From Phlegmacium glaucopus (Eukaryota; Basidiomycota; Agaricomycetes; Agaricales; Cortinariaceae), in contig MU130013.1 of NCBI GenBank assembly GCA_015039465.1, positions 280,729 to 332,770 on the forward strand: a stretch of DNA of 52,042 bases, read 5' to 3'. The notes below the pieces were generated by a model that saw only the letters and a list, made by a program, of their open reading frames with translations, did no database searches and was not told the origin of the DNA. Positions 1-52,042 of the stretch are shown here, piece after piece. How positions within the stretch are numbered: position 1 is the first letter of the stretch; each line of letters opens with the position of its first letter. Made by a program: the position numbers and the translations under genes.

Positions 1-1371
1 ATAGACCGTCTAAAGTCGTGACGAAGTGTGACAGAACACCGACACAAGGTATAGGCACGTCACACTAGTAGTCTACGTCTGTGTTATACGTATGGTAGTC
101 CTCTCTTCTGCCGTCTAGACTGTAATAAACTTACAGGAAAGTCGTGACGAAGTGTGAGAGGATACCGACATAAGGTCTAGGCGTGTCACATTAGTAGTCT
201 ACGTCTGTGTTACACGTATGGTAGTCCTCTTTTCTATCGCCTTAACTGACCCGGACTTACAGGAACGTCGTGACGAAGTGTAAGAGGAGACCGACATAAG
301 GTCATTACTCTACGTCTGTGTTATACGTATGGTAGTCCTCTCTACTGTCGTATAGACCGTCTAAAGTCGTGACGAAGTGTGAGAGGACACCGACATAAGG
401 TCTAGGCACGTCACACTAGTCGTCTACGTCTGTGTTATACGTATGGTAGTCCTCTCTTCTGTCGTCTACACTGTCTTCTACTTACAGGAAAGTCGAGACG
501 AAGTGTAAGAGGACACCGACATAAGGTCTAGACACGTCACATTAGTCGTCTATGTCTGTGTTATACGTATGGTAGTCCTCTCTTCTGTCGTCTTAACTGT
601 GGTAAACTTACGGAGTCTTGACGAAGTCTGACCGAGGTAAGGAAAGAGGAAGGGTGTGTCTCGAAGGTAACTGTCCGGTAAGATGAAGGTATACAAGAGG
701 TCTACAGACTAAAAAGACCTTCGGTTCGATTACGACTACCTGTAGGAAGCTCCGACAAGGAAAACTACTTTGGTTTTAAGAGAAAGTTTTTGGCAAGTCG
801 TAGTTAATGGTAATACCGGTTCCCGAAAACAAAGATCAAAGACAACATTCACTTTAAGTAAAGGTCGTTAGTCTAGTGAATGTAAATGGGTTTAAAAATC
901 GAATATATCACGTACGTAACGTCAAAGGTTGAAAGGATTTTATGAGTTTGTTAGGTAGGTAGCATCGTCTCTACAAACCTTTTTTACAAAGTTGACTAGT
1001 CTAGGTAACAACAACAGACGTATTCACTTCACTTTCCGGGTCGATAGTGTTCGTATACGTTCTCGAAGTCTTTATAGAAGTACAGAGGAAAGACGGTTCA
1101 TCCTGTGTTGAAAAAACCAACTGGTAAGAAACAGGTAGTTACTGTCTGTGACTACACGATCCCTAAATACACTTTGTAATCCCAGTTCCATCACGAAACT
1201 CCTTTCTTAAACTAATGACTACTTTAGTATCTTTCTACGTACGTCATAACTCTACACGAATTGACCCACAACTCTACTACCTTATATATAGTTTCTTACT
1301 TCCCTTCTTTCCCGTAAGAATCGAACGAGATACCCGTTAACGTGGTTTTCTGACTACCGTGAGTATCTTTC
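1..1371. other. Mirror-written block (reversed, not complemented) of the NACHT/WD40 gene
   Basis: Read from 1371 to 1 without complementing, this block becomes normal coding DNA. It gives a post-NACHT helical region (motifs such as LHASFYDFISSQ and YLDPNVSHKSLAHQCLSLM), then, across a 49-nt GT-AG intron (mirror bases 882 to 834, gtaagt...ctag), an IDAERFL segment, a linker, and five and a half WD40 repeats with the phrase SPDGMHIVSAS. Base 1 then joins base 1372 in frame inside a repeat (AVLKSARY|AVFSPDGM, the same phrase as an internal repeat at mirror 370-340). Only 1371 as the break keeps the frame. As written, and in its true reverse complement, the block shows no such coding. No cellular process reverses DNA without complementing it, and the edge coincides with window base 1, so this is best taken as an artefact or an edit. 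One repeat (mirror about 315) lacks some seven residues. Confidence 0.95.
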
Positions 1372-2716
1372 TGCTGTCTTCTCTCCTGATGGTATGCATA
1401 TTGTGTCTGCATCTGCTGATTACACAGCACAGATCTGGAATACAGCCACAGGAGAATGTGAAGCAGTGCTGAAAGGACATTCAGACCAGGTTAATTCTGC
1501 TACCTTTTCTCCTGATAGTATGCACATTGTGTCTGCATCTGATGATCACACTGTACGGATCTGGGGTACAGCCACAGGAGAGTGTGAAGCAGTGCTGAAA
1601 GGACATTCATCCTGGGTCAGATCTGCTGTATTCTCTCCTGATGGTATGCATGTTGTGTCTACATCTGATGACACTGCACTTATCTGGACCACAGCTACAG
1701 AAGAGCATGAAGGAGAGCTGAAAGGACATTCATCTTGGCTCACATCTGCTGTTTTCTCTCCTGATGGTATGCATGTTGTGTCTGCATCTGCTGATCACAC
1801 TGCACTGATCTGGAACACAGCCACAGGAGAGTGTGAAGCAGAGCTAAAAGGACATTCATCCTGGGTCAGATCTGCTGTCTTCTCTCCTGATGGTATGCAT
1901 GTTGTGTCTGCATCTGATGATCACACTGCACTGATTTGGAATACAGCCACAGGAGAGTGCGAAGCAGTGCTGAAAGGACATTCAAATGGTGTCAGATCTG
2001 CTGTCTTCTCTCCTGATGGTATGCATATTGTGTCTGCATCTGATGATTGCACTGCACGGATATGGAACACAGCCACAGGACAGTGTGAAGCAGAGCTAAA
2101 AGGACATTCAAACTGGGTCAGATCTGCTGTCTTCTCCCCTGATGGTATGCACATTGTATCCACATCTGATGATCATACTGCACGGATATGGAATATGGCT
2201 ACAGGAGAGTGTGAAGCAGAGCTAGAAGGACATTCATCCTTGGTCACATCTGCTGTTTTCTCTGCTGATGGTATGCATATTGTGACTGCATCTGATGACC
2301 ACACCACATGGATCTGGAATACAGCCACAGGAGAGTGTGAATTAGAGCTAAAAGAACATACCTCTGTTCCATCTTCATCTGATAACATTCAATCACATGT
2401 TGTATCACCATTGCCCGATGGTGTTTTTACCTGGAAGGGTACTTATGGTGACATCCATCTCTCATCCCAGCCATATTTCCTTGCAATATCTGAAAACACC
2501 ATATTCCACACTGGAAACCTTCAGACAATCTGGATTCCACCTCCTTTATGCAACCCACAAGTTATAAGTCTGTATCAGTCTAAGATATTCCTTGGATATA
2601 TATCAGGAGATGTTTTGGTTTTGGAGGTATGCATAATTCTTGAATGTTACTCAGCATTTTATTTCATTGCTCTGACTTAGCTCAACATTTTCTCTCAAAT
2701 ATAGTTTCTGGATTAG
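1372..2716 (+). CDS. NACHT/WD40 receptor-like protein, C-terminal part
   Basis: This is the 3' part of a STAND (NLR-like) gene whose 5' part is mirrored in 1-1371 and continues outside the window. Seven and a half near-identical WD40 repeats of about 42 residues are visible, each with SPDGMH(I/V)VSAS, (I/R)IWNTATGECEA and (V/E)LKGHS. A degenerate last blade follows (TWKGTYGDIHLSS ... IWIPPP ... LGYISGDVLVLE). The open frame runs to 2680, but a 78-nt GT-AG intron at 2627-2704 (phase 0) gives the usual short last exon FLD and a stop at 2714-2716; that model is preferred. The ATG at 1394 is only an internal methionine. In this family the WD40 domain forms a propeller that senses or binds partners and the NACHT ATPase signals; ligand and partner are unknown here. 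The repeats are nearly identical at DNA level, which suggests ongoing homogenisation. Confidence 0.85.
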
Positions 2717-4035
2717 CATGGTAAACTTCTCATCAAGCCTGATTGATTGTCACCACATGACAATTATTTTCCATTTTCCTTATTGTCATTTGTCAAAATT
2801 TTGGCCATCTCTCAGTATGTTCTTACTTCCACTTCCATTTCCTTAGTCTTTCTAGTTGATATGTAGTGATGCTAAAGTTTTGAATTGGACCCAGCAATAT
2901 GTCAGAGAATGCCTTACAGTCAGCTATATCATTTATTTACCTTCTAAGTGTGCACATTCTCCACCCCTCTCCTTTGGTTTCCATATATTTTGTCTGCAGT
3001 TACACATGTTTGTCATCTGTGTTTAGCTTTTTCTATTGATAGTTACCATTCACATATATAGTATAAGGCAGTGGTTGAAAGTTGTCACCTTAGAACAATA
3101 ATGTTTCAGTTAACTTGGTTACTATAAGTTTGGTGAGTCTCTCTTGTGCATATGGGCAGCTTGTGAGTCCATTTTCTTTTTAAAGAAATATCAGTGTGCT
3201 AAACACTTGACATTTTATTTGAAGTACTTGAGCAATGAAGCATGAGGAAGAACAGCATGACCATGACCATGAATTATGTTCCCATACATACTAATTAGGC
3301 AATATTCCTGGCACCCTCACATGTGCATTTGAAAGCTGCCATCCACAATATCCATGGAATGCCAAAATTGATTTATAGCATTCATATTAAGTCTAGGGTA
3401 AACCAGTAAAAAGGGAGTTACAGGCTCACAGCATTGTCATTCAGGAGTTCTCAATGGAAATGACTCATTTATCCTGCAATATACACTGTCAGTAAATTTT
3501 GCATGAATAGACAAACTGTCAGGGGATACTCATTGTATCCACCTCTACTATAGCTTAGTTACTTTACTTACAATACTCTCTACATTCGTATTGCTAACCA
3601 CTATCCCTATCCTGCACCTTCTCACCCTTTCATTGTAGTAGTAGTAGTCCCTCTGCCAATGACATCCCTGACTGTGGTCACACATCAACATCTATTCTTG
3701 TTATCTATGACACACCTTCTACTATGTACTAGCCGTATATAGTCGTATTAGCTCTCATGCTTGTAGTATATAGGTGTAAGGTGGTTATCAAAGATAACCA
3801 TCTTGGAATTCAGCTTGATACCAGGTCTCTACATTCTCTAACACAAACAAGAAACACAACCACCACATATATAAGTGGCGATGAACAATCCCTGGTAACA
3901 GCCTGACCAGTCACATTGTGTGACACAGCCATTGGTGTCACATTTACTGATACAGTTGCAGTTCCTTGAGTTCTTGACTGTTTCCCTCCATTTTTTTGCA
4001 AAGTATACATAGTATAGTGTTGTTAAGCCTATAAT
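2717..4035. other. Intergenic, AT-rich, no gene seen
   Basis: No open frame with recognisable content or codon bias was found on either strand. A few CT-rich stretches occur around 3540-3660. The short frame on the minus strand at 3810-4010 has no recognisable motif. Confidence 0.6.
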
Positions 4036-4331
4036 ATCAGATGGAGTAAACAGATGGAATGGATGGAGCCAAATGGACAGTAACAGATTAGGACTTTGGC
4101 CTCAGTGTATGTGCTGTGCTGCCCAACACCTTTGTTGTCCTAAATTTTGGAGCCAGAAAGGGATGGAGTGGAACTGGAAGTTGGGAGGACTTAGAGAGAG
4201 AGAACAACGTGGGGAGCTAAGTTGATATTTGAATCTAGGGAAAATACAAGCCTGAGTACTTAAATAATATCAAAGAATAACATCAAAATGTAAAAGACTA
4301 AAATAGTGCACTCCACTGTGGGAATGACACA
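4036..4331 (+). repeat. Dispersed repeat A, copy 1
   Basis: This stretch shares long runs with 4556-5400 and 28055-28560. Shared words include CTCAGTGTATGTGCTGTGC, AAGTTGATATTTGAA and GAGTACTTAAATAA, in the same order and with the same spacing. It is the most diverged copy. No coding content was recognised; it could be a piece of an LTR or of a non-autonomous element. Confidence 0.65.
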
Positions 4332-4555
4332 GTGGCTACATAAGGACAGGCCAACCTTCCTTATACAGTAATGAGCCACCTACTGTGGCATCATTGTTCT
4401 GATACACATATATATACAGTAGAATTATGGACACAAATCATTGAATAAAATCATCATCTCTTTTATGGAACTCATTTTCACTATTTTCATATCTTGTCTA
4501 AAGATAACTATCCCCTTCTGAACTTGTGACAATGTTAAGTTTAACCAAAGGGAAA

Positions 4556-5400
4556 ATGTCGGAGTAATTCCAGAACAGATGGAACAGAACTGGAACAGAT
4601 GGAACAGAACTGGAACAGTAATGGAAAGGACTATGGTCTCAGTGTATGTGCTGTGCCACCCAACTCCTATAGTGTCCTGATTTTGGAACTGGAAGAGCAA
4701 GGAACAAGATGGAAGCCTCAGCAACTTAGAGGATGAACAAGAGGAGGAAACTAAGTTGATATTTGAAACTGAGGAAAACATACAAGCTTCAAGTACTTAA
4801 ATAATAATGAGGAATAGCAACTGAATGTAAAAGATAAATATAAAGTGCTGCGTTCTGCTCCTGGAAAGTCCTGCATTCTTGGGTGAATAATCTGATACTA
4901 GTGTGCTGACTGATAATGGGAAAGTGATGACAAAGAATAGTCATTATAGTGAAGATGTTGGAAACAGGTTTGGAGTAATGCCAGAAGAGCCAGAATGATG
5001 TCTTGTAGTTGGATGTAGGAAGAGTAGATCCAGATACAAGGGGAAGCACTGGTACAGAGTATGGACTACCGGAGACAGCTTCACTGGAGCTGGACCAGAG
5101 TAATGTAAGACGGAATGTAACAAACAATTACTACACCACTCTGTCCCTCCTGCATTCTTGAGTGAGTCATCCACTGATAAGATAATACTTGTCATATAAC
5201 AAAGGGTTGATGACAGATAATGTTGACAAAGATGACTGATAAGATAAGATGTTGGGGATTAGCTTGGAGTAATGGTGGAAGGGCCAGAATAATACAGATA
5301 ACTGTCAGATCTGAAAGAAGGAGGAGTAATAGTCATGAGTCAGAGTGAGGTGTTACAGTCACAGCTCTGTAAGAACCAGTGATGGAGCAACCCATGACTG
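4556..5400 (+). repeat. Dispersed repeat A, copy 2 (longest)
   Basis: It has the same ordered words as copy 1 and copy 3. It opens with a short tandem of GGAACAGATGGAACAGAACT (4572-4618). After the region shared by all three copies come three related sub-blocks that start near 4855, 4960 and 5150, with repeated phrases such as CCTGCATTCTTG(G/A)GTGA. The frames on the minus strand here (4425-5195) are by-products of this repeat, with no recognisable protein motif. Confidence 0.65.
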
Positions 5401-7209
5401 AATTGTAACAAGTGTATATAATACATTAATTCTGAGTATTACCCCTAAATGAATGAAATATTCTGTGAAAATTGCAATATTCTTATATATTCTGATGTCA
5501 ATCATCCACATCCTCAATCCTGCTCATCATCTCAGTAATATGTCTCCCCAGTCTAACTAACTTCATCAAGGATGAGCTTACAAGTGCTAAAGAGGCCTCA
5601 GTGAGAAATATGGGGAACACAAGGTAAGGGTATGGATATTCAGATCCTTCTAGAAATTATCACAAGGAATTTTATCAATTTTATGCTCTGAGTCATGTAG
5701 CTCTTTTTTTAAGGATTTTTTTTGCAATTTTTATTATTATCAAAATCCATTGAGAATTGGTCTAGCTACACCTCCTGCATGGTTGTCCTGCTTCATCAAA
5801 TTTAGAATATGTACAAATAAAATTGAAAAATGTATGTACTGCACAATCCAACTTCACAGAATAATGATGGACAAATGTAAGGGTTTTTTTTGTATTTATA
5901 GGTACAGTTTAGAGCATGTGAGAGCCTCTGCCATTGAGAGGTGTTGAAAATTCCAGGAGTTTGTAAAAAAAAGTAATGCAAAGTCACATCAAAAGTGATG
6001 AGATTTTCAGGTTCCACATTTCTGCAGTCTTGGTTTTGCACAGGGTTTTCTGGTCTTTATTGTCTGTCTGTTTTCAGAGTTTAAAATGGATCAGTGCATT
6101 TATCACAAAGTGTCACAGTCAAAACACAAAAATCAATGTTTTGCATTTTGTGCCCCAAGGAATAAACTGCTTGCCTTGATGTTTTGCAAGGCAAGTGTCA
6201 TGGCATAGAAAAGTGTTTCTACAAAAAATTTTGAAATGCTGTCCACTTGATCTGACCTGAAATTCACATAATTTAGGCCATCAAAGGTAATGCCCACCAC
6301 TGTAAAAAATCCTACTCTCATTCATTTAGTTCCTTCTCCCTGTTAGGGAACAACTGGTAAAACAGTTATGCCTTACAGTCACACTTCTTGGGGAACCCCA
6401 TAAGCATTGTTATTGACCAAGGTGCAGAACCACTATCTGTGCCTTAACTACTTATACTAACTGTACATGGTCTGTGCACTTATTTGTATGTATGTATGTA
6501 GTGATAAGAATCATCCATGAGTAATACTAAACTACTAAGTGGACACCTATCCAAATCATGACAAAGATGTAATGACTAAGACTACAGAGCTAAGGCTGAG
6601 AGACAGGTAAGATGGGCACTAGGGTAGGAAGCTTGTGATGGGACATCATGGTGACAGAGGGTGTAGGGTGTGTGCTGGAGGTCAGAGCAATAGCATAGGG
6701 TGATCATACAATGTGTGAGATTGATGGTGATGGTAATGCTATGCATAGGCTGGGAGGCATAGGGTAGGACTAAAGGGAAGTCCCCTTACACTCCCGGAAA
6801 AACTTGGTAGTCATATTTCTATAAGGCTTAAGAATGACTGTAGAAAAATTGAAGAAGCCAACTTTTGGTGGGAGAGAGGAAATCAACTATTATAAACTCC
6901 TGTAATGGTACAAACTCCTGGTCACTCATTCCATGCATTGGCCAATCCACAATGTTCACATGATTCTGTTGCTCCTGCTTAAGTAAATACTACGACCTGT
7001 CAGAGATTTAAAATTAGTGAGTGTCAATGCTGACATAGTTTTTCAACCATACACCAGCTCTCATAGCCCTCCCACACTATGACATTCCCATAAAAATTAA
7101 ATTTTAAAAAAGTGATGTGTAACTACTTAAACAATAATGTGGGTATATATTGCTATGCAGGTGTACTGGAGTAAATGTCATTATGACCTAATGGTTAATT
7201 GTGATGTAA
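5401..7209. other. Intergenic, AT-rich, no gene seen
   Basis: There are only short frames without recognisable motifs. A (TATG)n tract lies near 6484-6500. Nothing else could be assigned. Confidence 0.55.
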
Positions 7210-8342
7210 TAAGGGTCTGTTTGGTATGCATAAGTCAGTTATATTATAGCTTATTGATGGCAGCTGATGGCATCAGGTTGTTCCAATTTGCCAAACCTTA
7301 CCACACATACCTAATTAGTCCGTCTTGAATATTTTAATTTGTAGTATCAAATAAATAGATAAACATTATAAAAATATTTGACTGACTAGATCTCCCTCCC
7401 CCCAAATCCGGTGGGTCTCCTGCAAATACTGAGAAAGACATGTAGCTATTTTTAAGATACTTCCAAATGGGATCCATGGATTGCTTAGCATTTGCAGGAC
7501 CTACTGGCTTTTGGGGATATTTTCATAATGTTTATTTATTTATTTGATACTACTGTACCATTTTAAATTGTTCATCTGTCACAGGTCACAGGCTCTGTAG
7601 ATGTGGCTGAAATTGGATGTTTGTCCCAGGTCACAGCCAAAGTGGTGGACAGAGGTGGATGGTCACAACCAAGCCTTTTTAGAATATTCCCCAATATTAT
7701 ATTATATTCTAAAAATTTACATGGTGTGGTGACAGGAGCTCAGCACAGTGCTCAGGGTGTTGAAAGGCTCGAGGCAACAATAAGATGAGGGTAATGATAG
7801 ATTTTGTGGGAGGTAAACACGTAGGGTACAGACTGTAAACTACTAGCTTAAGTACATATTTCTGTATTACCATAATGGGTAAAGAAAGGTTTTTTACTAC
7901 AATCATAAATTGTATGTTATTGTTGGATAATTGGAGATATAGGAATGCAACTGTTTGTATTAGGAAATTAATATTCCAACACAGGGTTGGATACTAGGGC
8001 TGCACACTGTTACCGTATTGATGGTTGTGCCACACCCATATTACGGTAACCATACCCGTACCACCGGTTGTTTGAAGAATGGATTGGCGGTACAGTTGAC
8101 GGTACAGTTGGAGGCCATCAACAACTGTCAGATACGGTGGCGACAGCCATATATATGGCTGTCAAGTTACTTGAGAATTAACCTCCTACCCACCCCCCAA
8201 TGTGTGTAGCATTTGACTTATAAGAAAGTTATGACTTGAAGTTATATCTCCACTGATGAAATCTGGACTAAGCATGCCTCACTTCCGGTGGATATCCTCC
8301 CCTTGGAGTTGACACATCAGTAAAATCACACATCGGCTTTTA

Positions 8343-8378
8343 GCCGCTTTTTCCACTTTTAAAAGTGGAAAAAGCGGC
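8343..8378. repeat. Perfect 36-nt palindrome
   Basis: GCCGCTTTTTCCACTTTT at 8343-8360 is followed directly by its exact reverse complement at 8361-8378, with no loop. Similar but imperfect AAAGCGG/CCGCTTT words continue for about 50 bases. It lies in the left subterminal part of the hAT-like element. Confidence 0.9.
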
Positions 8379-9378
8379 AAAAGTCGAAAAGTGGTGGCTG
8401 CTTTTCAAGCTAGGCCGGTTTTCTTTTAAAGGAATTCTAAAGTGGTTTTCAGCTTTTATAATTGATGAAAGCTCTCCTCAAACTGTATTCAAAAGACACT
8501 TAAAAGAGGGTCAAAAGTGTAGGAAATTTTGAAATCTTCATTGCATATGAGAGGGTACATGGATGTATATAGGGTGTACTAGTATTGAGACATTGTAGAA
8601 TGGTTAAATGCCATATAATCTTTGTCCTCAAGGTCACACCATCCACGACAGGTTGAGAACCAGGTTTATAGAAACCTGAGGGGTGCCGTCATTCTCGTCA
8701 TTGACACCTGCCTCACTCTTCGGCATCAAAACTGTCCTCCTCGTCTTCATGGTCAGCACTCATCCCTTTTGTCGTGGTCAGTACTGCCCTCCTCGCCAAT
8801 TGTGCGTGTCCTCATTGCTGTTGTGTTGTTGTTGGCATCCCTCCCTCCTCATTGTCACTGTCACATCTGTCCCTGTTGTCATTGTTAGCTGCCATCCTCT
8901 TCATCGCCATGCCAATATCCTGCTGTTCTTACTATCATTGTACCTAGGCACCATCCCCCTTATCATCGTTGTGTGCCTGCCTTCTAATCGGCACTCAGCG
9001 CTGTCTGGCCTCCAGTGTTCAGTGTTCACTATCAGTTAGCATAATACATGATTGAAGGCCATCCTGCTCACCATTGGCATCGCACCCTCTTTGTCATTGG
9101 TCAGTGAGTGTCCTGGTCTTGGGCAGCACCAGACCTTCCTCAAAAGTCGTTGCGGACATGACGGAGAGGCAACATTATCTGCATGAAAGGGCAGTGATGG
9201 CATTAGTAAGGTTGTATGAGTAGTTGAACACCTACCTGGTAGTCCTTTACATGCTTATTGTCACCGTCATTGGCACAGCTGGGCTTTGGCTTGTGTGCTT
9301 TGCCGCATTGCCATTGGGCTTGCCAGTGGAAGGGAACTAATAATGGTAAGTACTTAATAGTTTGTCATAGTAGAAATA

Positions 9379-9720
9379 TGTCTGACGTACCATCCTCTTC
9401 CCCTGCTCTCACTGTTGACAACCCCGCTGATACACTGTTCATGATCCTGACATGTCAGTCAACTGTTTACCCTCGAGTGAACTCACCATCATTTAAAACT
9501 GTGAGCCAAACACAACTGGGGCTGTGGCTGTTTGGGTTATGTCCCTGGAGGTCAACGAGGTGGTGGATGGAAGAAATGAGAAGAGAGCGCTCAGGAGTCA
9601 GCGCATCAACGAGAAAGTTGAACATCATCACATGGATGCTTTGGAGTTTGAATGGACTTGAACAAAATTTCCACTGGTCTTTGATGTCTTGACTCTTGGT
9701 GATCGCCTCTCAAGTCAATT
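9379..9720 (+). pseudogene. Gene relic of unknown function inside the hAT-like element
   Basis: One frame starts at an ATG near 9379 (MSDVPSSSPALTVDNPAD). From about 9515 a second + frame looks coding (VMSLEVNEVVDGRNEKRAL, then RINEKVEHHHMDALEFEW), followed by a TGA and more text of the same character (LVFDVLTLGDRLSSQLPP). A lysine-rich stretch (KKMSQKEM, then AVEKWKQQKAL after a stop) near 9830-9920 may belong to it. I do not recognise the family. It may be captured host sequence or the ruin of an element protein. The call rests only on amino-acid texture. Confidence 0.3.
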
Positions 9721-10901
9721 ACCACCCATCATAAGGTTGATGGATAGTTACTAGGTTGAGTTCCAACGTGTTAATTTACTTCTAAATGTACAAATTTGTG
9801 GAAGTGGGCAAAGGTCTCAAAGGTATAAAACTAAAGGTACCAAAAAGATGTCACAAAAGGAGATGTAAGCGGTTGCAAAAGCCGTGGAAAAGTGGAAGCA
9901 ACAAAAAGCTCTCAAAAGCAGCTCAAAAAGGGGGTGTTATTTTACTGATGCATATTTGCCTTGGGTACTATTAATGCAACCCTTGAGGCCCTCCAAGGCC
10001 TCACTTCTCTTGTGACTCCCTCAGTAAAGGGCTTTCAATTACTCAGGCTTGGTTCAGGGTCAATTCAGGGTATTACCATATGCAATCCAAGTCTCAGGAG
10101 CCATAACTGTATAATACCATTTTACGGCCATATTGATGCCTGTCCGTACTGTCAGCCTCAAAAATTTTCCAATATGGTTACAGTGCACGGTCAACCCATC
10201 ACATCAGCAAAAGTCCACCTGTCTGGCATGTCTGGCAGGTTTACTGCCAGAAATCCTCATCATCCCATTTTTCCTCAGAATTTTTTTCATAGCCACAATT
10301 ATATGATTTTTATCATAAATGCTCAGAAACTACATTCCGTCAGACATTGGTCAGACAGGTAACCTTATTGCTATAAAATGCTTCCCTCCAGAAAACACCA
10401 AGTTCGTTCAAACTCCGACACACATGACTTTGTTGATTGATGTTCAACATTCTCCGCCTTGGTCTCTTTATTTCTTACCATCATCATCTACCACCACCAC
10501 GGCAACTGTGATCATGACAAACCACAACGGCAGTGACCGGGACCAGGATGGTGATTAGGACAGCAACATCATCCCCAACTCATGAGGTAAGCTGTCACTG
10601 CCTCTTGGTTTTCTCACACCCCACCCTCACACTGCACCCTGTCCAGCACAACCTCACCTCAAGCGTGATGTACCACCTTTGTTGCTAAATTCTAATCCAC
10701 ACAGACAATTGCAACCAGGGCATCAACAACACAGACAACAATGCCAGCATGGGGATGATAAATCACAATCAGGTATGTAGTAAATGTTCCCATTTGTTGC
10801 TGCAAGTCAATGCCTCTTTAACTACTAACTTGAAATTCCTTTCCTCCTTGCAGATCATGCATGATGATGCTGCTCCTGTTCTGCTCTCCGATGCTGGCAG
10901 T

Positions 10902-11512
10902 TAGTGATGTGCTGGCTTGGCTTTGGCCTGAAGCCATGGCTTTGGCCTGGCTTGCCTTGGCTTTGGCTTCACTTTTTCCAGGCCAAGGCCAAACCCTTGG
11001 TCTTGGCTTGGCCTTGGCCTGGCCTGGCTCAAGCCATGGCTTGGGGTCAAAACTTGGCTTGACTTTGGCCTTGGCTTGGCCTTGGCTCAGGCCATGGCTT
11101 ACACCTAAAAAAGTGAAGATTAGTAAAAAAATAAAATACATAACATTTTTTCTGCCTAAATTCATCATTAATTCTAATGTCTATCCATTATTCTCTGCAA
11201 GATCAGGTAATTTCTTTATGAATTATCCTTAAATGAATGAAAATACCCTATATAATATAATATAATCACCTGTTTTATGATAAATTGTTTTTAGAAAAAT
11301 CAAATTTTAACTTTTTATACATCATAATTTACCACTCAGTCCTATCAAAAAATTTCCCAAAGCCATGGCTCAGGCCATGGCCTGTGGCTTTGAAAATCTC
11401 AAGCCAAGGCCACAGGCCAAGGTAAGCCAAGCTCATGGCTTGGCTTTGGCCTGGCCTATTTTGCTTGGCTTGGCCTGGCTTCTGGCTTCCAGGCCAAGCC
11501 GGCACATCACTA
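10902..11512. mobile_element. 611-bp hAT-type MITE with 8-bp target duplication
   Basis: Its ends are inverted: TAGTGATGTGCTGGCTTGGC on the left and TAGTGATGTGCCGGCTTGGC read inward from the right. The exact 8-bp direct repeat CTGGCAGT lies at 10894-10901 and 11513-11520. Both terminal thirds are crowded with TTGGCCTTGGC/GCCAAGGCC words in both directions, which matches the habit of hAT transposases to bind many subterminal sites. The centre (11110-11330) is AT-rich and non-coding. The leucine-alanine-tryptophan-rich frames it creates on both strands are not genes. Confidence 0.9.
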
Positions 11513-12433
11513 CTGGCAGTGCTGCGATGGTAAGTAATTGGGCTCCCCTTAGATTCCAACACCCAGCTCACCATTCTCTGTCCCGATTGTAGTTATATAT
11601 GCCACATTATGACGGTATGTTATTAGCCATGTACCTTGTCAGTCGCACACATCTCCCTATGTAAATTGTAATCAATATCTACTGTGCTAGTATAATGCAT
11701 TTATTTGACATCACCCAAAAACTGTCCCGAAAACTGTATTCCCGGTGATGAAATGACAAGCTGACAAGCTTATGACACACCTGGGTCAGAAAATATTAAT
11801 GTTGCCAGAAAACTTTCCGGCGTCAGAATCCATTTCTGGAGTGTGAAAGTTTTATGGCATCGGGAGCGTCATTATGTCGCCATAGTACCAAATATGGCAG
11901 TCTGGTGACGTCTGGTTTGTCTGGCGCCAGACGAGCCAGACGGATGGAGGTTTGCTGATGCACCGTCAGACCACCATCAACATATGGCCGTATACCGTAT
12001 ACGGTACAGCGTGCAGCCCTATCAATGGATACTTTATTGTAGTCAGCTGGCCTAGCTTGGACTGTGGCTGAATTTTTTGGCAGATGTCACATGTCACTTT
12101 GCCTCTGGCCGGAGATACATTTTCGTCCAACCTGTCCCAGGTCACACCCCCGGACGAACAATTTAAAATGGTACAGTACAAATTAAAATATTCGAGATGG
12201 ACTAATTAGGTATGTGTGGTAAGGTTTGGCAAACTGGAACAACCCGACGCCATCAGCTGCCATCAATAAGCTATAATATAACTGACTTATGCATACCGAA
12301 CAGACCCTAATGTATCTCACTTGAGTCAACTTTTGGTCTCTGGGCCCAGAGAATAACGCCTACTGTGGTCTGGAGCGTTTCGGCCATTCACATGACCCAT
12401 CGTCTATAGAAATCATCTATAGCACCAGTTTCT

Positions 12434-12691
12434 TTAAATTCTCTTGGGGCATCCAAACTCGATCCTGAATATACATATGGCATCGAAGCAAATACGAATT
12501 TCCAGTTCTACAATGTCTCTCATCAAACAACTATCCACCAATTTCCCACAGACGAGCCCGAGAAAGCTAGAAGTATCCATAGAAAATTCTCCTGTATGTG
12601 GGTCCGACAAATAGTGGCAAAACCCATCACGCTCTCCGCGCTTTAGCAGCCAAGTCAGGAGTCCATGCCGGGCCTCTTCGGCTTCTTGCAC
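12434..12691 (-). other. Possible ORF fragment, unknown
   Basis: This minus-strand frame of about 85 codons begins with a non-ATG codon and reads [20 protein letters not shown] and further on [15 protein letters not shown]. It lies in unique DNA just outside the PIF/Harbinger-like element and upstream of the phosphotransferase relic. The composition looks like protein, but I recognise no family and no splice-supported start. It could be an exon of a lost gene cut by the transposon. Confidence 0.25.
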
Positions 12692-12761
12692 ACGAAAGCT
12701 GGGAACGACTTAACACAGGATAAATTATACCTCTAGGGCTGTGATAACCTAGGGTTGCGAA

Positions 12762-13699
12762 ATGGAGATAAGAACTTGGTGGCGAGACTCGGAAGAGACC
12801 TTCAAGTGCGAGATAACAGTGCCTGTGCTATCCGATGACATTGACAGTGACGATCCCGGTTCAAACAACTTTGTGTCTATGAAGACGAAGAAAACGAAAG
12901 AGGACGAAACGTATACTTCGTATATCATGTTACTTCCTTGTAGCACGTCGATTGTGATTGGGGCGCGTGCTAGCCTGCCGACATATCTCATGCCTCCTGT
13001 GCACGAGCTTCAGTGCGTAGAACTCTCGAAATACAAGATGAAGACCAATATTACGAGGGCAGTGTACTACCAACATTTATCTACATTTAAAAACAGCCAG
13101 TTTATCAAACGGGGCCCTCGTGTGCGCCTCCAGGAGACCATGGATCACTTACATTTGCAAGAAAAAACGCGATAATCCGTATTCCCCAAGTCCTAGATGT
13201 TTTTACCATTCGTGGAACTGTTCATATCATCCAAGAATATATTCATGGACCTGTTCTTGAGGATATGTGGCGCCATCTATCTCCGGAAGAACAGCGTAGC
13301 TCTATGGTGCAGTTGAAGGACTGTCTCGATCAATTGCATGCGCTAAAGCCTCTACATCCGGAACGCTTACAAGCCGTAGAATGGGCTCACCGACGGCCGA
13401 GTGGAGTGCATGCCACCTTCCACTGGTTCCTAAGCCAGAATGCCCTCCGCGCTCTTCCTGAAAGTTATTATCGTGTGCAGGAAGCGCTGTTCAAGACCTA
13501 TGGGCAACAGTACAAGATTCTCTTCTCGCACGGCGATCTTGGACCTCACAACATTCTCTGGAAGGGTAGCATTGTCAATGTCATTATTAATTAAGAGAGA
13601 TCGAGTTGGTTCCCAGAGTATTGAGACCATAGAAGGGTGCACGCTGCCCGCGATGACATGAAGGGTTGGTGGGTCATGTTCAAAGAGACCTTAGATTAG
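12762..13699 (+). pseudogene. Aminoglycoside phosphotransferase (APH)-like pseudogene
   Basis: The frame begins at ATG 12762 and carries the N-terminal region to about residue 128 (FIKRGPRVRLQE). A frameshift near 13130-13160 moves the reading to RIPQVLDVFTIRGTVHIIQE, YIHGPVLEDMWRHLSPEEQ and the kinase-like core SHGDLGPHNILW (about 13527), which holds the catalytic H-x-D and downstream N of the family. The following metal-binding segment, normally DWE, is NxE with a stop, then SSWFPEY and another stop, then HAARDDMKGWWVMFKETLD. So two Trp codons have become stops and the Asp an Asn, all by G-to-A changes. Fungal APH-like proteins are putative small-molecule kinases of unknown substrate. This copy is dead; no intron was needed to explain the breaks. 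Confidence 0.8.
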
Positions 13700-13864
13700 A
13701 GCTCACCATTCGAATTAGTGAATATTTTGAAAACGGTAGTAGCTAAGACTGAATCCAAGGGAGTGACCAGTAGCTTCCTAAAATGGATAATTGCCTCGTT
13801 GTTGCGTCACGACTCAACACAACTTGTCGTCCAACGTCCATTGTACTTAGCTCTAACATAGATA

Positions 13865-14711
13865 ATGGCCCCTCAACATTCTCCACAACCAGGTTACCCC
13901 CCTACAAGTGGCTTCAAGTATGATTATGTTTCCTGCTGATATCGTGCCATGACTGACCTGTTCCCAGCAATCGTAACACAGTCAATGATTTTACAAAAGG
14001 AATGGCACAAGAAGTGCGATACCTACTTTCAGAAATAGGCAAACTTCGTGATCAACGCCGGCAACTCCAATAGTACGTCTCGGTTACTCTGTTACTCTGT
14101 TTTCAAAAAACAAAAGCTGATTGATAAAACGAACAAAAAAAAGCGAGATTGCTGAATTAATGGCCGTCCGAACTAAATTCAGTGAGGATGGTGAATTCCA
14201 ACCTGAATGGAAACCTCCGGTGCGTGTTTTCGTTGAACTTTTGGAGGGATGAACCTTCATCAAGAGATCAGGCAATCGAGGCTCCTCCACCGGTCCCTGC
14301 TCCCGAACCAGAGGCCATTCCTGCTGCAAAACCAGCTTGGCGCGTCGTGAGTAAACGACCCGAAAGGAAAGCAAGAACGCAACCCAAGGCGATCACTGCA
14401 GCCCCGACCCCAACACCTGCCATCCCGGAAGCACCAAAGGCTGATGTGCCGGCCTGGGCGCAGTGGAGACGTATGTGATGATTTTGAGTTAGCCACGTTG
14501 AGATGGACATTCATCATAAAATTCTGCAGCAAATCCCCTCTTACGACCTGGCTCTGCTATCAATTCTCCATCAACCGCTCCTGCACCCATCCCGCACGAT
14601 CCTCCCCCGCGTTCTGGTCTTTTTGGTACTTTCCATCTCGCTTTTTTTCTCCCAGAATTCACCCTCACATTGAAATTGAATGCAGGACCATCCACGCCTC
14701 CTCCGAAATAA
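13865..14711 (+). CDS. Small coiled-coil and proline-rich protein, five exons, function unknown
   Basis: The five exons are 13865-13917, 13968-14072, 14144-14223, 14267-14470 and 14530-14711, joined by GT-AG introns of 50, 71, 43 and 59 nt. Together they keep one frame of 207 codons plus TAA. The protein starts MAPQHSPQPGYPP, has a helical, probably coiled-coil segment at about residues 25-67 (FTKGMAQEVRYLLSEIGKL, then RRQLQYEIAELMAVRTKF), a basic Pro/Ala-rich middle (VVSKRPERKARTQPKAI), the phrase PAWAQWRPNP near residue 150 and a Pro-rich tail ending STPPPK. I recall similar hypothetical proteins in agaricomycetes but can name no domain. A 30-nt gt...ag stretch inside the last exon (about 14629-14658) would also keep frame if removed but is too short for a usual intron. 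The gene looks intact. Confidence 0.75.
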
Positions 14712-15404
14712 TAGGAGTAAATTGGAACATGAAATCATCTCAATTGATATTGTAAAAACATTTACCAACCTGTAAAACAAATGTGATATCACCCAGGACG
14801 GCGCGTCATTTATTTCTTGTTATCGCGATATCACATTTTTTTTGGTTCTGTGATATAGCTATCACGAATGCTTTATAGAAACTACTATCTTTCTGTTCTT
14901 GTTTCGCCAACCTCATTGTCATTCTAATATTGTAATAACATGCACATTTTTTTCGATCAACCTCTGCTTACAATTTGACTTATGAAAACCTGCTTGCTCG
15001 TTGGGCCTCAATTTATAGGTGGTATCAGTAAACTTGGATTCGTTACTTAGCTTTCAATCGTTGTTTTTCTAACCTTAGGTCGTATTTGACATATGCCAAT
15101 CCAACTGCTTGTTGACCTTCTTTCGTTAATTTCATATCAGCTGACAGTAGGGATTGAAATATTCAAGATGGTAAGTCATTCTTATAAGTTTGTCTTCTGT
15201 TCTACTTCACATGACTGACTGTTTTGTTTTGAGCAGATGGTTACGACTCCGAGTCAACGGTCCGACTTGTCTCTCTCAAGTATGCATATGTCTGGTGACC
15301 AGCAAGCGGCCCGCTGATCAAAATACCGGAATGCTACTGACTACTATCAGTACTTATAAATACTCAGTTAAGGTCTTGTGCTCACTGCCGCCTCCACCCT
15401 CCAA
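14712..15404. other. Intergenic and probable 5' leader of the alpha/beta hydrolase gene
   Basis: This AT-rich spacer lies between two + strand genes. From about 15170 there is a good donor (ATG|gtaagtcatt) and an acceptor (tttgagcag|ATGGTTACG at about 15237), and a short frame after it (MVTTPSQRSDLSLS). That may be an untranslated leader exon or a lost N-terminal exon of the hydrolase; stops separate it from the main frame. Confidence 0.4.
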
Positions 15405-16757
15405 ATGGAATCAGCATTGAAAGTAGACAACATCCCTCAACAACCTATCCATCCTTCAGTGATCCCAAAGTTGGATCCTGAATATCTTCGATTCCACAAT
15501 GAGCATCTACAGTATATAACTCCTCCCCATACTTTACCATGGGACCCTTCACTTCGCAATGCACCTACCGTACCAGGATCTTCCGAACCGCTTGTGGTAG
15601 GAAAGACTCAAGACTATGATTTACCGAATACCAAGTTTAGATCTTTTACACCTGAAGGGGCAGCACCGGAGAAAGGATGGCCGGTTTTAATATACTTTCA
15701 CGGTGGTGAGATTCTTGTTGATACAAGGATTTGGAGTGTTGGGCTGATCCTATATTTCTAGGGGGTTGGACTCTAGGGAATATAGCAAGTGAAACTGCAT
15801 TAGCGACGAACATGTGTGTCCGTACGTCCTTCACAAGAATAAACTTGATTCCATATGATTTTAACCCTCAGATCCCTTTTTAGGCGCTAAATGTGTCGTG
15901 ATCTCCGTCGATTATCGACTAGCACCCGAACATCCTTACCCTGCAGCTGTAGAAGACGCCGTCGATGCTCTCAATTGGGTAATTAAGCATGGTCATACCG
16001 AGCTAGGAATCGATCTCACTCAGATCGCTGTTGGCGGGTCATCCAGGTACGGTCACATTTCCGTGAAATGTAACACCCCCTCATGCAATAATTCAATGCT
16101 TACTTCCACAGCGGAGGAAACCTAGCGACGATCTTAGCTCTCAAAGCTGCCCAATTCCAACCATCTATTCCACTCGTATTCCAGCTCCTCGTCGTTCCCG
16201 TAACAGATAATACAGCATCTGTTGAGACTTACAGATCTTGGGCCGAGAACCAATTGACTCCTTGGTTATCACCAGAAAGGATGCTTTGGTTCCGTCGCAA
16301 TTATCTTCCCAACCAAGAAGACTGGGTTAAATGGGACGCATCGCCCTTCTTCGCTTCAGATGAGTTACTGTCAAAAACACCTAAGGCATGGATTGGAGTT
16401 ACCGAACTGGATATTTTACGAGATGAGGGTATTTTATACGGGGAAAGGTTGAGCAAGGTCGGTGTTGAAGTTGAGGTTGAGGTATATAAAGGAGCTCCGC
16501 ATCCTATCATGGCAATGGACGGTAAGACCTCCGTTTGTTATATTGAATCCTGCGTTAACTGACTTTTGGTACGTTTTGACATTATGGTTTATCGGAATTA
16601 TAGGGTGAGTTTTTTGTTTCAAACTGATTTTTAAGCATTAAAAATCTGATTTTTTCAATCGTTCGGCCCCATCAGTGTCCTCCAGATTGGTAGAAAACTT
16701 GTCACCCACGCAGCTGTTGCGTTGGAGAAAGCATTCTACCCTAAGCCTGAGTTATAG
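15405..16757 (+). CDS. Alpha/beta hydrolase (HSL/esterase-lipase type), six exons including a 1-nt micro-exon
   Basis: The exons are 15405-15705, 15762-15821, 15884-16046, 16112-16521, 16604 (a single G) and 16676-16757, giving 338 codons plus TAG. The fold and catalytic set are complete: HGGG oxyanion motif (YFHGGGWTLGN), DYRLAPEHPYP, nucleophile elbow GGSSSGGNL, acid in TELDILRDEG and histidine in GAPHPIMAMDG. This is the hormone-sensitive-lipase-like group, in which Ser-Asp-His hydrolyses carboxylic esters; the substrate is unknown. No signal peptide is seen, so it is probably cytosolic. The exon 4 to last exon junction is out of frame by one base with a single intron; two back-to-back introns (16522-16603 and 16605-16675) with a 1-nt exon between them restore the expected GVLQIGRKLV. 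A single-base indel is the alternative. The start chosen is the first ATG in frame with the conserved part. Confidence 0.85.
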
Positions 16758-17022
16758 ATCTCAGAAAGGGATAGTAAATTTAAAGGCCTTTGCAGTGGAT
16801 CTCTCTACGTACACATACATTCAGATCTTCACCAATCTTAGGGCTTTGCAACACAACCCTCGAATCTCTAGCAAATCTGCCTTTAGGTGTGCGAAGCTCA
16901 AACAAAGGGGGTCATCATTGTCGTCATTTTACTATCTGACAATAAGTTTAGGCACAAGTACATGAAAATAAGTGAGAAACATTGAATATAGGAAAACCAT
17001 GAAATCGCTAGCCCATTCCCGA
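16758..17022. other. Convergent 3' intergenic spacer
   Basis: This is 265 bases between the stop of the hydrolase (+) and the stop of the transporter (-). No gene was seen, and both transcripts must terminate here. Confidence 0.6.
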
Positions 17023-19739
17023 TCAAAGCGTATATCTAAAATCAGGAGCCCTATCCCCCATCTCCCTCAATTGCTGACTAGTATAGTTCTTCTCACCCTT
17101 TGCCAACGCTTCTCTTTGCATCTCGTCTCTTTTGCGATTAATGTTTATGTAGCTTATGATGGCGATAGGGACTGTAATGAACCCAATGCCGACGAACATC
17201 AACTCGATCCCATCTGATGGTTTAGCCCTCGCATGTCAGTAAAATGTAATGAGAAAAAGAAAGGAATTCAACGTACGGCCCAAGCGGTACCTTGGTGCAT
17301 CCTGTGTACGATAAATGTTAGATGCGATGGCTCCGCTGAAATTCCCGATTCCTATATGAATAGCCATCCCAATTCCACGTTTATACTGTCCAGCAAGATT
17401 GTTCCCAAGCCTATATAAGAACGACATCAGGAGCCACACTATCAGTAAACGAAAAAGAAAAAAAGAAAAAAGCAGACGCACCAAGCTACTATACCGGGGA
17501 AAGCTGAATAACTCCCTGCAACGACAAAGAATACACCAAAATATTTTACACCACTGTGCACGTGTGAGATATTGATCGTGAATCCGATGAGACACATCGT
17601 AAGGCCAATTAGGATGAAAGGAGAACGCATTTTGAGTTTGTCGGAAAAATAGGCAAAGACGTAGACGCAGATGGCTGGTGTTTAGAGATTAGTTTTGTTT
17701 TTAAATCTATGAATAGACTAATTTGACTTACTAGCAAAGACGTATGGCGGGACAGTGAGAAGCTGGCTGACCGCAGGTGTGTGATCGAATCTACCAAGAT
17801 GAAGAATGAGCCCATGTGACAAAGGATCAGGTTCCTGATAACTGACGCGCTAATGATCGAACTAGTTGACGTGCCATAAATCAGTAACGATGTACAAGGG
17901 TAAAACGGTTCATAACGCGCTTACGGGAGGAACAATGTTATTCCGTAAACTAACGAACATGCAGCAAAAATTAAGAAATTTCCACAAAAAAAAGGTTTAG
18001 TTTCGAAGACTCACGAGGCGCAATAATGGACATGTATATCAATATATGTAACCAAACCTGGCAGGAAAAAAAAAAGAATACATTGAGTTGACTTTTCCTC
18101 AGATAGTAACTTGAATTTTACCTGCCAGTCTGTGAGAGCAGCTTTGAGATGTCTCATTTCGAAATGTTCCTCTTCTCCTACGCTCGAATTATCATACTCT
18201 TACAAAACGGAGGAAGGAACAGATGAGTTTTTAGACTAATAATTATAGATAAAGAAAGTTACTTTTCTTGAAAATGACGAAGGCACGCTCTTCGGGGGTC
18301 AAGAACGACGCAGTCGCAGGGAAATCTACCAGGACTAAGAGGCGAGTTAGGCGATGAAGTCAATGTATTTGACTGATGACACACCGAAGAACGCCAGTAG
18401 ACCAACAGCCACGGTAGCAAGTCCTTCCAGTATCTTCAATAACAAAATCAGAGAAGTCGATGTATGAGGGGTCGATGAAGGAAGCTCACGAAGATCCATG
18501 ACCAGCCAAGGAGGCCTTGCCTTCCAGACATGAAACTGATTCCATAAGCCAAAATACCGGAAAATGCCCCAGCCAGAGAAGCTGCTCCGAAGAAAAATCC
18601 AATACGCAATTGAAGTTTATGACGCGGATACCAGATACTCAGACTAAAAGAGTAATATATCAGGTAGTCCCTCAGCGAAGCAAAGAACTGGGGGTGACTC
18701 ACTAGTAAACGACTCCTGGGAATAAGCCCGCCTCAGCGACTCCAAGACAGACACGAACGCCTACAAGTTGTGGATAGCTTCACAGGTAGCATGAAATGGA
18801 TTACTATAGAAACAAAAAGTTATTTTTATAACCAACCTTTTGACGAGTCCCATGAGTGTCCTGGGGCCGTGGTTTGTCAGAATCTGCTATCTCCATTAAA
18901 ACTGGAAAACAGACATAATAATACCCCAGGTGACCTGATAGGATGGTGGGATTGAAGTGGAGGAATGCTAATTAAAGTACATACCGCGATGCTTGGCAAC
19001 CATCTTCAGGGAGAGGAAGCGTTAACAATGCATACAAAAATGGAGGGGGTGAGGATAATTACCGTGAAGGTCGAAATCGCTTCAGGACGAGACTAATCAT
19101 GTATTATTAGAAACTGGAAAGATAAGATGGAAGTTCGACGCGTACTTTGCTGGACATTCGAAGAGGCAGTACGGCTACCCATCATCGAAGAATGATGTTG
19201 GTCATAATTCGGATCCAAGATAACAAAAATAGAGCCTCACAATGAAAAACATTGTCTATGAGTTCGAAGGTACGTGAGGTGATGATAAGGTTGACCAAAC
19301 GAAATATTGCTCCACTAACCAGTGCTATGTTAAAATGGTTTCCAACGAGATGGAGCTGGGTCGAAAGACCCTGTAGTCTCGCGTTTCCTGGGGTTCGCCA
19401 AATGACACTGAGAGAGAGTTCCACCACAAATGTTCATGAAAGCCCTACCGATGTTTCCTGTAAAACACCAGTGATCAGATAGTGGACACTTGGGTGGTAT
19501 TCATGATGCAGTTCACCTCTATCCAAGAATGACAGCAGATACATTAGCGACAGAATAGGCATAAGCCTAAAGTCGACTTTTCGCCAAAGTCTGCGCTCTT
19601 CCTCTGGAGTCAAAACAGGAGGAGGAGGAAGACTCGAATCTCCCCCAAAGTCAATATCGTCAGAGAGATTGTCAAGCTTTTCATCGACAGTCTTCTCCAA
19701 TGACGGTGTGTTCGTCTTCTGATCCTTCTCAATCGACAT
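17023..19739 (-). CDS. MFS transporter, allantoate permease (anion:cation symporter) type, about 20 exons
   Basis: Exons, in coding order on the minus strand: 19739-19517, 19457-19449, 19387-19320, 19255-19241, 19174-19146, 19092-19063, 19003-18985, 18934-18915, 18860-18837, 18777-18703, 18643-18490, 18433-18385, 18334-18263, 18198-18122, 18057-18015, 17949-17925, about 17850-17732, 17674-17482, 17410-17277 and 17213-17023. Several are tiny (9, 15 and 19 nt). All have GT-AG borders and keep frame; only the left border of the exon at about 17850 is uncertain. The product has family landmarks: FLDRGNIGNARLQGL after TM1, PYCLFECPANLVLK, WGIIMTLMGLVK, GVRVCLGVAEAGLFPGVVY, YLSIWYPRHKLQLRIGFFFG, GLLGWSWIFILEG, DFPATASFLTPEER, VPPYVFA, and tail KNYTSQQLREMGDRAPDFRY. 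Relatives import allantoate, nicotinate, vitamins or similar anions with protons across the plasma membrane; the substrate here is unknown. Gene appears intact. Confidence 0.88.
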
Positions 19740-20212
19740 GGTTGAAGTGGGAAGAACGACCTTCTAATGTAATGCGTTTAAATATATCAGTATTCCGATA
19801 TTCGAATCTCGTGAACGATAGTGAATGATCCACACGACTTCCAGACCGGCGTGGGTCTACGTGTGCGCGCTAGGCGCAATGAAGCAATTCTTTGATTGGT
19901 TACTCCAGGTTACTCCACATCACCTGACATCGGCCAAGGTACGATCATCGTACCAGCAGATGGAGTGGGTTTACTTATGGATTGCTGATATGGAGGATGA
20001 CTGGTGGATTCGAGCGGGTAGGTGAGGTAGTTACGGAGATTATCGGGTATTGTCAAAACCGAAGCTGGGAGTCTCCTACTATATATGGAAATGGGTGGCG
20101 GATACAAAAGTATGTAGAATTGACAACAAAGTTTGGGGTATATAAAATAAGCATGGCACAAACTCAGTGTGTGGGCGAGGTAGAAATCTAAGTTATTGAT
20201 GGTTGAACCGTG
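19740..20212. other. Promoter-side spacer of the transporter, no gene seen
   Basis: This spacer lies upstream of the minus-strand transporter start. It holds an imperfect repeat GGTTACTCCA (19898, 19908). No TATA-like motif can be assigned with confidence. Confidence 0.4.
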
Positions 20213-21770
20213 GTTCTGTGGTCCATGTCCAATGGAACAAGGAGTGGAGGCGTATCGCAGATTCAAGTGGGTTATTCAAGCCTCGGTTATAAGAGAAATA
20301 CGCAGTTGAGTGTATGAAAGAATGACTGCCTGGAATACAAAGGTGCTGTGTACGACGTGAGTTCCTGAAAGTTATTCCATTGGGAAAGGTATCGCTGACA
20401 TTGTGGACAAAGCTTCAGCAGCATAATCTCCTTGAATAGTCTGTATCCTGAGAAGGATCATGATTCGTACTTGCATTGGAATCGAAATCGTGTATGGACT
20501 CTGTAAAATCAATCTAATACCGCAATGACATTTGAATTGATTTACGAACCGTGCGACAGGTATGCGAAAAGACACTGGGGCGACTGACGATTATCTACCT
20601 TTCCGATGGTGAACAAATTTCGTAAGGAAGTTGTGAGCATTGCTGTCGATCTTGAGGTAGTTGAGCTTCTTCGTTGTATCCTGGCCAGAATTGAACTTGA
20701 ATAGATCCAAGACGCTACTGTCCATGTTATTCACGTCTACGTCCGCGGGTACAACAGTGACGTGAGAAGTCTTGAAGGGCTGGAGGGCTCGAGAGGTATG
20801 TTATCACATTATAATTGAGTCCGTTGTAGATAGCCGCGGGGTGGCCAGTGTTCACCAAGTTCCGAAATGCTGACAAGTAAAATGCTGAAAGTAAAGTGCC
20901 GAGCTGAAAGTGAAATGCTGAAAGTGCATTAGGGGTGTAGCCAACAAACCCATGACGAGCAGTATAACCATCTGGTCAAAGTACCAATCGGGAGGTGAAT
21001 CGTTGGCAAAAGCATGGAAAGGGAGTTGACATCAGTGTTGTTCTTTGAATCCAAACTGGCGTAGGGAGCCAGTGATACCGTTGAACAGAGCGCTAACCTA
21101 CAACCAAGGTACATCAGATCCTAGACAATTCCTGACACATTCCTGCCATACCTGAAGTGGGAAAATGCTATCCACCAATTGAACGCCATACTTCAGATAT
21201 TGATTTAATAGGAACCACGCCAACCACGGTTCACGCGCGGCAGCAACTGCGGTCAGATCGAAGACTACCCCGTATTGAAGGAGACACGTTCAATGTAGAA
21301 GAATGTGACGCCAGCTCGGCAGTGTTGAACATATGTGCCATAAGGCAGATGAGAATTCCCAACACGGGCCTGGGTAGCAATGGCCTTAGCGGAGAAAAGG
21401 TCTTTCACGAAGGGGTTGATAGAGCCTGTACCCTCCAATCTATCAACAGCACCTCGAAAGCAAGGAGACGAAATAGTACCCAAATTGCCATCCAAGAACC
21501 CTTCGGCAGAGCAAAGTAACAGCGCCATGGTAATGAGTGAGGGATACCCAGATCTATCCGCGGTCCCAGTCTTGAATGACGAATGGTTGCCACCATAGTG
21601 GTTCGTTCTCTGCAGTTGTCGGCGGGCTTGCCATGATATGAATCAAACCTCCTGGTATGTTCTGGAGGAGACGGATGCATTCAGCATTGTCAAGTTAAGG
21701 GACTTGCGGAACGAAACACGAGAGGCCTTCGATGGTGTATTCTGGCATTAGCAAGGGGTATGCAAGACGT
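20213..21770 (-). pseudogene. Chitin synthase (myosin motor-like domain region) relic, copy 1
   Basis: Read on the minus strand, the order is HSSFKTGTADRSGYPS, SAEGFLDGNL, then RLEGTGSINPFVKDLFSAKA and IATQ (21540-21360), and further down NMDSSVLDLFKF, SGQDTTKKLNYLKID (20750-20650). This matches the C-terminal end of the myosin motor-like domain of class V/VII chitin synthases and the stretch before their catalytic part. The membrane and catalytic domains that make chitin at the cell surface are absent. Frames are broken by indels and stops. It is a direct repeat of copy 2 (24001-25350), with an extra short tandem (AAATGCTGAAAGT units, 20864-20928). The deaminase gene lies between the two copies. 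Confidence 0.75.
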
Positions 21771-21853
21771 ATATGACCTGGAGTACATAAAGGTGTCGTT
21801 CCTCTGAAATGTCAGTCGGAGTTTAAAACCCTAAATGGCCACTCTTTCGAATC

Positions 21854-23297
21854 ATGGCTCAAACATCCGTATCCCAAAAGCACCTTTCGGAAGCACTGCG
21901 ACTCTTGCATGAGTTTCGTGACTCAGGTCATGACATGCCCTACCAGTCCGCTGGGGCTCAGAGAAACAAGGACATCCGAGGGCCAAAGACCCATACCGAC
22001 ATGCGCGTACTCGACATGATCGCTGTTTGCTTGACCACTGGAAAACCCGGCGATGTCGTTGCTGCTGCCTTCGACAAACACGAGGGTATCACTCTTGTTC
22101 TAGCAAAGAATGGGGACGTCCTTCCTGCGGACTATGCGGCGACGGCTACATTCTTGTCTGCTTTAGCAAGGGCCAGTGGTTGGATAGACCTTCTCCCTTT
22201 CCTAGCCAGACACAGCAAAGAAAACTTGGACAAGCGGATCAGGAATCTACACCAATCCATCACAGATATCAACAACGATTTACAATCGGCAGTCGCGCGA
22301 CATCCGTTTCGGACTATGGAAGAAGAGTTTCCCCGCCCAAATTATTACAGCGCCATGTATCCGGGTCAGCGAGTAACAGCCGATCGCGTGCTTGACGACC
22401 TCATTCGCACATGCAGGGACGCATCCACATTCGAGATGCAAGAAGACCGGACGTCGTTCCAGCAATATGTGCAACTCTTCGGCGCTGCAGAAGCTCTACA
22501 GAACTCTCGTTTTTTGCGCCTCTTCAATAGCGATAGCAATATTATGAATTCGGAGCGCAGGGAACGTGCGGAGAGGTTGAAGCGACGTCTAGCGAAAATT
22601 TGCCAATACGCCAGAATCGGGCAACTTATAAAGTTGGTGAAGCGATTACCCAATATTCCGTTCCGCTGGGTTGAGGGAAACCTCATTGGCACGGGAGAGG
22701 GGGCATTTGAGATTTGTACAGACCCGACGGATGCCATGAACCGCGGACTGCGGGAAGAGCTATCGTTAAAGGATATGGATGCAATCAACGAGCGTTTTCC
22801 TCAGTTGGCCAGAAACTGGGAGCAGCGGCGATTCATTAACCCACGCATCCATGCCGAACTTCGTATCATTCTCCATCTCAGCCCATTGTTGCTGTCAAGA
22901 TCGCTTACGGATTTCCTACACCTACGCGCGGCACAGCTACCCATTGGTTGCAGCAAACGGAGCTGTCTTTGTTGTGTGTTGTGGATGAACGCATTCAATT
23001 ACGATACTAGGATGCTATGGATGACGAGCGGTTCTCATGGCAAGCCATGACAACTGGGCACTTCCAGGCGCAGCAAGCGAGATGGAAGGGGTCAGAGCCT
23101 GGCGTGGTTTTGATCAATACGTTATCAAGGGTGTTTACGCGCGGCTAACAGATGCCTTAGATTGGGTTAGGGATTCAACTCGGATCTCTGATGAGCATGC
23201 ATCCAGTGGCTATGATAGCGACACTGCTGGAAATGCTCGTGTTCGGAGGATTTTGGCTGGCGATGTACTGGCTCTCCCAGTCTCATGGATTGATTGA
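21854..23297 (+). pseudogene. OTT_1508-like deaminase, near full length with one frameshift
   Basis: The open frame from ATG 21854 runs 398 codons to a TGA at 23048. The next frame then continues with HDNWALPGA, FDQYVIKGVYARLTDAL and DWVRDS to a stop at 23295-23297, just as expected for the family tail, so a single frameshift lies near 23045. The cytidine-deaminase-like zinc motif is complete: H-A-E at about residues 332-334 (IHAELRIILHL) and CSKRSCLCC at 366-374. Fungal members of this group are of unknown substrate; roles in nucleic-acid modification or host defence have been proposed for related bacterial effectors, and that is inference here. No intron is needed. The gene sits exactly between two copies of a chitin synthase relic. 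It could be a recent pseudogene, or the frameshift may be an assembly error. Confidence 0.75.
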
Positions 23298-24000
23298 CAT
23301 TATTTGTACGTGCCGCAGGTTATGTAGATTCGCGCATTTATATTCTCTAAACCTAGGATAGAATTCCCCAGTGATGTGCCATCACACCCTCCATTCGCCC
23401 GATTAGTTAAGATCTATGTCTTCCTGTTGTATAATGGTATTCTTGTTGGATCGAACTGCCAGCGATGTACTTTTCCTTCCATGCCTCATGTGAGAATAGA
23501 GTCAAGGGAAGGTATACACATTTATTAAGAAGCACCATCAGTTGTAGTGAAATCTGTCGATAAGCGGCAGAATAACTAGTAGGCTCATGCCTGAGTTTGG
23601 ATTGGAAACGGAAGGTAGTCGTACCATAGGTTGAGCGACTCTCTCACATGCATAGGGGAGGCTTTGCATGATGGCCCATGATGCCGCAGGAAAGGAAGAG
23701 AGGTAAACCGTAACAAGAAAAGCAAGCAAGAAAGGCAAGATAATTTGAATGAGTAATTTGCGGCTCGAGCCGTCGAAGGCTCATCAAGCAAGATTAAGAA
23801 GTCTGTTATAAAAGGTATAAGTTGCTTCGAACAATCATCTATCAGCCAATCACTCCAAACAACAATGAAAACGTCCAGTCCGCCCGTAACCAAGTCCTAG
23901 CATTCGTCAACATCGAATACATCACCAGAAACAACAGTAACGTGGTCGTCGCAGAGGTGCCCATCGAATGCCTGAGGAAACTTAAAGGCGTCGACGGCGG
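23298..24000. other. Intergenic; one unassigned + frame near its end
   Basis: No clear gene was found. A + strand frame from 23822 into the chitin synthase relic (to 24106) reads VQSARNQVLAFVNIEYITRN and VVVAEVPIECLRKLKGVDGG. It looks protein-like but matches no family I know and overlaps the relic. Confidence 0.35.
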
Positions 24001-25800
24001 TTCTGTGGTTCTGTCCAACGGAGCAGGGAGTAGAGGCGTATCGAAAATTCAAGCGGGTTATTCAAACATCGGTTATAAGAGAAATACGCAGTTGTTGAGT
24101 GTATGAAAGTAGTCCCAAGAATGACTGCCTGGAATACAAAGGTCCTGTGTACGACGTGAATTCCTAAAAGTTATTCCATTGGGAAAGGTATCACTGACAC
24201 TGTGGATTGGTAGGCGTGCTCCCCTTTCGCGTTCTCCCTGTAAGCAAGTGCGAAAAGACACTGGGGAGAATGATGATTGTCTACATTTCCGATAGTGAAC
24301 AGGTTTCATAACCAAGTTCCCTGCGGAGAAAGAACAGTGCTGTCGATCTTGAGCGAGTTGATCTTCTGCGTTGTATCATGGCCAGCATTGAACTCAAGAC
24401 TCTATTATTCATATTATTCACGTCTACGTCTGCGGGTGCAACAGTGACGTGAGAAGTCTTGAAAGGCTGGAGGGCTCAAGAGGTATGTTATCACATTATA
24501 ATTGAGTCCGTTGTAGATAGCCGCGGAGTGGCCAGTGTTCACCAAGTTCCATTAGGGGCGTAGCCAATAAACCCATGACGAGCAGTATAACCATCTGGTC
24601 AAAGTACCAATCGGGAGGTGAATCGTTGGAAAAAGCACGGAAAGGGAGTTGACATCAGTGTTGTTCTTTAAAATCAAACTGGCGTAGGGAGCCAGTGATA
24701 CTGTTGAACAGAAGCGCTAGCCTACAACCAAGATACATCAGATCCTAGACAATTCCTGACACGTTCCTGCCATACCTGAACTTGGAAAATGCTATCCACC
24801 AATTGAACGCCATACTTCAAATATTGATTTACCGAGAACCACGCCAACCACGGTTCATGCGTCGGCAGCAACTGCGGTCAGATCGAAGACTTCACCTCGT
24901 GTTGAAGTATATACGTTGTTTGGGTTCAATGTAGAAGAATGTGACGTCAGCTCGGAACATATGTTCCGTAGGGTAGATGAGAACTCCTAACACGGGCCTT
25001 TAGCGCAGAAAAGGCCTTTCACGAAGGGGTTGATAGAGCCTGCACCCTTCAATCCATCAGCAGCAAGGAGACGAAATAGCATCCAAATTGCTATGCAAGA
25101 GCCTTTCGGCGGAGTAAAGTGACAGCACCATGATAATGAATGAAGGATACCCAGATCTATCCGCGGTCCCAGTCTTGAATGACGAATGGCTGCCCAATCG
25201 TTTCGTAAATCCTTCCTAGTGTCGTTCGTTCTCTTCGGTTGTCGGCGGGCTTGGCCATCCCTCCTGGAGGAGACGGATGCATTCAGCATTGCCAAATTAA
25301 GGGACTTGGAGAACGGAACACGAGAGGCCTTCGATGGTGTATTCGTTCACATGTCTTTCGAAGAGAGACTTCTGGAGGGGTTCGTTGACGAGGTCAATGC
25401 AAAATTGATCGAGAGAGCTGGGACGGCTGGACATGTTTTGGGGTCTGGGAAGATCAAAGAGACTGATGAAAGTGGTGAAGTCGCAGAGCTGTTGATTGAT
25501 GTTTTTGTTCAGCCAGGCAAAGAGAAGGGAGTGAAGGGACTTGTGAGTTGTGACCAAATTATCTCTATTGTCCGAAGCCCCAGTTTTCAATAGGTTTCGT
25601 ATGAAAGCGCCGTCTCCAATGCCACTGGCTGGATCCCCAAGAAGTTGGCAACGGCGTCTAAATGTTAGTGGTTGCGGACGACGACGACGGCAGCATCCTC
25701 GTTGCGATGCTCGTTGATCATGAATTGAAGGTTGCCTAGGTGAACAATTGCTGCGACTGTGAGGGAGCTATTTTGAGCTGATCGAATCGCAGCCTATCGT
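24001..25800 (-). pseudogene. Chitin synthase (myosin motor-like domain region) relic, copy 2
   Basis: This is a longer copy of 20213-21770, extended at its 5' side. Minus-strand pieces in order: EHRNEDAAVVVVRN (about 25700), ASDNRDNL ... LLFAWLNKNINQQLC, ISLFDLPRPQNMSSRPSSL (25590-25430), DQFCIDLVNEPLQKSLFERH, VNEYTIEGLS, then SSFKTGTADRSGYPS (25180) and GSINPFVKGLF (25040). The order and motifs fit the motor-like domain of class V/VII fungal chitin synthases. Several frameshifts and stops make it a dead fragment, and the synthase domain is missing. The two copies share long runs, for example AAGTACCAATCGGGAGGTGA near 20980 and 24600. Confidence 0.8.
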
Positions 25801-26132
25801 CGTCACGGCCCTCATTCGGTCTGGTTAATGTTGTCCCACGCGGTCCTAGAAGAGGGTGGGGGTGAGTCGAGGGTTATGTCTAGATAGACTAATGTGAATA
25901 CTGATCCTGTGTGGTCCTTCGCATATGATAGTAAGTGTTTCACAATCTGAAACATATAAGTGCAAGGGGCTCTTGTGGACCGATGAGTCCCTGTAATATG
26001 CAGCATAAAGTTTTTATAAGACCAAGATTTGTGGGCGAGAGTGATAGATAATGATATTGGAAAAATAAAAAGAAGATACTCAAGAGAAAAAGAAGATATT
26101 AAAGAGAAAAAAAAAGGATATTGAAGAGATCA
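25801..26132. other. Intergenic, no gene seen
   Basis: This spacer has a purine-rich AAGAAGATA-type repeat (26067-26120) just before the 3' end of the HNH gene. No recognisable gene was found. Confidence 0.5.
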
Positions 26133-26998
26133 CTACTTTTCTATACCAATATCGGAGACATATTTCTCCATGTTCTCTTCTGCCGTGCCAGCCCAGCTTG
26201 TACCTTCCACCTGGCAAGCCTTCCATGATGGCATGGCATGTGTCGCTGCAAGGATCTCAGCAACAATCCCTGCATCAAGCGCTAGCCTGTGTCCACCAGA
26301 TGACATGCCACTTGTTGCTGTAGGTTGAACTTGGAATTGTAGTTGCGCAAAGTTGTTGTCCCTGTTGTTCGAGTCTCCATTGTTGCTGTTGCCATTGTCT
26401 CCATTGGATGGCTTGTCATGTTTGAAAGAATTTGACACATTGTCAAATACACCATCTGTCAAGATCCAATCTTGCCAGGAAAGGTTATTTGGCATGTTTG
26501 GTTGGGTTGGTTCGAAAGGGTAATAACCACGGACACGTAGTTCATGGATGATGAATAAGGATGGGAATGGTGCATAATAATCCTTGACATCCAGTGCGAT
26601 TGCTTTGCCATGGAATTCCTCCAGAGTGGGAATCTGGGAGTAGTTAACAAGCACAAATTTCTGAACCTATTTCTTGTGAACATATGGACTGAATCAATGA
26701 CAAATGGACTCACATCAGGAAAGAAACAAATAAAGAAATCATATTGGTTGAACATAATGTGGTGATTTGCACACATAAGTAGGCCATTATGTGGTTCATG
26801 TTGGGGAAGGGCCTTGGTCTCAGAAGGGATCCAATGGCGATCCTTGAGATTGGACCACTGTACCTCATGTTAGCTAAAAGGGGAAAATGTTATCAAAATT
26901 TAACTTACAGTTTCTGGTTCTGAGTCCCTGATAATATAGCAGTGCTGGAGAGCACGGCCCTCCCCACAGATGACACAGTGATTCTTGCCAAGGAACAT
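26133..26998 (-). CDS. HNH endonuclease-like protein, three exons
   Basis: Minus-strand exons are 26998-26909, 26863-26714 and 26666-26133, with GT-AG introns of 45 and 47 nt, giving 257 codons plus stop. The zinc/HNH elements are clear: CVICGEGRALQHCYII in exon 1 and NGLLMCANHHIMFNQYDFF in exon 2 (the H-N-H metal finger), followed by FHGKAIALDVKDYYAPFPSL and IHELRVRGYYPF in exon 3. The C-terminal part has an Asn/Asp/Gly-rich low-complexity linker (about residues 150-175). This fits the HNH_2-type domain found in many agaricomycete proteins, presumably a DNA-binding or nuclease fold; its target is unknown. An upstream minus frame (27143-27000, ending NNNCIQDWNRP) looks like an earlier exon that would need one frameshift to join, so the real start may lie upstream or the gene may be damaged. 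Confidence 0.7.
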
Positions 26999-28054
26999 GT
27001 CTCATTGGTCTATTCCAGTCTTGAATGCAGTTGTTGTTGATGATATTGATATGTTGTGTTCTTCCCAACCATATCCAGATGGTGGCCTGTTTGGTGGGAG
27101 AGGAAGTTGGAATGACAATAGAAGTACCATACTTGGGTTGCACGGTGGTATGAGAGTTACTTTAGGTTATATAAATTGTTGAAATGGTTATATTTTATTA
27201 CATAATATTAAACAGTAAACTGATATATTTTTAAATTATTTAAACTCAAATTAAATGATATATTTTGAGACCATATTAGGCAATGCCTATTACAGATTTG
27301 GCAGCGTTACATCACATCACATTGCCAAATGCGTGACAAAGTGTGAAACACTTGAAACACAGCTTGCTCTCTCAGTTCTGCATCATTTTGGATGATTTTT
27401 TTGGTATGATAAATGTATTATAGCATCATAGGAATATATAGTGAGTGAAACTTTATGATAAAAATGGTAATTATGTGGTTTTTTGAGGTGACTGTGCTTT
27501 CTTTATCTGGTGGACTGAAACTTCCAGGCAATATAACACTTCAATTATTCATTTCTGCAACATGTTTTGGTGATGTGAAATTCTCTACCATGTATTTTAA
27601 ATATTTCTCAGCAGTTATTTTATTTTGTTGCACACTCAGGACCTTATAAATGAGCAATTTCTACCCAGAACAAAACAAGCCAGTACAAAGCGAGGAACCT
27701 AGATTGTCAACAAAGTATTTTATACAACATATCACATTGGGTACTCGACCTTTGTCATTGACATCAGCCACTCATAGCATTTCATCACTGCACCTATCTG
27801 ATACCCCGACCAAGAATTCTAATAGACATGGTATAAACCTGTTCTACTCAAAATGTAATCTGCCACTTGCATTGTAATCTAATCTTTAAATAATATTGTA
27901 TGCCAATTTCCATGCTCAACCCCTTGACAAGAGAATAATCTCATTGGTTACAATATTTTATTTTTAAAATGAAAGATACCTGGAGTCCATCTATGTAGAT
28001 ACCATACGACACTGTCTGGAATGTGACTGCTGTTAAGTCTAAAACAAGGAAGTC
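26999..28054. other. Intergenic, AT-rich, no firm gene
   Basis: 26999-27143 may hold an upstream exon of the HNH gene. The rest (27180-28050) is AT-rich with only short frames and no recognisable motif. Confidence 0.5.
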
Positions 28055-28560
28055 ACGTCGGAGTTACTCTGGAACAGTAAGCGGAAAGGATGTTGGCCTC
28101 AGCGTGTGTGCTGTGCTGCCCAGCTCCTAAGGTGTCCTGATTTTGGAATGGAAGAAGAAGTAATAAGACGGAAGACCTCAGTGACTTAGAGGATGAACAA
28201 GAGGAGGAAACAAAGTTGATATTCAAACTGAGGGAAAACATACAAGTTTCGAGTACTTAAATAAATAAAGGAATAGCAACCGAAATATAAAAGATAAATA
28301 TAAGTGCTGTGTTCTGCTCCCGGGAAGGTCCTGCATTCTTGGGTGAATCATCCATGGCGGGTATGCTGACTGATGGTGGGAAGGATGATGACAAAGAATA
28401 GTGGTAGTGGCGAAGAAGTGGTAATGGGTTTGGAGTATAGATGGAGGAACCGGAATGACACGGAAAAGTCTTGGAGTTGAACATAGGAAGAGTAGTTCAG
28501 GATATAAGGGAAGGCACTGTATGGAGTATGGACTGACCAAAAGTAACCCAGGGAGATACA
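28055..28560 (+). repeat. Dispersed repeat A, copy 3
   Basis: The same ordered words as copy 2 (4556-5400) occur here, including GAACAAGAGGAGGAAAC, AAGTTGATAT, GAGTACTTAAATAA and CCTGCATTCTTGGGTGAAT. The two copies run alongside each other for about 480 bp. This copy is the better witness to the family's length; its ends are not fixed. Confidence 0.7.
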
Positions 28561-28854
28561 TTAGGGGAATTCAAAGTTAATGAAGCCACGACTTTGAAGC
28601 AGCTGCTTCACTTTTTATTTTTAGTTTTTGAAGCGGTTCAAGGTTCAACTTTGACCACTTGAGTAACCCTGACTTCATTTTCAATTTTGAAGTTGCCCAG
28701 TGGTGCTGGAACTGGCCAGACCTCCAGCACCCTCTCTAGCTTTGGTTCCCTTATTCCAGTGCAATATTTCCTCCCAAAAATGAATACAAATGTTGAAAAT
28801 GGATAGCAGCAAGAGGCAGGAGCCACAGGACAGCGTACAAGCAGTCACACTCCA

Positions 28855-29190
28855 ACAACAAATGCATTTTATATCTTTAATACACTGTCTCTGGTGTTTT
28901 AAAAATATGTATTGCTGGTGCCAGTTACACATCTGGCACTCTCTCTAACATTGCTTTCTCCTATGCCAATGCAATTTTCCTTATCAAATATAAATAAAAA
29001 ATGCATTTTATATCTATAATACACTGTTTCTTGCATTTAAAAAATTCTGTACTGCCAGTGCCAGTTATTGATGCTGGTGCTGGAACCAGTCAGACCTCTG
29101 GCACCCTCTTTGGCATCAGCTTTCCCCATGCCAGTGCAATTTTTCTGCTCAAAAATCAATATAAATGCATTTTATATCTTTAATAGTAGT
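28855..29190 (+). repeat. Tandem repeat, two units of about 130 and 170 bp plus a partial third
   Basis: The unit start ATGCATTTTATATCT occurs at about 28861, 29000 and 29166, each followed by (A/T)AATA. A GCTGGTGCCAGT-like block and GCCA(A/G)TGCAATTTT follow in the full units. A related, more diverged block precedes it (28690-28855). Confidence 0.7.
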
Positions 29191-29209
29191 AGTAGTATAG
29201 TAATGCCAA

Positions 29210-29302
29210 AGTTCAGTTCAGTTCAGTTCAGCAGCATTTTTTGCTGAACTGAGAACTGAACTGACGAAGTTTCCCCTGAACTGAACTGAACTGAACTGGA
29301 GA
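29210..29302. repeat. Short inverted repeat built of GTTCA/TGAAC words
   Basis: (GTTCA)n at 29212-29238 faces (CTGAA)n in 29250-29300, so the whole block can fold on itself. The word is self-complementary in the same style as the subterminal words of the larger elements nearby, so this may be a MITE remnant. No target duplication was seen. Confidence 0.6.
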
Positions 29303-29514
29303 ACCATTATAAATTCTAAATTTTACCCATTATTGGAAATTTTATGTTTCAAGGACCATCCTTAGGCCTTACAAGTAACACAGTTACCGAACACACACAG
29401 TGTAGTTGTGTTGCTTGGTTTGGGCAAACACTGCCAAACACCCTATGATTTGGGCTGGGTAAACTGTAGTCTGGTGGTGGGTGGGTTCAACTGAACATGT
29501 GGTTTATAGTGATA

Positions 29515-30055
29515 GCCAGGGGTTTTCATACCTCCAGGGGTACAGGCCAGGGGTATGCAGGGGTAGGGGTAAGGGTATGAGATTTGGGACCCCCAGAAAA
29601 CCCCTACCCCTCCCACAGGGGTAGGGGTATGAAGGCTTAATGTTTTTGTCAATGTATATCTCCAGTTTGAACAAGGTTTTATAAAATATACAATAATTCT
29701 TCTTAAAAATCTAATTTTTTTTAACTAATTAATACCTTAACCTTGTAACCCTATAAATTAAAGGTTGAGGATAATTTCATGTCCCAGTAGGGCTACATAT
29801 GTTTGAAAAATTGTCAAGATGTCATAACAGTGCTGAGGATTGTTAAGTAGATAGAATACTCATATATTATTCTATAAATACAAATAACAGCTCAATTATA
29901 CTAACAATTGTATACCCTTCACAATGTTCTGGTACTCCTCATACCCCTCATACTCATACCCCCTTACCCTTACCCCCCAAAAGCCCTACCCTCTGTTGAG
30001 GGGTAGGGGCTTGGGTAAGGGTAAGGGTCAGCCACAAATACCCCGGGTTTTTATT
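29515..30055. repeat. GGGGTA(A)-rich blocks facing CCCCTAC-rich blocks
   Basis: 29515-29635 is crowded with GGGGTA words and their complements, and 29935-30050 has TACCCCTCATAC and then GGGTAAGGGTAAGGG. The two blocks look like the inverted ends of an element of about 540 bp with an AT-rich core, but the outermost bases do not form a clean terminal repeat and no target duplication was found. Confidence 0.45.
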
Positions 30056-30266
30056 CTAAGAGAGCATGAGGAACGAGTGCAAACATAGAATTCGGTCTAC
30101 ATGACGATTTGAGTTGTGATGCGGTGACATTCTTTTCATCACTGCCACTACTACAACCTCAAAATAATTCTCCCTGCTCGTAATCCGAGCAGTTCTTTCT
30201 TTCTTTCAACTTTAAAAAGAAAAACCACATGAATTTATTTAATATAAATTAAAGCATTTCAAACCA

Positions 30267-31668
30267 ATGCCTAGACTTCAGTTGGATCCAGGTCTTTTAG
30301 AATGCCCAGATTATGCTTCTCCTGTTTATGCAGCAGCCTGTGCCCCATTTGTCAATCCTACCATGACCAAGGAACAGGCAATTCAACTCTTAAAAAACAT
30401 TTGGAGTGCTGGCAACAATGCTGATAAAAATAGGTGGCATGTGATAAAGTGTACTGGGAGGACCGTAGCCTGAAAGATAATGAGAGGGACTTCAGGTCTG
30501 ATCAATGAGCAAGTGGTTCCTCCTCCCTTCAACCACGAAGGTCAGGAAACTGTGATAACAATTGTGAACCTCGTCCCCGCTCCATCTCCCTCCTCGTCAC
30601 TCCAATGCATCAAGGCAGCCAGAGAGACCCCGTAATCTGAAGAAGACAGATTTTCAGGCAGCTACATTCGGAAGGGGCTATTCTGCTTGTGCAGTCTGCC
30701 TCAGCCGTCACCCACACAAAATCATTGACTGCGACTTGCCGATGCTATGGGACAAGTCTTTCCCTGCTCTTGCGACCCGAGTCAACAAGGCTCTCACAAT
30801 GTGTGATGGCTGTTTGACCTGTGCCGACTGGCAATGGGCAGTTGGCTGTCCCAGTGCTTGACATGACTTCTGCCACTTTTGTTCTGGCTGTGCTTCACCA
30901 GTGCATGGAGCTCAAGATTGTCCTCAAGCAGAGAAAATCAGAAGCTCTCACTCCTTATAATCCAGAGGCTTGGGAATCTCTACTACTCAAAGCTGGCCTT
31001 TTTCACAAATATCCACATCTCCCTCAAAGCATGTGAACCGGTTTCCTGCTTAATTTCCCCAAAATTAAACAAACTCAGACCCCACCTAATAAAGAAGTCA
31101 TCACCAAATTTGCGGAACATTTCAACAAGATTGTTAAGCTGGAGGTCGATAAGTGACGATACCTTGGTCCACTCTCGTGAGAAGATGTCGAGTCCTTTAT
31201 TGGTCCTTTCCAGTCTTCCCCCTTTTCAATCATCCCCAAACCCAGAAGGCCGAACCATTATCACATTTTACAAAACTACTCATTTCCACATAATACATCA
31301 GTTCTATTCCCCAACCCTTCCATTAATTCATTTGTCAACTCAGACAATTTCCCATCTACTTGGGGTACCTTTTCCATTATTGCCCTCCTTATCCACTGAC
31401 TCCCTCCAGGCTCTCAAGTTGCCACTTGTGATGTTGCAGAAGCATATCGGACCATACCTCTGCATTTTACCCAATGGCCTGGAGCAGTTGCCCAGATTGG
31501 CAAGAATGTTTTCTGCATCAACATGGCTACTTGTTTTGGGGTTCACCCCTCTTCAGGAGTTTACAGTGTTGTCGCTGATGCAGGCACAGACCTCTTCAGA
31601 TACCGTGGAATCAGCCCATTGGCTAAATGGGTCGATGATCATGTACTTTTTTGGATTTGCCTCATATA
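30267..31668 (+). pseudogene. DIRS-like retroelement relic (zinc-rich ORF and reverse transcriptase)
   Basis: In one + frame near 30660-30935 a Cys/His-rich region reads SACAVCLSRHPHKIIDCDL ... CADWQWAVGCPSA, stop, HDFCHFCSGCASPVHGAQDCP, the typical zinc-rich part of DIRS-type elements in agaricomycetes. Further on, shifting frames give reverse transcriptase pieces: CDVAEAYRTIPLHFTQWPGA, VHPSSGVYSVVADAGTDLFR and SPLAKWVDDHVLFW, with the DDH that stands for the YxDD box in this group. Many stops and frameshifts are present. The reading stops abruptly at 31668 where a TIR element begins. The tyrosine recombinase that such elements use for integration was not found. Confidence 0.7.
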
Positions 31669-32480
31669 GAGGTCTTTACACTCCCCCACATCTTCCTGGA
31701 GGATTCCAGGAGGAATTTGCTACCAGCCAATTTCCTCTGATTTCCCCTGAAATTGACAATTCCTTGCTCTTCCTAATCCAGGTATAAATTTCCTTGAGTA
31801 CCAGGAATCCACCAGGAATCCGGGAATTCCTAGGAACTAATCCACCAGGAAACCTTGGAATTCCTGGTACTACCATTAAATAGTATTTATTATTAATATT
31901 TAAAGGTATAATATAAATACATAAGTTAGTTGTAATTCATACATATATAGGTTAACATATATTAAAGGTGGCAATGCCTTGCTGCCATTTGAGTTTTGAA
32001 TTTTGTTCAGGCTGTGAGGTTTGATCATGTGACCACATGTGACCACATGTGACACATCAGAATCCTGGAGGAATCCAGGAGGAATCCAGGAATTCCTGAC
32101 AAATGAGATTATTCCTGGTGGATTTCTAGTAAATTCTGGGTGGATTCCTAGTATTCCTGGTGATTCCTGGTGGATTCCTGGTTGGTGACAGTTGTGGTTG
32201 TAAAGAAAGTGCTGTTGAGATGTGTCACACCTCACAGCTTGAACAAAGTTCAACATTCAAATGGCAGTAAGGCATTGCCACCTTTAATAGATGTTAACCT
32301 ATATATGTATGGATCACAATTAACTTATGTATTGCTATTTTACCTTTAAATAATATTTAATGGTAGTACAGGAATACTAGGAATCCACCAAGAATTTACT
32401 AGGAATCCACTAGGAATAATCTCATTTATCAGGAATTCCTGGATTCCTGCAGGAAGATATGGGGGAGTGTAAAGTTCAGG
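31669..32480. mobile_element. TIR element family 1 (subterminal GGAATTCC words)
   Basis: The left end is GAGGTCTTTACACTCCCCCA and the right end, read inward, is CTGAACTTTACACTCCCCCA; both are followed by (T)CTTCCTG and then many CCAGGAATTCC/GGAATCC words. Inside is a second inverted pair (31921-32000 against 32255-32340, sharing GGTGGCAATGCC). It splits the DIRS reverse transcriptase. No matching 8-bp flanks were found, so the two ends may belong to different insertions. It is non-coding. Confidence 0.65.
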
Positions 32481-32629
32481 ATTAAACAATGTATAAGTAA
32501 TTATAAATGATAATAGCTACCCCTCACTAAGGGGTAGAGTTGTTAGTATTTAAATTAAAGAAATTAATATGTGTATGACAAAAAAAACTAAGAAAATTTG
32601 ATTGAAATGATGGTGTAGAAATAATAGTC

Positions 32630-32806
32630 CTGGGAATTCACCTGGAATTCATCTGGAATCCACCAGGAATTAACCAGGAATTAACCAGGAATCCCAGGAA
32701 TTTACTAGGAATCCACCAGGAATCCTCCAGGAATATTCTCATTGACCAGGAATTCCTGGATTCCTCCTGGATTCCTGGAGGAAGACGTGGGGGAGTGTAA
32801 AGTTCA
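32630..32806. mobile_element. TIR element family 1, second right end
   Basis: A run of CCAGGAATTAACCAGGAATT-type words ends in GTGGGGGAGTGTAAAGTTCAG, the same right terminus as at 32458-32479. The left end is missing or shared with the first copy, so this is a fragment or a nested copy. Confidence 0.6.
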
Positions 32807-33728
32807 GTAAAAGGCTTTGTCATTGTTGTTGTGGCTATGGACCCACAAGTCTTCCCCTCAGCTATCTATCCATACCTCACTCTTGGATTGCACTCAGTCC
32901 CCTATCCTCAATTATCTACCTCTTATCTTATCATTCACTGCCAAAACCAACATTCACATGGTACCTGAGACCTTCCCACCCTCTTTATGACAATTTAGGA
33001 AGTCCAGGAGGATCATGACTAAGCAGGAGTTGCAGATGAATCAGCAGCAGAGGATTATTCTCGCAGTGTGTCAAGTGTTATCAAGGCTGTGTGACATGGG
33101 ATCATGGGCAAGTAATATTTTCTTGGGAACAAGGCTGCACCTTTCAAGTGTTGACTCAGGACCTTTCATATTTTGACATGACCACACACCTATGGAGTTG
33201 ATATATTTTTGCTTTTGGACTATGTACACTGCCTTCTCTTCTTTTCTCTTGCACTTTGACACTTTACAGGTTTTTTTATTGTTACTTCTTCTTTTCCATT
33301 GTTCCGTTCTTCTTGCAGCTGTCCTCTCTTCATCATTCTTCCTTTGACAGCATGTACTTCTTTCTTTTCTATTGTTCTACATAGCCTCATCCTTAGGGTA
33401 TAAATACTGCTCTTTTGTACCAGGATAGGTAGTTTCTCCCAATTCATTCTTACTCCCCAACAGTCATCTTCTCAGTGGAATTCCAGTGAATTCCTCCCTC
33501 AAGTTCACTTTTTTATTCCACACCAGTAAATGTACAGCATAATATTATAGGTGTTTGCTGGTGAATGGAGTAACACGACTACACTGTATGTGTTTGCTGG
33601 CCGTCTTACTCTTTACAGTGTAGCTTACCTATCACAGATATATCAGAGATTGAGTGTGGTCAACAGTAATGCATGTAAATTTATGCCATCTGGTGGGAAG
33701 TTGACTATCAAAACACGACTTATCATCC
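32807..33728. other. Intergenic, no gene seen
   Basis: A CT-rich stretch lies at 33230-33440 and nothing coding was recognised. The + frame at 33551-33880 partly mirrors the Ty3 fragment and has no motif of its own. Confidence 0.45.
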
Positions 33729-34051
33729 CTACCTTACCAACACGGATGGAGTGGGATAATGAGGTACTGTTGGAGAAGCGAACAGATGTCGACGGTGATG
33801 CTCAGCAGCCGCTGTCCACTGAGCACCTGAGCCAGCATAACACCCAACATGACAAACCATCCAACTCTCTGTCGTGTTGAGTAGGTGGTCCCATAGTGCT
33901 TGGCAGTCAGTTTCAAGCTCAACTGAGTATCCCCAGATAATGTCACTGAACTTATCCAAACTAGGTTTCAAGGCCCCAAATTCAAGGATAAATGGCTTGT
34001 ATTTCTCTTCTGTCATTGACATGCGCTTTGATGCAAAGCCTATAGGGTGAG
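33729..34051 (-). pseudogene. Ty3/Gypsy RNase H fragment
   Basis: On the minus strand the text HPIGFASKRMSMTEEKYKPF, ILEFGALKPSLDKFSDIIWG and VELETDCQALWDHLL is the middle of a Ty3/Gypsy RNase H domain. It ends at the border of the insertion that starts at 34052, and the preceding part of the same domain lies at 37086 and above. The downstream text decays quickly. Confidence 0.8.
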
Positions 34052-34935
34052 CAGTGTTGTACTAGCGGTGGGATCAGACCGCAAGTAGTAACATAGTTCA
34101 GAGGGGTTAATGTAGTTTTCCTCGATAGAATTTAAAGAGAAGTTCGCGGTATTGAAATACGCAAGGAGAATTAGGTTGCGAAGATAGTGAAGTTCGCGAA
34201 TGAGAACGCAGTGTGCGAAGTAGCTTAAAGAATGAGACTATTGACTTAGAACATTGCTGAAAAGTTTATGGGATCAAAACTCTGGCCGTCTCCTGTTCAC
34301 CATGCCTCCTACTTGCTACAGATACTTAATACAAGAGTTGTAAACTAACCAGGTGCGGATATGCAAAACAGTAATGTAAAATTGAGCTAATGTGAAGTCA
34401 CATTGACCCAGTAGTTTGGTAATGAAGGAATAGGAGACAAAGTAAAAATAAAGATGATGAGTAAGGAGGTCAATTGAATGACCTCCTGTTTTGAAAGAAT
34501 GATAAATATATATATATGGGAAGATGAAAGAAAGTAAATGCAAGACAACATGGACCATAATAAAACCAATGCAAAGGATGCACGGAGAGGTAAGGAATGC
34601 GTGTGCAAACCGTGAAAGACCGCGAGATTAGAGAGTGGCTGTGCGAAGGTATGGTTGCAAAGGGATCAAATGGTTAAGTCCAATATTGACTGAGAGAACT
34701 GAAGATATGTCAAAGTATGAAGTGCAAAGAGGAATGAGGATGCCTTGGATAGTTGTGAAGGTTGTAGAAGTGATGTGCAAAGGTTATGCGAGTACTATAT
34801 CATGTTATGCAAGGTGCGAAGGATGTGCGAGAACTGCAAGTGAGAGTGCGAATGAAGTCAGTACCCGCTGATAGGACCCAGGAGACGTCTAGGGATGTAA
34901 ACACACCATTTTTGCGGTTTCACAACCTTCACAGT

Positions 34936-35062
34936 ATACTTGCAGATGCTCACATATCATTGCGGATACTTGCAGATCATTGCAGGTCATTGCAGGTCAT
35001 TGCAGATCATTGCAGATCATTGCAGATCATTGCACATCATCGCAGATCATCGCAGATACTTG
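34936..35062 (+). repeat. Tandem repeat of about 10 bp (TTGCAGATCA)
   Basis: About a dozen units of TTGCAGATCA with variants (TTGCAGGTCA, TCGCAGATCA) run in a row, inside the 34052-37085 insertion. Confidence 0.85.
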
Positions 35063-35855
35063 CAGTCATCACAAACATTCGCATTATCATTCACAATTAC
35101 CAGCTGTTCTTGCAATCTTTAAACATGACTCCAACAAAGGTCACTCAGGTGACTGTATTACTCATCACCTTTATTTTTATCTTGTCTCCCTTTGTTTGGC
35201 TCTTATCTCCTATGTTTCATTACCAAATTACCGGACCCATGTGACTCCACTTTAACCCATATTTTACATTCCTGTTTCACCTTTCTGCACTTAGCTATTG
35301 CTAGTTACTATATTATTAGCAGTAGCAAGTAGGGTAACCAATACAGCAGAACGGACAAATTACCACAGTTTTGATCCCCCCTTTGGAAGATCGTACTAAG
35401 CTACACTTGCACTCCTTCAAAATCATCCTGTGGACTTTGCTTTTTCTGCGCTGATAGGACTGAAAGTTGAATACCTATGGATTATTCAATTTTTCATAAT
35501 ATTATTCTTCAATTGAATCAACAAGATCAATAACCCAACCATGAATTAATCTACAAATTGATATTGTAAGGGTCAAAAGTGTTGACTACACTTGTTGATT
35601 AAACTGGAAATTGCATAGTAATAAATGTTAAAGCAGCAGACAACTATGATCTGAATTGATCTATTTATCATACTGTTAAACAACACTACAAAAAAAAAAA
35701 AGTTCAGACTCTAACCATACAAAATCCATAATGGTCAAATGAACTACTTGCAATCTAAAGTAACTATCAAAGTCTACAACTATGAAGGATTGTTATACAA
35801 GTCCTAAGGATAACATCAGTAAGTCAAATATCAATAAAAGGTCCTAATAATGAAG

Positions 35856-36120
35856 CATGTGATATCATGTGACATCATGTGACATCATGTGATACCATGT
35901 GACATTTCGTGACATTTCGTGACATTTGTAACATTTTTGTAACATTTTGTCACATTTTGTGACATTATGAAACATATGACATCATAAAACAATGATCAGT
36001 CATCTAGAAACAAGACATGACATCATAAAACAATGATCAGTCATCTAGAAACAAGACATGACATCATAAAACAAAACATGACATCATAAAATAGCATCAG
36101 TAATCATAAAACATAGACAT
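35856..36120 (+). repeat. Tandem repeats GTGACATCAT and a 45-bp unit
   Basis: GTGACATCAT/GTGACATTT(C/T) units fill 35860-35970. From 35985 a unit of about 45 bp (ACATGACATCATAAAACAAT, then GATCAGTCATCTAGAAACAAG) occurs twice in full and again in part. From about 36295 to 36560 a looser block repeats (G)GGGCTTG(T/C)CTTTGT and TATTAAATCCT. Confidence 0.75.
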
Positions 36121-37085
36121 GACATCACAGACTCTTACCTAATTTTGTTTCTCATTTATGTATAAAAGTAGCTAGAAAGCACCAGTAAAATTAGTGAATT
36201 TGCACTCTTCCTTTCTTTCCCAAGTTTCAGCGCTCTGAATTGGCACAAGTTAGAATTGGAATTACAAGTGGACTTGCTTTGCTTCACTCAGTTCAAAGGG
36301 TATTAAATCCTAAAGGGGCTTACCTTTGTTCTGTGTAAACCAAGAATATTAAATCCTTTAGGGACTTGTCTTGGAAGCAAGGATATTAAATCCTTTGTCA
36401 GAGTCTGAGGAGAAATCCTTGTACTATAAAGCTGTCTCACAGTCTGCCTCAGGGACTTTAAATCATTTGTTGTGGATAGTCAAAGAATATTAAACCCTAA
36501 AGGGGCTTGTCTTTGTACTACCAAAATTGGTTATCATATAGACAAAGGATATTAAATCCTATAGGGACTTGCCTTTGTTCTATCAAAAAGCACTATATAA
36601 TAGTCTAAGAAATTGGACTATAAACTTGTTATCAGAATCATAGTCTAGAGAAATTTGGACTTTAAACTTGAATCATAGTCTAGAACATTTGGACTTTAAA
36701 AGTGTATTGTTGTTTTATTCAAGAGTATACTGGTTATACTTTCAAGGAAACCCCAACTTGCACAAAAACAGAGTTTGTTGGTCATTAAAGTTACTGGTTT
36801 CTGGATTTGTTGTAGACAATTCCTAAAATAGTAATCCTTTGATTACCATATAAAGCAAAACTCAATCACATCAGCGCATTATCTTGCACTTTAAAGCGAA
36901 CCTTCGCACCTCATAAAACCTCACTATCACCTACTGAAGAGAACTACATCAACCCCACGAACTATGTACTACTTGCGGTCTGTCCCCACCGCAGGTACAT
37001 CACCGCGAGGCATCTGTGTGTACTGTGAAGCTGTTAAATCGCAAAAATAACCTGTTTACAAACCTAGAGGCTATATGGATCCTAT

Positions 37086-37756
37086 CAGCAGTTGTTTTCT
37101 CTGTTCCATTTGGGAGAACTGTCGTGAACCTTTGTGTCAGCATACCCACAAAGCCATATTTACAACCATCCATTGTCACAGTGAAGGGTGTTCCATTGTA
37201 CTTTGGCCATTTCAGCACGGGCTCACTGGTTAGGGCTACCTTCAGCCTGAGGAATGCGTGATTGTGTTCCTTGTTCCACAACCTGGCCAATGAAAACCCT
37301 TTCATGGCACGGGTGTACGTGGCTTTCCCCTTGAGCTTAGGTAGCTCAAGCTTCTGTGTGAGGTTGATTAGTGGCTGAGCTACGGACACATAGCCTCATA
37401 TGAGAGGCCTGAAGTAACCCGTGAGACCAAGGAATGACCCCAGGTTTTGCAGGTCAGTTGGCATTTTCCAGTCTGCAATAGCTGTTAACTTGGTTAGGTC
37501 TGGTTTGATGCCATCTGGGCCAACTCTGCCACCTGCGAATGTCACCTCTGTCATGAAGAACCTGGACTTGGCTGCTGAGAGGGAGAGACCAGTTTGGCTG
37601 ATTCTCTGTAACAGGCAGTATGTGTTTGCAAGCATTGTTTCAAAATCATCCCCTGCTAAGCCACTGTTGTCAACAAACAGTTCTATCAATGTCCCAGTCA
37701 GGTCACCCAGCGCATCTGCTGTCATCTGTGCAAATGTTGATGGGGCACCCGTAAGG
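37086..37756 (-). pseudogene. Ty3/Gypsy reverse transcriptase to RNase H fragment
   Basis: Starting beside the TIR at 37757, the minus strand reads LTGAPSTFAQMTADALGDL (the LPFGLTGAPATF region of reverse transcriptase), FVDNSGLAGDDFETMLANT in the place of the YxDD-box segment, PDGIKPDLTKLTAIADWKMP, LGSFLGLTGYFRPLI, a stop, then LKWPKYNGTPFTVTMDGCKY and GMLTQRFTTVLPNGTEK of the RNase H start. The catalytic box is degenerate (FVDN in place of FxDD), so it is dead. The text continues at 34051 beyond the 3-kb insertion. Confidence 0.8.
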
Positions 37757-37873
37757 CAGTACTTTTCTGTCCCCCACCAGATCTGGTCAGAACTGGTCAG
37801 ATTATGACCAGATCTAAGCAGTTCTGACCAGATTCTGACTATTTCTGATCAGATCTAGTCAATTATTCCACTG
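37757..37873. mobile_element. TIR element family 3, left end (AGATCTGATC words)
   Basis: The end GGCAGTACTTTTCTGTCCCC is followed by CACCAGATCTGGTCAG and iterated TCTGA(C/T)CAGA words. The same end, inverted, stands at 43221-43281 and starts again at about 51987. It is cut by the family 2 element at 37874. Confidence 0.7.
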
Positions 37874-38940
37874 CAAGACTTTACACTCACCCACCAGTCC
37901 GAGTAATCCGATCGGACTCCGAGTAATCCGATCGGAATCCGAGTAGTCCGAGTAAAAACATCAAAAGTCCGAGTTCAGTCCGAGTCAGTCCGAGTTCAGT
38001 CCAAGTTCAGTCCGAGTCAGTCCGAGTTCAGTCCGAGTTCAGTCTGAGTTCAGTCCGAGCTGAGTCCGAGCTGAGTCCGAGTCCAAGTAATTTTTTACTT
38101 GGACTCGGACTCAGCTCGGACTCAGCTCGGACTGAACTCGGACTGCATCAGGAAAAATGATTTTGACACCTTTAGTGCATCCTGGTGCATTGACCATCTG
38201 GATTAAATCACATCAGATCTGAGAAAATAGAGACCTACTAGCTACTTCTGTTAAGGTTTGGTTAAGGTTTGGTTAAGGTTTGGGTTAAGGTTTGGTTAGG
38301 GTTTTATTAAGGTTAGGGAGGTATATAGTTTCCATTCTGCTCAGATCTGCTCAGAATGCCTGCCAAATCTGCTCAGATCTGATCAGATCTGGTGGATCAC
38401 AGCAAAGACCTCAAATTTTCATATAGAATGTTTAACCGCCGTGTCCAGGAAAGTATTTTGCAATTTTCTCAATAAGGAGAGCTGCTATTAATAGAATTTA
38501 AACATATTCAGGGTCCTAAAACAATTCTCTACCATTTTTAAAAAATTTCCTTTTTTGGAATCTTATGTAATCTACTCTGACCCACCATATGCTTGAAATC
38601 ATGCTTATCTGTGATCATGTGACCAATGGTCTGTGTGGGAAGAGGACAAACATGGGTACAAACATGGGTACAAACAAGTAGTCTAAGCAATTTACTTGGA
38701 CTAAGTCTGAGTAAGTCCGATCAGAATCCGATCAGAATCCGATGACACACAGTCCGATCAGATTCCGAGTAGTCCGAGCAATTTACTCGGACTGAACTCG
38801 GACTGGGCTCGGACTCAAAATTTGAAAATGGCTGGTGCTCCAGCCAAATTTGAGTCCGATCGGACTGCTCGGAATCCGATCGGACTCCGATTAGTCCGAT
38901 CGGAATCCGATCGGAATTAGTGGCTTAGTGTAAAGACCTC
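37874..38940. mobile_element. TIR element family 2, complete, with 8-bp target duplication
   Basis: The 1067-bp element starts CAAGACTTTACACTCACCCA and ends ...GGCTTAGTGTAAAGACCTC. The exact 8-bp direct repeat TTCCACTG flanks it (37866-37873 and 38941-38948). Near both ends CCGAGTTCAGT, CCGATCGG and AATCCGA words are iterated in both directions; 37970-38140 can fold as one long hairpin. A piece resembling the inner end of family 3 (AGATCTGAG ... GATCACAGCAAAGACCTC, 38206-38408) lies inside, with TTAAGGTTTGG repeats at 38258-38310. No ORF. An 8-bp duplication fits the hAT or KDZ (Zisupton-like) groups. Confidence 0.85.
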
Positions 38941-39598
38941 TTCCACTGTCTTGTCTGTCTTGGTCTCCTTAGCAAGTTAATATTTTACTTATTTTTATTA
39001 GGATTTTTTTTGTGGTAATATATATATTATTTATTCAATGTTGCATTAATACTAATAGCCTATTAAAATAAAATAAAATACCTCTACTGAGAGGTCTAAG
39101 GAATTTAAACCCCCAGTGGGAGGGTGTTGCAGCTGTAATGTATTAATAAGATTGCATTGTCATTGTCGTAGTCTAAAAGGGGGGTGGGGAATAGCGGCCA
39201 ATGTTTGTCTTGTCATACACATCGTTTGTTGTGTTGTTTGCATCGTTTGTCATGTCATACACATTGTTCGTCGTGTTGTACATGTCATCCGTCGTCGTCC
39301 TACGTGTTGCACACATTGTTTGTCGCCTCGTACGTGTTGTCCTATGCATTGTCATTGTTTTACGTGCATGGGTGTCATTGGAGGTGTGTGGGTGCATCAT
39401 TGGACATGGTTGTACCTGCATAGGGGCCATTGTACACCTGTACACATTATTTTACATGTGCAGGTGGTGTGTGGGTGTCGTTGGAGGTGTGTTGGCATCA
39501 TTGGGGGCGTGGGGGGTATCATTGGACGTGTTTGTACATGTGTAGGCGCCATTGCACATGTGTACACATTATTTGATGCGTGTAGGTGTTGTTGGAGG
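38941..39598. other. Spacer with GT-rich low-complexity sequence
   Basis: 39205-39330 repeats TTGTCATACACATCGTTTGT-like phrases, and 39360-39598 repeats CATTGGAGGTGTGTGGGTG-like phrases. The Cys/His/Val-rich frames they create in all + frames are not genes. The related minus-direction repeats lie at 43900-44205. Confidence 0.55.
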
Positions 39599-40015
39599 TG
39601 TTATGAAAGTCTGGTACGCTCACGGCCCCCTTATTTCTTTTCTCCCCTTTTCCATGTCCACACCCCTTTACACCATCGCTCCCCAACCTACCCTTTGCCC
39701 TACACCTTCCTTTATACTATATATAGCTATTGCTCCCATTTCCCTTATCTCTGACTTGTACCAACTCACATCCTTAGCACGGACCATCTCTCTATCTCTG
39801 ACTCGACCCCCTAGTATATAAGAGCCATACCCATAGCTACAATCCTTAGTTTAGACCTTCTGTATCCCTACAGTCTTAATCTACACAGCTTGCTCAGAAC
39901 CTGCCATCTTTAGTCTCACTTGTTGAATATGATTGCAACTGTACACACAGTCCCTAGTTATTTGGTCTATTGGCCCAGCACCGAATGTGAGTGCAAGCTT
40001 ATAGTCGCCGTAACA
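39599..40015 (+). repeat. Ty3/Gypsy 5' LTR (417 bp)
   Basis: This is a TG...CA block, TGTTATGAAAGTCTGGTACG to ...TATAGTCGCCGTAACA, found again in inverted orientation and with the same length at 44209-44625. A gag-pol reading begins about 330 bp downstream. A TATATAGC-type promoter element (39720) and a second TATAAGAG (39817) are inside. Confidence 0.85.
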
Positions 40016-40345
40016 AAAGGTCTAAACTACTCTTGCATCCGCTTCTCTAAGCACAGACGAACCCTACCTTCTGGAGCCCAATGAAACATACACTAAGCCA
40101 ACAAAACCAGTAGTTACTCGGATCACCCTTGTAACCCGAACTCGTGTGATCGCCCATATCAATGGAGTCATAAGAAGATCGTGTGGTCACCGATACCAAT
40201 GGATCTCAAGAGATAATACACCACAACGTCACAGGGCAAATACCAAGCCCCCACCGAGTCATCAGAAGAAGACACAACAGGAAGCAGTCAATACGACACT
40301 GACAACGAAGAACCTCTCAAAGAAAAACTTCCCGAGCCTGAACGC

Positions 40346-41542
40346 ATGAGCCACAGCTCTACAACACAGCCAAGACAAGAACAAGTAGGAAGAACCCCTC
40401 AAACAACCACAACAGACCAACTGTTAGCCCCTCAACCTTCTACCTCAGGAAAAGTCAAAACCCCAGTATACACACCACCCATTGCTCCCTCCCCATTCCA
40501 AACACCTGTCCCATTACCACCCATCCCCTTTGGACCCGAAGTACCAGTTCAACAGCCAAAATCTGACTGGGATATAACTAGTGACCACGAAGACGATGAC
40601 AAAATGTCAAAAGAAGTACGCATCAACCCCCCGCAACCATACCACGGAGATCGAGACGGACTCTTATCCTTCCTCCAGGATTGTTGAGTATACCTCTCTC
40701 TCAACGATTCAATCTACAACTCCGATGGCAAACAGATCATATTCATCCTCTCATTCCTCACTGGCGGAACTGCAAAAATTTGGAAAGAAGCCTTCCTTGA
40801 TGAATGTCTCGCTAGTACTCCTCCAGACTTTGGAAAATACCCGGACTTTGTCAACAAACTCAAAGAAGCATTCCTAGCTGCCGACGCCAAAGGAGAAGCC
40901 AGAGCCGCATTACGACAACTCAGACAAGGAACCAACTCGGTAGACGATTACATCACACAATTCAGAATCCTCGCTGGAAGATCTAAGATCAAAGATGACA
41001 AAACTCTTATCAACTATTTTTTGGAAGGAATCCACACCTCTCTCCTACAGAAAATCTATGGACTTGAGAACCCCCCTACAGCTATCAAGGACTGGTACAC
41101 TAAAGCCTCTCAATTTGATCTTCAATACAAACAATGCAAGGAAATAACTCAGCGAAAAACTGGAAGCACCCCCCAAACCAAGAAAACTTATCCTGCGCCA
41201 CGCTATGTTAATCATCATCATGATCCCAATGCTATGGATATTGACACAACCGAGATTGACCGCCTCACTATAGAAGAATGCGAACAACACATGAAAGAAC
41301 GAAGATGCTTCCATTGCCACAAAATAGGACACTTCACCTGAAAATGCTGCTCCAAGCAAAACAACACCCCGAACACAAGCTCAAACTATGTCAAACCAAA
41401 TGACAGCAGTTACAAGAAATTCAGCAGATTCAAGAAGACAGCTGCTACCACCCAAGCCATGATATGCAACCTAGTTGAAGATATGGATGTAGAAGAAAAA
41501 GAGAAGTTGATAGACGAAGTAGTCAAGGACCAGGATTTTTAG
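40346..41542 (+). pseudogene. Ty3/Gypsy gag with CCHC zinc knuckle, two internal stops
   Basis: One frame of 398 codons from ATG 40346 to TAG 41540 is broken only by TGA at 40685 and at 41339. It has a Pro/Gln-rich start, then the capsid region (YLSLNDSIY, IIFILSFLTGGTAKIWKEAF, ALRQLRQGTNSVDDYITQF, INYFLEGI) and the knuckle CFHCHKIGHFT-stop-KC. At the second site, and less surely at the first, the usual residue is Arg, so CGA to TGA changes explain them. It would form the particle coat and bind the element RNA; this copy cannot. Confidence 0.85.
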
Positions 41543-41559
41543 GCAAGCACACAGTTTCA

Positions 41560-42708
41560 ATGTCTGTGTCGCTGATGATTTCTTCTGTATTAGTAGCCGA
41601 GATAGGAAAACAATCTATGATCCTACAGACCCCTATCACAGATGGATCCCCTAACTCCAATGGGAAAATCACACATTATACCTGGATCAGATATCAACAA
41701 GGCAACAGCTGGATGATGGAACGACTTCATATCGTCACAATTGCAAGTGCCGATGTCATATTTGGACTCCCCTGGTTCCAAGCCCATAACCCTCAAATAG
41801 ACTGGGAAACTGGACGAATGCATCTTCCAATGGGAAAACACCAACTGGCTCTGACTTACGATCGAAGAAATTGACAATGATTACAAGAAACACAAAACGC
41901 CCACACCACCACCTTAAACAGGATGGAAATTGACGAAACATGGTACAACCAAGTAGAAGAAGAAATGAAAGAAACAATAGAGAAATGGAAAGACAGAAGA
42001 AAGAAAAAGACCAAATTACGAAGAAGTGATTCCCCCGATTGGAGAAAAAGAGAACAAGTCACCTCAATCCCCGAAACTCCAACTCTTCCAAAAGCCACAA
42101 TAGAAGAAGTTGAAGACAAGGAATCACCCCTCAATTCAACACTCCTAAAATTGGATGATGAAAATGAAACCATTGAACTCAACCTCAATGACAGTGAAAC
42201 CGAGCTGGTCGCCGCTTTTATCAACCACGTCATGGACAACAAACTTTGGGTCAACAAAACCAGTGTCTCTACTGCCTTAGCAAGTGAACAAAACGTGAAG
42301 AAAGATGAGAAAACTCTGGAAGAAATGATACCATCGGAACTTATGGATTATTGGCGTATCTTTGACAAGGAAACCGCAGAACGATTCCCTGGAGCAAGAC
42401 CCTACGATCATGCCATCGACCTTAAAGACGACTTCATACCTTGCGACTGCAAGGTCTACCCACTCACACTACCGGAACAAGCCGAACTGGACAAATTCCT
42501 CAAGGAAAACCTTGACAAAGGCTACATACGACCATCCAAGTCCCCCATGGCATCACCATTCTTCTTTGTCGACAAAAAAGACGGAAAAGTACACCTTACA
42601 CAAGACTATCAAACGCTAAATGAAGGAACAGTCAAGAATACCTATCCACTTCCCCTCATCTCCGAACTCATTGACAAACTCAAAGGTGCCAAATACTTCA
42701 CCAAATTG
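41560..42708 (+). pseudogene. Ty3/Gypsy pol, protease tail to first part of reverse transcriptase, truncated
   Basis: One frame, broken by TGA at 41872 and 41878 (both where Arg would fit). It opens with the end of the aspartic protease (THYTWIRYQQGNSW ... ADVIFGLPWFQAHNPQIDW); the DSGA active-site loop is not seen. After a charged linker the reverse transcriptase starts: AERFPGARPYDHAIDL, YIRPSKSPMASPFFFVDKKD, DYQTLNEGTVKNTYPLP and ELIDKLKGAKYFTKL. At that point, just before the catalytic Asp of the first RT motif, the frame is cut by GAGGTCTTTACAC of a family 2 element. The rest of the RT is missing from this strand. Confidence 0.85.
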
Positions 42709-42960
42709 GGAGGTCTTTACACTAAGCCACTAATTCTGATTGGATTCCGAGTAATCCAATTGGATTCTGATTGGATTCCGAGCAGTCCAATCAGACTCAA
42801 ATTTGGCTGGAGCACCAGCCATTTTCAAGTTTTGAGTCCGAGCCCAGTCCGAGTTCAGTCCAAGTAAATTGCTCGGACTTACTCGGAATCTGATCGGACT
42901 GTGTTTCATTGGATTCTGATTGGATTCTGATTGGACTTACTCAGACTTGGTCCAAGTAAA
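42709..42960. mobile_element. TIR element family 2, truncated inverted copy
   Basis: It starts GAGGTCTTTACACTAAGCCA and is an inverted copy of 38680-38940, with the same order of landmarks (TTTGGCTGGAGCACCAGCCA, CAAGTAAATTGCTCGGACT). It ends at CCAAGTAAA where the family 3 end begins, so its second terminus is lost. Confidence 0.75.
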
Positions 42961-43281
42961 GAGGTCTTTGCTGTGATCCACCAGATCTGATCAGATCTGA
43001 GCAGATTTGGCAGGCATTCTGAGCGGATCTGCTCAGATGGTCAGATCTGAGCAGAATGGAAACTATATACCTCCCTAACCTTAATAAAACCCTAACCAAA
43101 CCTTAACCAAACCTTAACCAAACCTTAACAAAAGTAGCTGGTAGGTCTCTATTTTCTCAGATCCACTTAGATCCACTCAGAATCCAAGCAGAATCTGAGC
43201 AGAATCTGAGCAGAACTGAGCAGAACTGGTCAGATATAACAATTCTGATCAGATCTGATCAGATCTGGTGGGGGACAGAAA
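42961..43281. mobile_element. TIR element family 3, right end or short complete copy
   Basis: It runs from GAGGTCTTTGCTGTGATCCA to ...GGTGGGGGACAGAAAAGTACTGCC. The inner part (ATGGAAACTATATACCTCCC, then (CCTTAACCAAA)n) is the inverted copy of 38206-38408. The outer 55 bp are the inverted copy of the text that begins at about 51988. It may be a 321-bp element with two different ends, or the right end of a 5.5-kb unit that starts at 37757. Confidence 0.65.
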
Positions 43282-44208
43282 AGTACTGCCCAAATGGCAG
43301 TAATACAGCCAATTTATCTGATCAGAAAGACCATATCTGATCAGATCTGACTAGATCTAAGTCTGACCAATTTCCGAGCAGAATCTGAGCAGAATTGAGT
43401 TAGATCAGCACATTTAGGAACAAATCACTGACTATACTAGAATAATAAAATAATTATTCATCCTGCACAGCACAGGAAGTAAACCAATATACAAAGTAAT
43501 GATGGCAACACCTTGTTGCCATCAAAATCATGCATTTTGTTTGGTGCAAGGGGTGTGATCACATGATCACATGTGATGTGCACATCACACTTGTTTGTTG
43601 ATTTTGTTTGTTCTTTATCACACCATCACACACAAGCCGGTAACAACGACCACAGACGATGCACATCATCTGTGGTCATACAAAGGTAAGTCAATTATTG
43701 TATCAACTTTTATGATATGCTAATACCCCCTACATAACAACAGCAACAAATAACAACAACAAACACCAACAGCAGCACAACAACAACAACAACAACAACC
43801 AATGGTAACCCCCCCTCACCGGGGGGGGATTTTTTCTTTCATTTTATTGTAATTCACTACTAACATATTATAATAGTTTATGTACAACGTACAGCAACCA
43901 TAGCAAACAACAAACAACAAACAACACATACAACACATACAACAACACAACACCTCCAATGAAACGACGACTGCAGCACAACAACAACAGCAGTTGCCAC
44001 GTAGCAACGGTAACCCCCCTGGTAAGGGGGGGTATTTTATTATTTTATTCTGTTTTAATTCAGTACTAACACATTATATTAGGCTATGTACAACATACAA
44101 TAACAATGTACAACATACACCAACAATGTACAGCACATAATGATGTATCACGATGCCCACACACCTCCAACGGTGCCCAGACAGGTCCAACGACACCCAC
44201 ACACCTCC
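43282..44208. repeat. Non-coding, with (AAC)n tracts and two GGTAACCCCCC...GGGGGG hairpin units
   Basis: (AAC)n runs occur at 43740-43800 and 43900-43990. GGTAACCCCCC, 4-6 bases, then a G run occurs at 43804-43829 and 44009-44031, each followed by ATTTT-rich DNA and then (C)ACTAACA(T/C)ATTATA and TATGTACAAC, so a unit of about 205 bp is present twice. At 43286-43312 the minus strand could read AVLLPFG, which may be a scrap of reverse transcriptase. No gene. Confidence 0.6.
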
Positions 44209-44625
44209 TGTTATGGCAACTATAAGCTTGCACTTGCGTTCGGTGCTGGGCCGATAGACCAAATAACTAGGGACTGTTTGTACAGTTGCAATTGTATTCA
44301 ACAAGTGAGACTAAAGACGGCAGGTTCTGAGCAAGCTGTGTAGATTAAGACTGTAGGGATACAGAAGGTCTAAACTAAGGATTGTAGCTATGGGTATGGC
44401 TCTTATATACTAGGGGGTCGAGTCAGAGATAGAGAGATGGTCCGTGCTAAGGATGTGAGTCGGTACAAGTCAGAGATAAGGGAAACGGGAGCGATAGCTA
44501 TATATAGTACAAAGGAAGGTGTAGGGCAAAGGGTAGGCTGGGGAGCGATGGTGTAAAGGGGTGTGGACATGGAAAAGGGGAGAAAAGAAATAAGGGGGCT
44601 GTGAGCATACCAGACGTTCATAACA
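44209..44625 (-). repeat. Ty3/Gypsy LTR (417 bp), inverted relative to the one at 39599
   Basis: Reverse complement: TGTTATGAACGTCTGGTATG to ...CTTATAGTTGCCATAACA. It aligns with 39599-40015 along its whole length with the same length. On the minus strand it lies directly downstream of the BTB ORF, with a purine-rich AGAGGGCTAA just before its TG, as expected for a 3' LTR behind a polypurine tract. Confidence 0.85.
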
Positions 44626-44641
44626 TTAGCCCTCTATTAGC

Positions 44642-45247
44642 CTAAAGATCATCCTCAATTTTATTGTTCTTGAAGTATTCAGCTAGTTCTTGTTTCTGTT
44701 GTTCTTCTTCTTGTTGGTCGAGTCGTGAATTGATCTTGATCTTATGTTCTAAAAGTGTAAGGATTTGTGCCATCTTGAGTGCTTTCGCGGCAATATTAAT
44801 GTCTTTCCAGGTCCGGGTATTGGCTTGATGACTTCCATAGCAAGGGTTATAAATAACCCAAAGGAGAGAAGCAAATTGTTTAGCGGTGATTCCAGGAAGT
44901 TCGATAGCGTCGAATACATTGGTTCCTTGAATTCTGGACTGTGCTACCGTGTTCCCATCGGCTAGGTCTTCATCAACGAATGCCAGTCGTTCTGCGAGCC
45001 AAACAGATTCTCGGTCAAAGAAATATTGATGGACTTTGAAGCGAATGTGTTCAGTTTGAAAGAAAAGGTGACCACCTGCGATGTGAAGCATAGGAGGGAG
45101 TTGGCTGGGTCGAAAGATGGGGATCCCATTGTCGGGTGTAATATCTTCAATATAGTCATGGAATTGGTTGATATTGTCGTTCATAGCAGTAGCAGTATTG
45201 AAATTCATATTGGCAGAAGTGATGCAAGCGGCGGATACGAGAGCCAT
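44642..45247 (-). CDS. BTB/POZ-domain protein next to an LTR
   Basis: The frame of 201 codons starts at ATG 45247 (the open frame extends further upstream, but that part overlaps the neighbouring ORF in another frame). It reads MALVSAACITSANMNFN..., then a BTB-like core: GGHLFFQTEHIRFKVHQYFF, DRESVWLAERLAFV, VFDAIELPGITAKQFASLLW and VIYNPCYG, then WKDINIAAKALKMAQIL. BTB proteins pair with themselves and often bring targets to cullin E3 ligases; the many agaricomycete BTB proteins are of unknown role. No Ty3 gag or pol motif is in it. It ends 17 bp before the L end of the LTR, so it sits in the place of a third ORF of a retroelement. The Gln/Glu-rich C-terminus (QQEEEQQKQELAEYF) is probably helical. 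The frame is open, so it may be functional or a captured host gene. Confidence 0.7.
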   Translation of the reverse strand: MALVSAACITSANMNFNTATAMNDNINQFHDYIEDITPDNGIPIFRPSQLPPMLHIAGGHLFFQTEHIRFKVHQYFFDRESVWLAERLAFVDEDLADGNTVAQSRIQGTNVFDAIELPGITAKQFASLLWVIYNPCYGSHQANTRTWKDINIAAKALKMAQILTLLEHKIKINSRLDQQEEEQQKQELAEYFKNNKIEDDL

Positions 45248-45365
45248 AGTATAGAAGAGGCGGTAAGGAAAGGGGAAGGACAATGCATAGGTTCTTATAA
45301 GGAGAGAAAGAGTCAGAGATAGAGGGGAGTCATAGATGTGAGGAGGGGTATTCTTAGCATATGAC

Positions 45366-46385
45366 TCAATGTTCTCCGGTAAGGTTACCGTCTTCATCTC
45401 TGTCGACATCGTAAAATCCAGTTCCATAAATGTTGGGATTGCAGTCTTCTTCCTTTTTAACTTTAGATTTACATTGGCAGGCGTTACCGTCTGTCTGTCC
45501 TTGGCAACAAGCAACATGATCGTAGAAGAGGGGGAGTCGACAACTAGAACAGTGTTCTGGTTCTTGTCGTCGTCGTTTGGGGAGAGGGGCTTTGTCTTCT
45601 TCTTTGTTCTTGGGGCAATTGCTGGGCCAATGTCCAGGGGCCACTTGTTTACAAACGGTACATTTATAGGCACCACATTCTTGTTTGCAATGTCCAATAA
45701 CGCTGCATTGAAAGCACTTTGGTTGACTATTAGGGGCTCATGTCGTGTATGGAATAGATTGGATGAGGGGAATATTAGCTTCAGATGGTTGTCGGGTAAG
45801 GGGTTGAGGGCAAATACGGGTCCCAGTTTCTTCAGAAGGGTTATTGAGAGGAATGTTATTGGGGAACGTAACGGGAGAATTGGGGGGAACGGGGATCCAA
45901 AGGTTGACAGTTGGGATCGTCAGAGTTAGGGTTTGTTCAATTCGTTTACTAAGTCCATTTATTTCGAGGCGAGGGATAAGTTGTCGAATATTATGTTCTT
46001 GGGTTGCATTCATTTGTCGTAATTCTTGTGCCATTTTAATAAGACCTTCGGCCATCTTTTCTAAGGTATTGGCTTGAGGAAGTACCAGTCGATGGTGGCA
46101 GTAGGCAATGTCGAATGTTTTGAAATCAGAGTTGTGGGTCCAATCTCGAAGATGGTCTTGTACATAAGTCCGGTAGTGGGAATAGGTGGGGAATTGAGAA
46201 TCAAATATTTGGGTGATATCTTGGATTCTGAATTGTTGGTTGGTGGTAGTAGAACTTGTAGGGGAAGATGGGGGAAGAGGGAATTGTGTAGCAAGGAATG
46301 TGGTATGGTCTAAGAGGGGTTTGTTTTCGAGAATGGTAGCAAGGGATGCGGTAGTACTGAGCATAGAAGTAGATGAAGGAGTCAT
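45366..46385 (-). pseudogene. CCHC zinc-knuckle (gag-like) protein with one internal stop
   Basis: The frame starts at ATG 46385 (MTPSSTSMLSTTASLATILE) and passes a helical region (LEKMAEGLIKMAQELRQMN) and a Pro/Asn-rich linker. It meets a TGA at 45738-45740 region (IPYTT-stop-AP), then goes on in frame with two zinc-binding clusters, CFQCSVIGHCKQECGAYKC and CTVCKQVAPGHWPSNCP, a basic KRRRQ and a third Cys-rich cluster (CSSCRLPLFYDHVACC), ending GNLTGEH. The stop is again TGA where CGA would fit. The architecture is that of a retroelement nucleocapsid, but it differs from the gag at 40346. It lies 118 bp upstream of the BTB ORF on the same strand. Confidence 0.65.
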
Positions 46386-47712
46386 TTTGTTATCTTCACT
46401 GGAGTCGGTGATATGATTTAAATCTGCATAAGCATGGTTTTTGCAATTTTTATCTATTATTTCAGCATAAATATTAATTAATGCACCAATAACTGGCTAA
46501 TACAACTGATAATAGACAAGGGAATCAGAGTTGTTTACCCTACAACTGCTGATTAGACCTATTACTGTGTGACTTAAATGCATATAGTTAATAAGTGTGG
46601 TCAATAGACTGTCATTTGTTACACTACAAATTGCATGTCTGGATTAAAACCAATAAATCCATGAATATCCTTATAGACTTGGCACAGGAAAAGTTAAATA
46701 AACAATATTGGGTTAGCAAATGTCATGGGGTGTGATTTTGGAGCAACAGAATATTATTAATAAATATTCAGGGGAAGTTGGTGCCCTAGCAACAGTGGAA
46801 GCAGAATAACCAAGATAGTGGAACCATGTGATTGTGTGGGAATCATGATGATTAAGGATAGGGGGAGTGCTGAACAATCATAAAGATTGTTTCCAGGCAC
46901 AATAGGCACAGTTCCCACCAAGAGGGGTGGAAACTACCTAAAATTAGCAACATGGGGCTAAAAATAGAACAACCCCTATGTTTCCAGGAACAATGAGTGC
47001 ACATGGTGCCAGAACCAAAGTAAGGGTACCAGGAACCAGTATATCTATTTTTGGACATTATCTATTTTTAAATATCTCAAATGTATAAAATACCTCCCAG
47101 GGTTTGTAAATAGACAGAAAATTGGATTCTTTCTTTCCCCCCCTCAATTGCAACCTAGTACAGCTCACTGTCTTAGACATTGAGCAAGAACACTTGTCTT
47201 TGAGTAGTGGACTTGAAAATAAATCAGTTTCTCAGAGTTGTTTGACTTGTTGCAATAATTGTTGAATTGTTGTAAAAGTTGTTGTTGTGTTTAAAGTCAT
47301 AGCAGAAGCAAGAGGGCTTCTTGTGTATGCAATTGTGTTAAAAGTCATAGCAGAAGTTTGAGTCTTCTTGTGTATGCAATTGTGTTGAAGTTGTAACAAA
47401 GTCTTGGACTTTTGTGTACACAAATTGTAAATCAATCAGAGAAGTCTTAGGAATTCTTCTACTGATTGTTGGTGCAAGCCATAAATTGCAAAACCACTTT
47501 ACAAGTTTGATCATCCTTTAATTGATCCAAATTATTGTTGTTGTTGTGTGTGTTTAGTTGAAGTGAATTCAAAATATTGGAAAGGTTATACTTTCTAGAA
47601 AACCCGACTTGCATTATTAAGATTGTATAAAGTATTGATTGAGTGATTGTTTTGAGTAGAGATTTATAATCTTGAAAATACACCTTTTCTCAACAACCTC
47701 TGTGCAGTTACA
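46386..47712. other. AT-rich non-coding stretch, possibly an LTR of the minus-strand Ty3 copy
   Basis: On the minus strand it begins right after the pol stop with TGTAACTGCACAGAGGTTG. It contains a 50-bp unit in tandem (AAAGTCATAGCAGAAG ... TTCTTGTGTATGCAATTGTG, 47294-47390). Phrases such as GGTTATACTTTC and ACTTGCA also occur at 36730-36765. The position and the TG start fit a 3' LTR, but no partner copy is in the window to prove it. Confidence 0.4.
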
Positions 47713-50054
47713 TCATCGGTGTCGATTTTTGTAACTTTGAAGAAGGTCTTGTGAATTGGTGACATTTCGCTCGGGTTCCCAGGTGTTTTCTGCAGTTGAA
47801 TGTCCTTTCCATTTTATAAGGAAAGTGTATCCTCTTCCCTGTCGTCTGTGGGAGATTATTGACTCAACTTCGTACTCCGGTTGGCCTTCGATAAGGTCAG
47901 GAGGTGGTTGTGGGAAGTTATCACCATAGACTCCATTTGTCTTGTAGGGGAAAAGTAGCGTGATATGAATGACTGGGTGAATTCTCCAGGAGCGAGGTAA
48001 TTCCAGGTGGTAGCTGAGGGACTTAGAACTTCTATGACTTTGAAGGGGCCTTCTCGCTTAGGTGCCATTTTCTTGGTTTCGTATCGTAATTTAAGGTATT
48101 GTGACTCGAGCCACACCTTATCTCCTATCTTGAATGGGGTGAAACCTCAGGTAATACGTTCGGTCATGACTTGTCGTGCGAGTTCATGGGCCGCATTGGC
48201 TTCTTTCCGTGCTTCTTGGAGATTGATAAGGTGTTCTTGGGTGTCAGGGATGTTGGTTCTAGGGAGTGTGGTGGGGATAGCGGTTGGGTTATAACCCATT
48301 TGGAGGAATAGGGGAGATTCTTTTTGCGTAGCATGTGGTTTGGTATTCTAAGAGAATTCAAGGGTGGGGAGATATTGTCGCCATTGGTCAGGGTTATTTG
48401 CACAGAAGATGGATAGATAAGCTTCAAGTTCTTGGTTTGCTCTTTCGGTAGCTCCGTCTGTCTGTGGGTGATGGGCTGTGCTCATGACTAGGTTGATACC
48501 AAGAAGTCGTCCTAATTCACAAAAGATGTGAGAGGCGAATTGGGGGCCACAGTTGGAAATAGCTTTGTCCGGTAATCTGTATCTTTTGTAAAGTGAGTCA
48601 AGTAAAATAGAGGCGGTTCCGTTGGCATCAATTGTTTTGTGGCATGGAGTTAGAATTACCCCCTTCATAGACCTGTGGTCGACCACGACCATGATAGAGT
48701 CAAAGCCATCGGAGGGAGGGAGATCTGTAATGAAATCCATAGTGATCAGAGAGAATGGGCGGAGTTGTTCTGAACGAATAGGTTGTAAAGGCGGGGAAAT
48801 AGGGTGTCGGTTTATCTTATGTTGTTGACAAATGGCGCAGCCATCAACGTAGTTTTGAATGAATGTAGCCATTCCGGGCCACCAATAGTTGCATTGGACT
48901 AGGTTATGGGTAACAAGGCGGCCAGGGTGTCCAGCAGGGATAGAGTTGTGATGTTTTCGAACAATATTATGGCGTAAGTCCATGTTATCAGGTACATAAC
49001 AGCGGTTTTTATAGAAAACCAGGTCACCGTTGGTTCGCCAGTCACTAAGGGCAGAGCGCATAGGGAGGGGCCTGCCATGGAGGATCGCATGTAAGGCGGT
49101 TTTGACGACGTCATCCATTTGTTTTGTAGAGGTTATGAGCTTTTGGAGTTCCATGTCGATGGCATTAACGAAAAGATTGTTGGGGAGTAATGTGCGGTCT
49201 TTGTTGTTGTTTTCCATTCCAACAGTAAGGTTGGCACGCCGTGAAAGGGCATCGGATTGAACCATTTGGGTTCCAGGTACGTGTGTGAGGTGAATGTCAA
49301 ATTCAGAGAGGAAAAGGCTCCATCGAGCTTGTCGTCGATTGAGTTTTTGAGCGGTTTTGAAGTAGGTTAGGTTCTTGTGATTGGAGCGTACGGTGACTGG
49401 GTATGGGTTTCCCATCAAATAGTGTCGCCATTCTTTGAGGGCTCAAATAATTGCTAGAAGTTCTTGGTCGTAAATTTTGTAGTTTCGTTCTGTATTGTTG
49501 AATGACTTGGATAGATATCCACAGGGGTGCCAGTCTCCATTGCTATCTTGTTGTCGTAGTACTGCTCCTGAGGCGTATTTAGAGGCGTCCGTTTTGAGTT
49601 CAAAGGGATTTGTTGTGTCAGGCATCCGTAGAACTGGGGATTTGGTGAATGTCCTTTTCAGTGTTTCGAAAGCTTGGCTTTGTTCGGGTGTCCATTCAAA
49701 TTTGGTGTCTTTCTTGAGTAGGTCGTTAAGTGGTTTTGTCATATTGCCGTATCCTTGAATAAATCGTCGGTAGTAGTTGCCAAAGCCTAGGAATGAGCAG
49801 ATTTCATGTACTGAAGTAGGTGCAGGCCAGTCAGCGATTCCAGCAAGTTTTACAGGGTCCATAGCGAGTTTGTTTTCTTTGATGACTAGTCCTAGGAATT
49901 CCACTTTGGTTTGCCAAAAGGCGCATTTCTCAGGTTTAAGGTACAGGTCGTTGTCGGCGAGGCGTTGGAGGATTCGTCTGGTGTTTTCCATGTTCTCGGC
50001 AATTGTTTTGGTGAATATGAAGATGTCATCCATGTAGATGACGACCCATCCTTC
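47713..50054 (-). pseudogene. Ty3/Gypsy pol: reverse transcriptase end, RNase H, integrase, chromodomain
   Basis: The minus-strand order is EGWVVIYMDDIFIFTKT (RT with intact YMDD), FLGFGNYYRRFIQGYG, RNase H (ELKTDASKYASGAVLRQQD ... NYKIYDQELLAII), integrase zinc finger (HHNSIPAGHPGRL ... CAICQQHK) and core (TMDFITDLPPSDG, then SNCGPQFASHIF, then TERANQELEAY). Next come the GPFKVIEVLSPSATTWNYL region and a chromodomain (EYEVESII ... FLIKWKGHSTAENTWEPE), ending KNRHR. TGA at 49443-49445 and 48147-48149 replace Arg codons, and a TAG lies at 48348-48350. The second integrase Asp is Asn (SNCGPQF for SDxGPQF), so integration would be lost. The 5' side is cut by the family 2 element at 50055. Chromodomain Ty3 elements usually target heterochromatin. 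Confidence 0.88.
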
Positions 50055-50231
50055 CAAGACTTTACACTCACCCACCAGTCTGATCGGAATCTGATCAGAA
50101 TCCGAGTAGTCTGAGTAAAAACATCAGGAGTCCGAGTTCAGTCCGAGTCAGTCCGAGTTCAGTCCAAGTTCAGGAAAAATGATTTTGACACCTTTAGTGC
50201 ATCCTGGTGCATTGACCATCTGGATTAAATC
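50055..50231. mobile_element. TIR element family 2, third copy, left part
   Basis: It starts CAAGACTTTACACTCACCCA exactly as 37874 does, and carries CCGAGTTCAGTCCGAGT words and the inner text TTTTGACACCTTTAGTGCAT shared with 38160-38200. It interrupts the reverse transcriptase and is itself interrupted by the family 4 element. It resumes at 51925 and is cut again at about 51986. Confidence 0.8.
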
Positions 50232-50633
50232 CAATACTTTACGGTCCCCCACCCTTTCCAATTGGAATTCCTTGGAAACATTTGGAATCCTTGGAATCCT
50301 TGGAAGTCCAAATAATTCCAATTGTTTCCAAGATGTTTCCAAGGAATTCCAAATGTTTCCAAGTAATTCCAATTGTTTCCAAGATTATTTCCAATTTCAT
50401 TCCAACTGTTTCCAAGGAATTCCAAATGTTTCCAAGGAATTCCAAATGTTTCCAAGGAATTCCAAATGTTCCAAATGTTTCCAAATGTTTCCAAGGAATT
50501 CCAAATGTTCCAAGTGTTTCCAAGGAATTCCAAGGATTCCAAGTGTTTCCAAGAATTCCAATTGCCAACTTCCTAATCAAGTAATTAATCACCTGACTTG
50601 TAGCATATGACAAATAAAAGAATACCAGTAAGG

Positions 50634-50710
50634 AGGATTGAACCAAAGACCTTGAGAAAGGTCATGTGACATAATTCCCACACTGCATCAGTGATCTACC
50701 AACTGCACCA
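50634..50710 (-). promoter_or_regulatory. tRNA-like internal Pol III promoter, left arm
   Basis: On the minus strand an A-box-like TGGTGCAGTTGG (50710-50699) and a B-box GGTTCAATCCT (50644-50634) lie 54 nt apart. It is the inverted twin of the one in the right arm and points outward. Confidence 0.5.
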
Positions 50711-51400
50711 TCATTGCTTGTATATATATATAAAAACTAATGGTTATATATACCCCTCCCACCTGACTAAATAATATATTCTGGCACTTGCTGAGGGGCT
50801 GCTACCATGTATTATATACCAAAATGTTCATAAAAATGAGGGGAATCCATTGGTAATAGAATCACGATGTGATACACACTTTGATATGTAGTTATATGCG
50901 AAATACTGCAGAATATACAGTAAAATAATGCGCTCTATGCTTATAAATGAGCCGAACATGACGCACCATATACCGATAGAAAGCTACACTGCTAGGGAAT
51001 ATAACCATACTATGAGCGTGGGAATATAAGCCCTTTTTCAATATTAAAACATATAAAATGTGTAAAAACACGCACCAGACATGGCGCATGCACGTGATTT
51101 ATATATATTCTGAAAGCTGTTATTAGCAAGATTCTATCGGTATATCATGCGTCATGTTCGGCTCATTTATAAGCATAGAGCGCATTATTTTACTGTATAT
51201 TCTGCAGTATTTCGCATATAACTACATATCAAAGTGCGTATCACATCGTGATTCTATTACCAATGGATTCCCCTCATTTTTATGAACATTTTGGTATATA
51301 ATACATGGTAGCAGCCCCTCAGCAAGTGCCAGAATATATTATTTAGTCAGGTGGGAGGGGTATATATAACCATTAGTTTTTATATATATACAAGCAATGA

Positions 51401-51477
51401 TGGTGCAGTTGGTAGATCACTGATGCAGTGTGGGAATTATGTCACATGACCTTTCTCAAGGTCTTTGGTTCAATCCT
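51401..51477 (+). promoter_or_regulatory. tRNA-like internal Pol III promoter, right arm
   Basis: The A-box-like TGGTGCAGTTGG (51401-51412; consensus TRGYNNARNNGG) and B-box GGTTCAATCCT (51467-51477; consensus GGTTCRANNCC) are 54 nt apart, as in tRNA genes. The T-arm and acceptor stems do not pair well, so this is a tRNA-derived (SINE-like) sequence and not a working tRNA gene. Confidence 0.5.
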
Positions 51478-51924
51478 CCTTACTGGTATTCTTTTATTTG
51501 TCATATGCTACAAGTCAGGTGATTAATTACTTGATTAGGAAGTTGGCAATTGGAATTCTTGGAAACACTTGGAATCCTTGGAAAGTCCAATCTTTCCAAT
51601 TGGAATATTTGGAATCCTGGGAAGTCCTGGGCATTCCAAAGGATTCCAATTGGAAAGATTCATAGGAATTCCAAGGATTCCAATTGGAAACTGGATTTCT
51701 ACTGAAAAGCTTGGAATTTGTTGGAATGAGATTGGAATGGGATTGGAAAGAAATTCTGAGAATACATGGCTTTACAGTGAGACACAGTACTAAATCCTTC
51801 CAATTGGAATTCTGAGGAATTCCGAGGAATCCAAGAAATTCCAAGGAATCCTAAGGAATTCCAAGGGATTCCAAAGGATTCCAAGGAATTCCAATTGGAA
51901 AGGGTGGGGGACTGTAAAGACCTC

Positions 51925-52042
51925 ATTAAATCACATCAGGAGGCCCTGGGAGTCCCTTAGAATTTATGTAGAATTTATGAAATTTCCAGTACTTTTCTGT
52001 CCCCCACCAGATCTGATCAGATCTGATCAGAATTGTTATATC
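51925..52042. mobile_element. Rest of family 2 copy, then start of a family 3 element
   Basis: 51925-51985 continues the family 2 text after the family 4 insertion (ATTAAATCACATCAG as at 38193). From about 51986 the family 3 end CAGTACTTTTCTGTCCCCCA begins. Its first 55 bases are the exact inverted copy of 43221-43275, and the element runs out of the window. Confidence 0.75.

Follow-up and report, generated by a model that had tools for sequence, protein, structure and literature searches.

The gap-side end of a Phlegmacium glaucopus NACHT-WD40 gene is written backwards in the genome assembly, most likely by a gap-extension step

The window, that is, the whole stretch of DNA analyzed here, comprises 52,042 nucleotides of Phlegmacium glaucopus and corresponds to C15:280729-332770 in an assembly of 60.5 Mb and 259 contigs. 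Its left end carries the 3' part of a NACHT-WD40 gene, of which the first 1,371 bases stand in reversed, uncomplemented order (the mirrored block) and the rest in normal order. The parts of the gene are as follows.

1..1371, no strand assignable: mirrored block, 3' part of the NACHT-WD40 gene; its true order runs from 1371 down to 1, uncomplemented.
12..599, no strand assignable: mirrored WD40 repeats, to be read uncomplemented and toward lower coordinates (positions 5012-5599 of locus L017, minus 5000).
594..830, no strand assignable: mirrored linker between the NACHT part and the WD40 repeats, with 95% identity to an intact paralogue.
834..882, no strand assignable: mirrored 49-nt GT-AG intron, donor at 882 and acceptor at 834; the same splice occurs in protein P0001.
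886..1371, no strand assignable: mirrored C-terminal part of the NACHT exon, with 93% identity to the intact paralogue.
1371..1372, no strand assignable: join between mirrored and normal sequence, spanned by 0 alignments of the family set as written and by 177 after reversal in place.
1372..2680, plus strand: normal continuation of the gene, with further WD40 repeats, the C-terminal tail and the stop codon, from profile match and frame.

Elsewhere in the window, a 398-residue open reading frame (ORF) at 21854-23050 carries a C-terminal OTT_1508-like deaminase domain, and positions 48348-49418 of the minus strand hold a retrotransposon fragment with integrase zinc-binding and RT RNase H domains.

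The first-pass annotation of this DNA had claimed that window bases 1 to 1371 are reversed without being complemented, and comparisons of 16-mers, reading frames and Markov scores confirmed that the observation is real. When the block was read in plain reversal, 268 of its 1356 16-mers were found in the window, versus none as reverse complement or as mere complement; as written, no 16-mer of the block matched the sequence from 1372 onwards. A phrase at the left that was said to be the plain reversal of a WD40 phrase further right is exactly that, the 20-mer occurring once, at 69, and its reversal once, at 2025. Open frames in the block do not exceed 57 residues on either strand as written, or 96 residues after complementing only, while the longest open stretches of the un-mirrored block reach 189 and 277 residues, in two frames. 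The repetitive nature of the WD40 array, in which partial matches could mislead, might let an ordinary inversion or an inverted repeat pass for a mirror, but the absence of any reverse-complement 16-mer against 268 in plain reversal, together with open frames of at most 57 residues as written against 277 un-mirrored, reduces the probability of this explanation to practically nil.

The same annotation had also described the un-mirrored block as a NACHT-WD40 coding stretch with a 49-nt GT-AG intron and an in-frame join to base 1372, and both descriptions were borne out. The intron (window 882 down to 834) ties the two un-mirrored frames into one, the un-mirrored block contains no frameshift, and the resulting reading of 876 residues crosses from window base 1 into base 1372 and continues to the stop codon at 2678-2680. 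The breakpoint at 1371/1372 is exact: one base more or less destroys the frame, and a repeat copy within the block carries identical junction letters, which also fixes this position. The WD40 profile PF00400 matched window 1394-2680 with an E value of 5.7e-77, and further repeats lie in the un-mirrored block. The NACHT part is absent from the fetched sequence of the window locus and would fall within an N gap. Once un-mirrored, the gene is an ordinary member of the fungal NACHT-WD40 family, consisting of a NACHT-side exon, a linker and a WD40 array.

An order-5 Markov comparison, with a model trained without the window, returned a single mirrored segment, at 7-1364; the other 50.7 kb of the window contained no such segment. 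Under this out-of-sample model, the three thirds of the mirrored block scored -134, -68 and -49, and 5 of the 101 500-base blocks of the remaining window scored below 0, with a minimum of -7.4. A smaller first model had been noisier: in two sets of normal held-out blocks, 4 of 50 and 9 of 47, respectively, scored below 0 (minimum, -20).

A protein match after un-mirroring, which had been proposed as a check, was obtained with P0001, a deposited P. glaucopus "WD40 repeat-like protein, partial" from a separate contig of 5,280 bases. P0001 aligns without gaps to un-mirrored residues 1-451, agrees with them in 446 of 451 residues and has the same splice, a comparison that concerns this block only. 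It passes the join (residue 441) by 10 residues and then ends, and it includes the NACHT part that is missing at the window locus (PF24883; E value, 9.7e-24). Among the 51 of 959 candidate matches in the assembly that were scored in six frames against P0001, the intact paralogue at C15:350-352 kb ranked first (94%), and the block did not turn up there in ordinary order. When the normal WD40 ORF was used as a protein query, no protein of the window locus was recognized among the best 120 of 5645 matches, which were dominated by general WD40 proteins. Relative to the paralogue, the un-mirrored block showed a dN of 0.078 and a dS of 0.138, and the normal flank showed a dN of 0.038 and a dS of 0.096; these values are compatible with purifying selection acting on the gene as read after un-mirroring.

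The intact paralogue (L026; C15:348544-352700) shares about 90% identity with the restored window gene. The two represent a local duplication, being encoded on opposite strands of one contig with about 65 kb between them. The assembly as a whole gave 95 matches of P0001, and around fifty NACHT-WD40 loci were present among the 51 candidates scored, many of them with in-frame stop codons. The mirrored blocks make counts of NACHT-WD40 genes close to gaps unreliable.

Comparison with the source contig, the other check that had been proposed, showed that the assembly holds the block exactly as written (100% match, C15:280729-282099). A gap of 2,811 Ns in the assembly ends directly before window base 1. 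The first-pass annotation had blamed a file-level reversal; its attribution to a data-processing fault rather than to a biological inversion stands, but the fault is not a one-off of the window file, as the block is in the assembly, lies beside a gap and recurs elsewhere. A reversal that arose only in the making of the window file, perhaps planted there as a test, would account for the block beginning exactly at window base 1. That start, however, coincides with the end of the N gap, the assembly carries the same letters, and mirrored blocks occur at loci unrelated to the window, which contradicts this explanation unless the whole assembly was altered; we regard it as very improbable.

When the assembly was queried with the mirrored block in its written order, 16 matches were obtained, namely, the block itself and 15 others at 74-84% identity, which added 8 further loci. 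In a Markov scan, each of the nine loci (the eight others and the window's own) had exactly one mirrored zone, and none was found in L026, in L010-L016 or in the rest of the window. The model for this nine-locus scan was trained partly on the same loci, and the window was therefore rescanned with the out-of-sample model described above. Mapping of the NACHT, linker, WD40 and tail segments showed that the gene breaks at the edge of the block and resumes at the block's opposite end, with break and resumption agreeing to a few residues in L019, L021, L022 and others. With the rough edges of the Markov scan, paralogue alignments spanned a join after reversal in place in 3 of the 9 loci. When the edges were refined from the segment mapping, 8 of 10 blocks regained their contig-facing join upon reversal in place, and none of the 10 regained its gap-facing join; as written, none of the 20 joins was spanned by alignments. 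The two blocks without a restored join were L022b and L024, whose contig-facing joins probably lie outside the gene family.

Mirrored sequence was present on both sides of a gap in L018, L021, L022 and L025. After un-mirroring, open frames in the other blocks reached 656 and 531 residues, and the 656-residue frame, obtained by reversing the mirrored piece of L021, contains an aspartyl protease domain, versus 75 residues for the piece as written. Used as a query, this retrotransposon-type piece of L021 found one further copy only (373 bases, 100%, C224:302943-303315), which is mirrored in the same sense and lies about 11 kb from the L021 flank, as though a single extension had been inserted beside two gaps.

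In all nine NACHT-WD40 loci, the mirrored zone adjoins either an assembly gap or a run of As: N gaps lie at the block in five loci, and an A25-A27 run occupies the same place in the other four. The run is 25 As long in three loci and 27 in L018, a length to which neighboring As would add. Across the genome, the plus strand has 157 exact A25 runs and 0 exact A24 runs, and the minus strand has 1 of each. We took the 25-A runs to be plus-strand placeholders, because real DNA in arbitrarily oriented contigs would give near-equal numbers on the two strands, and we infer that the As stand for the Ns of short gap placeholders. At L011:2777-2876, a 100-N gap lies beside a NACHT-WD40 match (C105) with no mirrored flank found, so the fault does not occur at every gap.

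These data also bear on the notion that the fungus itself contains mirrored DNA, with strands copied or joined in parallel orientation. The recurrence of blocks at several loci of one gene family would fit this notion, but we know of no polymerase or recombination step that yields it. Moreover, the un-mirrored frame is intact at the dN of 0.078 and dS of 0.138 given above, the blocks adjoin gaps and one-stranded 25-A runs, and P0001 has the ordinary order. The chance that the mirrored DNA exists in the organism is minute in our judgment.

To look beyond one gene family, we analyzed 19 other loci centered on A25 runs and, as a control, the single T25 site; these loci were chosen before their sequence was seen, though not at random, and L034 contains a second A25 run. 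None of the 20 loci gave a NACHT-WD40 protein match, either as written or reversed. We counted a flank as mirrored when a segment spanned the A run or ended at most 100 bases from it. With leave-one-out Markov models at a strict setting, 7 of the 19 A25 loci had a mirrored flank (L028, L030, L035, L037, L042, L044, and L045), and the T25 control showed no mirrored segment. The only additional segment at this setting, in L031, adjoins an N gap. The remaining 12 A25 loci showed no mirrored sequence next to the A run under the strict setting, which would miss short extensions. With a laxer setting (penalty 10), 10 of 19 loci had a segment at most 100 bases from the A run, but four segments that do not lie beside a gap also appeared (in L029, L032, L033, and L035); because of these four stray segments, we used the strict count. 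L032 had been called mirrored under the first model, which gave 4 mirrored loci of 9, and this call was lost with the leave-one-out model at the strict setting.

When the mirrored flank of L037 was reversed, it matched ankyrin repeats (PF00023; E value, 6.8e-48), and as written it gave no ankyrin repeat match. For L028, L029, L032, L035, and L044, each mirrored at some setting, the call rests on composition alone because their open frames were not clearly longer when reversed. The fault is not limited to one gene family. Counting the eight other NACHT-WD40 loci and the seven A25 loci, it lies beside fifteen gaps apart from the one at the window.

Our preferred reading, to which we assign a probability of about 95%, is that the gap-side end of the NACHT-WD40 gene was written backwards beside an assembly gap, most likely by a gap-extension program that inserted its extension in reversed order. 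The reversal in place, the adjoining gap, the recurrence at gap edges (on both sides of some gaps) and the one-sided excess of A25 runs were observed directly, and we assign the fault to a gap-extension step during assembly because the blocks are in the assembly, lie beside gaps, recur and come with 25-A placeholders. Such a step would have written its extensions reversed between the normal contig end and the gap, and the same step would have turned placeholders of 25 Ns into 25 As. We predict that the gene has its ordinary orientation in the living fungus.

A PBJelly-type flank extension, applied to an ALLPATHS-LG draft, is the likely candidate for this step. In its general methods statement, a JGI study that discusses P. 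glaucopus reports that Illumina genomes were assembled by ALLPATHS-LG and that hybrid ones were patched with PBJelly (PMC7550596). According to the passages on gap handling in its description (PMC3504050), PBJelly treats 25 or more Ns as a gap, lengthens flanks even where the gap is not closed, and overfills some gaps. Two other articles, in the passages that mention P. glaucopus, do not give its genome assembly method (PMC4692070, PMC8480192). The un-mirrored sequence is more accurate than we would expect of raw early long reads, which counts against the PBJelly part of our reading. This high accuracy would fit the same artifact arising from another gap filler, a scaffolder or an in-house patching script. 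On the other side stand the flank extension, the 25-N gap definition and the overfilled gaps described for PBJelly (PMC3504050) and the use of PBJelly for hybrid genomes in the JGI study that includes P. glaucopus (PMC7550596). On balance, we lean toward PBJelly as the responsible step and hold another program to be a tentative, though real, alternative.

The faulty gap extension of our preferred reading brings no new biology; it is a data-quality warning, and the fault is wider than the first-pass annotation had supposed. None of the titles and abstracts screened described assembly blocks in letter-reversed order or reversed PBJelly extensions, and the passages of PMC8081667 that concern PBJelly and bugs contain nothing on reversed sequence. 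It seems to us an even bet that we are dealing with a systematic, unreported software fault that left letter-reversed sequence at dozens or more gap edges, with the 157 A25 runs as its tags, and that other drafts from the same step carry hidden mirrored genes. A search of bacterial and archaeal genomes for mirrored 16S rRNA, by two reversed patterns of 22 and 21 bases, gave 0 exact matches, a search that misses variants and had no positive control. As rRNA may be rare at gap edges, this null says little beyond the fault not being common in prokaryote genomes.

Mirrored blocks would give rise to truncated genes, false intergenic DNA and domains that are invisible at gap edges, and a plain reversal is overlooked by ordinary similarity searches. 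Two cheap flags are available for the fault: the counts of exact A25 versus T25 runs and the comparison of a genome Markov model with its own reversal. If the fault is indeed systematic, a mirror-aware composition scan combined with the A25/T25 ratio would expose other affected drafts. In P. glaucopus, the counts of NACHT-WD40 genes and the gene models near gaps need to be rechecked.

Reversed, uncomplemented order is known from other settings. In a mirror repeat, as in H-DNA-type motifs, two halves in reversed, uncomplemented order are adjacent; the block described here shares that order, but the scored matches to P0001 revealed no copy of it in ordinary order in the assembly. Chiral (mirrored) DNA controls likewise have a reversed nucleotide order, but they are described as sequences used as controls (PMC6430799), whereas the coding mirrored blocks found here match the fungus's own gene families. 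With PBJelly, our case shares the extension of contig ends into open gaps and the definition of a gap as at least 25 Ns; its description, in the passages on gaps and flanks, mentions neither letter-reversed output nor A placeholders (PMC3504050), so the reversal seen here would be a fault of that program. Finally, compared with fungal NACHT-WD40 (NLR-like) proteins, the un-mirrored gene is an ordinary member, and only its written sequence differs.
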